DNA of 64,000 bases from NCBI RefSeq assembly GCF_000526195.1, contig NZ_JAFP01000001.1:532001-596000 (forward strand), given 5' to 3'. The notes under the pieces are model-generated. The model was given only the letters and a program-made list of their open reading frames with translations. It ran no database searches and was not told the origin of the DNA. Numbering within the stretch: position 1 is the stretch's first letter; every line of letters starts with the position of its first letter. This document shows positions 1 to 64,000 of the stretch, piece by piece. Source of the DNA: Hippea sp. KM1. GTDB lineage: Bacteria > Campylobacterota_A > Desulfurellia > Desulfurellales > Hippeaceae. Made by a program: the position numbers and the translations under genes.

Positions 1-349
1 AAGGAAGATCATCAAGGCGGCCGTGGAGCCTCTGGCCGAAAGGATCATTGAGGTTAAGGACGGCCAGGAAGCGTGGGATACGCTTAACAAGCTTTATGAT
101 GAGACAAACGGGAATATAGAGGAGGCTGTTGATATAATCATAACCGATGTGGAGATGCCCAACATGGACGGTTATAGGTTTACCAAGTTGGTCAAGGAGG
201 ATGACAGGTTTAGAAAGATTCCCGTAATCATGAATACATCGCTATCTGGTAATGCCAACCTGCAGAAGGCCAAAGAGGTCGGTGTTGATGATTTCTGCAC
301 GAAGTTCATAGCCGAGGAGTTTACTCAGGCTGTGTTGAAACATATATAA
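1..349 (+). CDS. cheV: Chemotaxis coupling protein CheV, C-terminal receiver domain (5' truncated)
   Basis: The frame is open to the window edge (codons begin at base 2), so the visible protein is only the C-terminal receiver domain and the true start lies to the left. It reads R-K-I-I-K-A-A-V-E-P in the usual helix 1 position, then the phospho-acceptor Asp in IITDVEMPNMDGY. The segment MNTSLSG is typical of CheV receivers (usually MHTSLSG) and less so of CheY; FCTKF fills the conserved Lys position. CheV links receptors to CheA through an N-terminal CheW domain and is adjusted by phosphorylation. The downstream cheX, cheZ and cheY support the call. The CheW half is not visible, so a different receiver fusion cannot be excluded. 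Confidence 0.75.
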   Translation, partial: RKIIKAAVEPLAERIIEVKDGQEAWDTLNKLYDETNGNIEEAVDIIITDVEMPNMDGYRFTKLVKEDDRFRKIPVIMNTSLSGNANLQKAKEVGVDDFCTKFIAEEFTQAVLKHI

Positions 350-367
350 GAGAAAGGAGCTTAAGGT

Positions 368-856
368 ATGGCGGCTAAGTTAAGTGTTGAATGGATAAAT
401 CCCTTTATCGAGGCAACCGAGGAGATATTGGAAACGGTGGCCATGATTTCACCAAAGAGGGGTCAATTAGCCTTAAAGAAGGACAGCACCGTGGAATACG
501 ATGTCAGTGGTATAATAGGTATCACGGGTGAGGCCATAGGCTCCATAGCGCTTTCTTTCCCAAAGAAGACAGCTATAAAGGTTGTCAGTAATTTTACAGG
601 TGAAGAGGTGCTTGGTATAGATAATGATACAGCGGATGCTATTGGTGAGTTAACGAACATGATAGCCGGCAGAGCCAAAAAGATCTTCTCTGACAAGGGC
701 GTAAAGTTGAAAATATCCGTCCCAAATGTGGTTATAGGAAAAAACCACACCATTGCATCGCCCAAAGGGACGCCGACGATTGTTATACCGTTCACATCGG
801 ATGAGGGTGAGTTTGCCATACAGGTGTCGTTAGTTCCAAATCCATCGGAGGAGTAA
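368..856 (+). CDS. cheX: Chemotaxis phosphatase CheX
   Basis: A 162-residue protein of the CheC/CheX/FliY family, which dephosphorylates CheY-P in the cytoplasm. The single active-site signature of CheX is seen as DAIGELTNMIAGRAK, giving the catalytic E94 and N97 pair; CheC would carry two such motifs. Length fits CheX. An AGAAAGGAGC ribosome site lies just ahead of the ATG. It sits 18 bases after cheV and 4 bases before cheZ, clearly one operon. Having both CheX and CheZ next to CheY is unusual, since most bacteria use one phosphatase type. Confidence 0.9.
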   Translation: MAAKLSVEWINPFIEATEEILETVAMISPKRGQLALKKDSTVEYDVSGIIGITGEAIGSIALSFPKKTAIKVVSNFTGEEVLGIDNDTADAIGELTNMIAGRAKKIFSDKGVKLKISVPNVVIGKNHTIASPKGTPTIVIPFTSDEGEFAIQVSLVPNPSEE

Positions 857-860
857 TGTT

Positions 861-1586
861 ATGGGCCATCAAGATGATATTGATGCATTGATTGCCGAAT
901 TTAACAAGACCGATAAGAACGAGGTCAATTCGGTAATAGATGAGTTTGTGGAAAAAAGCGACGATGAGATCGTCGAAAAGGCCATGAGGCCTAAAGCCGA
1001 GAAGGAAGCGACCGATAAGGTTGAGGATGAAGAAGCAGAAAAACTAAGGGGCGTGAGGCTTCCGCCAAAGGAGCATAGGGTAATCGACAGGTTAGATGAG
1101 ATAAACAAGGAGAGCGAGGAGAAGGTCAATAAGCTTTTTGAAAAGCTTGAGGCTATATGTGCAGAGGTGGATGAGGTTGAGGGCATGATAGAAGAGATCA
1201 AGCCCTATGTTAATAAACATAAAGAGTTTATGGATTTCTTTGTGGAGCACTTCCCCAGAACCGTTGTGAAGAACAACTATGAGTATTTCAAAAACATAAT
1301 AAACATACTAAACGACATAGAGAATAAGGTCAACAGCGTCAGGGACAACACATACGAAGCAATGGACATACTGCAGTTTCAGGATATTACCAGGCAGAAG
1401 ATTGAAAGGGTTATCTCTGTTATCAAGGCGCTTCACGATTATCTTAACAACTGGTTTGCATCCTCCTATGAGGATGTGCCCAGGGCGAGGGTTGCCCATA
1501 CAATAGTGGATGAATCTGAGAAGGAGAAAGTCGATCAAGAGGTTGAAGAAATAATAAAGCAAATGCAAAGGGGTGAGGTAAAATGA
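861..1586 (+). CDS. cheZ: CheY-P phosphatase CheZ
   Basis: A 241-residue, highly charged, helical protein. Residues 80-165 form a long predicted coiled helix, and residues 168-180 contain MDILQFQDITRQ, matching the conserved CheZ active-site motif (QFQD-x-T-x-Q) that inserts a Gln into the CheY active site. The C-terminal tail IIKQMQRGEVK is compatible with the CheY-binding helix of CheZ, though less clearly conserved. The first 65 residues are acidic and probably disordered, longer than in enterobacterial CheZ. The stop overlaps cheY by 4 bases, implying translational coupling. Confidence 0.85.
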   Translation: MGHQDDIDALIAEFNKTDKNEVNSVIDEFVEKSDDEIVEKAMRPKAEKEATDKVEDEEAEKLRGVRLPPKEHRVIDRLDEINKESEEKVNKLFEKLEAICAEVDEVEGMIEEIKPYVNKHKEFMDFFVEHFPRTVVKNNYEYFKNIINILNDIENKVNSVRDNTYEAMDILQFQDITRQKIERVISVIKALHDYLNNWFASSYEDVPRARVAHTIVDESEKEKVDQEVEEIIKQMQRGEVK

Positions 1587-1957
1587 AGATTATAACCATT
1601 GACGATTCTTCAACTATGAGAAGGATTATCAAGAATACATTAAAGAGAATTGGATACGGCGATGAGATATTGGAGGCCGAAAACGGCAAGGAAGCGCTGG
1701 ATATCCTTGCCAACAACGATGTCGATTTGATTATAACAGACTGGAATATGCCTGTTATGGACGGGTTGACATTTGTAAAGAAGATCAGGTCAGACCACAA
1801 ATACGACGATGTGCCTATTATTATGGTCACAACGGAGGCTGCAAAGGAGGACATTATCACGGCTCTTAAGGCCGGTGTGAACAACTATATTGTTAAGCCG
1901 TTCACGCCTCAGGTGTTGAAGGAGAAAATAGAGGCCGTTTTGGGTTTGAAGGATTGA
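1583..1957 (+). CDS. cheY: Chemotaxis response regulator CheY
   Basis: A 124-residue stand-alone receiver domain. Acid pocket D7-D8, phospho-acceptor D53 (IITDWNMPVMDG), switch Thr at 83/84 (MVTTEA) and K105 (IVKPF) are all present. TTEA and the WNMP motif are diagnostic of CheY rather than a generic receiver. CheY-P binds the flagellar switch to change rotation. It follows cheZ with a 4-base overlap and its stop overlaps the TTG start of the ABC ATPase gene. No CheA, CheR, CheB or CheW gene is visible here. Confidence 0.95.
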   Translation: MKIITIDDSSTMRRIIKNTLKRIGYGDEILEAENGKEALDILANNDVDLIITDWNMPVMDGLTFVKKIRSDHKYDDVPIIMVTTEAAKEDIITALKAGVNNYIVKPFTPQVLKEKIEAVLGLKD

Positions 1958-2811
1958 TAGAGCTCAGTGGTGTATGTAAGTATTACAGGAAGGGCTCATA
2001 CTTTAAGAGGGAGACCGTTGAGGTCTTAAGGGATGTAAGTATAACAATAGAAAGGGGTAAACACACCGGCATAATTGGCGAATCCGGTGCAGGTAAATCG
2101 ACACTGTGCAGAATCTTAAGCCTGCTTGAGTTGCCCGATAAGGGCAGGGTTTCTGTCGATGGCGTTGAGGTTAACAGAAAGAACATAAAGAAGATAAGGG
2201 GTGTGGTGGGGATGGTTTTTCAAGACCCCATCACATCCTTAGACTCCAAAATGAAGATCATCTCCTCCCTTAAAGAGGCAAATGGTAATGTTGAGCAGAT
2301 CAAAGAGACCTGCCTTAGGGTTGGCTTGAGTCCATCCATTCTTTACAGATACCCCCATCAATTAAGCGGGGGCCAGCAGCAACGGGTTGCAATAGCAAGG
2401 GCTATACTCTCAAAGGCCAAATATATCTTATTTGATGAGTTTAGCAGCGCTCTGGATGTATCAACGCAGGCAAGGATAGTTAACCTGCTGTGCGATATAA
2501 ACAAAGACAGGGAGTATTCCTTTGTCTTTGTGTCCCACGATGTAAAATTGGTGGGATTTCTATCCGATGAGATCTATGTTATATACAAGGGCGAGATCGT
2601 TGAAAAGCTTAAGAGCCTCAGTGATGCTCTGCATCCGTATACCCGTCTTTTAATAGAAGGAACGGTTGAGGATGGTGTTGATTTGGCCGGCGATAGCGGT
2701 TGTGCGTTCTATTCTGTGTGTCCAAGCAGGATGGATAGATGCAGACACGATAGGCCTGAACTTGTTGATATAGATGGTGATAGACAGGTGAGGTGCTTTT
2801 TGTATGATTGA
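1954..2811 (+). CDS. Peptide/nickel-type ABC transporter ATP-binding protein (orphan)
   Basis: A 285-residue ABC ATPase of the Dpp/Opp/Nik type. It has Walker A GESGAGKST (near residue 43), signature LSGGQQQR, Walker B ILFDEFSS (Phe-Ser-Ser follows the catalytic Glu) and switch His in FVSHD. The C-terminus has the three-Cys oligopeptide-transporter tail CAFYSVCP...C typical of OppF/DppF. Such ATPases normally sit beside permease and substrate-binding genes, but here the neighbours are cheY and rlmN, so its permease partner must be elsewhere. The start is TTG overlapping the cheY stop (TTGA). Substrate is not predictable from sequence. Confidence 0.85.
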   Translation: MIELSGVCKYYRKGSYFKRETVEVLRDVSITIERGKHTGIIGESGAGKSTLCRILSLLELPDKGRVSVDGVEVNRKNIKKIRGVVGMVFQDPITSLDSKMKIISSLKEANGNVEQIKETCLRVGLSPSILYRYPHQLSGGQQQRVAIARAILSKAKYILFDEFSSALDVSTQARIVNLLCDINKDREYSFVFVSHDVKLVGFLSDEIYVIYKGEIVEKLKSLSDALHPYTRLLIEGTVEDGVDLAGDSGCAFYSVCPSRMDRCRHDRPELVDIDGDRQVRCFLYD

Positions 2812-3832
2812 TGTGCTTTCGTTAGAATACCATGAGTTGAGGGATATACTGCTGGGTTTGGGGTATGAAAGATACAGGGCTGAGCAGATCTTTTCGTTTC
2901 TTTATAAGCAGAAGGTAAGCTCCTTTGATGATATAACCGTTTTGAAGAAGGATGTAAGGAAGGCCTTGGCCGAGCAGTTCTTTATCTACAGGATAGAGAA
3001 ACAGAGTGTCTCTTCATCTGATGACGGCACCAGGAAATACCTGTTCAAACTTAATGACGGCGTCTTTATCGAAAGCGTATTGATACCGATGAATAGGGGG
3101 CGTTTTACCATCTGCGTCTCAACCCAGGCGGGCTGCAGGATGGGTTGTAAGTTCTGCGCAACGGGAAGGATGGGATTTAAGAGAAACCTAACGACATCGG
3201 AGATCGTATCCCAGGTTGTTTATATTTTGAAGGACAACAATCTAAAAACGGCCAATGTGGTATATATGGGCATGGGTGAGCCGCTGGATAATTACAACAA
3301 CACGGTAAAATCGATAAGGATCCTCTCAGACGAGAGGGGGCTTTCCATATCAAAAAGGAGGATCACGCTTTCGACAGCAGGTATAACGCCGGCCATAAGG
3401 AAGCTAAAGAAGGATCTGCCCAATATCAATATGGCTTTATCGCTCCACAGTGTAATATCCGACAAAAGAAGTATGATTATGCCTATAAATGAGACCTATC
3501 CAGTGGATGAGGTTTTAGATGAGCTTAAGGATTTCCCTATGCCTAAAAGAAAAAGAATAACATTTGAGTATGTCATGATAAAAGGCATAAACGACACAAA
3601 AGAGGATCTGAAGTCCCTTGTGAGGGTTATGTCTAAATTCAGATGCAAGCTCAATATAATACCGCTGAACAAACACGATCTGCTTGGAACGAAATTCGAT
3701 CCGACACCCTTGGATGAAATAGAGGCATTTGCGGACTATCTTAGAAATAAGGGCATGTTCGTTACCATTAGGAAATCCAAAGGCTCAAGTATAAATGCGG
3801 CCTGCGGCATGCTTGCAACCAGGGCTTCATAG
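2804..3832 (+). CDS. rlmN: 23S rRNA (adenine2503-C2)/tRNA methyltransferase RlmN
   Basis: A 342-residue radical-SAM methylase that methylates A2503 of 23S rRNA and A37 of some tRNAs. The [4Fe-4S] cluster Cys are C111, C115 and C118 (GCRMGCKFCATG). The SAM-binding GMGEPLDN motif and the C-terminal catalytic Cys (about residue 334, in SSINAACGML) are both present. Length is normal for the family. It overlaps the ATPase gene by 8 bases, and its 3' end overlaps convergent ruvC by 6 bases with no terminator between them. Confidence 0.95.
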   Translation: MIDVLSLEYHELRDILLGLGYERYRAEQIFSFLYKQKVSSFDDITVLKKDVRKALAEQFFIYRIEKQSVSSSDDGTRKYLFKLNDGVFIESVLIPMNRGRFTICVSTQAGCRMGCKFCATGRMGFKRNLTTSEIVSQVVYILKDNNLKTANVVYMGMGEPLDNYNNTVKSIRILSDERGLSISKRRITLSTAGITPAIRKLKKDLPNINMALSLHSVISDKRSMIMPINETYPVDEVLDELKDFPMPKRKRITFEYVMIKGINDTKEDLKSLVRVMSKFRCKLNIIPLNKHDLLGTKFDPTPLDEIEAFADYLRNKGMFVTIRKSKGSSINAACGMLATRAS

Positions 3833-4291
3833 GCCTTTGGTGTATATGTGGGTCAATGCGACGGCTAAGGCATCGGACACATCCAGCGGCATGTCGCCTA
3901 AGTCTATATTCAATGTCTTTTCTAAGACGAATCTAACCTGATTCTTATCCGCTGCGCCATAACCGCAGATAGCCTGTTTTATCTGTCTGGGTGTGTATTG
4001 AAAGATGTTTTTACCCTCTTGCTTTGCCGCTATGATTACAGCTGCCTTTATCTGACTAAGCACCATTGCAGATTTTATGTTTACCGAATAGAACGGGCTT
4101 TCAACCGCTATCTCATGTGGTTTAAATGCCCTTATTATTTGGCTTATGAATTCAAATACACCAAAGATCCTCTCCTCTTGAGGGGTTTTTTGTTTGAACT
4201 TTATAAAGTCAAATTCTATTTTTTTGGTGGAGGGGTCGATAAAACCGCATGCGGTAATAGAGCTACCCGGATCCACCCCTAATATAAGCAT
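3827..4291 (-). CDS. ruvC: Holliday junction resolvase RuvC
   Basis: A 154-residue endonuclease that cuts Holliday junctions in the RuvABC complex. The first catalytic Asp is in MLILGVDPGSS, a Glu follows in IAVESPFYS, and the last acidic pair is in LDVSDALAVALTH; the RQIKQAICGYGAADKNQV stretch is typical. I chose the ATG at 4291 rather than the in-frame TTG at 4303, because family members begin directly at the ILGVDPG strand. The start lies inside the 3' end of the LysM hydrolase gene (29-base overlap), so the two are co-transcribed. Confidence 0.92.
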   Translation of the reverse strand: MLILGVDPGSSITACGFIDPSTKKIEFDFIKFKQKTPQEERIFGVFEFISQIIRAFKPHEIAVESPFYSVNIKSAMVLSQIKAAVIIAAKQEGKNIFQYTPRQIKQAICGYGAADKNQVRFVLEKTLNIDLGDMPLDVSDALAVALTHIYTKGL

Positions 4292-5735
4292 AACGGGTAT
4301 CAACTCCGAGTATTCTTTTGGCTCCTACAAATCTCTTCCAGTAATACCTATCGAAGCGTGAGATCTTTACACCGCTTCTTCTTCCTGCAGCATGTATGAA
4401 TTTTCCGTTTCCTATGTATATGGCAACATGCGTTACCTTGGCATAGTTCATTGTGTGGAAGAACAACAAATCGCCCGGCTGGAGTTTCTTAACAGAAATC
4501 GGAATGCCGGCGGTCCTGTATTGCTCCTCTGCCGTTCTTGGGAGTCTTATGTTGAATTTGGAGTATATTTTTTGGACAAATGCAGAGCAATCTATACCGT
4601 GCCTTAGGCTGTTGCCGCCAAACCTATAAGGTGTGCCTATAAATCTTTCTGCATACTTGATCAGGGCGTGCCTTTCCTCGTTCAATATGGAGTATCTGAG
4701 CTTTAGTTTTTCGCTTTCCTTTAGGTTTAGACTCGGGACGAACAGCACCTGTCCAACACGCAGGTTTCTGCCCGATATATCGTTAAGGGTTTTTATTATG
4801 TCTATGCTTGTGTTGAATTTTTTGGCTATCTTCCATAGGCTATCGCCCGGTTTTACCCTGTAAACCTCAGAATAGACGAGGTATTTAGGCGGTATGAACA
4901 GGTTTTCTTTTCTGCTTAGTATGATCTTTTCCGTTAAATCCTTGGGTATAACAATCAAATCACCGGGTTTTATGATATTGCCTATTTTGGGGTTGAGTTC
5001 CCTGAGCTTTTGCAATGACAGGCCGAATCTGTTGGCTATGCCCCTTAGTGTGTCGCCTCTGGCCACGATGTAATAACCATCGCCAATCTCGCCCGGCCTG
5101 GGTGTTTTTTTGGCAACTGCATGCTCCTTCGGGAGGTTTATAACCTGACCCGGTCTGATTTTAGACCAATCTATCCCGGAGTTTACCTCTTTTAGCTGCT
5201 TGTAAGAATAGTGCAGCTTCTTTGCTATTCTAATCAATGAATCGCCGGGTTTTATTGTGTATGTCAGGGTTTTGTTTTTGCTGGATTGCTCTGCTTTGGG
5301 TTTTTCTTTTTTGGCGGTTTTTAGCTGTATGTTTGTTTTGTTCGGTGTCTGGCTTTTGTTGATTGTTATTTGATTGGTTCGTATGGGTAAGAATATCTTA
5401 TCATTTGGCTTTATCTTTAGCCAATCCACATTGGGGTTTGCCCGTTTAATCTCTTTATACGAATACCCTAACTTTTTGGCTATCTTTATGAGGCTATCGC
5501 CCTTCTGGACGGTGTAATATATCCTTTTGCCTTGCGTGGGTATTATGATCTTATCGTTTGGCTTTATCTTTAGCCAGTTGATGTTGGGATTTGCCTGTTT
5601 TATTAAAGACGGTTTAATGCCGAATTTGTGGGCTATCTTTATTAAAGAGTCGCCGCTTTTTACTATGTATATTTGATCTGCAAGGACCGGCTGGGCCAGG
5701 AGGATTAAGGCTAAAAGGATCCTCAAGACATACAT
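4263..5735 (-). CDS. LysM-repeat NlpC/P60 peptidoglycan hydrolase
   Basis: A secreted cell-wall endopeptidase of about 490 residues. A signal peptide (MYVLRILLALILLAQPVLAD) begins at the ATG at 5735; the longer frame starts with TTG at 5777 and would hide this signal. Five LysM domains follow, each with the GDSL/GDTL and NP-x-I-x-W-type pattern, joined by Lys/Pro-rich linkers. Then comes an NlpC/P60 domain with catalytic Cys in GIDCSAFV, His in VTHVAIYIG and a third polar site at FIHAAG. It probably cleaves stem peptides during growth or division. Five LysM copies is high. It lies between the IPCT/DIPPS gene and ruvC. Confidence 0.92.
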   Translation of the reverse strand: MYVLRILLALILLAQPVLADQIYIVKSGDSLIKIAHKFGIKPSLIKQANPNINWLKIKPNDKIIIPTQGKRIYYTVQKGDSLIKIAKKLGYSYKEIKRANPNVDWLKIKPNDKIFLPIRTNQITINKSQTPNKTNIQLKTAKKEKPKAEQSSKNKTLTYTIKPGDSLIRIAKKLHYSYKQLKEVNSGIDWSKIRPGQVINLPKEHAVAKKTPRPGEIGDGYYIVARGDTLRGIANRFGLSLQKLRELNPKIGNIIKPGDLIVIPKDLTEKIILSRKENLFIPPKYLVYSEVYRVKPGDSLWKIAKKFNTSIDIIKTLNDISGRNLRVGQVLFVPSLNLKESEKLKLRYSILNEERHALIKYAERFIGTPYRFGGNSLRHGIDCSAFVQKIYSKFNIRLPRTAEEQYRTAGIPISVKKLQPGDLLFFHTMNYAKVTHVAIYIGNGKFIHAAGRRSGVKISRFDRYYWKRFVGAKRILGVDTRYAYIRGGSG

Positions 5736-5773
5736 ATGAAACTTATACAAAATGGCGTCGGTTTTTGTCAATG

Positions 5774-7042
5774 TCAAAGGGCAAAATTTTGTTTGGTTGT
5801 CTTCTCTTTTTTTGCAAAGGATAACAGATTGAAAAATACCCCTATGTGCGAAACAATACCGATAAAAAGCATCGTATGGAGCATGTAAATGGGCCTTATA
5901 AGCGATAGAATGCCTCCAATCATTACAAGCAGCAGTCTGACATCCCGTGTTATGAACCTTGGCCTGCAGCCTGTCAGATGGGATGTATAGCTGATTAATA
6001 TAGTCCCTGCAAGGGTCAAAAGCAGGGCGATTTTTGCCTCTAATAGGCCGGAAAACGGCATGAAAGAGCAGAAGAATATCAGGCTATCTGAATACCTATC
6101 CAGCGTTGAATCCAAAACGCCTCCAAGCCTGCTTTTTGTATGGGTTATGCGGGCTATCTCACCATCGCATCCATCTAATGATGAGATTAGTTGCGTTAGG
6201 ATGCCGCCCAAGAAGAAGTGTCCATAGGCCATAAGAATAGAAGGTATTATGCCCATTACGCTTAAGATAAGGGTTAAGGTATTGGGTTTTATGCGACCTA
6301 TTAGGAGGGGTGTTATGAGGGTTGAGATTTTTCTGTTTATGTATTTGGATACAGGGCCGTCTGTCGGTTTTGATAGGTTGTTTCTTATGAATCTCTCTGC
6401 CTTTGTTAGCTCGCTTTGCGTATCTATGTCTATCCAGTATCCCTCTATTAATTGATATGTCAGTTTTTTCTCCTTTGCCATTGCTCCAAAGACATCCGAC
6501 AGCTTTACGATCTCCCTTTCTTTGGATAGTTTTTCTATGTATGGGAATATATCCTTGTTGCAGAAGAACATGCCTGTATCAAAATAGTCGTAATCCTTTA
6601 ATGTTTTGCCTATGTCTGTAATATAGATGCCTTCTGTTTTAACCTTTGTTGCTTCGTCCCGATCATCACAGAATCGGCTTACAAACGCCTTATTGGGCGA
6701 ATCTAATCTTAGATTTGAGATAAAATCATCACTGAAATAGTGGTCGGCCATGGTTAATATAAAATTGTCCTTTATGAGTCCTTCTGAAAACAGCAGGCTG
6801 TATCCGTTCTCCCTTTCTGGCCGACTGTTGAATGCCAGCTGAATCCTGGGGAAGCGCTCCTTTATGTGGTCTGCCAATGCCTTGTTTGAATAGACGACGA
6901 TTATGTTCTCCTCACCAACGATCTCCCTTAGCTTTATGATGTTGTGGTCTATTAAGGGTAAGCCGAAGAGGGGCTTAAGCGGTTTTGGCAAAGCCCCTCC
7001 CATCCTGCTTCCAAACCCTGCTGCCAATATTACTGCCTGCAT
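5774..7042 (-). CDS. Bifunctional CTP:inositol-1-phosphate cytidylyltransferase / di-myo-inositol-phosphate-phosphate synthase
   Basis: A 422-residue fusion. Residues 1-225 are a nucleotidyltransferase (MQAVILAAGFGSRMG, then the PKPLKPL lysines and MADHYF metal site). Residues 235-415 are a membrane CDP-alcohol phosphatidyltransferase with the full signature D-x2-DG-x2-AR-x8-G-x3-D-x3-D (SSLDGCDGEIARITHTKS onward, then GGVLDSTLDRYSD). In hyperthermophiles this fusion makes CDP-inositol and condenses it with inositol phosphate to give phospho-di-myo-inositol phosphate, precursor of the heat solute DIP. The gene directly upstream makes inositol phosphate, which strongly supports this role. The frames overlap by 68 bases. 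A plain phospholipid synthase is the alternative. Confidence 0.88.
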   Translation of the reverse strand: MQAVILAAGFGSRMGGALPKPLKPLFGLPLIDHNIIKLREIVGEENIIVVYSNKALADHIKERFPRIQLAFNSRPERENGYSLLFSEGLIKDNFILTMADHYFSDDFISNLRLDSPNKAFVSRFCDDRDEATKVKTEGIYITDIGKTLKDYDYFDTGMFFCNKDIFPYIEKLSKEREIVKLSDVFGAMAKEKKLTYQLIEGYWIDIDTQSELTKAERFIRNNLSKPTDGPVSKYINRKISTLITPLLIGRIKPNTLTLILSVMGIIPSILMAYGHFFLGGILTQLISSLDGCDGEIARITHTKSRLGGVLDSTLDRYSDSLIFFCSFMPFSGLLEAKIALLLTLAGTILISYTSHLTGCRPRFITRDVRLLLVMIGGILSLIRPIYMLHTMLFIGIVSHIGVFFNLLSFAKKEKTTKQNFAL

Positions 7043-8234
7043 CGCTTCTGCTCCTTAGGCTATCAAACCACTCCTTAAGGAGTATGAACTGCTCATGCGT
7101 GTTGTATATGTTGGTATCCATTGGGCTTTTGAAGAAGAAGGCAAGCTCCTTTATTACGCCGGCCTGCTGTTTTTTCTTTGCATAGAGGGCAAACCTTGCA
7201 AGATCAAGAACCAACGGTGCTGCCAATATGGCGTCTATACCGTCCCAGATGAAGTAGAATTTCATCTTTTTGCCTAAGAAGCCCTCATAGTGGACAAAAT
7301 CAAATGCCGTCTTGTTGTCCTGAAGCGGAGGGAAGTAATTTATCTCTGTGATTGTATACGGTGAATACCCCAACACCTTCTCCAATACGCCGTCCTTTGA
7401 TATGATCTTGCTTTCCTTGTTTTCAGTATGGTTTAAAACCACACCGTCTAAATCCCCTAAGATGTTGTATCCCATCCAGCCCAATACCTTCAGGTTTCTA
7501 TAGCTAAACAGCGGCACTATGGTCGTTTTGGCCAATGTTTCACCTGTTTTACCGTCGTTGCCTGCATGTGGGGTATTGGTTTTTTGTGCTAACTCCTTTA
7601 GGGCTGGAATGGATGAGCCTGTGCTTGGTGTAAAGTTTACATAGGGTATGTTGTTTTTTAATGCTGCGTATGCATAGAGCATACTGGCTGAGGCAAACTC
7701 CTTCTTGTTTTCCTTTATCATCTTCTCAAAGCCGTATAGGCTTCCGTGGTATTCCTCGTTGTATTTTATTACAGGCTCGGTTGAAGCCACATTTATCGCA
7801 ACGGTCTCATCATCCGCAAAATCCGTGATGTCTGCCTCTATCTTTTCAGAGATCTCCTTAAGCGTTAATCCGCTATCCTCAAGCGCCTCAACCCTGCCCA
7901 ATTCCCTTATGGCGTTTCCACAGTTTAGTGCCGTTCCTTTCTTGGGCTTTATTTTGCTTGTCTGGTCTTTTGTCTCTTCCAATATATCTTTATCAAAGTG
8001 TTGGTTTAAAACCCAGTGGTGCAGTGCGGTTTCGTATACGCTTTTGTCTGTTTCCCTTATCTCTACCCCGCCGAATTCAAACTCAAACGGCACTGTCTCG
8101 CTTAACTCTTCCTTGAAGTGGCTCAACTCACTAACCAGTCCCACCTTTGGCGCCTTTCCCTTCTCTATGGCCTTTGCCCCGACTATGGCTGTTGTGGAAA
8201 CGATACCGTGGAGTCCGAAAATCCATACTTTCAT
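6975..8234 (-). CDS. Inositol-3-phosphate synthase (MIPS)
   Basis: A 419-residue NAD-dependent enzyme that turns glucose-6-phosphate into inositol-3-phosphate (D-myo-inositol-1-P by the other numbering). N-terminal Rossmann segment VWIFGLHGIVSTTAIVG, the family blocks GNDGKTGETLAKTTI and GWMGYNILGDLDG, and the catalytic Lys region near HTENKESKIIS are visible. RBS TAAGGAGGTGGCAG precedes the ATG. Its 3' end overlaps the IPCT/DIPPS start by 68 bases, so both are translated from one message. Product feeds di-myo-inositol phosphate synthesis. An AT-rich palindrome lies 18 bases upstream. Confidence 0.92.
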   Translation of the reverse strand: MKVWIFGLHGIVSTTAIVGAKAIEKGKAPKVGLVSELSHFKEELSETVPFEFEFGGVEIRETDKSVYETALHHWVLNQHFDKDILEETKDQTSKIKPKKGTALNCGNAIRELGRVEALEDSGLTLKEISEKIEADITDFADDETVAINVASTEPVIKYNEEYHGSLYGFEKMIKENKKEFASASMLYAYAALKNNIPYVNFTPSTGSSIPALKELAQKTNTPHAGNDGKTGETLAKTTIVPLFSYRNLKVLGWMGYNILGDLDGVVLNHTENKESKIISKDGVLEKVLGYSPYTITEINYFPPLQDNKTAFDFVHYEGFLGKKMKFYFIWDGIDAILAAPLVLDLARFALYAKKKQQAGVIKELAFFFKSPMDTNIYNTHEQFILLKEWFDSLRSRSDAGSNIGSRVWKQDGRGFAKTA

Positions 8235-8251
8235 TCTGCCACCTCCTTAAA

Positions 8252-8278
8252 CATTGTTTTTTAAAAGAAAAAACAATG
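8252..8278. promoter_or_regulatory. 11-bp-arm palindrome in the MIPS leader
   Basis: CATTGTTTTTT and AAAAAACAATG form perfect 11-base arms around a 5-base AAAAG loop, ending 17 bases before the MIPS start and just upstream of its ribosome site. On the minus strand no T-run follows, so it is a poor intrinsic terminator. It could be an operator or an RNA hairpin affecting MIPS translation. Confidence 0.45.
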
Positions 8279-8357
8279 AAGAATTAAGGAAATTAGCAGA
8301 ACAAAAGTATGTATAGGCTCAATATAAATTTATCTAAACGGCCGAAAAAGTCAAGTT

Positions 8358-11300
8358 CTATGCTATCCTTCTAAACTCCTCTTCCGGCATGGGCCTGAAG
8401 AAGAAATACCCCTGGAAGTAATCGCACCCCATGTCTTTAAGTATGTCAAACTGCTCCTTCTTTTCTATTCCTTCTGCTATGGTTTTTATGCCGAGTTTTT
8501 TGCTTAAGAATATTATGGACTCAACGATGTTTCTTGTGTGTTTTGAATGTGTTATCTCTTTTGTAAACGATATGTCTATCTTTAGGCTTTCTATCTTTAG
8601 TCTGGAAAGATAGGATAGCGATGAATATCCGGTGCCGAAATCATCAATCGAAAACGAAACACCGATAGTTTTGAGTCGTTCTATGAGGTTGTTTAAATGG
8701 GTAAAGTTTTCTATAAATGCCCTTTCGACAATCTCAAGCTTTAGCAGTGATGGTTTTATGCCGTATCTGTCTATCCTTGAGGATATTTCGCCATAGAGGT
8801 TTTCTTTATTTAGACTCTTTGTTGATAGATTTACAGATATGGGTATGTTTATGCGGTGGTTTTTGATGATTTTTATAACCTCTTCGACCACCTGCATCTC
8901 AACCGCCTTTATCAGATCGGTCTGTTCTAAATAAGGTATAAACTCCATAGGTGGTATGAGTTTAGAATCATTTTTCCATCTAAGGAGCGATTCTGCACCG
9001 CATATCTTTTCTTTGCTATCCACATAGGGTTGGAAGAACGGCGTGAATTCGTTTCTCTCTAATGCCAAATGGAGTTGCGATTTTAATTTCAATATGCGTG
9101 TGGCTGTGGTTTCAAAGTCCTTCCTAAAAAACCCTAATTGGTTTTCACCTTTGATTTTGGCATCGGCAAGGGCTATTTGGGCCTTATCGAGCAGGTCTTT
9201 GGCCTCATTGCCATCTTTTGGAAACAGGCTGATGCCTATGTTAAAGGATAGGTGTATGGTTTTGTTTTCTATATTATACGGTTCTTTTAGGTTGTTCATT
9301 ATCCTCGCCAATGCGGTTGCCACATTTTCCTCAAATTTTAAGTCCTTTAGAATAACCCCAAATCTCTCTGATTCCAACTTGGCGGCTATATCGTATTTGT
9401 AAACGCTCTCTTTTAGCCTCTTTCCGATGGCTTTTAATACCTCATTGCCCGTCTCAAACCCGAAGGCTTCGTTTATACTCTTAAACGAAATGGGGTTTAT
9501 TATGGCAACAGCCCCCACCAGCTTCTCTGCTTTTGCCCTTACTATAAATCGCTCTAAGGATTCCATAAATGTATTGTAATTGGGCAGTGATGTTAGCCTG
9601 TCGTAATGTATGATATGGTTTAACTCTTGCATCAGTTGCTCTTCGTTTGTTAGCTGCTTGCCTGCCGCTATGAAGTATTCTATACGGCCGTTTACCTTAT
9701 AAGGCACAATGGTATTGATAAAGTCAATTACCGTTCCATCCTTCTTTCTGTGCGATAATACACCGGAGAACGGTTTACCCTTCGATAGGCTTTCGTAAAA
9801 CCTCTTTGTGTATTCTCTGTCGTCATTTTTGGTTGAAAATATGGAGTGGTGTTGACCTATGAGCTCTTCCTTTGTGTATCCACTTAGGTTTTCGGCCGTT
9901 TTGTTGGAATAGATTATGTTAAAATTCTTATCCAGAACCACGATAAAGTCGAATCCCCAATCCAGGGCAGTTAGGATCATCTTATGAAACATCTCCTCAT
10001 GCAGCTTGCTGAGCGTTGATGAAAGCTGTTGTTTGATAATCTCTAACAATTTATACGATTTCTTGTCAAAGAACCCTATCCTTTTTGATATTAACACCAC
10101 CACAAATTTTTCGTTGTTTTTTGTTATGATAGGTATTGCGCAACATGAGCCGATCTCCTTTTTGTTGGCCATATCGTTTATCGATTTGACTTTAAACGAC
10201 TTCATGTTGCTTTGGATGTATACCCTGTTATACTTTATGGCCTTTAGGGCAGGTATGTGCGCTATGTCTTTGTTTTTTAGTTGTTTTAGGGTTTCTGATA
10301 GTGTTTGTGGTATATTTTTGTATCTTGAATCTTTGGCGTATATATGCCTTATGTTCATTTTGCAGTCGGCTATGAAGGCAACCTCAAAATCCCCTATATC
10401 GGCAAGTATCTTTATGGACTGTTTTAAGAACTCCTCCTGGTTTTTGAGGTTTAGTGAGAGCTTGGTTAAATGATACAAAACACCGTATAGCTTAACCTCT
10501 ATCTTTAGCGTTTTCTTAAGGGACACCTCTTTTGTTATATCCCTTGCCAGGCTTACAAACTTAAAGGGTCTGTTGTTTTTAAAGATGGGAAGTATTGTTT
10601 CATCTAAATAAAAAACACTGCCACTCTTTGTCTTGTTGGGTAATACACCCCTCCATATTTTCCCTGAGTTTATTGTTTTCCACAGGTTTTTGTAAAAATC
10701 TACATCCCTTTTGTTTGATTTGAATATAGATACGCTCTTGCCTATTAACTCCTCCTTGGAATACCCTGATATTGCCTCAACAGCCTCGTTTACCCTTAAG
10801 ATCCTGCCGTTTCTATCGGCGACCAGAAACCAGTTGGGCGATGCCTCTATGGCCCTGTTTAGAAGCACGGATTCGTTTTTTAGGTCGATGTTTGATATTG
10901 AAAATGATAGTGTTTCCTTTAACTCCTCCAACAGCCTTAAATGGCTTTCATCGAACGAACCCTTAAACCTACTCATTACAAGCAGGATGTATTCCGATAT
11001 GGAGTTTTTAAGGATCGGTATGGCATATAGGGGGTGTATGTTGCAATCCCTCAATATGCCATCAGGATCGTTTAGATGGGCATCCCTTAAAACATCTGGC
11101 ACCAATACAGAAACCCGGTTTTTGGCAATTTCTGATATGAAGAAGGGGTTTTTATTGATGAATAAGTCGATCAGGTGGTCTAATTGTGCGCTTTGTCTAA
11201 TTTTGGCTGTAGAAGCAGACAGGCCGCCGCTTTCTGTTTTTAAAAGCAGGCAGCCCTCAAAACCTATCTCATCCACGACGATGGAGCAGACCTTCTTTAG

Positions 11301-11789
11301 AAGGCTATCTTCGTCTGTTTCTTTAAGGACAACCGATTCTATACGGCTTAAGGCTTCAAATAGGGCTTGATAGGTTTTCTCTTTTGTTCTGTCTATTAGT
11401 ATTGCTAATCCTGACGGTTTACCCTCATAGGTTATGCTGTATGTGAAGCTGTCTATCCAGACAAAGGCGTTCTTGTTGTTTTTTACAGCGATCTCCCTGT
11501 ATTCCTTTAGGGATCCCAACCCGTTTATTCTGGGTGTTGTCGATGTTCTGCCCTTTACAGCCTCGATTATCTCTTCTTTGTGGGAATGGATGAAATCAAG
11601 GAAGCTTTTTCCTATAAAATCATTCCCGTTCTCAAAACCAAATATCCTGGCTGCCACATCGTTGGCAAAGACCACCCTTCCGCCTTCCTGGTATATGAAG
11701 ACACCAACAATACCGGTTGTTTTAAATATGTCGAATATAGGCGATTCCGATACCATTTTAGCTTTGGATTTTTCTATTTTACCCATCAT
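8358..11789 (-). CDS. PAS-GAF-PAS-GAF-PAS-GGDEF-EAL signalling protein, probable c-di-GMP phosphodiesterase
   Basis: A 1143-residue soluble sensor without obvious membrane segments. Approximate order: PAS 15-130, GAF 150-300, PAS 305-430, GAF 440-610, PAS 620-745, GGDEF 750-905, EAL 915-1140. The GGDEF signature is degenerate (ESERFG), so cyclase activity is unlikely. The EAL domain reads ESLLRW in place of EALLRW but keeps the Asn in VNLS, the Glu in [19 protein letters not shown], the Glu in AEGIE and FQGYFF, so it probably hydrolyses c-di-GMP. It overlaps the upstream MCP gene by 4 bases, suggesting the receptor and the c-di-GMP enzyme work on the same motility decision. Confidence 0.9.
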
Positions 11790-13396
11790 ACCTTAAATAT
11801 CTCAACCAGCTCCTTAACCTTATCAGACATATCCTTTACTTCCTCTGAGATTCTGGCTATATCCTCAACCGCTTTGGCATTTTCTTGAGCCGCCTCAACC
11901 ACCTCTTTTACCTGTGCATCGATTTCGGCAACCGTCGCAGAGAGTTGTTCTGTTGCGGCGGATGTGGTGTTGAGCTCATCGATTACGCTGTTGGCCTTCT
12001 CAACCACGCTCTCCACATGGAGCTTGTCTGTTTCTGCCCTTTTTTCCTCTTCCAGTATCATCTCGCTTGCCGTGTTTGTCTTCTCTATGGCCAATTTTGT
12101 GTCATTCTGCATTTTTATTATCATTTCCTTTATCTCGTTTGTTGCCCTCTGGGTCTTTTCAGCAAGCTTTCTGACCTCATCGGCAACAACGGCAAAGCCT
12201 CTTCCTGCCTCACCAGCCCTTGCCGCCTCAATGGCAGCATTCAATGCAAGCAGGTTGGTCTGGTCTGCTATCTCGTTTATGACATTGACGATCTGGCCTA
12301 TCTGTTTTGAGGATTCACCAACAGCGTTTATCTGCTCAATTGCCTGTTTAGCCAGTGCTGCGTTTTCCTTCATCCTTTTGACCCTTTCCTCGATGTCCTT
12401 AAGCATCTGGTTGTTAACCTCACCCACATCCTGGGCGAGTATGTTAACATTTTCTGCTGCTTTTGCAACATTGTGTATGGCCTCAACCGTGTCTTTAACG
12501 GCACTGGCCATCTCTTCCATATTTCGTGTGGTTTCCTCTGTCGATGCGGATATCTGGGTTGCACTCGATGCCAATGTTGTTGATTGATTGCTTAACTCCT
12601 CGGCGTTTCTTCTGAGCTGAATAACTATGTTCCTCATGCTGTCTATTACCCTGTTTATGCCGCTTTTTAGTATGCCTATCTCGTTGCCTGTTATGATGTC
12701 AAACCTCTTGGTTAAATCCCCTTCTGCCAGATACTCCGTCTTCTTTACGGCATTGAGCAGTGGCGTAATTATATAGGCGCTGGTTATGAAATAAAGCACG
12801 ATCATCAAGGCGATGAGTATGATTTGAGAGACAGACGCTATTACTGTTGCATTTATGCTGTTGGTTTTGATTTTTCTTGCCATGTCGTTTACGGTTTTCT
12901 TTTGATAGATCACGATTTCATCCATGGTTTTGTTTATGTTTTCTATGGTTCTGTCCACCTTGTCCATCAGCAGGTTTGTTTGTTGTGTATTTTGGTTGTT
13001 TATAAAACCCAAGGCCATGTTCTTGCCCGCTATGTATGTCTCTTTGAGTTGGTCTTTGATCCTTAGCAAGTTTTCTTTAACCGTTAGGTCGAGGTTTTTT
13101 AAGGATAAGCTGTTTTTGATTTCCTTGTTGGCTTTGTTGAAGTAAAAACTCGCCTTCTCTAAATCTTCCTCACTCTTGGTTAATGCAGCCCGTTTGAAAT
13201 AATCTGACATGTTTGATGCATCACACTTTATCTCCTCAAGGTTGGTTAGCAGGGTAAACTCCTTGGATGCTAAAAGATAGCTCCTCTTTGTGTTGTCTGT
13301 TGAGAGAATGAAATTAACCACCAGAGACACAGCTGAGATTGTAATAACAAACAATACTGAAAAAAGAAACAGTTTACGGAGAGAAATATTCTTCAT
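11786..13396 (-). CDS. Methyl-accepting chemotaxis protein (membrane receptor)
   Basis: A 536-residue receptor with TM1 near residues 9-27, a periplasmic helical four-helix-type sensor of about 155 residues, TM2 near 186-210, then a HAMP linker and a cytoplasmic signalling hairpin. The hairpin tip [18 protein letters not shown] followed by [12 protein letters not shown] is the hallmark that binds CheA and CheW. There is no C-terminal NWETF-type tether. GGAGGT precedes the ATG. The stop overlaps the next gene by ATGA. Ligand is not predictable. Confidence 0.95.
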
Positions 13397-13632
13397 TACA
13401 GCACCTCCATTCTTAAATTAGATTTTTTCTTAGATATTAACTTTTTTCATTCTGTAAACTCACACTTCATCTAATTTTTTATGTTGCAACAGAGTATAAA
13501 TATTTTTTTTTTTTTCTTTTCAAGAGGTTATGTTGTGATATATATTTAATTGGTAAATTTCTATGCCTAAAAATATTTTTTGTGTTGGTATTTATATTGT
13601 AAGATAATTGTATCTTAACATTACTCTTCCTC
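13397..13632. other. AT-rich intergenic region between divergent MCP and symporter genes
   Basis: No convincing gene. It holds a run of 13 T residues near 13503-13515 and the operator-like palindrome and symporter promoter listed separately. An 87-codon minus-strand frame crossing this region and the symporter start has Lys/Asn-rich, non-protein-like composition and was discarded. Confidence 0.6.
13600..13617. promoter_or_regulatory. Operator-like palindrome upstream of symporter
   Basis: TAAGATA and TATCTTA form perfect 7-base arms with a 4-base spacer (ATTG), 16 bases upstream of the -35 box for the symporter gene. The size and position fit a dimeric transcription-factor site. Regulator unknown. 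Confidence 0.4.
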
Positions 13633-13662
13633 TTTACAATGCTTTTGTCCATTTTGTAAAAT
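13633..13662 (+). promoter_or_regulatory. Sigma-70-type promoter for the symporter gene
   Basis: TTTACA (13633-13638), an 18-base spacer, then TAAAAT (13657-13662). The expected transcript start is around 13669, leaving a short leader with the GAGGGGTGG ribosome site. Confidence 0.5.
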
Positions 13663-13682
13663 AGACAATGAGGGGTGGCAAT

Positions 13683-14966
13683 ATGCAGGTTCTGTTTGTT
13701 CTTTTGCTTGTTGTTTTCAGCGGTTTTTTGCTGTTTTCCCATAGGAACATAAAGAGCGAGAGTCAGTTTACCATAGCCGGAAGGGGGTTGTCTTCAGGCG
13801 GTGTCTCCTTTGTCATTATAGGAACGCTGGTTGGCGGTGCATCGACAATAGGCACGGTTCAGCTTGCCTATACCTTCGGGCTTGCGGCCTGGATATTTAC
13901 ACTTTTTAGCGGTGTTGCCTGCCTGGTGTTGGGATTGTTTTTTTCTAAGCTATTGAGGAGTTCTGAGGTTGTCACGGTTTCTGAACTGATAGGCCTAAAA
14001 TTTGGCAAAAGGATTCAAAAATACTCAAGCATCTTTGGTTCTGTTGGTATGTATATACACATCGTTGCCCAGTTTCTTGCCGCTATGTCTATAGTTGAAA
14101 CCGTTTTCGGATTCGGTGGTATTTCGTCTATGTTGGTGGTTTTTGTGTTGATATTTGTGTTTGTCGCAAGCGGCGGTATAGTTAGTTCATCCTCTGTTGG
14201 CAAAATAAAGGTCTATCTTTTGTATGGCTTGATGGTTATGGGTGCAGCTATAGCACTTTTTAAGCAACACGGACTGTTTAGTCTTATAAACGCCGTGCCA
14301 GATATGAATATGTTGAGCCTATTCTCATACGGTAAGGCCAAGGCCTTGAAGGACATGTTCTCCATGGTTATAGGGGTTTTGTCAACCCAGACCTATCTTC
14401 AGGCCATCTTTTCTGCTAAAGACATAAAAACAGCGAGAAAGGGCGCATTCTTAAGCGCTGCGCTTATACCCCCTATAGGTCTTTTTGGTATTATAATAGG
14501 GATCTATATGCGCATACACTATCCTGAACTTGCCCAGAATACGACCCAGGTGTTTCCCTATTTTATAAAGATGTATTTCAATCCAATAATTGCCGCTATC
14601 TTTATGGCTGGCCTAACGATTATTATTGTGGGCACTGCATCGGGCCTGACTTTAGGTGTTACAACCAATCTGTATGTGGATATCTTAAAAGACGGTATAT
14701 TGGCAAAATTCAGGGTATCCGAGGTGTTTAAACTTAAAACGATAGCCTTTGTTGTGCTTGCATCGTCGATGTTGATAGTTGTGTTGGGCCTGGATTCAAA
14801 GATTCTGGATTGGAGCTATATGTCTATGGGCATAAGGGGCTCTGCCGTATTTGTCCCCCTTCTTCTGATTATGTTGGTTAAGGATGAGGATTACCTAAAA
14901 AAGCTGTCCCCTGTCGTTTGGCTATCGCCTTTGGTTTATCTGCTCCTTGCCGTTTTGATGGGCTGA
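13683..14966 (+). CDS. Sodium:solute symporter family transporter
   Basis: An integral membrane protein of about 427 residues with 11-13 predicted hydrophobic segments. The sequence AGRGLSSGGVSF followed by a G-rich TLVGGASTIG stretch matches the sodium-site region of the SSS (SLC5) family. The ATG at 13683 is preferred over 13668 because GAGGGG lies 7-8 bases ahead of it. It transports an unknown substrate with Na+; family members carry sugars, carboxylates, proline or pantothenate. It is a single-gene unit followed by tRNA-Val. Confidence 0.85.
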   Translation: MQVLFVLLLVVFSGFLLFSHRNIKSESQFTIAGRGLSSGGVSFVIIGTLVGGASTIGTVQLAYTFGLAAWIFTLFSGVACLVLGLFFSKLLRSSEVVTVSELIGLKFGKRIQKYSSIFGSVGMYIHIVAQFLAAMSIVETVFGFGGISSMLVVFVLIFVFVASGGIVSSSSVGKIKVYLLYGLMVMGAAIALFKQHGLFSLINAVPDMNMLSLFSYGKAKALKDMFSMVIGVLSTQTYLQAIFSAKDIKTARKGAFLSAALIPPIGLFGIIIGIYMRIHYPELAQNTTQVFPYFIKMYFNPIIAAIFMAGLTIIIVGTASGLTLGVTTNLYVDILKDGILAKFRVSEVFKLKTIAFVVLASSMLIVVLGLDSKILDWSYMSMGIRGSAVFVPLLLIMLVKDEDYLKKLSPVVWLSPLVYLLLAVLMG

Positions 14967-15002
14967 ATAACAGTTTGGGTGATTAACAGGTGGTGTTTTT
15001 CA

Positions 15003-15030
15003 TTGACAAATTCGGGTTTTTCTATTAACT
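15003..15030 (+). promoter_or_regulatory. Promoter for tRNA-Val
   Basis: A perfect -35 TTGACA (15003-15008), 16-base spacer and TTAACT (15025-15030) lie immediately before the tRNA, whose mature 5' end is at 15046. Confidence 0.55.
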
Positions 15031-15045
15031 TTTTAGGCGGTCTGT

Positions 15046-15120
15046 GGGCGGTTAGCTCAGCGGAAGAGCGCTTGCTTCACACGCAAGAGGTCACAGGTTC
15101 GACACCTGTACCGCCCACCA
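15046..15120 (+). tRNA. tRNA-Val (CAC)
   Basis: A cloverleaf can be drawn by hand: acceptor GGGCGGT pairs with ACCGCCC, the D arm holds AGCTCAGCGGAAGAGC, the anticodon stem CTTGC/GCAAG encloses loop TTCACAC with anticodon CAC, and the T arm is CAGGTTCGACACCTG. The discriminator A and the CCA end are encoded. It reads GUG valine codons. It has its own promoter and stands alone. Confidence 0.96.
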
Positions 15121-15281
15121 TTTCTAACCATCAGCTTCTGTAAAGCCCATCTAAAACAAGCTTATAACCATCCTCCTTTGGTCTGATTTTTGTTGAATAT
15201 CAAGGTAAACCGTGTTAACCTGTAAAAAAGTTAAGCATCGGATTTTTTGTGGTTAACAAAACTTCACCAGGTCTCTTTTTC
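15121..15281. other. Intergenic region, no supported gene
   Basis: Between tRNA-Val and the glycosylase promoter. A short minus-strand frame ends in IRPKEDGYKLVLDGLYRS before a stop near 15133 and is closed upstream by a stop, so it may be the tail of a lost gene or chance. Nothing else is recognised. Confidence 0.4.
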
Positions 15282-15309
15282 TTGACTTTGTGGAATTTTT
15301 AATTATAAT
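15282..15309 (+). promoter_or_regulatory. Strong sigma-70-type promoter for the oxygen-defence operon
   Basis: TTGACT (15282-15287), 16-base spacer, and a perfect TATAAT (15304-15309). Transcription should start near 15316, giving a 30-base leader with TTGAGGTGTAA before the glycosylase ATG at 15347. Downstream genes are spaced so tightly that this promoter probably drives all six. Confidence 0.65.
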
Positions 15310-15346
15310 ACTTCGCAGTTAATAAAATTTTTCCTTTGAGGTGTAA

Positions 15347-15982
15347 ATGTTTGAAAAACTCCTTCAAATACACAACCAACTAAAGCCCCAGATAGAGAAG
15401 AAGCTTGAGGAATTCAGAGCGGTCTGGGATTCTTCAGAGGAGAGGGTTTTTGAGGAGTTGCTTTTTTGCCTTCTGACACCACAGTCGAAGGCCGAAAGGG
15501 CCTGGCAGATAATTGAAAACCTAAAAAGGGATGGCAAGCTGCTTGATTGCGATGAAGAGGAGTTAAGGGAAAGGCTTAGGGGTGTTAGGTTCAAAAACAA
15601 CAAGGCAAGGTATGTAAGGATGGCTATGGATAGATTCTCAAGAAACGGCAGGGTTATATTAAAAGAGAGGCTTTCTCTGTTTAACGATCAGAAAGAGGCC
15701 CGAAAGTGGCTGGTTGACAATGTTAAGGGAATGGGGTATAAAGAATCAAGTCATTTTTTGAGGAACATAGGAAGGGGAGAGGAGCTTTCAATTCTGGATA
15801 GGCACATCTTAAGGGCGCTTGTTGATTTAGGCCTTGTAAGAGAAATTCCAAAGACAATCACACCTTCGGTTTATCTGAGGCTTGAGGAGAAGGTTAAAAA
15901 GCTATCCAGCGCCACAGCCATACCGATGGCTCATCTGGATTTTGTTCTATGGCAGATGCAGACAAATAGGATATTTAAATAG
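15347..15982 (+). CDS. ogg: N-glycosylase/DNA lyase, Ogg2-type 8-oxoguanine DNA glycosylase
   Basis: A 211-residue helix-hairpin-helix glycosylase. The hairpin region VKGMGYKESSHFLRNIG supplies the Schiff-base Lys, and the downstream ILDRHILRAL contains the catalytic Asp, as in the archaeal/thermophile Ogg2 family. It excises 8-oxoguanine and nicks the strand by lyase action. Unlike endonuclease III it lacks a C-terminal Cys4 iron-sulfur cluster. It leads the run of oxygen-detoxification genes, with rubredoxin starting 7 bases after its stop, which fits a shared oxidative-damage role. Confidence 0.88.
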   Translation: MFEKLLQIHNQLKPQIEKKLEEFRAVWDSSEERVFEELLFCLLTPQSKAERAWQIIENLKRDGKLLDCDEEELRERLRGVRFKNNKARYVRMAMDRFSRNGRVILKERLSLFNDQKEARKWLVDNVKGMGYKESSHFLRNIGRGEELSILDRHILRALVDLGLVREIPKTITPSVYLRLEEKVKKLSSATAIPMAHLDFVLWQMQTNRIFK

Positions 15983-15988
15983 GAGGAG

Positions 15989-16165
15989 ATGGAAGTGAAG
16001 AAGTACAGATGTATCGTGTGTGGATATATTTACGATCCACAGTTGGGTGATGAGGAGAACGATATAGAGCCCAATACACCGTTTGAGGATTTACCCGAGG
16101 ATTGGACATGCCCCATATGTGGAGCATCAAAAGAAGATTTTGAGGAGGTGAAACAAGATGATTAA
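15989..16165 (+). CDS. Rubredoxin
   Basis: A 58-residue one-iron electron carrier. The four iron ligands are C8 and C11 ([11 protein letters not shown]) and C41 and C44 ([10 protein letters not shown]), with the usual aromatic positions. The AGGAGGAG ribosome site overlaps the end of the glycosylase gene. The stop overlaps the flavodiiron start by 8 bases, consistent with it being the direct electron donor to that enzyme and perhaps to the superoxide reductase downstream. Confidence 0.97.
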
Positions 16166-17342
16166 GAAGCTTAAGGAAGGTGTTTACAATGTCGGTGCTA
16201 TCGATTGGGATAGAACCCTGTTTGATGAGATAGTGCCGACCCCGCAAGGCACAAGCTATAACGCCTATCTGGTTATAGGGAAGGACAAGACGGCGTTAAT
16301 TGATACGGTTGAGCCTCAGAAATTTGATGAGTTGAAGAAGAATTTAGAGGAAATGGGTATTGAAAGGATCGATTATATAGTCTCAAACCACGCAGAACAG
16401 GACCATTCGGGCAGCATACCGATGATGTTGGATATGTATCCTGAGGCTGAGCTTATAACCAACGAGAAATGTAAGGGCTTTGAGATGGATCTGCTCCACA
16501 TACCCGAGGATAAATTCACCGTTATAAAAGAGAACGACGAGATCGATTTGGGTGGCAAGACGCTTAGGTTTATCATGACTCCCTGGGTTCACTGGCCAGA
16601 GACCATGAGCACATACCTTGTTGAGGATAGGATACTCTTTAGCTGCGACTTCTTCGGCTCCCATGTGGCCACATCCTATACATTTGCAAAATATTACGAT
16701 AAGGTCTATCACGAGGCCAAAAGATACTATGCAGAGATTATGATGCCGTTTAGGAACTTTATTGAGAAGAATATAAAGAAGGTTGAGGCTTTGGATATTG
16801 ATATGATTGCCCCAAGCCACGGGCCGGTTTTTGATAACCCCGAATACATCATAAACGCATACAAGGAGTGGATCGACCCTGAGCCGCTTAATATGGTCTT
16901 GATAGCCTTTGTTTCTATGCATGAGAGCACCAGGAAGATGGTTGAATTCTTGGCCGATGAGCTTGAGAAGAGGGGTGTTGATGTAAAGATAAGAAACCTT
17001 ACCACGGCGGATGTAGGCGAGATAGCCATGGATTTAGTTGATGTTGCAACCATTATTATAGCCACACCCACGGTGCTTGCGGGGGCTCATCCCAACGCCG
17101 TATATGGAGCGTATTTGGCCAATGTCTTAAGGCCAAAGGCCAAGTTTGCAGGTATCATAGGCTCTTTTAGCTGGGGTGGTAAGGCTGTGGATGTTATAAA
17201 ATCCAACCTATCATCGTTAAAGGTGGAGCTGCTTGAGCCTGTATTGCTCAAAGGCCTGCCCAAGAAAGAGGGGTATGAGAAGCTTAAGGAGTTTGCTCAG
17301 TTGATTTATGAGAAACACAAAGAGGCGGGGTTGATTAAATGA
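16158..17342 (+). CDS. Flavodiiron protein (rubredoxin:oxygen oxidoreductase, FprA family)
   Basis: A 394-residue cytoplasmic enzyme. The N-terminal metallo-beta-lactamase-like domain has the diiron ligands H78-x-E80-x-D82-H83 ([10 protein letters not shown]), then the His in [10 protein letters not shown], Asp in SCDFFGSH and His in APSHGPVF. The C-terminal flavodoxin domain (from about 250) binds FMN and includes [13 protein letters not shown]. It reduces O2 to water, or NO to N2O, with electrons from rubredoxin. Partner rubredoxin overlaps it by 8 bases; the peroxiredoxin gene overlaps its stop by 4. Confidence 0.96.
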
Positions 17343-17989
17343 AAAGGGCTATAGATTTCTGTCTGCCGGATCATGAGAATAACCAGCACTGCCTTGAGGA
17401 TTTTAAAGGCAACTGGATTGTGCTTTACTTCTATCCAAAGGATAACACAAGCGGTTGCACCAGGGAGGCGGTTGAGTTTTCTCAGAAAAAAGAGGAATTT
17501 GAAAGGCTGGGCGCTGTCATCATAGGCATAAGCAAGGATTCACCAAAATCACATGCCAGGTTTATAGAAAAGCACAACCTGAGCATACTACTTTTGAGCG
17601 ATGAGGAGCATAGGGTCTTGGAGGCATACGGCGCCTGGGGCAAGAAGAAGAATTACGGCAAGGAGTATTATGGCACAATAAGGAGCACATTCTTAATAGA
17701 CCCCGACTTAAACATCGTTAAAGAGTGGAAAAATGTGAGGGTTAATGGGCATGTGGATAAAGTTTTGCAGGAACTTGAAAATCTTAAAAACCAACCTATT
17801 AATAGTGAAGAAGTGGTGAATGAGGAGACAGTGATAGAGGTTCTTAAGGATAGGCCTCTAAAGACAAAGGATATTGCCGAGATGCTCAATGCCGATAAGA
17901 AGGAAATCGAAAAGATCATAAAAAAGCTTAAGAAAGAGGGCAGGATAGAAAGCCCAAAAAGATGTTATTACCAGGCAAAGGAGGTTTAG
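17339..17989 (+). CDS. 1-Cys-type BCP peroxiredoxin fused to a C-terminal winged-helix domain
   Basis: A 216-residue protein, some 60 residues longer than a normal BCP peroxiredoxin. Residues 1-150 carry the peroxidatic site YPKDNTSGCT (C40, with the Pro and Thr of the family). The resolving Cys that typical BCPs have five residues later is replaced by Val (TREAVEF). Residues about 160-209 (TVIEVLKDRPLKTKDIAEML, then KKEIEKIIKKLKKEGRI) form a winged helix-turn-helix; C209 lies at its end and could act as a distant resolving Cys. It is in the oxygen-defence operon, 1 base before ferritin. The fusion suggests a redox-responsive DNA-binding protein, which is inference. Confidence 0.88.
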   Translation: MKRAIDFCLPDHENNQHCLEDFKGNWIVLYFYPKDNTSGCTREAVEFSQKKEEFERLGAVIIGISKDSPKSHARFIEKHNLSILLLSDEEHRVLEAYGAWGKKKNYGKEYYGTIRSTFLIDPDLNIVKEWKNVRVNGHVDKVLQELENLKNQPINSEEVVNEETVIEVLKDRPLKTKDIAEMLNADKKEIEKIIKKLKKEGRIESPKRCYYQAKEV

Positions 17990-17990
17990 G

Positions 17991-18494
17991 ATGATTGCTA
18001 AAGAGATGGAAGAGGCGCTGAACAAGCAGATAAACGAGGAGTTGTATTCTGCGTATCTGTATCTGTCGATGTCTGCGTGGTTTGATTCTATTGGACTTAA
18101 GGGTTTTGCCAACTGGATGATGGTTCAGTATAAGGAAGAGACGGATCACGCCATGAGGTTGTTTAATTACCTGTCAAGGCAGGGTGCCAAGATAGAGCTT
18201 AAGGCAATTGCAGAGCCGCCAAAGGAGTGGAAATCGCCCCTTCATGCAATGGAGGAGACGCTTAAGCATGAGCAGCATATAACAAAGTGCATCAACGAGC
18301 TTGTGGATTTGGCTGAGAAGCTGAAAGATAGAGCGACCTATAACATGCTGCAGTGGTTTGTTGATGAGCAGGTCGAGGAAGAGGAGAACGACAGGGATAT
18401 AATCGATAAACTCAAACTCGTTGAAGACAGCAAGCACGGCATACTGCTTGTGGATAAAGAGTTGGCTCAAAGGCAATATAAGCCTGAAATATAA
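17991..18494 (+). CDS. ftnA: Ferritin (ferroxidase)
   Basis: A 167-residue four-helix bundle iron-storage protein. Helix A shows NEELYSAYLYLSMSAWF, helix B EETDHAMRLFNYL, and helix C-D DEQVEEEEND, giving the usual Glu/His ferroxidase ligands of FtnA. No Met-rich haem pocket of bacterioferritin is seen. It oxidises and stores Fe2+, limiting Fenton chemistry when peroxide is present. It is one base downstream of the peroxiredoxin and upstream of superoxide reductase. Confidence 0.95.
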   Translation: MIAKEMEEALNKQINEELYSAYLYLSMSAWFDSIGLKGFANWMMVQYKEETDHAMRLFNYLSRQGAKIELKAIAEPPKEWKSPLHAMEETLKHEQHITKCINELVDLAEKLKDRATYNMLQWFVDEQVEEEENDRDIIDKLKLVEDSKHGILLVDKELAQRQYKPEI

Positions 18495-18515
18495 AAAACA
18501 AGAGGAGGTGATGTT

Positions 18516-18899
18516 ATGACACAGAAGTTGCAGGTATGGAAGTGCGATATTTGCGGTAATATCGTTGAGGTGATTCATGAGGGTGCGGATGCATTGGTAT
18601 GTTGCGGTCAACCCATGAAGCTTTTAGAGGAACAGACAGCAGATTCATCCACAGAGAAGCATGTGCCCTTCATAGCAAGAGAGGGTAATGCCTATGTGGT
18701 TAAGGTGGGTGAGAATCAGGCACATCCAATGGAGGAGAAGCACTATATAGAGTGGATTGAGCTCATTGTTGACGGTGTTGTTTACAGGAAATTCTTAAGT
18801 CCTGGTGATGCACCCGAGGCAAGGTTTGAGGTGCCTGAAGGGAAAGAGGTTTCAGCAAGGGAGCTTTGCAATATCCACGGCCTGTGGGCAAAAAAGTAA
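18516..18899 (+). CDS. dfx: Desulfoferrodoxin (superoxide reductase)
   Basis: A 127-residue two-domain protein. The N-terminal desulforedoxin site has C10, C13, C29 and C30. The C-terminal catalytic iron site uses H49, H70, H76, C118 and H121 ([24 protein letters not shown]). It reduces superoxide to peroxide without making O2, drawing electrons from rubredoxin. AGGAGGTG precedes the ATG. It is the last gene of the operon, followed at once by a strong bidirectional terminator. Confidence 0.97.
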
Positions 18900-18906
18900 A
18901 TCAAAC

Positions 18907-18940
18907 AAAAAAGGGGAGCCTCTGAAGACTCCCCTTTTTT
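18907..18940. terminator. Bidirectional intrinsic terminator
   Basis: AAAAAAGGGGAG pairs with CTCCCCTTTTTT around a 10-base loop, giving a perfect 12-base stem with A and T runs on the two sides. It serves desulfoferrodoxin on the plus strand and the converging rod-like flagellar gene on the minus strand. Confidence 0.9.
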
Positions 18941-18966
18941 AAAAAAATCCCAAAGCCAACAAGCTG

Positions 18967-19278
18967 TTAGGCTTTGATGTCGATTAGACTCCCTATCATT
19001 TCGTTTTGCGCCCTTAACACATTGACATTGGCCTTGTTTTGGGCCTGGTTGTTTATCTGGTTAACCGTCTGGTCAACGAGGCTTACATTGTTGCCGTTTC
19101 TATTGGGGGCTGCTTTGGATAGGGTGGTTTTGGCCTCAACCCCACCGCCTCCTGCTTCCTCATTTATGACATTGATCTGTTTGTAGTTCTTGGTGTTTAT
19201 ATTGGCCACATTGTTAGCCGTTACATCCTGTCTGTAAAAGGCATTTTTAATACCGCTTACAGATGTGTTTATATTCAT
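18967..19278 (-). CDS. Small flagellar rod/hook-family protein
   Basis: A 103-residue protein with the N-terminal Flg_bb_rod signature (INTSVSGIKNAFYRQDVTAN, then NVANINTKNYK) and the C-terminal coil found in axial flagellar proteins (NVLRAQNEMIGSLIDIKA). There is almost nothing between the two, making it much shorter than FlgC or FlgF. It is isolated from other flagellar structural genes, the nearest being the chemotaxis genes 17 kb away. GGGGGAGCTT precedes the ATG. Role probably in the rod or hook; which component is unclear. Confidence 0.8.
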   Translation of the reverse strand: MNINTSVSGIKNAFYRQDVTANNVANINTKNYKQINVINEEAGGGGVEAKTTLSKAAPNRNGNNVSLVDQTVNQINNQAQNKANVNVLRAQNEMIGSLIDIKA

Positions 19279-19346
19279 AAGCTCCCCCTTTCTCTTTTCT
19301 TTACATTAAACTTAACACTTTTTTGCAGAAATTCAATGGGGGCTCT

Positions 19347-20150
19347 CTATTTTTTTAGGTTTTCTATGATCAACTGTGCGGCCTTTTTGCCTGAGTTGAG
19401 CATTCCTCCAAAAACAGGCCCCATCCTGTGAGAGCCACTAACGGCAACCGCAGCCATACCGGCCACTATTAGACCGGGATAGACCTCCTGGGTTTCCTCT
19501 ATTGTTGACTGCTCACCAACCTCAGCCCACATGGGCTTCTCGCCAACCACAACACCCTGAGGTGTGTTGAGTTTTATACCCCCTTTGCGTGTTAGGATGC
19601 TGGCTATCTCTGCATCGTGCCCTGTTGCATCGACAACATACTTGCTTGTTATAACCAGTGGATCCACCAGAAGATGGGCCATATTGACGGTTGTCCATCC
19701 GACCACAAGACCGTTGACCCTGTATTGACCGTCTATCTTCTTAAAGACAACATCCTCAACCTCTATGGCGTTGAATATCTTTGCACCCGCCTTAACGGCC
19801 TTTGATATGAGTGTTGTTGTGGCCTCTATGGAGTCTGCGGTGTAATAGCCGTCTGTATATTTCTCATAGTTGATGCCAAACTCCTCTAATATCTCCCTTC
19901 CTATATCCTGCACGACTATCTCGTTAAAGAGCATTGCGCCGCCCCACATGCCGCCACCGATGGTTAGCCTTTTGTCGAATATGGCCACCTTTACATTGGC
20001 CTTTGCTAAATAGTATGCACAAACCAATCCAGCTGGTCCGCCGCCGACAATGGCTGCATCGCACTCCAGGTAATCGATCAGCTTGTTCATATACCTTTCG
20101 ACAATGGCTTTTGATATGATTTTCTCATCTAAGTTATTCATCAAACTCAC
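19347..20150 (-). CDS. thi4: Sulfide-dependent thiazole synthase, Thi4 family
   Basis: A 267-residue FAD/NAD-binding Thi4/ThiC4-type enzyme making the thiamine thiazole from NAD, glycine and sulfur. Dinucleotide motif AAIVGGGPAGLVCAYYLA (residues 32-49), GGGMWGGAM, DATGHDAEIASIL and SGSHRMGPVFGGML are visible. The only cysteines are C30 and C44, both in the N-terminal Rossmann area; the loop holding the sacrificial Cys in yeast reads AHLLVDPLV here. It should therefore use free sulfide, as archaeal Thi4 does. It follows the GT39 gene by 3 bases. thiE lies at 45.3 kb. Confidence 0.9.
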   Translation of the reverse strand: MSLMNNLDEKIISKAIVERYMNKLIDYLECDAAIVGGGPAGLVCAYYLAKANVKVAIFDKRLTIGGGMWGGAMLFNEIVVQDIGREILEEFGINYEKYTDGYYTADSIEATTTLISKAVKAGAKIFNAIEVEDVVFKKIDGQYRVNGLVVGWTTVNMAHLLVDPLVITSKYVVDATGHDAEIASILTRKGGIKLNTPQGVVVGEKPMWAEVGEQSTIEETQEVYPGLIVAGMAAVAVSGSHRMGPVFGGMLNSGKKAAQLIIENLKK

Positions 20151-20153
20151 CTC

Positions 20154-21695
20154 CTAATTTTTTCCTACATAGTATATGTGGTCGGGCAGTTCAACCTTTG
20201 TTATGAGCTTCTTTATGAGGTTTTTGTTTCTTGTTATAATTACGCCTTTCCTCTTTCTGTTTATTGGATGCATCTGCATCTTTAAGCCCCTCTCAAGATA
20301 GAAAAACAGCCTCAAATTTCCACCATCAGTCATAACATACTTTGGTCGTTCTTGCAAAACAATTTTTGCCAGATCGCCCCCGATCTTTCTGTAATTGGTA
20401 TAGTATGAGTAAAGATAGCCCTTATAGGTTGCATCGAAGAGGAACTTTAGCGAAACAGAGAGTATTACAAGCCCCAAAAGCAGGCCAAAAGGTTGAGTTA
20501 GCTCCTTTTTTAATATAAATATGCCTGTTGCTGCGGTTATGATACCCAACAAACATCCCAAATAGGACGGGTTTTTGACAAACTCTGCACAGAAGACAAA
20601 GCCGACCAGGAACAGAAACACCTCAAAAATCAAAAACCAGCTTATGATTTTTTTAAAATTAAGCGTCTCTGTGTATTCCAGCTCATAGTAGAGTATACCC
20701 AAAACTATGGCGATCACGGCAAAAAGAACCAGGGCGTATCGGCTTCTGCCATCGGGCAGTATGGCATACACCAAAAAATTGGGTATGAAGGCGGCCAGGA
20801 AGAAGTCGAACAACCTCTTTATTTGCGGCTCGCTTTTTAGGAGTTCCTTAAATCCATCCCTGATGGATCTGTCTATAAAGAGCAATAGGGTTAATGAGAA
20901 TGGCAGGTAATGAATAAAGAAGTTTAAGGGGAAGAATAGAAAGTGTCCAACGGCATCGCCTATCCTTTCTATGCTCAACACCCTGCTGCCCGATGCCTGT
21001 ATGATAAACCCTAAAGCATAGTTGAATCGGTGTATGTCCCCCTTTGATACAAGGGCAAGCCAGCCTGTGAATAGGCCAACAATGAAAAAACCACCCAGGA
21101 TTGTGTTTTCTGATAGTATGAGTTTCTTGTTTTTCCTTATGATGGCAAAACTTAAAAGCGTAAAATAGAAGTAATGCAGAGCAGGCAAGCCTTTGGTGAG
21201 CAGGGCCAATGCAGTAATAACGCTGCCCAAAAATATCCTCTCATAGAATATGCATACCATTGATGCAAACAGTAAAAAGGAGAAGAACATATCCGTCTCT
21301 GCAAGCATACCGTAATGAAAATAGGCTATGTATGACAAACCGAAGGAGAATGCCCCGAACAGTCCTGCCTCAAGCCCCAGTGTGTCCTTAAGCAGAAGCA
21401 GTATCAACAGAAGTATGCCAAACATCGACAAAACGGACACAGCCCTTGCTGAGAACTCATTTTCTCCAAAGAGTTTAAAAAACATCGCTATAACTATATT
21501 GTGCAGAGGGGGTTTTCTAAAGTAATCCCTGCCAAGCACATGGGGTGTTATATAGTCGTGGGTATAGTTCATCTCAAGGGCTATGATGGCTCTTCTTGGC
21601 TCTTCATGTTGAAAATACATCTTGCCCAAATTGAAGAACGCTGCAAATAGGTATATGGAAAAAAGCAGGATAAGGAGCGGTTTAGATACCCTCAT
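20154..21695 (-). CDS. GT39/ArnT-like membrane glycosyltransferase
   Basis: A 513-residue polytopic protein with about 11-12 hydrophobic segments. The N-terminal periplasmic loop HEEPRRAIIALEM followed by GRDYFRKPPLHN matches the DE-x-R and KPPL motifs of lipid-linked-sugar transferases (ArnT, PMT). It moves a sugar from a polyprenyl-phosphate donor onto lipid A, protein or another acceptor in the periplasm; the acceptor cannot be told from sequence. It overlaps the upstream kinase gene by 14 bases and thi4 follows within 3. Confidence 0.82.
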   Translation of the reverse strand: MRVSKPLLILLFSIYLFAAFFNLGKMYFQHEEPRRAIIALEMNYTHDYITPHVLGRDYFRKPPLHNIVIAMFFKLFGENEFSARAVSVLSMFGILLLILLLLKDTLGLEAGLFGAFSFGLSYIAYFHYGMLAETDMFFSFLLFASMVCIFYERIFLGSVITALALLTKGLPALHYFYFTLLSFAIIRKNKKLILSENTILGGFFIVGLFTGWLALVSKGDIHRFNYALGFIIQASGSRVLSIERIGDAVGHFLFFPLNFFIHYLPFSLTLLLFIDRSIRDGFKELLKSEPQIKRLFDFFLAAFIPNFLVYAILPDGRSRYALVLFAVIAIVLGILYYELEYTETLNFKKIISWFLIFEVFLFLVGFVFCAEFVKNPSYLGCLLGIITAATGIFILKKELTQPFGLLLGLVILSVSLKFLFDATYKGYLYSYYTNYRKIGGDLAKIVLQERPKYVMTDGGNLRLFFYLERGLKMQMHPINRKRKGVIITRNKNLIKKLITKVELPDHIYYVGKN

Positions 21696-22182
21696 CTAAG
21701 ATCTCTTTTAGTTTTTCTGCTGCTATTGTGGCGTTTTCGAAGTGGTTTTCGAACACGATGTCTGCGTATCTCTCATACAGGGCTGTCCTTTCCTCATACA
21801 TCTGGTATATTGTTTGATCCTTTGGTTTTGCAAGCCCCCTTAGGCTGTAATCGCCGAGTCTTTTCTTTATCTGATCAAAGTCCACCTTTATATAGACAAT
21901 CAGGCTTATGCCTTTTAGGTATTCCATGGCTTTTTTTGAATATACAACGCTACCGCCTGTGGCTATGATGCTGTTTTTCACATTTAGGGAGAGTATCGTT
22001 TCCTCCTCTATCTGCCTCAGCTTCAGGTATCCCTCACCATCCACTATCTGCTGCAGGGTCTTCTTTGTGTTGTTTTGTATGAGTATGTCTGTGTCTGTGA
22101 AATCAAGCCCCATCATTTTGGCCAGGATTACGCCTATGCTGCTTTTGCCCGAGGAGGGCATGCCGATTAAAGAGACATTCAT
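21682..22182 (-). CDS. aroK: Shikimate kinase
   Basis: About 166 residues. It begins NVSLIGMPSSGKSSIG with the Walker A GMPSSGKS, then the shikimate-binding Asp pair in FTDTDILI, an Arg in LKLRQIEEE and the ATGGS block (usually ATGGG). The lid RGLAKPKDQ is short and differs from the common RPLL form. It phosphorylates shikimate in aromatic amino-acid synthesis. The ATG at 22182 is chosen over 22218 because the strand begins here in homologues. The changed Gly and lid leave some doubt about the exact substrate. Confidence 0.78.
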   Translation of the reverse strand: MNVSLIGMPSSGKSSIGVILAKMMGLDFTDTDILIQNNTKKTLQQIVDGEGYLKLRQIEEETILSLNVKNSIIATGGSVVYSKKAMEYLKGISLIVYIKVDFDQIKKRLGDYSLRGLAKPKDQTIYQMYEERTALYERYADIVFENHFENATIAAEKLKEILDEGI

Positions 22183-22261
22183 GCGCCCCATTTTAACCTT
22201 TTTCTTGAAAAATGGCAAAATTCATATAAACTAAAAGGCGGTAATTTTTGGGAGGTGGCTT

Positions 22262-22813
22262 ATGACCTATGAAGAGGCAAAAAAGCTTCTTGAGACATAC
22301 ACAAAGAGCGAAAGCTTGTTGAAGCATGCAGCCTGCGTTGAGGCGGCTATGCGGTGCTATGCTAAAAAGTTTAAAGAAGATGAAGAGAAGTGGGCTATTG
22401 TTGGTCTGTTGCACGATTTTGACTATGAGAAATACCCCGATGAGCATCCCTACAGGGGCGCTGAGATATTAAAGGAAAAGGGGCTTGATGAGGATATGAT
22501 AGAGGCCATCTTAGGCCATGCGAACTATACGGGCGTTGAGAGAAAGACATTAATGGCAAAGACGCTGTTTGCCGTGGATGAGTTGAGCGGATTCCTCTAT
22601 GCCTATGCCCTGGTAAGACCCACCAGAAATCTAAAGGATGTAAAGCTAAAATCGGTTAAGAAGAAGCTGAAGGATAAGGCGTTTGCCAGGGGTGTAAACA
22701 GGGAGGATATAGAACTTGGGGCAAAAGAGCTCGGTGTTGATTTGGGTGAGCACATACTCTTTGTGGCTGAGTGTTTGCAGAATAACGCAAAAGCAATAGG
22801 ACTTGAGGAATAG
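22262..22813 (+). CDS. HD-domain phosphohydrolase
   Basis: A 183-residue cytoplasmic protein with an HD domain: His in LLKHAACVEAAM, the central HD pair in GLLHDFDYEKY, a further His in DEHPYRGAEIL and later Asp in AVDELSGFL. These would bind one or two metals for hydrolysis of a nucleotide or phosphate ester. GGGAGGTGGCTT precedes the ATG. It is 15 bases ahead of efp and probably cotranscribed. Its substrate is unknown. Confidence 0.85.
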   Translation: MTYEEAKKLLETYTKSESLLKHAACVEAAMRCYAKKFKEDEEKWAIVGLLHDFDYEKYPDEHPYRGAEILKEKGLDEDMIEAILGHANYTGVERKTLMAKTLFAVDELSGFLYAYALVRPTRNLKDVKLKSVKKKLKDKAFARGVNREDIELGAKELGVDLGEHILFVAECLQNNAKAIGLEE

Positions 22814-22828
22814 AAAGGAGAGAAAGCC

Positions 22829-23401
22829 ATGGCCGATATGATTGCAACCAACGAATTTAAAAGGGGCGTTAAGCTCGAGATAGAAGGTGAGCCTTACGAA
22901 ATTGTCGATTATGAGCATGTAAAACCCGGCAAGGGCCAGGCCTTCGTCAGGGTAAAGTTGAAGAACCTAAAGACCGGTAATGTGGTTGAAAAGACCTATA
23001 AATCCGGCACCAAGCTTCAGAGGGCCGAGGTGGAAGAGCGGATGATGCAGTATCTATACAAGGACAACGACGGCTATCAGTTCATGGATTTGAATACCTA
23101 TGATCAATACTCCATTCCAGAGGATGTTATGGGCGATGCGGCCAAGTTTATCCAGGAGAATAAAGAGGTTACGGTAATGCTCTATAACGGCGTGCCCATA
23201 GGTGTGTCGCTGCCCAACTTCGTTGAGCTTAAGATAGTTGAGACAGAGCCCGGTTTTAAGGGTGATACGGCAGCAACAGGCACAAAGCCTGCAACCTTGG
23301 AAACCGGTGCCGTTGTTCAGGTGCCGTTTTTCTTAAAAGAAGGCGATATTATAAAGATAGACACACGAACGGGCGAGTATGTAGAGCGCGTCAACAAATA
23401 A
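22829..23401 (+). CDS. efp: Elongation factor P
   Basis: A 190-residue translation factor with KOW-like, OB and C-terminal domains. The tip loop reads VKPGKGQAF, so the residue that enters the peptidyl-transferase centre is Lys (K35), the kind modified by lysylation or aminopentanolylation rather than the Arg type. The C-terminal GDIIKIDTRTGEYVER block is conserved. It relieves stalling at polyproline. Start codon has an AAAGGAGAG ribosome site. Confidence 0.96.
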   Translation: MADMIATNEFKRGVKLEIEGEPYEIVDYEHVKPGKGQAFVRVKLKNLKTGNVVEKTYKSGTKLQRAEVEERMMQYLYKDNDGYQFMDLNTYDQYSIPEDVMGDAAKFIQENKEVTVMLYNGVPIGVSLPNFVELKIVETEPGFKGDTAATGTKPATLETGAVVQVPFFLKEGDIIKIDTRTGEYVERVNK

Positions 23402-24528
23402 TGAGGGCTTTAGTCAATCCCTTTGCTTTGCTGTTTTCCATTGCGCTTGCCCATTTTGTCAACGATTGGTATTCGCTTCTAATTGCGCCGGCCATTCCTT
23501 TAATTAAAAACTCATACGGCATAAATTACCTGCAATCGGGCATGCTGCTGAGTGTGCCCTATTTTTTATCTGCTGTTTTGCAGGCTCCGATTGCCCATTT
23601 CTCTGAGAATCATGCAAAAAGGAGAATGGTTCTTATAGGCGGCTTTTTGATTCTTTCTTTGTCGTATCTTCTGTTCTATCTGTCCAACTCCTATTATTCG
23701 GCGCTTTTTGCCACGATCCTGATAGGCGTTGGGCTTGGAACATACCATCCCCAGGGGATGGGGATTCTAAGCAGCGTTTTTAAGGAGAAGAAGGGTATGG
23801 CCATTGGCCTGAACGGTGTTGGCGGGGCTTTGGGCTATTTCTTTGCCCCCATCTCCATGGGTTATCTGTTATCCCTATACGGCACAAAGGCCTTCTTGAT
23901 TGTGGCCATACCGGGTTTTGTTATAGCCTTTATACTCTTTGTCTTTGTCAGGATAGAGGAGCAGCCCATAAAGACATCGTTCAAAAGCACCATAACAAAA
24001 GACCTGCTTATGCTCGGCCTTGTTGCAATCGTTATACCGTTTTTCTCAAGGGGTATATCCTCCTTTCTGCCTGCCTATTTTTACGCCAACGGTTCAAATA
24101 TATTGGATGCCAACCTGAAGGCCTCTGTTATGTTGCTTGCAGGTCTTGTGGCTCAGCCGTTGGGCGGTGCAATATCGGATAAGATAGGGAGAAGGCAGAC
24201 CATCTCCATAAGCTATTTTATGATGGGTGTCTTTCTGGCCTTGTTTATATCAAAGCCCAGCCTGATTTTCCTCTTCTTTATGGGCTTTTTTATGTCGCTT
24301 TCCATTCCTGTAAGACACGCCTTTGCTGCCGAGGTTGGCGGTAAGAAGGTTAATTCGAATATTGCTGTTGTTTTCGGGATGGTGATGATAGGCTCATCCA
24401 TTGCACCCAGCGTGGTCGGGGCATTGGCGGATCATTTCGGTTTCAGGGTTGCCTTTGGCTTCAATGTGGCGATTGCAATAGCAGGAAGCCTGCTTGTATG
24501 GGCAATTAAGCCGCACAAGCAGGCCTGA
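23401..24528 (+). CDS. MFS transporter, fosmidomycin-resistance-like
   Basis: A 375-residue protein with 11-12 hydrophobic helices. FVNDWYSLLIAPAIP in helix 1, GVGLGTYHPQG, NGVGGALGYFFAP and the loop SDKIGRRQT are MFS motifs resembling the Fsr (fosmidomycin resistance) subfamily. The start codon shares a base with the efp stop. Likely a proton-driven efflux pump; natural substrate not deducible. Its stop is 5 bases from that of the convergent amt gene, with no terminator hairpin. Confidence 0.85.
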   Translation: MRALVNPFALLFSIALAHFVNDWYSLLIAPAIPLIKNSYGINYLQSGMLLSVPYFLSAVLQAPIAHFSENHAKRRMVLIGGFLILSLSYLLFYLSNSYYSALFATILIGVGLGTYHPQGMGILSSVFKEKKGMAIGLNGVGGALGYFFAPISMGYLLSLYGTKAFLIVAIPGFVIAFILFVFVRIEEQPIKTSFKSTITKDLLMLGLVAIVIPFFSRGISSFLPAYFYANGSNILDANLKASVMLLAGLVAQPLGGAISDKIGRRQTISISYFMMGVFLALFISKPSLIFLFFMGFFMSLSIPVRHAFAAEVGGKKVNSNIAVVFGMVMIGSSIAPSVVGALADHFGFRVAFGFNVAIAIAGSLLVWAIKPHKQA

Positions 24529-24533
24529 TTCCT

Positions 24534-25829
24534 TTAAAGTTCAAATCCCTTCTCTGTGTGTATGGCTATATCCAGACCCCTGATCTCATCCTCCTCATCG
24601 ACCCTTAGGCCACCGGTTAGGATAGATGTTATCTTTACAGAGATAAATGTGCCTGCTGCCACAAAGGCTATTGTTGCTATAACGCCTATAAGCTGCACGA
24701 TGATCTGATGGCTTCCACCGTAAATCAAGCCCCTTGCAAAATTAACCTTCGGGTCGGCAAACAACCCTATGGCTATCATGCCCCAGATGCCGTTTAGTCC
24801 ATGGACACCAAAGACATCCAATGAATCATCATAACCCAGTCTGTATTTTAGATAGCCCGTTGCAACCCAGCTGATTAGGCCTGCTATAAATCCTATCACG
24901 ATGGCGCCTGCATTGTTGACAAAGCCGGCTGCGGGTGTGATAGCCACTAATCCTGCAACGGCTCCTGAGACAAAACCCAGGATCGTTGGGTGTTTATGTA
25001 CAGACCAGTCCATTATCATCCATGCTATTGCGCCCATTGCCCCTGCCGTGTTTGTTGTTAGGAATGCGTTGGATGCCAGTGCGCCTGAAGAGATGGCGCT
25101 TCCTGCGTTAAATCCAAACCACCCAAACCACAACATAGCCGCACCGAATGCCGTAAGGGCTATGGATGAGGGCGGCATGGCTATTTTTTTAAAACCCCTC
25201 CTTGTGCCTATCATGAGGGCAAACACCAATCCGGCAATACCAGAACAGGTTTCAACCACAAGACCGCCGGCAAAGTCGGCTATACCCATTTTGGCAAGCC
25301 AGCCACCGCCCCAGACCCAGTGGGCAAGGGGTGTGTATACAATGGTTGACCAGATTATGCTGAATACCACCCAGGAGCTGAATTTGACCCTCTCAACAAT
25401 AGAGCCGCTTATGAGTGCTGTGGTAATGGCCGCAAATGTCAGCTGAAAGGCGGCAAATGCAAACACAGAGACATGTGTCGGCTTAAAAACCGTGTTTATG
25501 TCTGTATTTAGAAGGAAATACTTAAGGTTGCCGATTATGCCGTTTATATCTGCTCCAAAGGCCAAACTGAACTGAAATATGACCCATAAAACACTAACTA
25601 TTCCATAGCTTACAAACGACATGCCCATGGTGTTTAGTATGTTTTTGCTTCGTGCCATGCCGCCATAGAACAGCGCAAGACCGGCCGGGGTCATCATCAT
25701 TACCAGCGCTGCAGATATCAAAACCCATGCCGTATCGCCTGAGTCGATGTGCGGTGTGGCCGCTTTTGCTATAGACGGTATGGCAAGCAGAAGTAAACCC
25801 AATAGCGTTGTCCTTTTGAACAATCCCAT
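24534..25829 (-). CDS. amt: Ammonium transporter AmtB
   Basis: A membrane channel of about 431 residues with a cleavable signal (LLGLLLLAIPSIAKAA) and 11 helices. The conserved pore His pair is seen in PLAHWVWGG and in DVFGVHGLNGIWG; AGLALFYGGMARSKN and the Phe gate area are typical. The start at 25829 was chosen because AAGGAGGTTGAT sits directly ahead, which also shortens the overlap with glnK. The upstream glnK product blocks Amt when nitrogen is ample. Confidence 0.95.
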   Translation of the reverse strand: MGLFKRTTLLGLLLLAIPSIAKAATPHIDSGDTAWVLISAALVMMMTPAGLALFYGGMARSKNILNTMGMSFVSYGIVSVLWVIFQFSLAFGADINGIIGNLKYFLLNTDINTVFKPTHVSVFAFAAFQLTFAAITTALISGSIVERVKFSSWVVFSIIWSTIVYTPLAHWVWGGGWLAKMGIADFAGGLVVETCSGIAGLVFALMIGTRRGFKKIAMPPSSIALTAFGAAMLWFGWFGFNAGSAISSGALASNAFLTTNTAGAMGAIAWMIMDWSVHKHPTILGFVSGAVAGLVAITPAAGFVNNAGAIVIGFIAGLISWVATGYLKYRLGYDDSLDVFGVHGLNGIWGMIAIGLFADPKVNFARGLIYGGSHQIIVQLIGVIATIAFVAAGTFISVKITSILTGGLRVDEEDEIRGLDIAIHTEKGFEL

Positions 25830-25839
25830 ATCAACCTCC

Positions 25840-26280
<441 letters not shown>

Positions 26281-26333
26281 TTATTAACAAAAATGTCAGT
26301 TAGGATACAAAATTGTCTCATATCATTTAAGTC

Positions 26334-26362
26334 TTGACAAAACAGGCAATCATGTGGATACT
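26334..26362 (+). promoter_or_regulatory. Promoter for hisS-aspS
   Basis: A perfect -35 TTGACA (26334-26339) with a 17-base spacer to GATACT (26357-26362), placing the start of transcription close to the hisS ATG at 26386. Confidence 0.55.
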
Positions 26363-26385
26363 CGTTGTGTTTTGGAGGTAGGCAG

Positions 26386-27618
26386 ATGGAGGTCTTAAGG
26401 GGCTTTAAGGATATTTTACCACAGGATATAAAGAAATGGCAAAGGCTTGAAAGGATTGCAAGACAGACGCTTGAATCGTTTGGGTATAAGGAGATCCGAA
26501 CGCCCATACTGGAAAAGACCGCCCTGTTTGCCCGTGGCGTAGGCGAGGCGACGGATATAGTTGAGAAAGAGATGTATACCTTTTTGGATAAGGGCGGTGA
26601 GTCGGTTACACTTAGGCCCGAGGGCACAGCCGGCACGGTAAGGGCGTTTATCGACAACCACTTAGAGAACTATCCGTTTAAGAAGTATTACTATATCGGG
26701 CCTATGTTTAGATATGAGAGGCCTCAGAAGGGCAGGCTGAGGCAGTTTCATCAGATAGGCATAGAGGTATTTGGTATAGACAACCCGGCTGTGGATGCTG
26801 AGGTGGTCTTGGTTGATAAGATTATGCTTGATAGGCTCAATATAAGCGATTTGAGGATAGAGATAAACAACATAGGCTGCCCGGAATGCAGGCCTGAATA
26901 CTCAAGAAGGCTTAAGGAGTATTTTCAATCGCATAGGGATAGCTTGTGCGATGATTGCAAAAGGAGGCTTCAGAGGAACCCTTTGAGGATTCTTGATTGC
27001 AAGAACAAGACCTGCTCACAAATTGCCAATGATGCGCCAAAGATTACGGATTTTGTGTGCGACAGCTGCAAGGATCACTATAATAAGGTTAAGGACAATC
27101 TTTCAGCGTTGGGCATAGAGTTTGAGGAAAACCCACGCTTGGTAAGGGGGCTTGATTACTATACCAAATTTGTCTTTGAGATAATCACAGACAGGCTTGG
27201 AGCCCAGGGGACGGTTTCTGCCGGTGGAAGATATGACAACCTCGTTGAGCAGTTGGGTGGAAAACCCACAAGCGGTATAGGCTTTGCCTCGGGTTGCGAG
27301 AGGCTTATAAGCTTGATGGATGAGGAAGAGGCACAAAGCATCGATTACTATATAGCCAGCCTGGATGAGGATATCTATGCCATGGACATAGCAAGGGGGC
27401 TCTCTTTGACCGGCAGGGGTGTGTATGTGGAATATGAGAAAAGAAGCTTAAAGTCGATGTTAAAGAAGGCCGACAAGATGAATGCCCGCTTTGTTGTTAT
27501 AGTTGGAGAGAATGAGAAGAATAAGGGCGTCGTTGTTGTCAGGGATATGGCCGATTCGACACAAGAGGAGAAACAGGTAAATAAATTTATAGAGGATGAG
27601 GTGGCAAGATGGCGATAG
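26386..27618 (+). CDS. hisS: Histidyl-tRNA synthetase
   Basis: About 410 residues, a class II synthetase. Motif 1 begins GFKDILPQD; motif 2 contains [19 protein letters not shown]; the histidine-binding LVRGLDYYT and motif 3 [11 protein letters not shown] follow, then the HGTP anticodon-binding domain. A Cys-rich stretch (CPEC, CDDC, C-x4-C-like pairs at about 165-230) forms an insertion seen in several bacterial HisRS. The ATG at 26386 has GGAGGT upstream, better than 26365. It overlaps aspS by 10 bases. Confidence 0.95.
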
Positions 27619-29396
27619 GCTCACTGAAGAGAACCCACTATTGCGGCGATGTTAGAGCAGACGATATAGACAAAGAGGTTGTGCTTTTTGGCTGGGTTCA
27701 AAACTGGAGGGATCACGGCGGTGTTATCTTTATAGACTTAAAGGACAGGGAGGGTATAGTCCAGATAGTCTTTGACCCTTCCGTTAATGAGAGGATACAC
27801 CAGGAGGCCTCAAAGCTCAGGAGTCAATACTGCATAGGCGTTAAGGGCAGGGTTAGGCATAGACCTGAGGGCACGGTAAACCCCAACCTTAAGACCGGCG
27901 AGGTTGAGGTTGTGGCAGATACACTAAAGGTTTTCTCAGAGTGTGAGAATCTGCCGTTCCCCGTTGAGGAGTATGTGCATGTAAATGAGGAGGTAAGGCT
28001 TAAGTATAGATATTTGGATTTGAGAAAGCCCCACATGCAGAGAAACCTCATCATGCGCTCAAAGGCAGCATTTGCCGCAAGGAACTATCTGCATTCGCAG
28101 GGATTTATCGAGATAGAAACGCCGGTTTTGACAAAATCGACACCTGAGGGGGCAAGGGATTTCCTTGTTCCAAGCAGGCTCTCACCGGGCAAGTTCTATG
28201 CACTGCCCCAGTCTCCGCAGCTGTTTAAGCAGTTGCTCATGGTGGCAGGCTATGATAGGTATTATCAGATAACCAAGTGTTTCAGGGATGAGGATCTTAG
28301 AGCAGACAGGCAGCCTGAGTTTACCCAGATCGACCTTGAGATGAGCTTTGTTGAGGAGGACGATGTAATAGAGATAACCGAGGGTATACTTGCAAGCATA
28401 TTTAAAGAGGTGGCAGGCATTGACATAAATCCCCCGTTTGAGAGGATTTCGTATCAGGAGGCCATGGATAGGTTTGGCTCAGACAAACCGGATATGAGGT
28501 TTGGCCTTGAGCTGAAAAAACTGACAGACATAGTTGAGCATACCAACTTCAAGGTGTTCAGGGATGTGGTTGAAAAGGGCGGCATTGTTTACGGTTTAAA
28601 TGCCAAGGGGTGTATAGATTTTTCCAGGAAAGAGATAGATGATCTGACCAAGCTTGTTGCCGTCTATGGTGCCAAGGGGCTTGCCTGGATAAAGGTTAAG
28701 GCAAACTATGAGCTTCAATCGCCCATCGTTAAGTTCTTCTCCAAAGAGGAGATAGACGGCATCCTAAAGAGGCTTGAGGCAGAACCGGGCGATCTGTTGT
28801 TCTTCATGGCCGATACACCAAAGGTCGTTTATGATTCCCTGGGTGCCTTGAGGCTCGAGATAGGAAGGAAGTTGAATCTTGCCAGCGATGATGAGTTCAA
28901 CTTTGTCTGGGTTGTGGACTTCCCATTATTTGAGTGGAACGAGGATGAAAACAGATGGGAGGCTATGCACCATCCGTTTACCTCACCCAAGCCGGAGGAT
29001 TTGGAGTATTTGGAAAGCGATCCTTCAAGGGTTAAGGCCAGGGCATACGATATAACCCTAAACGGTGTTGAGATAGGCGGCGGCAGTATCAGGATCCACA
29101 GAAGCGATGTTCAGAAGAGGATGTTTAAGGCGTTGGGTATATCGGATGAAGAGGCCCAGATTAAGTTTGGCTTTTTAATTGAGGCTCTAAAATACGGTGC
29201 ACCACCGCACGGCGGATTGGCTTTGGGCTTTGATAGGATCATGACCTTGATACTTAAGGAGAAGTCGATCAGGGATGTTATAGCCTTCCCCAAGACCCAG
29301 AAGGGTGTTTGTATGCTTACGGATGCCCCCAGTGAGGTGGACCAAAAGCAACTCAACGAGCTTTCAATAAGGGTTAGAAAGCCCCAGAAAGACTAA
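27609..29396 (+). CDS. aspS: Aspartyl-tRNA synthetase
   Basis: A 595-residue bacterial-type class II synthetase: an N-terminal OB anticodon domain ([20 protein letters not shown]), motif 2 near [13 protein letters not shown] and [17 protein letters not shown], the GAD insert (residues 290-410) and motif 3 [10 protein letters not shown]. Whether it also charges tRNA-Asn cannot be decided by eye. It overlaps hisS by 10 bases. A GC hairpin terminator follows. Confidence 0.96.
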
Positions 29397-29402
29397 AAAC
29401 CG

Positions 29403-29432
29403 GGCGGTGTGGCCGCCTTCCTTCCTTTTTTA
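29403..29432 (+). terminator. Intrinsic terminator after aspS
   Basis: GGCGG and CCGCC form a 5-base stem around TGTGG, followed by TTCCTTCCTTTTTTATTT. The stem is short but GC-pure and correctly placed 6 bases after the aspS stop. Confidence 0.65.
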
Positions 29433-29498
29433 TTTAAATTAAGCCTGTTTTTTGTTATACTCCCACTTTGAGAATAAAGTGTGTGTAAGGAGAAAGCC

Positions 29499-30851
29499 AT
29501 GGAGAGGAAGGTGCTTTTAAAAGAGGACGAAATGCCGAGGTACTGGTATAATATCCTGCCGGATATGCCCACACCCGTCAAACCACCGATAAATCCCAAA
29601 ACGATGAAACCCATAAACCCCGACGATCTTAAGGCTATTTTCCCCTCTGAGATTATAGAGCAGGAGATGAGCAATCAAAGGGAGATACCCATACCGCAGG
29701 AGGTGTTGGATATTTATGCCATTTGGAGACCGACGCCTTTGGTTAGGGCTTACAACCTCGAGAAGGCCTTAGGGACGCCTGCTAAGATTTACTATAAGAA
29801 CGAGTCGGTATCCCCTGCAGGAAGCCACAAACCCAATACGGCTATAGCACAGGCCTATTACAATAAAAAGGAGGGCATAACGACCCTAACAACGGAGACA
29901 GGCGCAGGTCAGTGGGGTTCTGCCTTGGCCTTAGCCGGTGCCTTGTTGGGGTTAAATGTCAGGGTCTATATGGTTAAGGTCAGCTATGAGCAGAAACCCT
30001 TTAGGCGATCAATGATTCATCTATGGGGTGCTGAGGTCTATCCATCGCCGAGCAACAAGACCGAAGCGGGCAGGAGGGCGTTGGAAGAAGACCCTGATAA
30101 TCCCGGGAGTCTGGGTCTTGCCATCAGCGAGGCGGTTGAGGATGCAGCAACGCACGATAACACCAATTATGCACTGGGCAGCGTTTTGAATCATGTTCTG
30201 CTCCATCAAACGATAATAGGCCTTGAGGCGCAGAAGCAGTTTGAAAAGATAGGCGATTACCCGGATGTTATATTTGCACCCTGTGGCGGTGGCAGCAATT
30301 TAGGCGGCGTGGGCTTGCCGTTTATCAGGGATAAGATAAACGGCAAGGATGTCAGGGTTGTAGCGGTTGAACCTGCAAGCTGCCCAACGCTAACCAAGGG
30401 TATATTCACATACGATTATGCGGATGTGGCCAGGATGACACCGCTGCTTTACATGTATACATTGGGCCATAGGTTTATGCCACCCAGCATCCATGCAGGC
30501 GGTTTGAGGTATCACGGTGATTCGCCCATTTTGAGTCAGCTAAGGAAGGATGGGCTGTTGGATGCTGTTGCTTATAATCAGACGGAGGTGTTTGAGGCCG
30601 GCGCCTTGTTTGCAAAGACGGAGGGTATAGTCCCTGCGCCTGAGACATGCCATGCCATAAAGGGTGCGATAGATGAGGCCTTAAAAGCCAAGGAAGAAGG
30701 TAAAGAAAAAACCATATTGATAAACTTCTCAGGCCACGGACACTTTGATATGACATCATACGACAGGTTCTTATCCGGTGAGATGAAGGATTATGAATAC
30801 CCTGAGGAGGAGGTTAAGAAGGCATTGGATTATCTGCCCAGGATCGACTAA
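29499..30851 (+). CDS. trpB2: Tryptophan synthase beta chain, TrpB2 type
   Basis: A PLP enzyme of about 450 residues, some 50 longer than TrpB1. N-terminal [12 protein letters not shown] and the PLP site [15 protein letters not shown] (Lys in SHKPNT), the phosphate-binding [10 protein letters not shown], and HAGGLRYHG are typical of TrpB2, common in thermophiles. It condenses indole with serine without needing TrpA. It stands alone, with no other trp gene nearby, so a role in indole salvage is plausible. The ATG at 29499 has AAGGAG at proper spacing, better than 29481. Confidence 0.93.
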
Positions 30852-30877
30852 AACCGTTTACAACGGTTTGACTTTTA
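30851..30877 (+). terminator. Weak intrinsic terminator after trpB2
   Basis: AAACCGTT and AACGGTTT form a perfect 8-base stem with a 3-base loop, followed by GACTTTTAG. The T-run is short and the -35 box of the psr promoter lies within its 3' arm. Confidence 0.5.
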
Positions 30878-30895
30878 GCTTAACGGCTGTATAAT
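30868..30895 (+). promoter_or_regulatory. Strong promoter for psrABC
   Basis: TTGACT (30868-30873), 16-base spacer, TATAAT (30890-30895). The start of transcription would be near 30902, giving a leader of about 46 bases with GGCGGAGGTTG before psrA. No inverted-repeat operator is obvious. Confidence 0.7.
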
Positions 30896-30947
30896 GTTCT
30901 GGGTTTTGAGTAAAACATAGGGAATTAATTATGGCGGAGGTTGAATT

Positions 30948-33746
30948 ATGATCTCGTTGAATAGAAGAGACTTCTTGAAGCTCTCCTCTTTGGTTGGTGG
31001 CGGTTTGCTCTTTTTTAAGCCGTCTGCCAAAGCCGGTCTTTACACACCCCACTATGAGAAGCCGAAGGGTGAGATTAAGTATTACCCCAACATCTGTAGC
31101 TTCTGCTCCACGGCTTGCGACATTAAGGTTAGAACGAGGGTTGATGGGGATTTTAAGAAACCGCAGAAGATCGATGGAAACCCCAACTCCACACTCAATA
31201 GGGGCAGGATCTGCGCAAGGGGTCAGTCTGGAATTAGAACTGTTTACAATCCCGACAGGATTAAATACCCACTTATAAGGGTTGAGGGTTCAAAGAGGGG
31301 CGAGTGGAAATTCAGAAAGGCCACCTGGAAAGAGGTGGAGGAGTACATCAGGAAGAAGGTTCAGGAACACAACATACAGCCCCATGAATTTGCCATCTTT
31401 GCAGGTCAGAGGGCCTGTGCTTATGAAAGATTGGGTGCGTTCGCTTTCTTGGCATCCATTGGTTCTCCAAACATGATTGGCTCCCCTATGCAGCAGTGCG
31501 TTATGGCTGAGCATGCCGGAACCAATGCAACCGTTGGAACCATGACATCCCACGACGAGATTCTGGTGGATATGGACAACACTAAGGTCATGTTGGTCGT
31601 GGGTAGCAACGCTGCTTTAACCGGTATCTCTGTTTCAAGGGCTGTCAGATTTGCTGAAGGTAAAAGAAATGGAATGAAGGTCATCGTTGTTGACCCGAGG
31701 ATGAGCGAGACTGTATCTAAGGCCGATAAATGGATTCCTGCAAAACCCGGAACAAACATGCCGTTCTTGATGGCCGTTTTGAGGCTTATCATCAAGAATG
31801 AGTGGTATGAAGAGGAGTTCTTAAGAAGGTATACAACGGCACCGTTCCTTGTATTTGACAACAACGGCACACCCGAGGCGTTCGGCCAGAATACCAATCC
31901 TGAGGCATTGCCGTTTGCCGAGAAATACTATGTATATGATGAGATCTCCGAGCAGGTTGTTGAGGTTGAGGGCTTCACAAATGATAATATAGGCAATAGA
32001 AAGATAAAGCCAGCTCTCTTTGCACCAAAGGGCTTAACTTTCCAGGGTAAGCCAGCCAAAACCGCCTTCGATTACCTGTGGGAGGCTGTTAAGGATGCAA
32101 CACCAGAGTGGGCTGCAAAGCTGTGCGATATACCCGCAAAGGATATAGAAGAGACAGCTGAGATGTTGGGCACAATCAGGCCTGCAAATGTCTATCTTGG
32201 ATGGATGGACGGAAGGTATGAGGATGTTGTTCAGGCAAGGAAGACCGCAGCCATCATAAATGTGTTAATCGGAGGCGTTGATAGGGTTGGCGGTTGGATC
32301 TATACGCCTGAATTAAGAGAGGGTATGGAGAGGTTCCACAAGGCCTATGAGTCCGGTCAGCTTAAAAACCCCATGAATCTATTGATGGCAACAGCTATGG
32401 CTCCGGGCTTGCTTGGAATGGTAGGCAAGCTTGAGGGTATGATGTATTCAGGTAAATTCCCTCTATTCAGAGGATACCCCCATTTCTCCAGGGCCTATTT
32501 TGAATACAGGGCAAAGAAGGAAGGTAAGAAGGGTATACCGTTCTCACTCTTTACAAACGCTGGATTCCAGGAGGCGGTTGAGGGTAAGCTAACCTGGAAC
32601 GGTAAACCCTATCAGATAAAGTTTGCATACATCTATTCTACAAATCCGTTGAAGGATTACTATGGATATAAAAGCTGGGTAAAGACATTCACAAACCCCA
32701 ACCTGAAGTTGGTCGTTGTGGATGAGATTTTGCCGTCCGATATGGCAGCATACGCCGATGTTATACTGCCGGATAAGACATACCTTGAAAAATACAGCAC
32801 GATCATGCCAGATGGGCCCAACAGCGACATGGCCATAAGAATGAGATTCCCAAGCGTCAGCCAGATCGGCGATGTTAAGGGTGGCGATGAGGTATATTGC
32901 ATGCTCTCCAATGCCATCGCAGGCAAAAGAGGCGGTGATTATTTCTCAGCAGCCATGATAGTAAGCCAGTTCACCGGCTGGAATATGAAGACTGTAACAA
33001 AGGAGTACGCACTTGCCTGGAGGGGTAAAAAGCCTCTGTATAAGGCAAATAGAGACATCGCCCTGTCTGAGGTGTCAAAGAAGCTCGGCATGACAAGCAA
33101 GCAGCTTGAGAAGGCATTGGAGGAGAAGGGTGTTTTGGTTCTTAAGAAGAAAGAGGAGTTGATGGAAGAAGCCGGAATGCCTTACAAGGTCCCCGTTCCG
33201 ACCTTCTCAGGAAGGGTCGAGATATACTCCACACTCTTTGCACACTTCAATCATGTCTATGGTGTGGATCCGCACTGGGATCCTATATTGAAGTTCATAC
33301 CGTTTGAATACAAAAAAGGCGCTGGATTGGATTACAAACCAACGGGTAATGAGTTCTTCTTTGCATTCGGTAAGGTGCCTGAGATGACATACCTGACAAC
33401 GGCCGACAACCCGCTGTTGCATGCGCTTGTTGAAAGGCATAAAGAGGAGAATTACGGCTTCTGGATGAATCCTAAGGCAGCTGCAAGGCTCGGGCTTAAA
33501 GAGGGAGATAAGATAGAGGTTGAAAACACCGTATCTGGTCAGAAGGTAAAATCCTTTGTTCATATAACAGAGGGTATAAGGGAAGATACGGTATATGTAA
33601 TGAGTGATTTCGGTGTTCAAAACAAGAAGCTTACCTATGCTGCCGGTAAGGGTGTTGATTTAGGTAGGCTTATACCTTATAGATTGGGGCCGGTTACAGC
33701 TTCTGCTATGAGCTGTCAGTTTACGGTCAAGATAAGAAAAATATAG
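30948..33746 (+). CDS. psrA: Molybdopterin polysulfide/thiosulfate reductase, catalytic subunit
   Basis: A 932-residue Mo/W-bisPGD oxidoreductase. The Tat signal SLNRRDFLKLSS places it in the periplasm. The [4Fe-4S] Cys are C50, C53, C57 and C89. C184 in SPMQQCVMAEHAG is at the metal-ligand position, as in PsrA/PhsA rather than Asp in NarG or Ser in DMSO reductase. It likely reduces polysulfide (or thiosulfate) to sulfide with electrons from the quinone pool via PsrB and PsrC; arsenate reductase is a related alternative. Full length for the family (about 760-1000). Confidence 0.88.
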   Translation: MISLNRRDFLKLSSLVGGGLLFFKPSAKAGLYTPHYEKPKGEIKYYPNICSFCSTACDIKVRTRVDGDFKKPQKIDGNPNSTLNRGRICARGQSGIRTVYNPDRIKYPLIRVEGSKRGEWKFRKATWKEVEEYIRKKVQEHNIQPHEFAIFAGQRACAYERLGAFAFLASIGSPNMIGSPMQQCVMAEHAGTNATVGTMTSHDEILVDMDNTKVMLVVGSNAALTGISVSRAVRFAEGKRNGMKVIVVDPRMSETVSKADKWIPAKPGTNMPFLMAVLRLIIKNEWYEEEFLRRYTTAPFLVFDNNGTPEAFGQNTNPEALPFAEKYYVYDEISEQVVEVEGFTNDNIGNRKIKPALFAPKGLTFQGKPAKTAFDYLWEAVKDATPEWAAKLCDIPAKDIEETAEMLGTIRPANVYLGWMDGRYEDVVQARKTAAIINVLIGGVDRVGGWIYTPELREGMERFHKAYESGQLKNPMNLLMATAMAPGLLGMVGKLEGMMYSGKFPLFRGYPHFSRAYFEYRAKKEGKKGIPFSLFTNAGFQEAVEGKLTWNGKPYQIKFAYIYSTNPLKDYYGYKSWVKTFTNPNLKLVVVDEILPSDMAAYADVILPDKTYLEKYSTIMPDGPNSDMAIRMRFPSVSQIGDVKGGDEVYCMLSNAIAGKRGGDYFSAAMIVSQFTGWNMKTVTKEYALAWRGKKPLYKANRDIALSEVSKKLGMTSKQLEKALEEKGVLVLKKKEELMEEAGMPYKVPVPTFSGRVEIYSTLFAHFNHVYGVDPHWDPILKFIPFEYKKGAGLDYKPTGNEFFFAFGKVPEMTYLTTADNPLLHALVERHKEENYGFWMNPKAAARLGLKEGDKIEVENTVSGQKVKSFVHITEGIREDTVYVMSDFGVQNKKLTYAAGKGVDLGRLIPYRLGPVTASAMSCQFTVKIRKI

Positions 33747-33760
33747 TCGGAGGCTAAACG

Positions 33761-34369
33761 ATGGCAAGATATGGAATGGTAATGGATGTTAGCTCCTGTC
33801 TGGGGTGCAGGGCTTGTATGGCGGCTTGCTCCCAGTGGAATCAGACGCCTTTCTGGGCTGAAGATTTCGAAGGCAAGTGGAGAACGAGGGTGACACCCCT
33901 TGAGGAAGGTAAGTTTCCAGAGGTAAGAAAGGTTTTCTTCCCAACGATATGTATGCACTGTGAGAATCCTCCCTGTCATTCCGTCTGTCCAACCGGTGCT
34001 ACATACATAAACAAGGACGGCATCGTATTGATTGATTACGACCTCTGCTTAGGTTGCGGATACTGTATAGAGGCATGCCCCTATGATGCCAGATATGAGT
34101 ATGAGAAAGAGGATTTAGAGAAGGATGAGTTCTATTTTGGCGAGGATGCAAGGCACCATCAGGTTCACATAGATAAGTGTACATTCTGCGTCGATAGGCT
34201 CGAAGAGGGGTTGGAGCCCAGCTGTGCTGCAACATGCGTGGGCCATGCAAGGATATTCGGTGATCTGGACGATCCAAATTCAGAGGCGGCAAAGCTTGTT
34301 AATTCTGGAAAGGCTAAACCTTTGGGCGAGTATATGGGCGCCAAACCGAAGGTTTACTATATAAAGTAA
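33761..34369 (+). CDS. psrB: Four-cluster iron-sulfur subunit of polysulfide reductase
   Basis: A 202-residue PsrB/NrfC/DmsB-type electron-transfer protein. Four 4Fe-4S motifs are visible: C13-x2-C16-x2-C19-x3-C23 (SSCLGCRACMAAC), ICMHCENPPCHSVCP, LCLGCGYCIEACP and the C-terminal CTFC with CAATC. No Tat signal is present; such subunits travel with the catalytic partner. It is 14 bases after psrA and 11 before psrC, with TCGGAGGC as ribosome site. Confidence 0.95.
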   Translation: MARYGMVMDVSSCLGCRACMAACSQWNQTPFWAEDFEGKWRTRVTPLEEGKFPEVRKVFFPTICMHCENPPCHSVCPTGATYINKDGIVLIDYDLCLGCGYCIEACPYDARYEYEKEDLEKDEFYFGEDARHHQVHIDKCTFCVDRLEEGLEPSCAATCVGHARIFGDLDDPNSEAAKLVNSGKAKPLGEYMGAKPKVYYIK

Positions 34370-34380
34370 AGGAGGGAAAA

Positions 34381-35250
34381 ATGGATTTGGTACAACAGCA
34401 TACATGGGGATGGTTTATCGCCATCTATCTGTTTTTCGGTGGTTTGGGTGGAGCCACTATGGCTTTGGGTATATTGGGTGAATTGAGATTTAAGATGGGC
34501 AAATGGTTCGGCATTGGAACTGCAATGCTCGGTCTTGCCATATTGAGCTTCGGTCTTATATGGTTGGTTCTTGACTTGATTGACCCCTTCAGGTTCCTTT
34601 TGGCTTTCTGGGTTAAAGGTATAGGCCACTCCTGGATCGCACGCGGTATGGTTATCATTAATGGTGCTTATATCTTCGGTGTTCTTTACGCTCTGGCTGC
34701 TTTTTACGGCTGGGAGACATTTAAGAAATGGATGGGTTATCTGGCTATGTTCTGCGGATTCGGCGTTACAACATACACCGGTTTGTTGCTCAATGCCAAT
34801 GTCGGTATTCCATTCTGGCACACACCGGCTTTACCTGTTCTGTTTACGGTTAGTGCATTCTCCACGGGTTGTGCTTTGCTGATGTGGGTTTTGGCAGCCT
34901 TAAAATCCCATGAGGCCGATCACTATTTCCACTTTATAGAGGGATTCGATATATTCCTTATCTCCTTAGAACTGCTTGTAATATTTGCATACTTCGATTT
35001 TGCAAGATTGGGCAATGCAGCCGTTATGAAGAGCGCTCAGCTTCTTTTACATAATCCTATGTTTACCATTGGCTTCCTTGTTATGGGTCTTATTATGCCC
35101 CTTATTCTTGAGGCTTATGCATCAACAAAGGAGCATTCCAAGGGCTTGGCCGTTTTTGCCTCCCTGCTGGTATTGGTAGGTGGATTCCTTTTGAGGTATC
35201 TGATTGTGTGGGCTGGAGTATTCCAGTATCCGCACGGGCTTGCAGGATAG
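34381..35250 (+). CDS. psrC: NrfD/PsrC membrane anchor and quinol oxidase subunit
   Basis: A 289-residue protein with about eight hydrophobic helices, beginning QQHTWGWFIAIYLFFGGLGG, the usual NrfD-family start. It receives electrons from menaquinol and passes them to PsrB. RBS AAAGGAGGG. It closes the psr operon; a strong terminator follows within 15 bases. Confidence 0.93.
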   Translation: MDLVQQHTWGWFIAIYLFFGGLGGATMALGILGELRFKMGKWFGIGTAMLGLAILSFGLIWLVLDLIDPFRFLLAFWVKGIGHSWIARGMVIINGAYIFGVLYALAAFYGWETFKKWMGYLAMFCGFGVTTYTGLLLNANVGIPFWHTPALPVLFTVSAFSTGCALLMWVLAALKSHEADHYFHFIEGFDIFLISLELLVIFAYFDFARLGNAAVMKSAQLLLHNPMFTIGFLVMGLIMPLILEAYASTKEHSKGLAVFASLLVLVGGFLLRYLIVWAGVFQYPHGLAG

Positions 35251-35263
35251 AATAAGCAATGCA

Positions 35264-35292
35264 CCAGCCCCTTAAAAGGGGCTGGACTTTTT
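35264..35292 (+). terminator. Intrinsic terminator after psrC
   Basis: CCAGCCCC and GGGGCTGG form an 8-base GC-rich stem around TTAAAA, followed by ACTTTTTTG. Well placed to end the psrABC message before tRNA-Gly. Confidence 0.88.
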
Positions 35293-35324
35293 TGTTTGTT
35301 TGATTAAAATCTATAGCGGTTTGG

Positions 35325-35400
35325 GCGGATGTAGCTCAGGTGGTAGAGCGCAAGCTTCCCAAGCTTGATGTCGCGGGTTCGAGTCCCGTCATCCGCTCCA
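35325..35400 (+). tRNA. tRNA-Gly (CCC)
   Basis: Acceptor GCGGATG pairs with CATCCGC; the D arm has AGCTCAGGTGGTAGAGC; the anticodon stem CAAGC/GCTTG encloses TTCCCAA with anticodon CCC; T arm CGGGTTCGAGTCCCG. Discriminator T and CCA are encoded. It reads GGG glycine codons. Confidence 0.96.
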
Positions 35401-35420
35401 TTTTTTGCCTTCCTTCTTTC

Positions 35421-35449
35421 TTGACCTAAATTATTTTTTCATATATCCT
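35421..35449 (+). promoter_or_regulatory. Promoter upstream of psiE-like gene (leaderless layout)
   Basis: TTGACC (35421-35426), 17-base spacer, TATCCT (35444-35449). The expected start site is at or within a base or two of the ATG at 35457, and no Shine-Dalgarno is present in TCCTTACAACC. Confidence 0.45.
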
Positions 35450-35456
35450 TACAACC

Positions 35457-35900
35457 ATGAAAGTAGATTTAGTCAAGAAGGCAATGGATTTTATCCTATA
35501 CATACTCTCCATACTTATCCTTGTTATAATACTCTTTTACCTGCTTAAGCTTATATTTGACCTAAAAGACATCATATTTGCGTTTCCGCCGCCCAATAAG
35601 ACCATGTCCAGAGCCGTTGAGGAGGTGCTCAATCTGTTTGTATTGATAGAGTTCTTCAGGGGCACCATATCCTATTTCGATTTTGAAAGGATAAAGCTGT
35701 CATACATAGCCGATGCAGCGATCGTTTTTGTCTTAAGGGAGGTTATGATTGCCACATTCTATCATGAATTGAACTTCAAGATGGCCATAGCATACTCGGT
35801 TGTCATCTTGGCTATCATAGGCCTAAGGACATTGACGATAATATACACACCCGATATGAATAAGCCGATAAGGGTTAGAAAAATAAAGCAGGAGAGGTAA
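35457..35900 (+). CDS. psiE: PsiE-family membrane protein
   Basis: A 147-residue protein with four hydrophobic helices (about residues 9-35, 55-67, 80-98 and 108-127) and a charged C-terminal tail. AADAAIVFVLREVMIA-like helices and the loop FFRGTISYFDFERIKLSYI fit the phosphate-starvation-inducible PsiE family, whose function is unknown. It starts without a visible ribosome site and stops 1 base before proS, so it leads the proS unit. Confidence 0.75.
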   Translation: MKVDLVKKAMDFILYILSILILVIILFYLLKLIFDLKDIIFAFPPPNKTMSRAVEEVLNLFVLIEFFRGTISYFDFERIKLSYIADAAIVFVLREVMIATFYHELNFKMAIAYSVVILAIIGLRTLTIIYTPDMNKPIRVRKIKQER

Positions 35901-35901
35901 G

Positions 35902-37638
35902 ATGCGTTATTCTGAATCGTTTATATACACGCTGAAGGAGGATCAGAAAGAGGCTGCGATAGTCAGCCACAATCTGCTTTTAAGGGGTGGTTTTATATTA
36001 AAACTCGCAAGCGGTATATACAACTATCTCCCACTTGGCCTTAGGGTTATAAAGAAGGTTTCTGATATTGTAAGGGAGGAGATGAATAAAGCCGGAGCCC
36101 AAGAGATCCTCATGGCTGCAATCCAGCCTGCGGAGTTGTGGAAGGAGTCCGGCAGGTGGAACGATTACGGCAAGGAGCTTTTGCGTATAAAGGACAGGGG
36201 CGATAGGGATTTTGTTTTTGGCCCGACGCATGAGGAGGTTGTCACCGATATAGTCAGGCGCTTTGTGAAGAGCTATAAGCAGATGCCTTTGAATCTATAT
36301 CAGATTCAGACGAAGTTCAGGGATGAGTTGCGCCCCAGATTCGGCCTTATGCGTGGCAGGGAATTCATAATGAAGGATGCATACAGCTTTGATAAGGACG
36401 AGGCCGGAATGGATGTAAGCTATGAAAAGATGAGTGTGGCCTATCACAATATATTCAGGCGTTGCGGATTGGCCTTCAGAAGCGTTGAGGCCGATACCGG
36501 TTCTATCGGGGGCAAGGACTCTGAGGAGTTTATGGTTTTAAGCCAGACCGGTGAGGATGAGATAGTGGTTTGCGACAGCTGCAATTATGCCTCCAATGTG
36601 GAGAGGGCAGCAAGCATAGTGGAGGATGAGCCTGGTGAGGAGATGCAGCTAAAAAAGGTGGCAACACCAAATAAGCAGACGATTAAGGATGTCTGCGATT
36701 TTTTGGGCTCAGACCCGGCCTTTTCGGCCAAGGCCTTAGTTTACAAGAACGAGAAGGGCGAGGTGTTCTGCTTCTTTATTGAGGGTGATGATGAGTTGAA
36801 CCTAATCAAGGCCATGAGGGCAACGGGCAGCGTTGAGCTTGAGATGGTTAGCGATGATGAGCTTGAAAAACTCGGCCTTGCCAAGGGCTATATAGGACCT
36901 GTGGATTTTCCAGGCAAGGGCGTTAAGGTGTTGTGCGATGAAAGGATAAAAAACAGAAACAACCTCGTTGTGGGTGCTAATGAGGAGGGTTATCATTTAA
37001 CGGGCGCTAAATTCGGCAGGGATTTTGAATGCCCAACGGCCGATCTGAGGCTTGTAAAGGAAGGTGAGCTGTGTCCAAAATGCAAAAAGGGAAGATTGAA
37101 GAAGGTTAGGGGCATAGAGGTTGGGCATATATTCAAGCTCGGCCAGAAATACTCAAAGGCGATGAATGCCACATTCTTAGATGAAAACGGCAAGAGCGTT
37201 CCTTATTATATGGGGTGTTATGGCATAGGCATAGGAAGGACAGCCCAGGCTGCGATTGAGCAGAACCACGACGAATACGGCATAATCTGGCCTATCTCCA
37301 TTGCGCCGTTTGAGATAGAGATCGTCTCGCTCGATACTCGAAATAAGGAGTTGGTTGCCTTCTGTGATGCCCTGTATGAGAAGGCAAAACAGGAGGGTCT
37401 TGATGTTTTGTATGATGATAGGGATGAGCGTGCGGGAATTAAATTAAACGATATGGACTTGATTGGGATACCCATCAGGGTTATAGTTGGTAAGAAGGCC
37501 TTTGAAAAAGGAGAGGTTGAGGTCTCCTTACGCAGGAATAGGAAGAAGCAGACCGTTGAGAAGGATAGGGTTCTTCAGAAGATAAAGGAGCTTAGGGATA
37601 TGCTCTATAAGGAGATAGAGGAGGGTAAGAATGGATAA
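35902..37638 (+). CDS. proS: Prolyl-tRNA synthetase (bacterial type)
   Basis: A 578-residue class II synthetase. Motif 2 is seen in QTKFRDELRPRFGLMRGREF, the YbaK-like editing insert spans about 225-375 (with the CDSCNYASN lead-in), motif 3 in GCYGIGIGRT, and a C-terminal anticodon domain follows. The insert marks the bacterial (PheRS-type) form that deacylates Ala-tRNA-Pro. Start ATG at 35902 with GGAGAGGTAAG. Confidence 0.96.
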   Translation: MRYSESFIYTLKEDQKEAAIVSHNLLLRGGFILKLASGIYNYLPLGLRVIKKVSDIVREEMNKAGAQEILMAAIQPAELWKESGRWNDYGKELLRIKDRGDRDFVFGPTHEEVVTDIVRRFVKSYKQMPLNLYQIQTKFRDELRPRFGLMRGREFIMKDAYSFDKDEAGMDVSYEKMSVAYHNIFRRCGLAFRSVEADTGSIGGKDSEEFMVLSQTGEDEIVVCDSCNYASNVERAASIVEDEPGEEMQLKKVATPNKQTIKDVCDFLGSDPAFSAKALVYKNEKGEVFCFFIEGDDELNLIKAMRATGSVELEMVSDDELEKLGLAKGYIGPVDFPGKGVKVLCDERIKNRNNLVVGANEEGYHLTGAKFGRDFECPTADLRLVKEGELCPKCKKGRLKKVRGIEVGHIFKLGQKYSKAMNATFLDENGKSVPYYMGCYGIGIGRTAQAAIEQNHDEYGIIWPISIAPFEIEIVSLDTRNKELVAFCDALYEKAKQEGLDVLYDDRDERAGIKLNDMDLIGIPIRVIVGKKAFEKGEVEVSLRRNRKKQTVEKDRVLQKIKELRDMLYKEIEEGKNG

Positions 37639-38998
37639 GGAAAGAATAGAAGAGATAAAAAAGAAGCTGGCATATAAGAGTGAAAACGGCTGGAAGGATG
37701 AATCGTATAAGAGTGAGGTTTTTGAGTTTGCCGAAAAATACAAGGATTTTATAGGAAGGTGCAAAACCGAGAGGGAAACGGTTAGGTATGTAAGGGATGA
37801 ATTTGGAAGGCTCTCTAAAAAGGGTGATTTCTTTATTATAAACAGGGGTAAGAATATTGCACTGATTAGGCTGGGCGATAAATTCGGGATGAAGCTTGTC
37901 GCAAGCCATATAGATACGCCCAGGATAGACATAAAGCAGAATCCGCTCTTTGAGGATACCGAGATCGCCTTATTCCACACCCATTACTATGGCGGTATAA
38001 AGAAGTATCAGTGGTTTAACATACCGCTTGCCATACACGGCGTTGTTGTTAATTCAAACGGTGATGTTTTAGAGGTTAACATAGGCGAAAACGATGATGA
38101 TCCTGTTTTTGTCATACCGGATCTATTGCCCCATCTCTCCCATAAGATTATGGATGATAAAAAGGTAAAGGAGGCCTTTGAGGCCGAGAAGATGAACCTT
38201 ATAGTCGGCAGCATACCGCTGGATAAACAGGAAAAGGAGACGGTTAAGCTCAATGTTTTAAGCATCCTGAATGAGAAATACGGCATCGTGGAGGAGGATT
38301 TTATATCTGCAGAGCTGTCTATAGTGCCGGCCTTTAAGCCCAAGGATGTGGGTTTTGATAGGGGGCTTTTGGCTGCATACGGACATGACGATAGGATATG
38401 CGCATTCTGTTCAAAGGAGGCTTTCTTTAAATCCCAAGCCAATTCAAAGACGATTGTTGCCCTTATGATAGATAAAGAGGAGATAGGTTCAGACGGCAAC
38501 ACCGGTGCAAAATCGAGGTTTCTGTTAGATGTTGTGGTTGAAATACTGAAGAAGCAGGGTCTTGAGCCCAATTTTGAGCATATATCGGAGTTTTTGAAGA
38601 ACTCCGAGGTCTTGAGCGCTGATGTTAACGGCGCTGTTAATCCGATGTATAAAGAGGTTCATGAGAAGGATAATGCAAGCTATCTGAATCACGGCGTTGT
38701 GCTAACCAAGTTTACAGGCCACGGTGGCAAATATATGGCAAATGATGCCCATGCAGAATTCGTTGGTAAGATAAGAAGGATATTTAACGATGCCAATGTT
38801 AACTGGCAGATTGGCGAGCTTGGGAAGGTGGATGAAGGCGGTGGTGGAACGATAGCAAAATATCTGGCCGCCTGGAATATGGATGTCATCGACTGCGGGC
38901 CTGCTTTGATCTCGATGCATTCGCCGTATGAGATAGCCTCAAAGAGCGACCTGTTTGAGACATACAAGGCTTACAAGGCCTTTTTTGAAAGTGATTGA
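37631..38998 (+). CDS. apeB: M18-family aminopeptidase
   Basis: A 455-residue zinc aminopeptidase of the aspartyl-aminopeptidase (M18) group. Metal and catalytic positions: VASHIDTPRID, Asp in AAYGHDDRICAF, EE in DKEEIGSDGNTG, and a late His in SMHSPYEIAS. It hydrolyses N-terminal residues of peptides in the cytoplasm. It overlaps proS by 8 bases and its stop shares a base with the next ATG. A second peptidase gene lies 2.1 kb downstream. Confidence 0.9.
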   Translation: MDKERIEEIKKKLAYKSENGWKDESYKSEVFEFAEKYKDFIGRCKTERETVRYVRDEFGRLSKKGDFFIINRGKNIALIRLGDKFGMKLVASHIDTPRIDIKQNPLFEDTEIALFHTHYYGGIKKYQWFNIPLAIHGVVVNSNGDVLEVNIGENDDDPVFVIPDLLPHLSHKIMDDKKVKEAFEAEKMNLIVGSIPLDKQEKETVKLNVLSILNEKYGIVEEDFISAELSIVPAFKPKDVGFDRGLLAAYGHDDRICAFCSKEAFFKSQANSKTIVALMIDKEEIGSDGNTGAKSRFLLDVVVEILKKQGLEPNFEHISEFLKNSEVLSADVNGAVNPMYKEVHEKDNASYLNHGVVLTKFTGHGGKYMANDAHAEFVGKIRRIFNDANVNWQIGELGKVDEGGGGTIAKYLAAWNMDVIDCGPALISMHSPYEIASKSDLFETYKAYKAFFESD

Positions 38999-41103
38999 TG
39001 AATAAGCAGGATCAATTTTTAAAAATCATAGAGGTTCTTCATAGCTGTGTCCATTGCAAGATGGGCTGGCAGCCCATATTAAAGGAGATTGCAGCCTTTT
39101 TTGGGGCAGATGCTGCCTTCTTTGCCGAGGTTGTGGATGACAGGATAGTTGAGTGCTATTGCTCAGATGAGGAGCTTGGGCGGTGCAAAATACCCGATAC
39201 ATCCATAGCTGCAAAGACTATTAAACAGAACGATACTATAGTTGTCTCTAATTACCAGCAGAGTGAGTTTGCCGATGAGTTTTGGGTAAAGAAGGATGTG
39301 AAATGTGTTGCAAGCACGCCCGTTTCCTTTGAGGATAGGGTATTTGGTGCTTTATTGCTGGTCAGGCTTAAGGAGCAGAAGAGGTTTACCGCAAGGCAAC
39401 TTGAGCTTCTAAAGGCCATAGCCAGGGTAATGTCCTTTTCTTTGTATTACGACTCAAAGCTCAAGGCGACAGATACCATACTCTCCTTGATGCTGAAGGA
39501 GTTTGAGTTTTTTTACAACCAGCGGCTGCCGCACTATTTTAACAAGGAGGAGCTTAAGGAGTGGGTCTCCTCTTACCTTGAAAACATACTCAACATAACA
39601 CGGGCCAGGGCCGTGGGTTTTGTTTTCCCCGATGAGAATATATATGCCGTTGTAAGCAGGGACGGTGAGGGGGTTAGGTGTATATTTTATACCGATAATA
39701 CCGAGGCTAAGGATTGGATACTATACAGGATGTGGGAGAACTCCATTGGCGAGGTGGTGGAGGCCACGCAGCTTGAGAAATACAACCTTAAACCTTCGGG
39801 GTTGTTTAAGAGCTTTCAGATTAAATCTGCCCTCTTTGTTCCTGTAAGATACAACGATAAGGTTATTGTGGCTATGGGCTTTGGCTTTGGCCAGAACATA
39901 AACATAGACCACGATTTCAAATTGGCCCTGCAGAACTCAGCTGCCCATCTGGCCTTTATGTTGGTTGCGGCAAAGAATTTATCCATATTGAACGATAGGC
40001 TGGCCGATACGGAGGAGAGCTTCTTAGAATCCTTTATATTGATGATGGAGGCAAGGGACTCATACACCAAGGGCCATTCAAAGAGGGTTGCTTTGTATGC
40101 TAAGGCCATGGCAAAAGAGTTGGGCTGGTCTGCGAAGGACCAGGATATGATATATTTAGCCGGCATACTTCACGATATAGGCAAGATCGGTATACCGGAT
40201 AACATACTCTTAAAGCCTGGAAAGCTCACGCCCAACGAATACAGGATCATAAAGAACCACGCCGAGTTTTCATACCAGATAATAAAGAACATAAAGAAGT
40301 TTGACAGTATAGCCTATTTTGTTAGGTATCATCACGAGCGGTGCGACGGTAGCGGTTATCCCAAGGGCTTGGTCTGCGATGAGATACCGATAGGCGCAAG
40401 GATCTTGGCTATAGCCGATGTGTTTGATGCCATAACATCGACAAGGCCATACAGAAAGAAGCTGTCGGTCGATAGGGCCTTGGAGGTCTTGGTCGAGATG
40501 GAAAAGGGACTGGATCAAAACATCGTGGGCAGGGTATTGGATGTTTTGAGACAGACCTATTACGATATAGAGAGCTATCAGGAGAAGAGGGAGTTTGTGC
40601 CTGAGGAGATAGAGGAGATCAGAAAGAGGATCTTCACCACCGATTACATGACAGGCCTTCTAAGGAGAAAGCAGTTTATAGAGAGGGTTTCTAAGTTTAT
40701 AGAGGACAACAAAAAATTCTGGGTGTTTTACTTTGACATAAAGAACCTAAGCTATATCAATTACAGCTATTCCATGGATATAGGCGATAAGATCATCATA
40801 TACACAGCCGAGGCCTTAAAGTCGATGAAAGAGGTGAGGTTTTTGGCAAGGGTCGAGCCGGATGCCTTCTATTTTGTCTATGATGATGAGATAGAGCCCG
40901 CTGTGTTTAGTGTTGAGGTGAAGAAGAGGGTTAAGGATTTTGTCATAGATAAACTATCTGAGGAAGAGTTCTTTATGAGCAGCTGGAAGAGGATCATAAA
41001 TTACTATGTGTCGTTTTCTGAGTTCATACCGGGTAAGACCGTTGAGGAGATGATGTATGAGTGTAAACAGAAGAAAAAGGAATTTGAGGAGATGTTTCTA
41101 TGA
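38998..41103 (+). CDS. GAF-GAF-HD-GYP phosphodiesterase with degenerate C-terminal GGDEF
   Basis: About 701 residues. GAF domains at about 10-155 and 185-325, an HD-GYP domain at about 340-530 (GHSKRVALYAK, HDIGKIGIP, HHERCDGSGYP, ADVFDAITSTRPYR) and a GGDEF-like fold at 545-700 whose signature is only EPDAF. HD-GYP domains degrade c-di-GMP; the GGDEF remnant is unlikely to make it. The order HD-GYP then GGDEF is less common than the reverse. The ATG at 38998 is preferred over the TTG at 38995. It overlaps pepD by 4 bases. Confidence 0.9.
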   Translation: MNKQDQFLKIIEVLHSCVHCKMGWQPILKEIAAFFGADAAFFAEVVDDRIVECYCSDEELGRCKIPDTSIAAKTIKQNDTIVVSNYQQSEFADEFWVKKDVKCVASTPVSFEDRVFGALLLVRLKEQKRFTARQLELLKAIARVMSFSLYYDSKLKATDTILSLMLKEFEFFYNQRLPHYFNKEELKEWVSSYLENILNITRARAVGFVFPDENIYAVVSRDGEGVRCIFYTDNTEAKDWILYRMWENSIGEVVEATQLEKYNLKPSGLFKSFQIKSALFVPVRYNDKVIVAMGFGFGQNINIDHDFKLALQNSAAHLAFMLVAAKNLSILNDRLADTEESFLESFILMMEARDSYTKGHSKRVALYAKAMAKELGWSAKDQDMIYLAGILHDIGKIGIPDNILLKPGKLTPNEYRIIKNHAEFSYQIIKNIKKFDSIAYFVRYHHERCDGSGYPKGLVCDEIPIGARILAIADVFDAITSTRPYRKKLSVDRALEVLVEMEKGLDQNIVGRVLDVLRQTYYDIESYQEKREFVPEEIEEIRKRIFTTDYMTGLLRRKQFIERVSKFIEDNKKFWVFYFDIKNLSYINYSYSMDIGDKIIIYTAEALKSMKEVRFLARVEPDAFYFVYDDEIEPAVFSVEVKKRVKDFVIDKLSEEEFFMSSWKRIINYYVSFSEFIPGKTVEEMMYECKQKKKEFEEMFL

Positions 41104-42497
41104 TAGATAGGGTTATTGATATTTTTAAAGAGATATCTAATATTCCACGCTGCTCCAAAAACTGCTCTGCCATGTCGTCGTATCTGTGCAGGTGGGCAGA
41201 AGAGAACGGTTTTGACTGCAGGCAGGATGACGCCTTGAATGTGTTTATAGATGTGCCTGCATCAGAGGGATATGAGAACAGGCCAGTTGTGGCCCTTCAG
41301 GGCCATATGGATATGGTTTGCGTAAAAAGCGATACATCGAACCACGATTTTTCCAAAGACCCGATAAGGGTTTATGCAGACGGCGACTGGCTGAAGGCAG
41401 ACGGCACAACGCTGGGCGCCGATAACGGTATAGCCCTGGCGATGGCCATGTCTATAGCATTGGATAGGGATTCAAAGCACCCGCCGCTTCAGTTGATATT
41501 TACGGCTGATGAGGAGATCGGTTTGGTTGGGGCATCAAGGATAGACGGCAGCATGATCAAGGCCTGCGAGCTTATAAACATAGATTCAGAAACAGAAGGC
41601 GTGTTTGTTATAGGCTGTGCTGGAGGTGAGGATAGCGAGCTGTCGTTGAGGGTATCAAGGGTTGATTACAAAGTGGACAAGCCGTTTAGGATAACGGTTT
41701 CTGGGTTGCTTGGCGGACATTCAGGTATGGAGATTAACAAAAAGAGGGCTAATGCCATAAAGCTCATAAACGAGATATTGAGCGAGGCATTTGAGTTTGT
41801 TGAGCTTGTGCATCTTAAAGGCGGCAAGATGAGAAACGCCATACCTGCCTATGCAGAGGCGGAGGTGTATGCAAAGAACCTGGATGGGCTTAAGGGTGTA
41901 TTGTCGTTTTTGAGGCAGAAATTCAGGGATGAATACCCCAATGAAGAGATAAGAATAGAGCTTGTTGACGGGGATTTTGATAAAAAGCCCGTCTCTAAAG
42001 CAGATTTTCTGGCTATTGTTAAACTTCTAAAGGAATTGCCACACGGCGTTTATAGGATGTATGATGATAAAATCCCCATGATATCCAACAACCTGGCCAT
42101 AGTTGAACTGCTTGAGGATAGGCTGGATATAGCGACAAACCAGAGGAGCTTAACGGAGGATGGCCTTGATGAGATTACGGGTGTTATAGAGAGGATAGCG
42201 GGCGAGTTTGGCTGCTCCTTTAGAAGACACAGCAGGTATTCCTCATGGACTCCAAACGAAGACTCTCACCTTTTGAGGAAGGCTGTTCATCTGTGGGGTG
42301 AGATGTACGGACAAAAGCCGGCCGTTGAGATTATACATGCCGGCCTCGAATGCGGCATAATAGGCTCAAAGAAAAAAGGGATAGATATGATCTCATTGGG
42401 GCCGAATATAGAGGATGCGCACACCCCCCAGGAAAGACTGAGCATCTCATCGACAGAGAGGGTCTATAACTTTATCTGCAAGCTTTTAGAGAGATGA
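41100..42497 (+). CDS. pepD: Cytosol non-specific dipeptidase (PepD, M20)
   Basis: A 465-residue M20 metallopeptidase. ALQGHMDMVC supplies the first Zn His and catalytic Asp, GTTLGADNGIALAM the bridging Asp, TADEEIGLVGA the catalytic Glu pair, and IHAGLECG the C-terminal His and Glu. A dimerisation lid (about 190-385) interrupts the catalytic domain. It breaks down dipeptides in the cytoplasm. It overlaps neighbours by 4 bases on each side. Confidence 0.94.
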   Translation: MIDRVIDIFKEISNIPRCSKNCSAMSSYLCRWAEENGFDCRQDDALNVFIDVPASEGYENRPVVALQGHMDMVCVKSDTSNHDFSKDPIRVYADGDWLKADGTTLGADNGIALAMAMSIALDRDSKHPPLQLIFTADEEIGLVGASRIDGSMIKACELINIDSETEGVFVIGCAGGEDSELSLRVSRVDYKVDKPFRITVSGLLGGHSGMEINKKRANAIKLINEILSEAFEFVELVHLKGGKMRNAIPAYAEAEVYAKNLDGLKGVLSFLRQKFRDEYPNEEIRIELVDGDFDKKPVSKADFLAIVKLLKELPHGVYRMYDDKIPMISNNLAIVELLEDRLDIATNQRSLTEDGLDEITGVIERIAGEFGCSFRRHSRYSSWTPNEDSHLLRKAVHLWGEMYGQKPAVEIIHAGLECGIIGSKKKGIDMISLGPNIEDAHTPQERLSISSTERVYNFICKLLER

Positions 42498-43000
42498 AGC
42501 CGTTTTTTATCGGTTTTGTAGGCCATTCAGGCATGGGCAAGACAACCCTCATAGAGAAGCTGATAAGGCGTTTTTCTTACGATGGGTATGTTGTCGGTGC
42601 CATAAAGCACGATGCCCACGGCTTTGAGATTGACTATCCGGGTAAGGATTCATACAGGATGAAGCATGCAGGCGCCAAGCGTGTGGTTCTATCCTCATCC
42701 AAGAAGTTTGCCCTGATAGAGGATAGGGATAAGGAGAAGGATTTAGACCAGATAAAGGGGCTTTTTGGCGATTGTGATATTGTGTTTGTTGAGGGGTATA
42801 AGCTCGGTGATATAGCAAAGATTGAGGTTTACAGAAGACAGAAGGGTGGGGATTTGCTTATCAATCGGGGAATAGAAAACATCATTGCCGTTGCATCGGA
42901 TGAGAGGCTTGATCTGCCCGTTGAGTGCTTTGATATAAACGATGTCGATGGTTTGGCTTCCTTTTTAAAGACCTTCTTAAAGGGCAATGAGGATACTTAA
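42494..43000 (+). CDS. mobB: Molybdopterin-guanine dinucleotide biosynthesis adaptor MobB
   Basis: A 168-residue GTP-binding P-loop protein with GHSGMGKTTLIEKL as Walker A, the MobB hallmark AIKHDAHGFEIDYPGKDS, and FVEGYKLGDIAKIEVYR. It assists MobA in attaching GMP to molybdopterin, giving the bis-MGD cofactor needed by PsrA. It overlaps the glycosyltransferase gene by 14 bases. mobA is not in the window. Confidence 0.94.
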   Translation: MKPFFIGFVGHSGMGKTTLIEKLIRRFSYDGYVVGAIKHDAHGFEIDYPGKDSYRMKHAGAKRVVLSSSKKFALIEDRDKEKDLDQIKGLFGDCDIVFVEGYKLGDIAKIEVYRRQKGGDLLINRGIENIIAVASDERLDLPVECFDINDVDGLASFLKTFLKGNEDT

Positions 43001-44027
43001 CATAGAATCCGCCACAAACTTCTCCGGTGGTGTAAATCAGACAATCATAAACTGCTTGGGGCTTAAGGAGAGAGGGCATGAGGTATATCTTGCCTGCGTT
43101 TACAACTCCCCCATCCACAAAAGGCTAAAGGGTAAGGGTGTAGGTTTTGTCTTTATAGATGAGGATAGGGTTTTGTATTCTGCTGGGGTTGTTAGGGGTT
43201 TTTTAAAGAACAATCCTGTCGATATTGTCCACACCCACCACTCTAAAGGGCATGAGATAGGCCTGTGGGCGTTGATGTTTAGAAAGAAAGAGAAGCTTGT
43301 TGTTCAAAGGAGCGTTCTGTTTCCAACAAGAAACCTGTTTAAATACCTAAACCCCAGGATCGATCTGTTTATAGCAAACTCAAAAGCCGTTAGGGATGTT
43401 TTGGTGAGGCATTTTGTCAGGCAAGACAAGATAAGGGTTGTCTATTCTGCGGCAAATATCGACAGGATAAGAAGAATAGATAAAAAAGAGGTCAGGGATA
43501 GATTTGGTTTTAGGGGTTTTGTCTTTGGTGTTGTGGGCAATTACTCCTCTTACAAGGGGCATGATCTGTTGCTTGAGGCCTTCTTTAGGCTGGACCTAAA
43601 AGAGACCATGCTCGTTTTTGTGGGCAAGGATACAGAAATGCTGATGGATAAGGCTAAGGCCATGGGTATTGAGGATAGGGTTAAGGCACTCGGTTTTAGG
43701 ACCGATGCGGTCGATATTATGAACGGTTTTGATGCCCTGGTTGTGCCTTCGTTTAAGGAGAGCTTTCCCAATGTTGTAATCGAGGCCTTTCTGTTGGGGG
43801 TTCCTGTTATAGGGAGCGCCGTTGGTGGTGTTGTTGAGCTTCTATCCGATAACAGGGGGATTTTAGCTAAACCCGATGCAGACTCCTTGAGTGATGCTAT
43901 GGAGAGGATGGTCTTTGCCGATAGGGAGTCTATGGCTGATAGAGCGAAAGGGTTTGCCCTGGATAACCTGTTGGCAGAAAAGAAGATAGAGAGGCTTGAA
44001 TCCATATACAGGGAGCTTTTGAGTTGA
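42987..44027 (+). CDS. GT4-family glycosyltransferase
   Basis: A 346-residue GT-B fold enzyme. The N-terminal Rossmann half includes SATNFSGGVNQTI and VHTHHSKGHEIG; the C-terminal half has the GT4 nucleotide-sugar motif PSFKESFPNVVIEAFLLGVP (E-x7-E) with ARPDADSL-like end. It probably adds a sugar to the LPS core or other surface glycan, as the following genes are LPS related. Sugar specificity unknown. Confidence 0.88.
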   Translation: MRILNIESATNFSGGVNQTIINCLGLKERGHEVYLACVYNSPIHKRLKGKGVGFVFIDEDRVLYSAGVVRGFLKNNPVDIVHTHHSKGHEIGLWALMFRKKEKLVVQRSVLFPTRNLFKYLNPRIDLFIANSKAVRDVLVRHFVRQDKIRVVYSAANIDRIRRIDKKEVRDRFGFRGFVFGVVGNYSSYKGHDLLLEAFFRLDLKETMLVFVGKDTEMLMDKAKAMGIEDRVKALGFRTDAVDIMNGFDALVVPSFKESFPNVVIEAFLLGVPVIGSAVGGVVELLSDNRGILAKPDADSLSDAMERMVFADRESMADRAKGFALDNLLAEKKIERLESIYRELLS

Positions 44028-44845
44028 GGTTCATTTATCGCTTCTTGAGGCTGTGGCCGCTTTGTTGTCTGAAGGCTTTATTCAGAGCGGTTGTTGTTCT
44101 GGTCTATTTTATACTCTCAAAGCGCAGAAGGATTACGCAAAATAACATAAGGTTTGCCATCGGCGGGGATTACAAAAGGCTTGCACTTAAGAGCTATCTC
44201 TATTTTGCCGATATGGTTGCATTTAATGTAAAATACCTCCAGAATAGGGATTTTATAAAAAAACACTTCACCGTAGAGGGTTATGAGAACTATCTAAAGG
44301 CGAAATCCTTAAAGAGGGGTGTTATATTCACCACCGCCCATTTTGGCAACTGGGAGATGCTTGTCTGCGCCTTTGCCGTGCTTAAGGAGCCCATAAATAT
44401 CATGGTAAGGCCTATTGATAACAAAAGCGTCGATGAGCTTGTTGAGTCTATCCGTTCATCCTGCGGCAACAGGGTATTATCATCACGCATGAGCGCTTTT
44501 GAGTTTATCAGGATGTTGAAAAGGGGCGAGGTTTTGGGCATTCTGATTGATCAGGCAGGGGGCGATGGCTCTTTTAAGGTGAACTTCTTTGGCAGGAAGG
44601 CTAAGGTTAGCGAGAGTGTTGGTGTGTTTGCATGCAAGCTCGGCGTGCCTGTCTTGCCCGCCTATCTAAAAGAGGATGGCAATAGCTTTACAATTGTGAT
44701 TGAAGAGGCTATCCTATGCGATACGGATAAGCCAAAAAGGGAGGCTATCCAGGGGGTTATGGATAGGGTCTATGAGCGGTTTGAGGATTGGATTAAAAAA
44801 CAACCCCATAAGTATTTCTGGATGCATAACAGGTGGAAGGAATGA
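44024..44845 (+). CDS. Lipid A acyltransferase (LpxL/HtrB family)
   Basis: A 273-residue inner-membrane acyltransferase with an N-terminal anchor helix. The catalytic H-x4-D/E motif is TTAHFGNWEMLV; IDQAGGDGSFKVNFFGRKA and the PHKYFWMHNRWK end are family features. It adds a secondary acyl chain to lipid A. It starts with TTG overlapping the previous stop, and ends with ATGA overlap to gmhB, forming one LPS operon. Confidence 0.9.
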   Translation: MRFIYRFLRLWPLCCLKALFRAVVVLVYFILSKRRRITQNNIRFAIGGDYKRLALKSYLYFADMVAFNVKYLQNRDFIKKHFTVEGYENYLKAKSLKRGVIFTTAHFGNWEMLVCAFAVLKEPINIMVRPIDNKSVDELVESIRSSCGNRVLSSRMSAFEFIRMLKRGEVLGILIDQAGGDGSFKVNFFGRKAKVSESVGVFACKLGVPVLPAYLKEDGNSFTIVIEEAILCDTDKPKREAIQGVMDRVYERFEDWIKKQPHKYFWMHNRWKE

Positions 44846-45369
44846 AGGCTGTATTTTTGGACAGAGACGGAACGATTATAGAGGATGTTAATTACTTAAG
44901 CAGGCTTGAGGATATAAGGCTTATAGATAGGGCAAGGGAGGCGCTTGAGCTTTTTAAGGATAACGGGTTTAAGATCATCGTTGTCTCCAATCAATCGGGT
45001 GTTGGGAGGGGCTATTTCTCCTCTGAGTTTGTAAAAGAGGCCAATAACCTCTTAAATGAGATGGTCGATGGTCTGATTGACGGTTTCTATTTCTGTCCAC
45101 ATCTGCCTGAGGATAACTGCTCATGCAGAAAACCCAAAACCGGTATGGTCGATGAGGCCATAAGGGACTTTAATCTCTCAAAGGATGGTTCGTTTGTGAT
45201 AGGCGATAAGGAGAGCGATGTTGAATTGGGCATAAATGCAGGCATTGAGCCTGTGCTGGTTTTGACCGGATACGGTGAAAGGTATAGGGATTCAACGAAG
45301 GCAAGATTGATTTTTAAGGATATTTATGAGGCTGCAAGATGGATCTGCCAAAAGGGTTCTATGGAATAA
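44842..45369 (+). CDS. gmhB: D-glycero-D-manno-heptose-1,7-bisphosphate 7-phosphatase
   Basis: About 175 residues, HAD superfamily. FLDRDGTIIEDVNYL supplies the nucleophile Asp and acid Asp; IIVVSNQSGVGRGYF is the second motif; the zinc loop CPHLPEDNCSCRKPKTGM shows the Cys/His ligands of GmhB; VIGDKESDVELG is the metal-binding end. It makes heptose-1-phosphate for the LPS inner core. The ATG at 44842 overlaps the previous stop; the upstream frame extension to 44833 is not conserved. Confidence 0.92.
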   Translation: MKAVFLDRDGTIIEDVNYLSRLEDIRLIDRAREALELFKDNGFKIIVVSNQSGVGRGYFSSEFVKEANNLLNEMVDGLIDGFYFCPHLPEDNCSCRKPKTGMVDEAIRDFNLSKDGSFVIGDKESDVELGINAGIEPVLVLTGYGERYRDSTKARLIFKDIYEAARWICQKGSME

Positions 45370-45938
45370 CCGATGAGCGTTTTGGCTGCGTTGAGTCTGC
45401 CAAAAAACTCATAGACTTTGGCGCCAAGATCATTCAATACCGCTGCAAGAATAAAACCGATAGGCAGATGCTAAGGGAGGCTGAGCTAATCAGAAAACTG
45501 ACACGGGATGCCGGTGTGGTTTTTATCATAGACGATAGGGTAGATTTGGCGCTCCTTGTTGGGGCAGACGGCGTTCATGTGGGTGATAAGGATTTTCCGC
45601 CGTGCGAGATTAGAAGGATCGTTCCTGAAGGCTTCATTATAGGCCTTTCGACGCATAGCCTTGAGGATGTTGAGCATGCCTCATGCTGCGATTACATAGG
45701 CGTCGGGCCTGTGTTTGCCACGACAACGAAGGATAAGCCCCATCCCACTTTGGGCGTTGAGCTTGCTGAAGAGATGGTAATCAAAAGCCCCTATCCGGCC
45801 TTTTTAATTGGCGGTATAGCTTTGGATAATATAGAATCAATAAAACACATACCCGCATGGGGCTTTGTTAGTGTCAGGGATGTTCTGGCTAACGATAAAA
45901 CTCATTTTGAAAGGATGTTGGAAATATGGAACAGCTGA
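45339..45938 (+). CDS. thiE: Thiamine-phosphate synthase
   Basis: A 199-residue TIM barrel. GFYGITDE at the start, IIQYRCKNKT, FIIDDRVDLALLVGADGVHVG, GLSTHSLEDVEHA, IGVGPVFATTTKD and IGGIALDNI are the ordered ThiE motifs. It joins the pyrimidine and thiazole phosphates. It overlaps gmhB by 31 bases and moaA by 13. Together with thi4 it gives part of a thiamine route using sulfide-derived thiazole. Confidence 0.92.
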   Translation: MDLPKGFYGITDERFGCVESAKKLIDFGAKIIQYRCKNKTDRQMLREAELIRKLTRDAGVVFIIDDRVDLALLVGADGVHVGDKDFPPCEIRRIVPEGFIIGLSTHSLEDVEHASCCDYIGVGPVFATTTKDKPHPTLGVELAEEMVIKSPYPAFLIGGIALDNIESIKHIPAWGFVSVRDVLANDKTHFERMLEIWNS

Positions 45939-46891
45939 TAGATAGATTCGGCAGGCGCATAAATTACCTTCGCATCTCGATAACGGATAGGTGCAACTTC
46001 AGGTGTATCTATTGTATGCCTAAGGACGGCATAGAGTGGAAGCCCATGAGTGAGATTTTGAGCTATGAGGAGATAGCACTTTTTGTCCTTGTTGCAGCCG
46101 AGCTTGGCATTAACAAGATAAAGCTTACAGGCGGCGAGCCTTTGGTAAGAAAGGGCATCGATGGGCTCGTTTCTATGCTTAAAAGCATAAACGGCATAGA
46201 TGAAATATCTCTAACGACCAACGGAAGCCTGCTAAAAAAGTATGCAAGGGGCCTAAAGGAGGCAGGCCTTGATAGGATAACCATTAGCCTTGATACGCTA
46301 AAACCCGATAGGTTTAGACTGATTACACGGCTTGGCAATATAGAGGATGTGCTTGAGGGGTTTGATGTATTGGATGAGTTGGGTTTTAAAAATACCAAGA
46401 TAAACACCGTCGTCATGAGGGGTGTAAACGACGATGAGGTGCTGGATTTGATGGAGTTTGCCCTAAATAGGGGTGTCGATATAAGGTTTATCGAGTTTAT
46501 GCCGACCGATGTGGTTAAGGACTGGCAGCGCTATTTTATCAGCATAAACGACATAAAGAGCATAATTGAGACAAGATACACCTTGAAGCCGGCCGATAAA
46601 AAGAGCAACGGGCCTTCTGTTTACTATAGCGTTGGCGATGGCTTTGTCGGTTTTATAACACCGCTTTCTAAGACCTTCTGCAGCGTATGCAATAGAATCA
46701 GGCTAACAAGCGATGGGGCTATCCTGCCATGCTTAGGACACCCCGATAGGGTATCCATAAAAGAAGCAGCAAGGAAGGGTGATAAGGATAGACTTAAGAG
46801 ACTCCTTAGAGAGGCTATCAGGATCAAGCCTAAAGAACATGCCCTGTTGAGCGAGAATATACACTCAAGCATGTCGGCTGTTGGGGGTTAG
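45926..46891 (+). CDS. moaA: GTP 3',8-cyclase MoaA
   Basis: A 321-residue radical-SAM enzyme for the first step of molybdopterin synthesis. The N-terminal cluster is C23-x3-C27-x2-C30 (TDRCNFRCIYCMP); the C-terminal cluster appears in FCSVCNRIRLTSDG followed by LPCLG; the protein ends in SAVGG with the functional GG tail. It is coupled to moaC by a near-zero gap. Confidence 0.96.
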   Translation: MEQLIDRFGRRINYLRISITDRCNFRCIYCMPKDGIEWKPMSEILSYEEIALFVLVAAELGINKIKLTGGEPLVRKGIDGLVSMLKSINGIDEISLTTNGSLLKKYARGLKEAGLDRITISLDTLKPDRFRLITRLGNIEDVLEGFDVLDELGFKNTKINTVVMRGVNDDEVLDLMEFALNRGVDIRFIEFMPTDVVKDWQRYFISINDIKSIIETRYTLKPADKKSNGPSVYYSVGDGFVGFITPLSKTFCSVCNRIRLTSDGAILPCLGHPDRVSIKEAARKGDKDRLKRLLREAIRIKPKEHALLSENIHSSMSAVGG

Positions 46892-46893
46892 TG

Positions 46894-47379
46894 ATGGATT
46901 TTACGCATTTTAACGCCCAGAAAAGGGCGAGGATGGTTGATGTTAGCCATAAGGATTACACATTGCGTATAGCTAAGGCATACGGCGAGGTAAAGCTATC
47001 GAAAGAAGCCTATCTTGCCGTAAAAGAGGGCAAAATAAAGAAGGGTGATGTATTGGCCGTTGCTCAGGTTGGTGGCATAATGGGGGCAAAGCAGACGCCG
47101 TATCTTATTCCCATGTGCCATCCGCTAACCATAGAGGGTGTGGATATAAGTTTTGAGATGGACGATAAAAACTGCACCATTAAGATATTCTCAGAGGTTA
47201 AGATAACCCACAAAACAGGCGTTGAGATGGAGGCCTTAACTGCCGTTAGCATAGCCGCATTGACCATATACGACATGTGCAAGGCAATAGATAGATCCAT
47301 TCAGATAAAAAACATCCAATTGCTCTATAAAGAGGGTGGCAAAAGCGGCGTATTCGACAGGACAGGCTCCAAAAAATAG
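46894..47379 (+). CDS. moaC: Cyclic pyranopterin monophosphate synthase MoaC
   Basis: About 161 residues. MVDVSHKDYTLRIA, LIPMCHPLTIEGVDI, TGVEMEALTAVSIAALTIYD and the ending DRTGSKK are canonical. It converts the MoaA product to cPMP. The ATG at 46894 was chosen over the GTG at 46891 that overlaps the moaA stop. With moaA and mobB it supports the Mo enzyme PsrA. Confidence 0.96.
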   Translation: MDFTHFNAQKRARMVDVSHKDYTLRIAKAYGEVKLSKEAYLAVKEGKIKKGDVLAVAQVGGIMGAKQTPYLIPMCHPLTIEGVDISFEMDDKNCTIKIFSEVKITHKTGVEMEALTAVSIAALTIYDMCKAIDRSIQIKNIQLLYKEGGKSGVFDRTGSKK

Positions 47380-47436
47380 ACAATTCAACAATTTTTTTAT
47401 ATAAAATAACTTGTAAACAACAAGAGAGGTGAAAAG

Positions 47437-47808
47437 GTGAGGGTTATAGTATCTTTGTTGGTTTTGTTGATGTTTTCCCTAAATAGCTTTGCGCTTGTTG
47501 TGGATTCGATTGTTTGTGGTTTGGGCATAAAAAACAGGGCGATCGTTTCCAAATCGGACGAGTTTAAGGAGGGTGATCGCATTTATTGCCTTACCACGCT
47601 TAAAGACATAAGGGATAAGACATACATCATCCACAGATGGGTGCTGGATGATAGGCATTTTGATGTTAGGCTATCCGTAAGGCCGTCTTTTAGGTTTAGA
47701 ACCTGGTCTTACAAGACCATCTATCCATCCATGAGGGGCGTATGGAAGTTAGAGGTTATAGATAACAATGGGAAACTGTTGAAAGAAAAGGTTTTTATAG
47801 TTAGATAG
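47437..47808 (+). CDS. DUF2914 periplasmic protein
   Basis: A 123-residue protein with a signal peptide (VIVSLLVLLMFSLNSFALV) and a beta-rich domain ending in GVWKLEVIDNNGKLLKE, the hallmark of DUF2914, whose function is unknown. WVLDDRHFDVRLSV and RTWSYKTI are its conserved aromatic-rich strands. The GTG start has AGAGGTGAAAAG ahead. It sits 12 bases before a PAS-MCP gene. Confidence 0.75.
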   Translation: MRVIVSLLVLLMFSLNSFALVVDSIVCGLGIKNRAIVSKSDEFKEGDRIYCLTTLKDIRDKTYIIHRWVLDDRHFDVRLSVRPSFRFRTWSYKTIYPSMRGVWKLEVIDNNGKLLKEKVFIVR

Positions 47809-47820
47809 GGGGGGAGCTGT

Positions 47821-49029
47821 ATGTTTTTTAGAAAAAGGAGTGATACGGCAGGGGATGAGCTTAAGTCGGAGCTTGTGGATAGGTTGGTAGATGAGGTTAT
47901 TCAGGATAAGGCCAAGGAACTGACACAGGAAGACAAGGAAGTGTTGAAGAATGGGCCGTTTGTTAAGAGGGTGGAGAAGCTTTTGGAGATATACTCAACC
48001 GATGTTTACTGCTGGCGTTTCTTTAGGGAGAATTTCTTTATCATATTTGCCGTAAACCCCCAGAGACGGTTTATCTATTTCAATAAGGCATTTGAAGAAG
48101 TTACCGGATGGAGCTATCATGAGCTGTTCAACATAGATTCTGCTGCAAAGGTTCTATGGCCTGAGGATCCGCAGGCCTGCACCGTTTGTAAGCTTGTTGT
48201 TGAGTGTATGCAGAAAAAGGAAGTGGTTATAGGAAGAGCCACGATTATGCACAGGAGTGGTGAGAAGATACCGGTGATGGTTAACGCCATGCCCATTGTG
48301 AAGAACGGTGAGGTTTTGTATGTCTATGTCATATTGAGGGATCTAAGGAAGGAAGAGGCGGAGAAGAAGAGATACCTTGAGGAGAATATCTCGGTTATCC
48401 GTGATGTACTAAACAGGGTTGCCAACGGTGATATAGCCGAGCCTGCCTATATACCGGATGATAACGAGCTTAAGGATTTAGAGGGTCCGATAAATGCCAT
48501 CATTGAGAGTTTGCAGACGATTGTTAGGGGTGTTAAGGAATCGGCAGAGGTTGTCGATGATATATCCAACAAAACGGCCGAAGGCGTTGAGAGGATAGAC
48601 GACTGGAATGAAAACATATTCCAGGCATCGCAGGATGAGCTTGTTAAGCTGGCAAAGGAGCTGGGTGAAGCAACAAGGAATATCGAAAGCATATTGAGCC
48701 TGATAAGCGACATAGCAGACCAGACCAATCTGCTTGCCCTAAATGCTGCAATCGAGGCAGCAAGGGCCGGGGAGGCAGGGCGAGGCTTTGCCGTTGTTGC
48801 CGATGAGATCAGGAACTTAGCAGAGAGGAGCCAGAGGGCAACAGGGGATATAGCCGAGGCCATAAAGGCGATAGAGAAGAGCTCAAGGGATATGATTGAG
48901 AAGATAGATTACAGCTCGTCAAGCTCAAAACAGCTCATAGAGGCCATATCCTCACTAAAGAGCAATATAGATGCCTTAAACGATCACATCAAGACGCTGC
49001 TTGAGAATATCTCCATATTTAATGTTTAG
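47821..49029 (+). CDS. Soluble PAS-domain methyl-accepting chemotaxis protein
   Basis: A 402-residue cytoplasmic receptor with no membrane segment. A helical lead is followed by a PAS domain (about 75-185) containing [12 protein letters not shown], whose C-x2-C-x5-C could bind metal or sense redox, then a short linker and a signalling hairpin with tip [18 protein letters not shown] and [11 protein letters not shown]. The hairpin is short and ends soon after the tip. Its ribosome region is a run of seven Gs after the DUF2914 stop. Ligand unknown; cytoplasmic redox or energy sensing is plausible. Confidence 0.9.
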
Positions 49030-49044
49030 CAGAAGGGGGTTTTT

Positions 49045-50319
49045 ATGGGGGGGATGAGCATATCGCAGAAGATACTCGCAGCAAAAAGCGGAAGGGACTC
49101 TCTCAGGGCGGGAGAGATTGTGTTGGCCGATGTGGATTTGGCCTTTGCTAACGACATTACGGCACCAATATCCATAGATTTTGTCAAAAGGCTGGGCGTT
49201 GATGTCTTTGATAAGAACAAGATAGCCTTGATTCCTGATCATTTTACGCCCAACAAGGACATAAACTCGGCCAACCAGTGCAAGATCATGCGTGATTTTG
49301 TTAAAGAGAGGAAGCTGCCCCTGTATTGGGAAAGCGGCGAGGTCGGCATAGAGCATGCACTCCTGCCTGAGCAGGGATACATCAAGCCCGGTATGTTGAT
49401 AGTTGGCGCAGACTCACACACCTGCACCCACGGTGCATTGGGCGCCTTTGCAACGGGTATGGGCTCAACCGATGTGGGTTTTGCCTTTGCAACGGGCAAG
49501 AGCTGGTTTAGGGTTCCTGAGAGTATAAAGTTTATCTATAAAGGCGAGAGAAACAAATGGGTTGGTGGTAAGGATCTAATCCTCTATACGATAGGAAAAA
49601 TCGGCGTTGCCGGCGCCTTGTATAAATCGATGGAGTTTGGTGGTGAGGCAATTGCCGGGCTTCCTGTAGAGGATAGGCTTACCATGTGCAATATGGCCGT
49701 TGAAGCAGGCGCTAAAAACGGCATCATAGAACCTGATGATATAACCATTAAATACTTAAGTGAGCATGGCATAAAACAGGAGGACTATACGATATTTAAA
49801 AGCGATGAGGATGCAGAATATGCCGATGTAATAGAGATAGATGTTTCCCAGATAGAGCCGCAGGTTGCCTTTCCCCATTTGCCGTCAAACACCAGGGGCA
49901 TAAGCCAGATAAAGGAGGATATCAAGATAGATCAGGCCTTTATCGGTTCGTGCACAAATGGAAGAATATCAGACCTAAGAGAGGCGGCAAGGGTCTTAAA
50001 AGGCAATAAGGTTGCCAAATATGTAAGGCTCATTATTATTCCTGCAACGGTTGAGGTTTATAAACAGGCATTGAAAGAGGGGTTATTTGACATCTTTTTA
50101 GAGGCTGGGGCTGTTATCTCAACGCCGACTTGTGGCCCGTGCCTGGGTGGATATATGGGTATTTTGGCAGACGGTGAGGTGTGTATATCCACATCAAACA
50201 GGAACTTTGTGGGCAGGATGGGTTCAAAAAAGGCCTATGTCTATCTATCCTCGCCGGCCGTTGCGGCAGCAAGCGCCGTGGCGGGAAAAATCATTCATCC
50301 CGATGAGGTGGTAAGATGA
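49045..50319 (+). CDS. leuC: 3-isopropylmalate dehydratase large subunit
   Basis: A 424-residue aconitase-family enzyme of the short archaeal/thermophile type. [33 protein letters not shown] and [10 protein letters not shown] supply the [4Fe-4S] Cys and substrate contacts. It isomerises 2- and 3-isopropylmalate for leucine synthesis with LeuD. The start region is ATGGGGGGGATG, so initiation at 49045 or 49054 are both possible. Confidence 0.95.
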
Positions 50320-50807
50320 AGATAAAGGGAAGGGTCTGGGTCTATCCAGACAATGTGGATACGGATGTAATTATACCTGCAAGGTATCTAAATACATCAG
50401 ACCCCGCAGAGCTTGCAAAGCACTGTATGGAGGATATAGACGAAAGCTTCGCCAAAGAGGTAAAAAATGGCGATATTATAGTGGCTGGTTATAACTTCGG
50501 GAGCGGCTCAAGCAGGGAGCATGCACCCATTGCCATTAAAGCAAGCGGCGTGGCCTGTGTTATAGCTAAGTCGTTTTCGAGGATATTCTATCGCAACGCC
50601 TTTAACATAGGTCTGCCCATATTAGAAAGCGATGTTGTTGATGAGCTTGAAAAGGGCGATGAGATAGAGGTTGATACGGCCAAGGGCGAGATAATTATAT
50701 TGAAAAACGGCAAGGTGTTTAAATCCAGTGTTATACCAGAATTCATGCAGCAGTTGATAGAAAGCGGCGGCCTGTTTGGCTATGCTAAAAAATTACTGAA
50801 TGTTTGA
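50316..50807 (+). CDS. leuD: 3-isopropylmalate dehydratase small subunit
   Basis: A 163-residue swivel-domain partner of Leu[20 protein letters not shown] and [19 protein letters not shown] are signature motifs. It overlaps leuC by 4 bases, ensuring equal amounts of the two subunits. Confidence 0.96.
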
Positions 50808-50815
50808 GGTGGGTT

Positions 50816-51898
50816 ATGGCTAAATTCAGGATAGCGGTTGCAGAGGGCGATGGTATAGGCCCTGAGGTTGTTGCAGAGGGCATAAAGATTTTGGATGAGA
50901 TAGCATCAAAGTTCAATCACGAGTTTGTTTATGAGAAGGTCTATATCGGTGGTATAGCCGTGGATAAGTTTGACGACCCGCTGCCTGATAGCGAGGTTGA
51001 GAAGATCCTGTCGTGCGATGCTTTGTTTTTCGGTGCTGTGGGTGGACCTAAATGGGATAATCTGCCACGCCAGAAAAGGCCGGAGACGGGCATGCTCAAG
51101 ATCAGAAAGGCGCTGAATGCCTTTGCTAACCTGAGGCCTGCCAGGGTATTTGATGAGCTTGTGGATGCAAGCACATTGAAGCCCGAGGTGGTGCAGGGCA
51201 TAGATATCTTGGTGGTTAGGGAGCTTACCGGTGGTATATACTTTGGTCAACCCAGGGGCATAGTTGAAGAGGACGGTGTTAAGAAGGGCATAAACACAAT
51301 GGTCTATACCGAACCTGAGATAGAGCGCATCGTTAGGCTTGCCTTTGAGCTTGCAATGCAAAGGAGAAAGAAGCTTACCAGCGTCGATAAGGCCAATGTC
51401 CTTGATGTGAGCCAGCTGTGGCGTGATATGGTGGATAGGGTGGCAAAGGATTATCCTGAGGTTGAATACAACCATTTGCTTGTTGATAATGCCGCTATGC
51501 AGCTTGTAAGAAACCCCAAGCAGTTTGATGTTATCGTTACGGGCAATATCTTTGGCGATATATTATCCGATGAGGCCAGCATGTTAACAGGATCAATCGG
51601 CATGCTCCCGTCTGCATCGATCGGTGGTAAGGTGGGCATGTTTGAGCCGATACACGGTTCAGCCCCGGATATTGCCGGTTTGGGTATAGCAAACCCCATA
51701 GCCCAGATAGAGTCTGCAGCCATGATGCTTAAATACGGTTTTAAGCTCGATAAGGAGGCAGAAATCATAGAGAAGGCGGTGGATATGGTGCTTAAGATGG
51801 GCTATAGAACCCCAGACATCATGAGTGAGGGCAAAAGGAAGGTGAACACCCAGCAGATGGGTGATTTGATAGCAAAGGCTATAGGTGATGTGGAATGA
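50816..51898 (+). CDS. leuB: 3-isopropylmalate dehydrogenase
   Basis: About 360 residues. [29 protein letters not shown], the catalytic YTEPEIER with K in SVDKANVLD, and [14 protein letters not shown] are typical. It oxidises and decarboxylates 3-isopropylmalate using NAD. The ATG at 50816 with TTGAGGTGGGTT upstream is preferred over 50804. The leuA synthase is not in the window. Confidence 0.96.
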
Positions 51899-52368
51899 TA
51901 ATCGGCATCATCTCGGACAGTCATGACAACATAGAGGCCATCGATAGGGCTGTTGAGCTTTTGAATAGTGAGGGCGTTCAGCTTACGATCCATTTAGGCG
52001 ATATTGTGTCGCCGTTCTGTTTTGACTATTTCAATAGGCTAAAAAGCGATTTTATTGGTGTTTTTGGCAACAACGACGGTGAGGTTTTATTCTTGCAGCA
52101 GAAGAGCGAGGGTAAGCTGTTTAAGCCACCTTATGAGGTTGAGATCGACGGTAAGGATTTTGTCTTGATGCATGAACCGTTTGGCATTAATAGACTTGCA
52201 AACGAATACGATTATGTGCTGTATGGTCACCTGCACAGGATAGACATAAGAAAGACCCAGAGGGGAATGATAATAAACCCCGGGGAGTTATGCGGATGTT
52301 TGAGCAAAAGAAGGACGCTGGCGATTTTGGATACAACGACCAACGAGGTCAAGCTGATGGATGTTTAG
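51895..52368 (+). CDS. YfcE/MJ0936-type metallophosphoesterase
   Basis: A 157-residue calcineurin-like phosphoesterase. [29 protein letters not shown] and YGHLHR are the five metal-binding blocks in order, with minimal extra sequence. Homologues hydrolyse phosphodiesters with Mn or Ni, in vivo role unknown. It overlaps leuB by 4 bases and engB by about 73. Confidence 0.9.
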
Positions 52369-52937
52369 CTTTTAAAAAGGCTGTTTTTGAGGGCAGTTAT
52401 GAGGATGCAAGGCTCCTCGGGCTGCCCCAGATTGCCTTTGCGGGCAGGAGCAATGTTGGCAAATCGTCGCTTATAAACGCCATTTTGAACAGAAAAATAA
52501 CCTATGTAAGCAAAAATCCCGGAAAAACCATAATGATAAACGCCATAAAGGTCAACGACAGGTTCTATTTTATCGATTTGCCCGGATACGGTTATGCAAG
52601 GCGGTCAAAGCAGATGCGCAATAAGTGGAGAAAGACCATCGAGGATTATCTGAAAAACTCGAATCTGCTTTACCATGTGTTTGTTTTGATAGACTCAAGA
52701 CACTTACCGATGGATAGCGATGTGGTTTTTCTTGATTGGCTTAGGTTTTACAAAAAGCCTTTTAGTGTGGTTTTTACCAAAACCGATAAATCCACCCAAA
52801 AATCCATTTCGGCCAGCATATCCTACCTTAAGCAGCAGATAGGCAACTTCAATTACTTCTTGACATCCTCAAAGAAAAAGAAGGGTATAGATAGGCTGTG
52901 TGAATTCATAGGCGAAAGGGCAGGGCAGCTTCCCTAA
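52296..52937 (+). CDS. engB: GTP-binding ribosome biogenesis protein EngB (YsxC/YihA)
   Basis: About 213 residues. [13 protein letters not shown] (G1), DLPGYGYA (G3), TKTDKS (G4) and a late TSSKKKKG region are seen. It helps assemble the 50S subunit. No in-frame start exists nearer the GTPase core, so it must begin inside the phosphoesterase gene; the ATG at 52296 is 8 bases after GGGGAG (52290 is possible). The overlap of about 73 bases is long. The 3' end meets convergent hslU. Confidence 0.92.
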
Positions 52938-54286
52938 AGGATATAGCGGCTTAGATCCCTATCCTCCACAATGCCTGAGAGCTTCTCTTCGACATATTTT
53001 GCGTCTATCACTATGTTTTTGGGTTCTATGTCTGGCGCCTCGAAGGATATATCCTCAAGGAGTCTCTCAAGCAGCGTATGGAGCCTTCTTGCCCCTATAT
53101 TTTCTGTTTCTTTGTTTATCTTTTCTGCTATCTCTGCGATCTTTTCTATGGCATCATCACTGAAGGTAAGCTCTATGCCCTCTGTATCAAGGAGCGCCTT
53201 GTATTGCTTGATTAGCGCATTTCTTGGCTCTTTCAATATCCTTATGAAATCATCCTTTGTTAACGGTTTTAACTCAACCCTGATGGGAAACCTTCCCTGA
53301 AGCTCGGGTATCATGTCGCTGGGTTTTACCTGATGGAACGCCCCTGCCGCAATGAACAGTATGTGGTCTGTCTTTATGATTCCATAGCGGGTGTTGACGC
53401 TTGAGCCTTCCACGATGGGCAATAGATCCCTCTGCACGCCCTCCCTTGAGACATCCGGGCCGGAGGTCGATGAGGATTTGCTGACTATCTTGTCTATCTC
53501 GTCTATAAAGACTATGCCATCATTGGATGCCTTCTCTATAGCCTTCTCCTTGACCTTGTCTTTGTCTATGAGTTTCTGGGCCTCTTCCTCTTTTAGTATC
53601 CTCAATGCCTCTTTTACCGTTACCTTTCGGGTCTTTTTCCTGCCTGGCAGGAGGTTGTCTAACATGTCCTTAAGGCTTGAATCCAGCTCATCTATCGGTG
53701 CTGCTGCAACCTCGATAAAGGGAACCATCTGCTCGGGTTTTTGTGGGCTTATGGTTATCTCCACGACCTTATCGTCCAGCTCGCCGTTTCTTAGCTTTTC
53801 CCTGAACTTCTCCCTTGTCTTTGAGATTCTCTCCTCATCCTCACTCTCATAGATGGAGCGCTTCTTTATAGGAGGCACCAGGATATCCAAAACCCTTTCC
53901 TCTGCCTCTTTTTCAGCCTTGTCCTCGACCTTTTTTAGCTCCTCCTGCTTGACCATCTCATAGCTTATGCGGGCAAGGTCTCGTATTATAGACTCAACAT
54001 CCCTTCCCACATAGCCGACCTCTGTAAACTTGCTTGCCTCAACCTTCACAAACGGGGCGTTTGTTATCTTTGCTATCCTTCTTGCGATTTCTGTTTTTCC
54101 CACGCCGGTTGGGCCTATCATGAGTATGTTCTTTGGCATTATCTCTTCTTTTATATCGCCTGAAACCTTATGCCTTCTATAGCGGGTTCTTAGTGCTATA
54201 GCTATGGCCTTTTTGGCCTCTTTTTGGCCGACTATGTATTTATCTAAAAGCTCCACAATTCGTTTTGGCGTGAGCTTGTCTTCCAT
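52934..54286 (-). CDS. hslU: HslU ATPase subunit of the HslUV protease
   Basis: A 450-residue AAA+ unfoldase. Starts [17 protein letters not shown]; Walker [10 protein letters not shown]; the intermediate I domain lies at about 110-235; Walker [12 protein letters not shown]; and the C-terminal LSRYIL tail that docks into HslV is intact. It unfolds substrates for HslV. It is 4 bases after hslV. Confidence 0.97.
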
Positions 54287-54290
54287 AATT

Positions 54291-54833
54291 TTATTCTCCT
54301 AATGTTTCTACGGTAATGGAGTCGTTGGTGTATATGCAGATCTGGGCTGCTATCTTTAGGGATTCTCTTACTATCGATTCTGCATCCAGCTGTGTAAAGC
54401 CGATGAGTGCTTTGGCTGCCGAGAGTGCGTAATTGCCACCTGAGCCTATAGCGCAGACATCCTCATCGGGCGACAGGACATCACCGTTTCCTGAGATTAG
54501 ATAGATGCTCTCTTTATCTGCTGCAATAAGCATCGCCTCAAGCCTTCTCAATACCTTGTCTGTGCGCCACTCCTTTGCCAATTCTACCGATGCCCTCGTC
54601 AGGTTGCCTGCATACTCGTTTAGCTTATCCTCCAACTTTTCAAACAGCGTAAATGCATCGGCCGTTGCCCCGGCAAATCCAACGACCACCTTATCGTTGT
54701 ATAGTTTCCTTATTTTCTTTGCGTTGGATTTAATAACCGTATTGCCCAAGCTTACCTGGCCATCCCCGCCGATGGCCGTTTGATTGTCTCTTCTGACGCA
54801 TATGATCGTTGTGCCCCTGAGTTGTTCCATCAT
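54291..54833 (-). CDS. hslV: HslV peptidase
   Basis: A 180-residue proteasome-like peptidase. The N-terminal catalytic Thr follows a short propeptide ([13 protein letters not shown]), exposing TTI after processing. [11 protein letters not shown] and [14 protein letters not shown] are conserved. Initiation could be at 54833 or at the second ATG at 54830, which exactly overlaps the clpX stop as ATGA. Confidence 0.96.
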
Positions 54834-56095
54834 GCGCTCTTCTTGCTCTTTATTATTTTGGGCTGCTTGCCGTATAAAACAACTTCCTCATCGATTATAC
54901 ACTCAGTTACATTCTTCATTGACGGTATCTTGAACATCAAATCGACCATTATCTCTTCCATAATGCTGCGCAATCCCCTGGCGCCAACCTTCCTTTCGAT
55001 GGCCTTTCTGGCTATCGCCCTTAGGGCCTCATCGGTAATGGTTAGCTTCACATTGTCCATGCTGAACATCTTTGAGTATTGCTTAACAAGAGCGTTCTTG
55101 GGTTCTGTAAGTATTCTAACAAGCTCCTCTTCATTTAGCTCATTGAGCGTTGCAACCACATGGAGCCTTCCGATTAGCTCAGGAATCAGGCCGTATCTCA
55201 TTAAATCCTCAGGCGTGACCTGCTTTAGCAGGTTGTATTTCTCGTTTTTGTCCACATTTACCGGGTTTGTAAAACCTATAGCCTTTTTGTTTATGCGCCT
55301 TGCTATGATGTTTTCAAGCCCCTCGAATGCCCCGCCGCATATGAAGAGTATGTTTGTTGTGTCTATCTGTATGAACTCCTGCTGCGGATGCTTTCTTCCG
55401 CCGTATGGTGGCACATTCACGATGCTGCCCTCTATGAGCTTAAGCAGGGCCTGCTGCACGCCCTCACCAGAAACATCCCTTGTTATCGAGGGATTCTCGC
55501 TCTTCCTTGAGATCTTGTCTATCTCGTCTATGTAAACTATGCCCTTTTGAGCCAGCGCCACATTGTAATCGGTTGCCTGAAGCAGCCTCACCAGGATATT
55601 CTCGACATCCTCGCCCACATAACCGGCCTCTGTCAGGCTTGTTGCATCGGCTATAGCAAAGGGCACATTGAGTATCTTTGCAAGCGTTTTGGCTATAAGC
55701 GTTTTGCCCGTTCCGGTTGGGCCTATAAGGAGTATGTTGCTCTTTTCCAATTCCACATCGTCCTTTTTGCGTTTTAAGGTCTGGGAGTTGATTCTTTTGT
55801 AATGGTTGTATGCCGCAACGGCTAAAACCTTCTTTGCATCATCTTGAGAGATGATGTATTCGTCTAATCGCTTCTTTATCTCCTCAGGCGTCAGGGTGTT
55901 TAGCTTCTCGTTTTTGTTTTTGTTTATCTCCTCATCCTCTGCCAGTATGTCCTCACACAGAGCCACACACTCATCGCATATATAAACGCCTGGCCCTGCA
56001 ATGAGCTTTTTAACCTCATCCTGCGTCCTGCCGCAGAACGAGCACCTCAGAGGGCCTTTTATATCTGAATTTCCTCCACCGCCCATCGGTTTCAT
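54830..56095 (-). CDS. clpX: ClpX unfoldase
   Basis: A 421-residue AAA+ protein with the N-terminal zinc-binding domain [14 protein letters not shown] and CDECVALC, Walker A GPTGTGKT, Walker [11 protein letters not shown], and the pore loop GYVGEDVE. It feeds substrates to ClpP, whose gene overlaps its start by 4 bases. Confidence 0.97.
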
Positions 56096-56694
56096 GACTT
56101 CTTCTCCTCTTCTTCCCTTGAGTAAATGATTTTATCTATAATACCGTATGCCAGGGCCTCCTTTGCATCCATAAAGTAATCCCTTTCGGTATCCTTTTCA
56201 ATGGTTTTTAGCCTCTTTCCCGTATGTTTTGCCAATATCTCATTAAGCAGCTTCTTCAGCCTCAATATCTCCTTTGCGTGTATCTCTATCTCGGTTGCCT
56301 GTCCCGAGATGCCGCCGATGGGCTGATGAATCATAATCCTTGAATGTGGCAGTGAGTATCTTTTGCCCTTTGTTCCGCTTGCCAAAAGCAGAGCGCCCAT
56401 GGAAGCAGCAGAACCGATGCATATGGTTGTTATGTCGCATTTTATGTATTGCATCGTATCGTAAATGGCAAGACCTGCCGTAACACTGCCGCCGGGTGAG
56501 TTTATGTAAAGGAAGATGTCCTTCTCCGGGTCTTCCGATTCCAAGAACAGCAACTGGCTCACTATGACATTAGAGACATCGTCGTTTATCTCACCGTTTA
56601 GCATGATGATTCTGTCTTTTAACAGCCTGGAATATATGTCGTATGCCCTCTCCCCCTGCGGTGTTTTTTCAATTACAATGGGTATCAAATTCAT
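56092..56694 (-). CDS. clpP: ClpP serine protease
   Basis: A 200-residue peptidase starting [20 protein letters not shown]. Catalytic Ser in [10 protein letters not shown], His in RIMIHQP, Asp in [13 protein letters not shown]. It forms the tetradecamer used by ClpX. It overlaps both tig and clpX by 4 bases. Confidence 0.97.
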
Positions 56695-58010
56695 TCTTTA
56701 TCCTCTTTGCTTTCCTCTTTGTTTGGCTCTATTATCTGGGCATTTTTGTGCAATAGATCCAGTGCCTTATCCCCTAAGATTTCCATCTGTATGATAGGTA
56801 TCAAGCCCTTTTCCTGGTATTCCTTGTATAGGTCTTCAAAGTTCATCCTTCTGGCGTTGGCATCTTGGGCTATGACCTGATTGATCTCCTCGCTGGAGAC
56901 ATCTATGCCCTCTTTCTTTGCTATCTCTAAGAGTATGAAGGTCGATTTAACCCTCTTTCTTGCCTCTGGCTCGAATTTTTCCCTTAACTTCTGGGGTTTA
57001 AACTCATCGGAGCTTACATCAGCCCCCATGTAATACATCTCTTTCACATACTCCATGATCATCTGATTTGTTTCCTGGTTTACCAGGCTTTCTGGAAGGT
57101 CAAACTCATACTCATCAAGGAGTTTTTTTAGTATTTCGTCTTTTTGTCTGTCTATCTCTTCCCTTTCTTTGTTCTCTTTCAGTCTGTCTTCTATGTCTTT
57201 CTTTAAATCTTCAACAGTCTTGAACTGCTTATTTATCTTCTGAGCAAACTCATCGTCTACCTCGGGCAGTTTCTTCTGTTTTAATGATTTTAGCTTAACC
57301 TCAAAGACAACATCCTTGCCCTTTAAGGCCCTTAAGGGGTAATCCTTATCAAACGAGGCCTCTATTTTCTTTGTTTCGCCGACCTTCATGCCCTTTAGTT
57401 GATCTTCTATCTCCTCTATTAACTGCTTTTTGCCAAGCTCGACGGGCAGGTTTTCACCGCCAAAGTCGTTAATGGGGTAATGTGTTTCTTTTGTGAATGT
57501 CTTTATGTCAATGATGCCTATATCGCCCTCTTCGAATGTATCACCCTCTTTATCCTCCAATGTTGCAAAGGCCTCCCTTAGCTGATCCAACACCTTGTTG
57601 ATGTCTTCTTCTGTTATCTCTATCGGCTTTGCCTCTATCTTTATGCCCTTGTATTCTTTAAGCTCAAATGAAGGCTTAACATCAACCATTGCCGTAAAGC
57701 TTAAGCCCTCCTGGTCAAAAACCACATCGGTGAATACAGGATCGGCCACGGTTTCTATCTTGTTGTCTTGTATGGCAAATTCGTAAGCCTCACTCATGAG
57801 TTCCCTTTTTGTGTTGTCTTCAATATCCTTTTTGTAATTCCTCAGGATGATCTCTTTTGGCACCTTGCCCTTTCTGAAGCCCTTGATTCTTACGGTTTTT
57901 CTCAGCTCGGATACGATTTCCTCTTTCTTTTTTTCGATTCTCTCTGGCTCTACCTTTATGTGAATCTTTTTTCTTGAGGGTTTAACATCTTCAACTGCTA
58001 CTTCCACCAT
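56691..58010 (-). CDS. tig: Trigger factor
   Basis: A 439-residue ribosome-bound chaperone and prolyl isomerase. The ribosome-docking signature lies in [16 protein letters not shown] (the GFRxGxxP loop), the PPIase domain covers about 155-240, and the helical C-terminal arms follow. It heads the protein-quality operon tig-clpP-clpX-hslV-hslU. GGAGGAAGT precedes the ATG. Confidence 0.96.
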
Positions 58011-58037
58011 ACTTCCTCCTACCGTTTTAGTTAGCAG

Positions 58038-58066
58038 AATATACCAAAAGACGGTCTATTTTTCAA
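58038..58066 (-). promoter_or_regulatory. Promoter of the tig-clpPX-hslVU operon
   Basis: On the minus strand: TTGAAA, 17-base spacer, TATATT, ending 28 bases before the tig ATG. It has the sigma-70 form; I see no heat-shock (sigma-32) or CIRCE element here. Confidence 0.6.
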
Positions 58067-58158
58067 TTTTATTGTTGGAGTTTGAAGGGATAAACCCCAA
58101 AAAAACGGCGGTTTAACTTCTGCCAAAGCGCTGAAAATTAAAAACCTATAAAGTTAAC

Positions 58159-58186
58159 TTGACAAGACACAATAACGGTATATAAT
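58159..58186 (+). promoter_or_regulatory. Near-perfect sigma-70 promoter for the pilin genes
   Basis: A consensus TTGACA (58159-58164), 16-base spacer and consensus TATAAT (58181-58186), the best promoter match noted in the window. It implies a leader of about 200 bases before the first pilin, containing a short ORF. Confidence 0.75.
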
Positions 58187-58276
58187 TAGATAACAAAGTA
58201 ATAGAACAGAAGCGGGTCTTAGTGATTTGACTTGTGCCTGGTTGTGTGTTAAACTTGTATTAGGGAGGTTAGTTTT

Positions 58277-58312
58277 ATGGTGAATCTTAAAAAACTTCAA
58301 AAAGGGGGGTGA
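58277..58312 (+). pseudogene. Truncated prepilin-like leader ORF in the pilin 5' UTR
   Basis: GGGAGGTTAGTTTT gives an excellent ribosome site for an 11-codon ORF encoding MVNLKKLQKGG, then TGA. This is exactly the shape of a class III prepilin leader up to the Gly before the cleavage site, but the FTLIEL segment is missing; the ORF ends in a run of six Gs and the next bases do not restore it in any frame. It could be a decayed pilin copy, or a regulatory leader peptide. Confidence 0.4.
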
Positions 58313-58392
58313 TAGGGGGTTGAGAGGATATGTGTGTCAATACGAATAGGCCTTTGGGATGCTTGATTTAAAACCAAAAAGGAGGTTTAGGT

Positions 58393-58824
58393 ATGAAGGA
58401 GATTAAATCCAAAGCGGGTTTTACATTGATTGAGCTTCTGGTTGTTATCGCAATCATCGCAATTTTGGCGGCTATAGCTATACCGCAGTATAATCAGTAC
58501 AGAGAAAGGGCTAAGGCAAAGGATTTGATAACTTTGGCTCACAATTGTGCTCAAGATGTTGTTGCTTACTGTATGGATAAAGATAATGGAACTGATGTTG
58601 ATGCTTCTAATATAGATTCATGTAAAGCTAGTGGGGATGTAGGATACTTAAAAAGTGTATCTATATCTATTAGTAATGACAATACTACTAAGTGTGGTGG
58701 GTTTAAGAGTGAGAATGACAATGTAACCGCTACAGGAAGCGTTGATGGTAAAACATACCAGGCTGTATGTATATTTGATGATGATAGCGGTAGTTTTCAT
58801 TGCATAGGTCCCACAAAACAATAA
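58393..58824 (+). CDS. pilA: Type IV pilin (major pilin-like)
   Basis: A 143-residue prepilin. Leader MKEIKSKAG is cut after Gly to give [20 protein letters not shown] with the conserved Glu5. The globular part has six Cys, allowing three disulfides, and Asp/Asn/Ser-rich loops. GGAGGTTTAGGT precedes the ATG. The globular half has lower GC than most neighbours, suggesting diversification or transfer. Used for attachment, twitching or uptake. No pilus assembly genes are in the window. Confidence 0.92.
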
Positions 58825-58858
58825 CAAAATTTTTTTGAGTTTAGTAAAAAGTATTTTT

Positions 58859-59320
58859 ATGGGTTTTAGAAACAGAGCGTTTACTCTTATTGAGTTATTA
58901 ATAACCATAGCTATTATAGCTATTCTGGCCGCGGTTGCGGCCTTTACTTATTCTACATTTCTAAAACCTGCATACCAAACGAGCCCTTTGAATGCTCTTA
59001 ATGCTGCTGCAGCTGCCGAGGAAACCTATTATGCTGATAATGGACAGTATGCTTGCACAATAGAGGATCTTACAGGTTTTAATGATGGTACTAAAGATAA
59101 CAAGTTCATAATCAATAAAGATGCCGATAGCAAAAGGAAATTTATTTTAAAGGTGGACAACTGCACAGCAACAAGTTATACGCTGTCAGTCGAAAATAAC
59201 CCCACTGACTCCAAATGGAAAGCGAAATGGGTGATTAGCTGTTCGGCTGATATGCCTTACGGTGCCTGCAAACCAAAACAAGTAGAAGGAAGCCCTACAG
59301 TTCTCACAAACTTATTTTAA
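58859..59320 (+). CDS. Type IV pilin-like protein (second pilin)
   Basis: About 153 residues. The leader MGFRNRA precedes [20 protein letters not shown]; the residue before the cleavage site is Ala instead of the usual Gly, which some prepilin peptidases accept less efficiently. Glu5 is present. The mature part has EETYYADNGQYACTIEDL, common in minor pilins, and four Cys. No ribosome site is visible ahead of the ATG at 58859; a TTG at 58835 is an alternative start. It lies 34 bases after the first pilin. Confidence 0.85.
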   Translation: MGFRNRAFTLIELLITIAIIAILAAVAAFTYSTFLKPAYQTSPLNALNAAAAAEETYYADNGQYACTIEDLTGFNDGTKDNKFIINKDADSKRKFILKVDNCTATSYTLSVENNPTDSKWKAKWVISCSADMPYGACKPKQVEGSPTVLTNLF

Positions 59321-59353
59321 CCCCCCCTTTTTTTCACCTGTGAGTGCAAAAAT
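59321..59353. repeat. A/G-tract repeat copy 1
   Basis: Begins one base after the second pilin stop. C7T7 followed by CACCTGTGAGTGCAAAAA. Copy 2 at 59461 has the same order with small differences. On the minus strand it reads TTTTTGCACT, a few variable bases, AGGTG, A7, G7. Confidence 0.6.
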
Positions 59354-59375
59354 CATGGTTAATTCCTGTTGTTTT

Positions 59376-59546
59376 TTATTGTATTTTTTCCTTTAGTTTC
59401 AGGTTCATCATGTAATTTAGATAAACTCTTTTGATCCTTTCGAAAATCTCTTCGCTTGATCCCCCCCCTTTTTTTCCACCTTGCAGTGCAAAAAAGGGCA
59501 TTCTAAAATCCCATCCACTCATCCACCCATCTACCCATTTACTCAT
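59376..59546 (-). CDS. Short ORF through the repeat, doubtful
   Basis: A 56-codon frame starting at ATG 59546 inside the 8-bp tandem repeat, passing through an A7G8 tract, and ending with SSEEIFERIKRVYLNYMMN and then LKLKEKIQ before TAA. The C-terminal half looks like real protein, the first half is repeat-derived. The G8 tract would put the two halves in or out of frame on slippage. It may be a degraded gene tail. Unrecognised. Confidence 0.2.
   Translation of the reverse strand: MSKWVDGWMSGWDFRMPFFALQGGKKGGGSSEEIFERIKRVYLNYMMNLKLKEKIQ
59461..59497. repeat. A/G-tract repeat copy 2
   Basis: C8T7 then CCACCTTGCAGTGCAAAAAA, paired with copy 1 at 59321 in the same orientation, about 107 bases apart. 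The intervening sequence has no supported gene. Confidence 0.6.
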
Positions 59547-59569
59547 CTACTCATTCACCCATCCACCCT
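59511..59569. repeat. Degenerate 8-bp tandem repeat
   Basis: On the minus strand about seven copies of RRATGRGT in a row (GGATGGGT, GAATGAGT, AGATGAGT, AAATGGGT, AGATGGGT, GGATGAGT, GGATGGGA). It crosses the stop codon end of the AAA-ATPase gene at 59555, so repeat-number change could alter that C-terminus. Confidence 0.75.
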
Positions 59570-61096
59570 CTCAACTTCCCACTGGCTGATATTCCTCTCT
59601 CTTGAATCAAACACCATCCCAATGAGGTATATCCCTTTATTCTCATTCAAGTATTTCTCATGGTATCTTCTCTCTTTTATCTGCTTTATCGGCTGCTCTT
59701 TTGCATCAACCTTAAACTCAATAATTAATATCTTATCCTCTGTCTTAACTGCTAAATCAATCCTTCCCCTGTTTGTTATATCCTCAGGTATCACATCATA
59801 GCCCAAAGCCATCAGGTAGACAAAAACAACGCTGCTGTAATAACCCTCGTAGTTTGATATTACATTGTTTACATAGTTTGTGTATGGAATAGAGGCAAAG
59901 ATCTTCTTAAACAGTTCAACAAAGCCGTTGATGTCGTTTCTGTTTAGACAGTCAAACATATCAAGGCGGTATCTGGCCTTCTGTTGTCTCTGGTTGGTTA
60001 GGTAATCTATGAGGAGCTGGTTTAGTGAGATTCTCACCTCTGTGTTTGGTACCCTGAGTGTGTAGGTGTATCCCCCAAGGTTGTCTGCTATCCTTTTGTC
60101 AAATGTCAGATAGCCTGTCTGCCAGAGGAGTGCCCTTAGGTCAATGTAATCAACATCAAACGCATTCAGTATCTCTTCTGTAACCTCTGAGTATTCAAGC
60201 TCTGGGATATAGTAATCACCCTCCTTTAGTAATTCTATCAGAAATGATGGGTTTCCTGTCTGCCACCAGTAGTTGCGGAATGTGCCGTTGTTTGAGAGAA
60301 ACAGAAGTATGTCAAATGGGTTGTATAGTGGTTTGCCAAAGTAGTTGTAGCCGTTATACCACCTCTTTACCAACTCTAAGTCTATACCCTCTATTCTGTC
60401 TTTAAAGACAGTCAACAGATCATCATGTGTATAACCACAGATCTCTGCAAACTCTTCATTGAGGGTAATATCCTCTAAGTTGTTCAAACCACTGAATAGG
60501 TTGAGCTTTGAGAACTTGCTTACTCCAGTAATAAAGACAAACCTGATGTATCTGTCGCTGTCCTTTATCACAGAGTAGAAGTTCTTTAGAATGTTTCTTG
60601 CCCTTTTTGCCATATCCTTGTTTGTGATGTTGTCAAGGATGGGTTTGTCGTATTCGTCTATGAGGATGACGACTCGTTGGGAGTGTTTGGCATGAGCTTT
60701 CTCTATCAGTTCTGCAAAACATTCCTCGTTGGATAGATCACCGCAGTCAATCCCTAAGTCTTCCTGGTTTTCCTTTAAAACCCATTTCAGTCTTTTATGG
60801 ATTCGCTCCTCATCCAAAGAGTAATCCCCACTGCCAAATGATATCCTTATGACAGGGTGGGGTTTGAAGTCATACTTGTCATAGATGTATAGACCTTTGA
60901 ATAGGTCTTTGTTGCCTAAAAATATCTCTGCCAATGTGTCAAGGAAGAGTGATTTGCCGAAGCGTCTGGGGCGTGAGAGGAAGTAGTATCCACCGCCCTG
61001 CAAGAGTTTTAATGCAAAGTGGGTTTTATCTACATAGTAGCAGTTTTCCTCTATGATCTTGCTAAAGGTCTGGATGCCTATTGGGAGTTTTTTCAT
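59555..61096 (-). CDS. AAA-ATPase-like / PD-(D/E)XK nuclease family protein
   Basis: A 513-residue protein of the widespread AAA-ATPase_like plus PDDEXK_9 (DUF1703) family. N-terminal LPIGIQTFSKIIE and VDKTHFALKL, Walker A-like SRPRRFGKSLFL, Walker B VVILIDEYDKPI, and a C-terminal nuclease-like fold with GRIDLAVKT and ILIIEFKVD (D...E-x-K). Cellular function unknown; the family often occurs in many copies per genome and near repeats. It seems leaderless and ends in the 8-bp repeat. Confidence 0.9.
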   Translation of the reverse strand: MKKLPIGIQTFSKIIEENCYYVDKTHFALKLLQGGGYYFLSRPRRFGKSLFLDTLAEIFLGNKDLFKGLYIYDKYDFKPHPVIRISFGSGDYSLDEERIHKRLKWVLKENQEDLGIDCGDLSNEECFAELIEKAHAKHSQRVVILIDEYDKPILDNITNKDMAKRARNILKNFYSVIKDSDRYIRFVFITGVSKFSKLNLFSGLNNLEDITLNEEFAEICGYTHDDLLTVFKDRIEGIDLELVKRWYNGYNYFGKPLYNPFDILLFLSNNGTFRNYWWQTGNPSFLIELLKEGDYYIPELEYSEVTEEILNAFDVDYIDLRALLWQTGYLTFDKRIADNLGGYTYTLRVPNTEVRISLNQLLIDYLTNQRQQKARYRLDMFDCLNRNDINGFVELFKKIFASIPYTNYVNNVISNYEGYYSSVVFVYLMALGYDVIPEDITNRGRIDLAVKTEDKILIIEFKVDAKEQPIKQIKERRYHEKYLNENKGIYLIGMVFDSRERNISQWEVERVDG

Positions 61097-61106
61097 GGTA
61101 GATAAA

Positions 61107-61134
61107 ATTATAATTCAAAAAAGCATAAAATCAA
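61107..61134 (-). promoter_or_regulatory. Promoter of the AAA-ATPase gene (leaderless layout)
   Basis: Minus strand: TTGATT, 16-base spacer, TATAAT, the -10 box ending 11 bases from the ATG at 61096. Transcription should begin at or within a few bases of the start codon, and no Shine-Dalgarno is present. Confidence 0.5.
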
Positions 61135-61162
61135 CCCGATTGTATATTTTTCCACTCGTTGC

Positions 61163-61190
61163 TTGACCTTGTTGTAATTATGGGTTAGTC
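61163..61190 (+). promoter_or_regulatory. Possible promoter of the response-regulator gene (leaderless layout)
   Basis: TTGACC (61163-61168), 16-base spacer, TTAGTC (61185-61190). The -10 is weak. If used, transcription would start at about the ATG at 61200; TTTATGTAA ahead of it holds no ribosome site. Confidence 0.35.
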
Positions 61191-61199
61191 TTTATGTAA

Positions 61200-61844
61200 A
61201 TGATTAGGGTTCTGATTGTGGAAGACGATAAATATTTGGGTGATGCGGTTAAGCTTTATCTAAATAAAAACGGCTTTGAGTGTGATTGGATTTCTGATGA
61301 TAGAGATGTGGCTTCCACTTTGAATTTTAAGGGTTATGATGTGGTAATACTGGATTTGATGCTGAAATATGAAAAGGGAGAGAATATACTCTCAATGATA
61401 AAATCGAAATACAACCTGCCTGTTATAATTTTAACGGCAAAGGGCAAGATAGAGGATAAAAAAACATGCTTCGAGCTCGGTGCTGATGATTACATGGTAA
61501 AGCCTTTTGACCCACGGGAGCTGGTGTTGAGAATAAAAAGTGTTTGCAGGCGGTATGGCGATGAGACCGTAAAAGTTGGGGATGTTAGGATAGATCTAAG
61601 CAAAGAAACGGTGATGCGAAATGGCGAAAATGTAAACCTGACCAAAAAGGAGTGGGATCTATTGACTTTTTTAGTAAAAAATAGAAACAGGGTTGTATCA
61701 AGTGATGAGATCTTAAGCTATGTATGGCCTGATGGGGAAGCGGGTGATGATTCGGTTAGGGCTTATATTAAAAGGCTCAGGGATGCCCTGGGGCATTCTC
61801 TCATAGAAACTGTAAAGGGTAGGGGATACAGGCTATCAGGCTGA
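61200..61844 (+). CDS. OmpR/PhoB-family response regulator
   Basis: A 214-residue regulator. Receiver: acidic E8-D9-D10, phospho-acceptor D52 (VVILDLMLK), T79 (IILTAKG) and K101 (MVKPFD). C-terminal winged-helix DNA-binding domain from about 125 (LTKKEWDLLTFLVKN, VSSDEILSYVW, RAYIKRLRDAL, ETVKGRGYRL). Paired with the sensor kinase 30 bases downstream. Targets are unknown; the pilin genes and AAA gene are near. Confidence 0.95.
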   Translation: MIRVLIVEDDKYLGDAVKLYLNKNGFECDWISDDRDVASTLNFKGYDVVILDLMLKYEKGENILSMIKSKYNLPVIILTAKGKIEDKKTCFELGADDYMVKPFDPRELVLRIKSVCRRYGDETVKVGDVRIDLSKETVMRNGENVNLTKKEWDLLTFLVKNRNRVVSSDEILSYVWPDGEAGDDSVRAYIKRLRDALGHSLIETVKGRGYRLSG

Positions 61845-61873
61845 CAATTACTTATCAGGATAAGATTATAATA

Positions 61874-62797
61874 TTGACGGTGGCTATCATGATGTTTTGG
61901 CTTGCGGCTATAGATGTTGTGGTGGTCTCTTTTTTCAGAAATAGTATTTTGATGTCTTTTAAAAGGGAAGTCGATATGAGGCTTGATCTGTATAATAAGG
62001 GATTTTTAAAGAAGCTTCCTGAGGATATCTGTATAAGCTCAAGCCAGATAAAGAAAAAGGAGTGTATGCTTTACCGTATAAAGGATGGCAAGTATGTATA
62101 TGTGAACATAGGCAGGATAAAGACACAGCTTGAGAAGTTTACATGGACCTTGATTCTGTGGGAGATGGCCCTAACCATGACTATAGTAATGATTGTTTTT
62201 GCTGTTTTTAGAAGGTTTTCTATGAAGCAGAAATACACCGAGGATCTGCTTAAATTTATCTTATTGAGCGTTTCCCATAAATTGGGGAACTTCATATCGG
62301 CTCAAAGGGTGAATTTGGAGTTTTTAGATCCAGATGAGCCTATTGTTAAGAAGATGAAGCTTGCTATGGATGAAATGGAGAGCGATTTTAACTTTTTAAC
62401 AGAAACCCTCGGTAATATATCAAAAAACAGGGATAAGGAATGGGTAAACCTAAAAAAAGAGGTGCTGGGGGTAATAGAAAGCTTATCCAAAAAGCAGTGT
62501 GATTTTGAGCTAAACTTAGAGGATGTGGGTGTTAGGGTGGATGTGAACGATTTAAGGATTGTTTTGGGTGAGATATTCAACAATGCCGTTAAGTACAGCA
62601 ATTGCAAAATCAAGGTGAGCCTTAAAAAGAAGAGTGGGGGTGTGGCGCTTGCGGTATCTAACCGTATAGCGGATAAGCCTTCCAATTCGGGTCTGGGTAT
62701 CTCCATTATAGAATATATTTCAAAGAAAAACAACTGGGTTTTTTCTAAAAAGGTGAAAGATAGCGAGTTTATGGTTTTCTTGTGGATAAAAAGATGA
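61874..62797 (+). CDS. Membrane sensor histidine kinase, atypical ATPase domain
   Basis: A 307-residue kinase. TM1 about 3-22, a short extracytoplasmic part (about 23-90), TM2 about 91-112. The H-box is SVSHKLGNFISA with H135. The N-box FNNAVKYSN is clear and GLGISI gives G2, but the G1 box (D-x-G-x-G) is replaced by NRIADKP and the ATP lid is nearly absent. The predicted start is TTG at 61874; CTG overlapping the regulator stop is also possible. Partner of the upstream regulator. Signal unknown. Confidence 0.85.
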   Translation: MTVAIMMFWLAAIDVVVVSFFRNSILMSFKREVDMRLDLYNKGFLKKLPEDICISSSQIKKKECMLYRIKDGKYVYVNIGRIKTQLEKFTWTLILWEMALTMTIVMIVFAVFRRFSMKQKYTEDLLKFILLSVSHKLGNFISAQRVNLEFLDPDEPIVKKMKLAMDEMESDFNFLTETLGNISKNRDKEWVNLKKEVLGVIESLSKKQCDFELNLEDVGVRVDVNDLRIVLGEIFNNAVKYSNCKIKVSLKKKSGGVALAVSNRIADKPSNSGLGISIIEYISKKNNWVFSKKVKDSEFMVFLWIKR

Positions 62798-62853
62798 GAT
62801 TTGCTATTGAGTTAAACGGATATTCTTGTAAGAAATCTAATGCAAAACGCTTT

Positions 62854-63255
62854 TTATCTTGCCCAATTCTCCGCCCTTAAACCTTCTATTCTTCTAAACT
62901 CCCTTTCATTATTGGTCACAAGAACGGCATCTAAAGATATTGCATGTGCGGCAATTTGGAGATCGTAAGCCCCCATGACATTACCTTTTCTTTCAATTCC
63001 AGCTCTGATTTTTCCATAGATTTCGGCTACTTTTGCATCAAAGCCGTAGATAGTAAAGTTCTCTATAAAGCTTTCTATAAGATTAATTAGTCTTTTGCTG
63101 TTTTTCTTGTAAGCACCGTAGAACAGTTCGGCAACAACAACAGATGAAAGGGCTAACTCGTGCTCTTGTTCCACTTCTTTAAGTTTTATCCTTATCTCTT
63201 CTGGTGCATTTCTGATTATATAGCTGCAGATATTGGTATCAAGCATATAAATCAT
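62854..63255 (-). CDS. vapC: VapC-type PIN-domain toxin
   Basis: A 133-residue ribonuclease toxin. PIN acidic residues: D6 in MLDTNICSYI, E43 in VVVAELFYG, D98 in MGAYDLQIAAHA, and the NNEREF end. Such toxins cut tRNA or rRNA. It directly follows vapB (stop adjacent to start), a classic type II module. Confidence 0.93.
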   Translation of the reverse strand: MIYMLDTNICSYIIRNAPEEIRIKLKEVEQEHELALSSVVVAELFYGAYKKNSKRLINLIESFIENFTIYGFDAKVAEIYGKIRAGIERKGNVMGAYDLQIAAHAISLDAVLVTNNEREFRRIEGLRAENWAR

Positions 63256-63492
63256 CTAAAACAGATCCCTTTCTTGAGGCAAGGGCTGATTCCTCTTTTT
63301 CATGAACTCACTGGTAATATCTTTAGACTCCCTAAGCCTGTCAAATAAATCATCCCACTTATCATCTGGCGGTATCAGAACTATACGCTTACCCTCTTTC
63401 TTTATATACACCGTATCGCAGTTAAGCCTAAACTCTTTGGGTAATCTAACTGCATACGAGTTGCCGCTTTTAAATACTTTTGTTCTGTGCAT
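63256..63492 (-). CDS. vapB: VapB-type antitoxin (AbrB-like)
   Basis: A 78-residue protein with an N-terminal SpoVT/AbrB swapped-hairpin fold (TKVFKSGNSYAVRLPKEF) and a C-terminal toxin-binding tail rich in Asp/Glu/Arg. The ATG at 63492 is preceded by AAGAGGTGG; the TTG just before it is an alternative. It neutralises the adjacent PIN toxin and represses their promoter. Confidence 0.92.
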   Translation of the reverse strand: MHRTKVFKSGNSYAVRLPKEFRLNCDTVYIKKEGKRIVLIPPDDKWDDLFDRLRESKDITSEFMKKRNQPLPQERDLF

Positions 63493-63569
63493 CAATGCAC
63501 CACCTCTTCACTAAGTATCTATTAGTAATATATACATAAAAACTGAAACTGTAAAGAAAAACGATATTG

Positions 63570-63713
63570 TCAAGATTTTTGTGTAATCCACCTATGAGTG
63601 CCTCCCAAGAAATATACCGCCCTCAGATAGATGAACTTTTCAATAGATTGAGCAGAATGTAGAGCACCTATCACTGCGTTGCCCTTTTTTCTCCTTAACT
63701 CTTCAAAAAGCAT
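63570..63713 (-). other. Unrecognised short open frame
   Basis: A 47-codon frame beginning MLFEELRRKKGNAVIGALHS with no clear ribosome site. It does not match a family I recognise and may be a gene fragment in a decayed region. Confidence 0.2.
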
Positions 63714-63795
63714 TTTATACCCAATAGCAGGGAGACTAAATCAGATTAAAAGAGAGGCTTTCAAAAATCTGATGAGGTTTACGGGGGTATTATAA

Positions 63796-63909
63796 ATATC
63801 ATCCAAAGACCTTGAGAAAATCAAGAAAATAGCAGCTAAAAAAGGGTTAAGGTACCAGACCTTCATAAAAAGCGTTCTGCACCAGATTATAGAGGAAGAG
63901 TCTGCTTAG
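63796..63909 (+). pseudogene. Remnant of a CopG/ribbon-helix-helix antitoxin
   Basis: The open stretch reads ISSKDLEKIKKIAAKKGLRY then QTFIKSVLHQIIEEESA and a stop, the C-terminus of the CopG-type antitoxins that pair with BrnT/RelE toxins (normally INIRISSKDLEKIK...YQTLI). A TAA lies immediately upstream in frame, and the preceding RINI-like bases are shifted, so the N-terminal half is lost. No toxin partner is visible. Confidence 0.65.
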
Positions 63910-64000
63910 TTTGGAAATTTTTGGGATTTTTTATAGTGCCGAAACTGGGGAATTTAATTGACCCTGTGTGGGGGACTTTAGAGTCCCATTCTGAAAAAAT
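63910..64000. other. Terminal intergenic bases with a small hairpin
   Basis: No gene seen. GGGACT (63972-63977) and AGTCCC (63982-63987) form a 6-base stem with a 4-base loop. The window ends before its context is clear. Confidence 0.3.

Follow-up and report, generated by a model that had tools for sequence, protein, structure and literature searches.

In Hippea sp. KM1, a heat-loving anaerobe like other members of its genus, a single open reading frame encodes a PrxQ/BCP peroxiredoxin (Prx) joined to a C-terminal winged helix (wHTH). The wHTH domain is under purifying selection and belongs to an overlooked, nameless family of about 60 residues with one near-invariant cysteine in the wing. 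The fusion has no characterised equivalent in the literature searched and its component parts are of known kinds. Besides destroying peroxide, the fusion protein may also sense it, and it is tentatively proposed, at somewhat less than an even chance, that it is a peroxidase bearing a local redox-responsive regulator.

The fusion protein and its operon

The window is the whole 64,000-nucleotide stretch of DNA that was analysed, and it belongs to a genome assembled as a single contig of 1.74 Mb. The fusion and the features around it are listed in Table 1. The N-terminal domain matches the Pfam family AhpC-TSA over residues 2-127 (126.6 bits against a gathering score of 26) and is best covered by the NCBIfam PrxQ models (2.9e-48), with solved BCPs in the PDB as its nearest named relatives. 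Two NCBIfam PrxQ equivalog cut-offs are missed (163.6 against 260 bits and 132.7 against 140 bits), these being narrow equivalog models that do not represent the whole PrxQ subfamily. The active site around C40, PKDNTSGC, fits the PrxQ/BCP motif P(K/A/R)(D/A)xTxGC (PMC5302317). An earlier note on this DNA had described a BCP domain followed by a wHTH, with C40 as peroxidatic cysteine, no resolving cysteine at the C+5 position and C209 as the sole cysteine of the wHTH, and had known of no characterised protein of such architecture. All of this agrees with the domain searches, the predicted fold and the sequence, in which the C+5 residue is valine (V45), and no Prx-HTH fusion was found in the literature searched. 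Two conserved cysteines inside the BCP domain, C8 and C18, were absent from that description.

Table 1. Features of the fusion gene and its operon in the window
Feature	Position	Strand	Evidence
Operon promoter, TTGACT-N16-TATAAT	15282-15309	+	11/12 consensus positions; aligned in seven species
Conserved element starting at the -10 box (TATAATACTTCGCAGTTAATAAAATTTTT), candidate operator or leader	15304-15332	+	Seven species, fused or unfused
Ogg-type 8-oxoguanine DNA glycosylase	15347-15982	+	Pfam 1.9e-56; NCBIfam N-glycosylase/DNA lyase above cut-off
Rubredoxin, 58 aa	15989-16165	+	Sequence; resembles rubredoxin end of H. maritima flavin reductase-rubredoxin
FprA-type flavodiiron protein	16158-17342	+	ODP 8.5e-31 and flavodoxin domain
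PrxQ/BCP-wHTH fusion protein, 216 aa	17339-17989	+	ORF and translation; orthologous fusions in three other genomes
PrxQ/BCP peroxiredoxin domain, residues 1-147	17339-17779	+	AhpC-TSA 6.6e-37; PDB BCP relatives 8.5e-33
Linker, residues 148-161, fast evolving	17780-17821	+	Ka/Ks on 14 codons
Winged-helix domain, residues 162-214	17822-17980	+	AlphaFold, Foldseek, family alignment, Ka/Ks
Wing motif SPKRCYY, residues 205-211	17951-17971	+	Near-invariant in 38 family members
C8 codon	17360-17362
C18 codon	17390-17392
C40 codon (peroxidatic)	17456-17458
C209 codon	17963-17965
Ferritin	17991-18494	+	Pfam 1e-45
Desulfoferrodoxin (superoxide reductase)	18516-18899	+	TIGR00320 above cut-off, 1.4e-56
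Terminator-like hairpin 3' of operon	18906-18941	.	Listed for - strand

The genes for Ogg, rubredoxin, FprA, the fusion, ferritin and desulfoferrodoxin (Dfx) form an oxidative-stress operon. The hairpin downstream could also be used by the plus-strand operon, because a T run lies at its other end. The conserved element at the promoter has one perfect site in the window genome, at this operon, and one further site with three mismatches. As it is conserved in fused and unfused species alike, it assigns no operator to the fusion; no shared palindromic operator was found in the upstream regions of the seven species. Among RNA families, the searched region contained only an upstream tRNA, and inspection of the fused genes by eye revealed no in-frame ATG near the linker from which a free wHTH might be translated.

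In H. maritima a 234-aa flavin reductase-rubredoxin (L072 2638-3342) occupies the place of the short rubredoxin; the operon of the window genome has no flavin reductase part. The operon is followed by convergent genes, a short flagellar-type sequence (18967-19278) and a Thi4-like gene (19347-20150), in an order conserved in most genomes of the genus.

The winged-helix domain and its family

The C-terminal ~53 residues of the fusion give weak matches to many winged-helix families, all below the gathering cut-off. None of the regulator families tested (Rrf2, MarR, ArsR and TrmB) was reached at its cut-off, the best being Rrf2 with 25.1 against 30 bits. Structure prediction, which the earlier note had suggested as a check, gave a wHTH fold. 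The AlphaFold model from a 38-sequence alignment has a pLDDT of 80 and the order H-H-H-E-E (H12-21, H26-32, H37-50, E53-57 and E60-63), consisting of three helices and a β-hairpin wing. Foldseek matches this model to winged helices with TM values of 0.7-0.8, among them Z-alpha, MarR/ArsR and FeoC. Dimerisation helices flanking the wHTH are absent, the domain being ~55 aa long and most stand-alone members consisting of 57-67 aa of wHTH only.

Stand-alone relatives in the alignment range from 57 to 83 aa, and their wing motif, SP(K)RC(Y/F)Y, hardly varies. The wing cysteine is present in 37 of the 38 members and is preceded by arginine in nearly all of them. The domain is basic, with a net charge of +1 to +8 (+1 to +4 for the Hippea domain). 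Z-alpha domains contact Z-DNA through an Asn and a Tyr of the recognition helix; at these positions, compared by eye, the residues of the family appear charged. A mixed alignment of BCPs and stand-alone wHTHs was discarded, as MAFFT had placed the wHTHs on the BCP C-terminus.

The nearest solved relative is PscE of Chlorobaculum tepidum (Q8KDI3; 7UEB chain E), which is found by the family profile at 6.7e-23 and by the window domain alone at 8.9e-9 (phmmer). With significant homology, a length of 59 aa and a wing of SPKRCYW, conforming to SPKRC(Y/F)(Y/W), PscE is by sequence a member of the same small family. It has been reported as a helix-turn-helix subunit of the reaction-centre supercomplex that contacts PscC and FMO (PMC9529944). 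As PscE is a protein-bound subunit, DNA binding by the wHTH cannot be assumed. The assignment of PscE, or possible moonlighting, deserves a second look.

Distribution and evolution of the fusion

The fusion is intact in four species of the Hippea group, namely the window genome (G000), H. maritima (G007), G008 and G001, two of which have single-contig genomes. Between the closest two fused species Ka/Ks is 0.035 for the BCP domain, 0.049 for the wHTH and 0.75 for the linker, the last on only 14 codons. This conservation and the low Ka/Ks show that the reading frame is neither a product of chance nor a sequencing slip. The same BCP is unfused in G002, G003, G005 and G006, and where this was checked (G002, G005 and G006) it sits in the same operon. 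Profile searches gave at most one wHTH copy per genome of the genus. The fused genomes hold it only as the fused copy, with no free wHTH; G002 and G005 have only a free 59-aa wHTH, at another locus beside a thioredoxin-like gene; and no copy was found in G003, G004 and G006, the assemblies of which are incomplete or fragmented. A single origin was not recovered, as the trees lacked resolution and the fused sequences did not form one clade; the fusion may be ancestral and have been lost later in some members. Two other phyla, covered by wider searches, yielded no additional fusion.

In sister genera the operon has the order Ogg-PerR-rubredoxin-Dfx-FprA-wHTH (rubredoxin was seen in G014), with a free wHTH directly after FprA, the position of the fusion in Hippea. 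Judging from this order, the fusion occupies the place of a former PerR and free wHTH. Each Hippea-group genome has one Fur-family gene, outside the operon, and in the sister genera the BCP is encoded at another locus. A YgbA_NO-family gene follows the wHTH in sister-genus operons (L062 2646-2963, L063 3217-3534 and L066 3064-3381). BCPs that are 65-76% identical to the Hippea BCP also occur on short contigs of MAGs labelled as DHVE2 archaea (L032-L043, L059), by lateral transfer or mis-binning.

Gene contexts of stand-alone winged helices

Outside the genus, the wHTH has stress-gene neighbours (SOR, Rbr, Prx, PerR, ferritin or FprA, within about two genes) in 10 of 21 lineages, archaea included, the lineages being a grouping made for this analysis. 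The binomial probability of this count is ~2e-8 at an assumed background of 5% and 1e-5 at 10%. About half of the stand-alone copies do not adjoin stress genes. Besides the sister-genus operon, the arrangements seen are ferritin-SOR-DUF308-wHTH-AhpC in archaeal DHVE2 MAGs, PerR-AhpC-ferritin-wHTH in a Thermosipho MAG, PerR-wHTH-Rbr-AhpC-...-Dfx in deltaproteobacterial MAGs, PerR-wHTH-AhpC-Dfx in G022 (likewise in G024, with a shortened upstream ORF), Dfx-wHTH-Rbr in G222, Rbr-wHTH-SOR in G149, PerR-Rbr-wHTH in G265, Rbr divergent from wHTH in G210 and wHTH-ferritin-like-Rbr in G160. PerR/Fur and wHTH are read as one 216-aa ORF in a single MAG (G020; L122 3521-4171), possibly a second fusion of the domain, and are separate overlapping genes in its relative G022.

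In AhpC-type peroxiredoxins of the PerR-wHTH-Rbr operons (L154 4665-5264, L156 2578-3171 and L157 4682-5275; PerR was observed in the latter two), the codon of the peroxidatic cysteine is replaced by a TGA in frame (FTFV*PTE/PSE), so that these enzymes are probably selenoproteins.

Possible functions of the fusion

In the regulatory reading, the PrxQ peroxidase would bear, on a flexible linker, a member of a family that may provide local redox-responsive regulators to the oxygen-defence operons of anaerobes, and in Hippea it would have replaced the PerR and free wHTH of the sister-genus operon. The target of the wHTH would be the promoter of its own operon or a partner at that site. This binding would be altered by oxidation via C209, the wing thiol adjacent to Arg208, either directly or by disulfide or thiol exchange from the peroxidase, while the Prx domain removes peroxide. 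The Arg-Cys pair of the wing could make a reactive thiol.

Regulation is suggested by the fold and basic character of the domain, its wing cysteine after arginine and the selection upon it, and by its repeated position beside peroxide and superoxide defence genes and its pairing with PerR, to which the ORF of G020 would tie it a second time. The operon order in sister genera, the sole Fur-family gene of Hippea-group genomes lying outside the operon, the lack of a free wHTH in the fused genomes and the single perfect site of the promoter element are consistent with this. Set against it are the conservation of that element where the BCP is unfused, with no common palindrome, and the size of the domain, which has no dimerisation helix and falls below every regulator-family cut-off. 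Roughly half of the stand-alone copies lie away from stress genes, no copy was found in three genus members whose assemblies are incomplete or fragmented, and PscE is bound to protein in a photosynthetic supercomplex.

PscE also bears on the main rival explanation, that the wHTH is a docking adaptor which binds FprA, ferritin, Dfx, rubredoxin or a membrane complex and places the peroxidase there, with no transcriptional role. In the cryo-EM supercomplex PscE was placed between PscC and FMO and it was detected by mass spectrometry, although it was modelled de novo and its sequence is present in only one PDB entry. The structural matches include the small stand-alone wHTH FeoC, translation of the fusion takes place beside that of FprA and ferritin, and a wing motif constant across phyla suits a constant partner better than varying operators. 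However, no partner gene is common to all lineages, and the repeated pairing with PerR, with one PerR fusion, suggests regulation; docking is considered unlikely.

A bolder form of the regulatory reading is more doubtful. Here the fusion would be a self-contained sensor-effector, in which oxidation of the Prx is passed within the polypeptide or dimer to the wing cysteine and switches its own defence operon. It would then exemplify a general family of thiol-switch wHTHs, which would serve PerR, SOR and rubrerythrin operons in both bacteria and archaea and from which green sulfur bacteria would have recruited PscE.

It is improbable that DNA binding of low sequence specificity by the wHTH holds a protective peroxidase near the chromosome, somewhat as Dps combines DNA binding with iron oxidation. 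The basic wHTH, the presence of Ogg and ferritin in the operon and a conserved wing amid varied flanking loci would fit such tethering, but the Hippea domain has a low net charge, and tethering cannot be the basic task of the family since most lineages have free wHTHs with no attached enzyme.

The earlier note had proposed a one-protein peroxide sensor, in which a disulfide between C209 and oxidised C40 switches the wHTH on its own operon. The missing C+5 cysteine, C209 as the only cysteine of the wHTH and a ~14-residue linker that could allow contact are in keeping with this proposal, but comparison of the cysteines did not uphold it. Members of the BCP clade that holds the fusion, fused and unfused alike, have both C8 and C18 and lack a cysteine at C+5 (one member has all three). 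The missing C+5 is thus not tied to the fusion, BCPs that lack it being equally common unfused. Similarly, C209 falls within the wing motif, the cysteine of which is kept in relatives nearly all of which have no attached Prx, and so it is not there for the Prx. C8 and C18 would offer C40 alternative partners within its own domain. The single-sequence AlphaFold model of the full-length fusion (pLDDT 43.7) is too low in confidence to give a domain arrangement or a C40-C209 distance. An intramolecular C40-C209 bond is possible but gains no support from the comparison, and the one-protein sensor as a whole is very improbable.

Least probable is a neutral merger of two neighbouring operon genes whose parts work as before without communication: the free wHTH after FprA in sister genera lies exactly at the position of the fusion, the linker is poorly conserved and several genus members do without the fusion, but four diverged species have kept it intact and, with the BCP at another locus in sister genera, relocation as well as fusion would be needed.

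Significance and comparison with known systems

The fusion draws attention to an overlooked family of small wHTHs associated with oxygen defence in bacteria and archaea that live anaerobically. The linkage of these wHTHs to peroxidases and PerR, both physical and genomic, is a first lead to the function of the family. A further question is why one member, PscE, has been described as a subunit of a reaction centre. Should the wHTH bind DNA, it would add a second, thiol-based layer of control to PerR-type operons in anaerobes; if it docks on proteins, PscE and the fusion would share a hidden scaffold role.

With PrxQ/BCP proteins such as Xanthomonas BCP (PDB 5iox) the fusion has in common the PKDxTxGC active site and the AhpC-TSA fold over residues 2-147. 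It differs in lacking the C+5 resolving cysteine, which is common but not universal among them, in possessing C8 and C18, and in its C-terminal wHTH, which is absent from all unfused BCP relatives examined. PscE shares the wHTH family but belongs to a photosynthetic supercomplex, is unfused and is outside a peroxide operon as far as is known, whereas Hippea is a non-phototrophic sulfur reducer. Among small wHTH folds, Foldseek and profile comparison place nearest the Z-alpha domains of ZBP1 and ADAR1, and FeoC, which docks on FeoB. The PerR/Fur regulators of anaerobe oxidative-stress operons are found with the same operon content, and the wHTH family is often encoded beside PerR. However, they are of a different fold family, and PerR senses by metal-catalysed oxidation of histidine where the wHTH may use a thiol. 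In Gpx3(Orp1)-Yap1 and similar relays a peroxidase thiol hands oxidation to a transcription factor; the logic proposed here would be alike, but those relays use two proteins and the Hippea fusion a single polypeptide.
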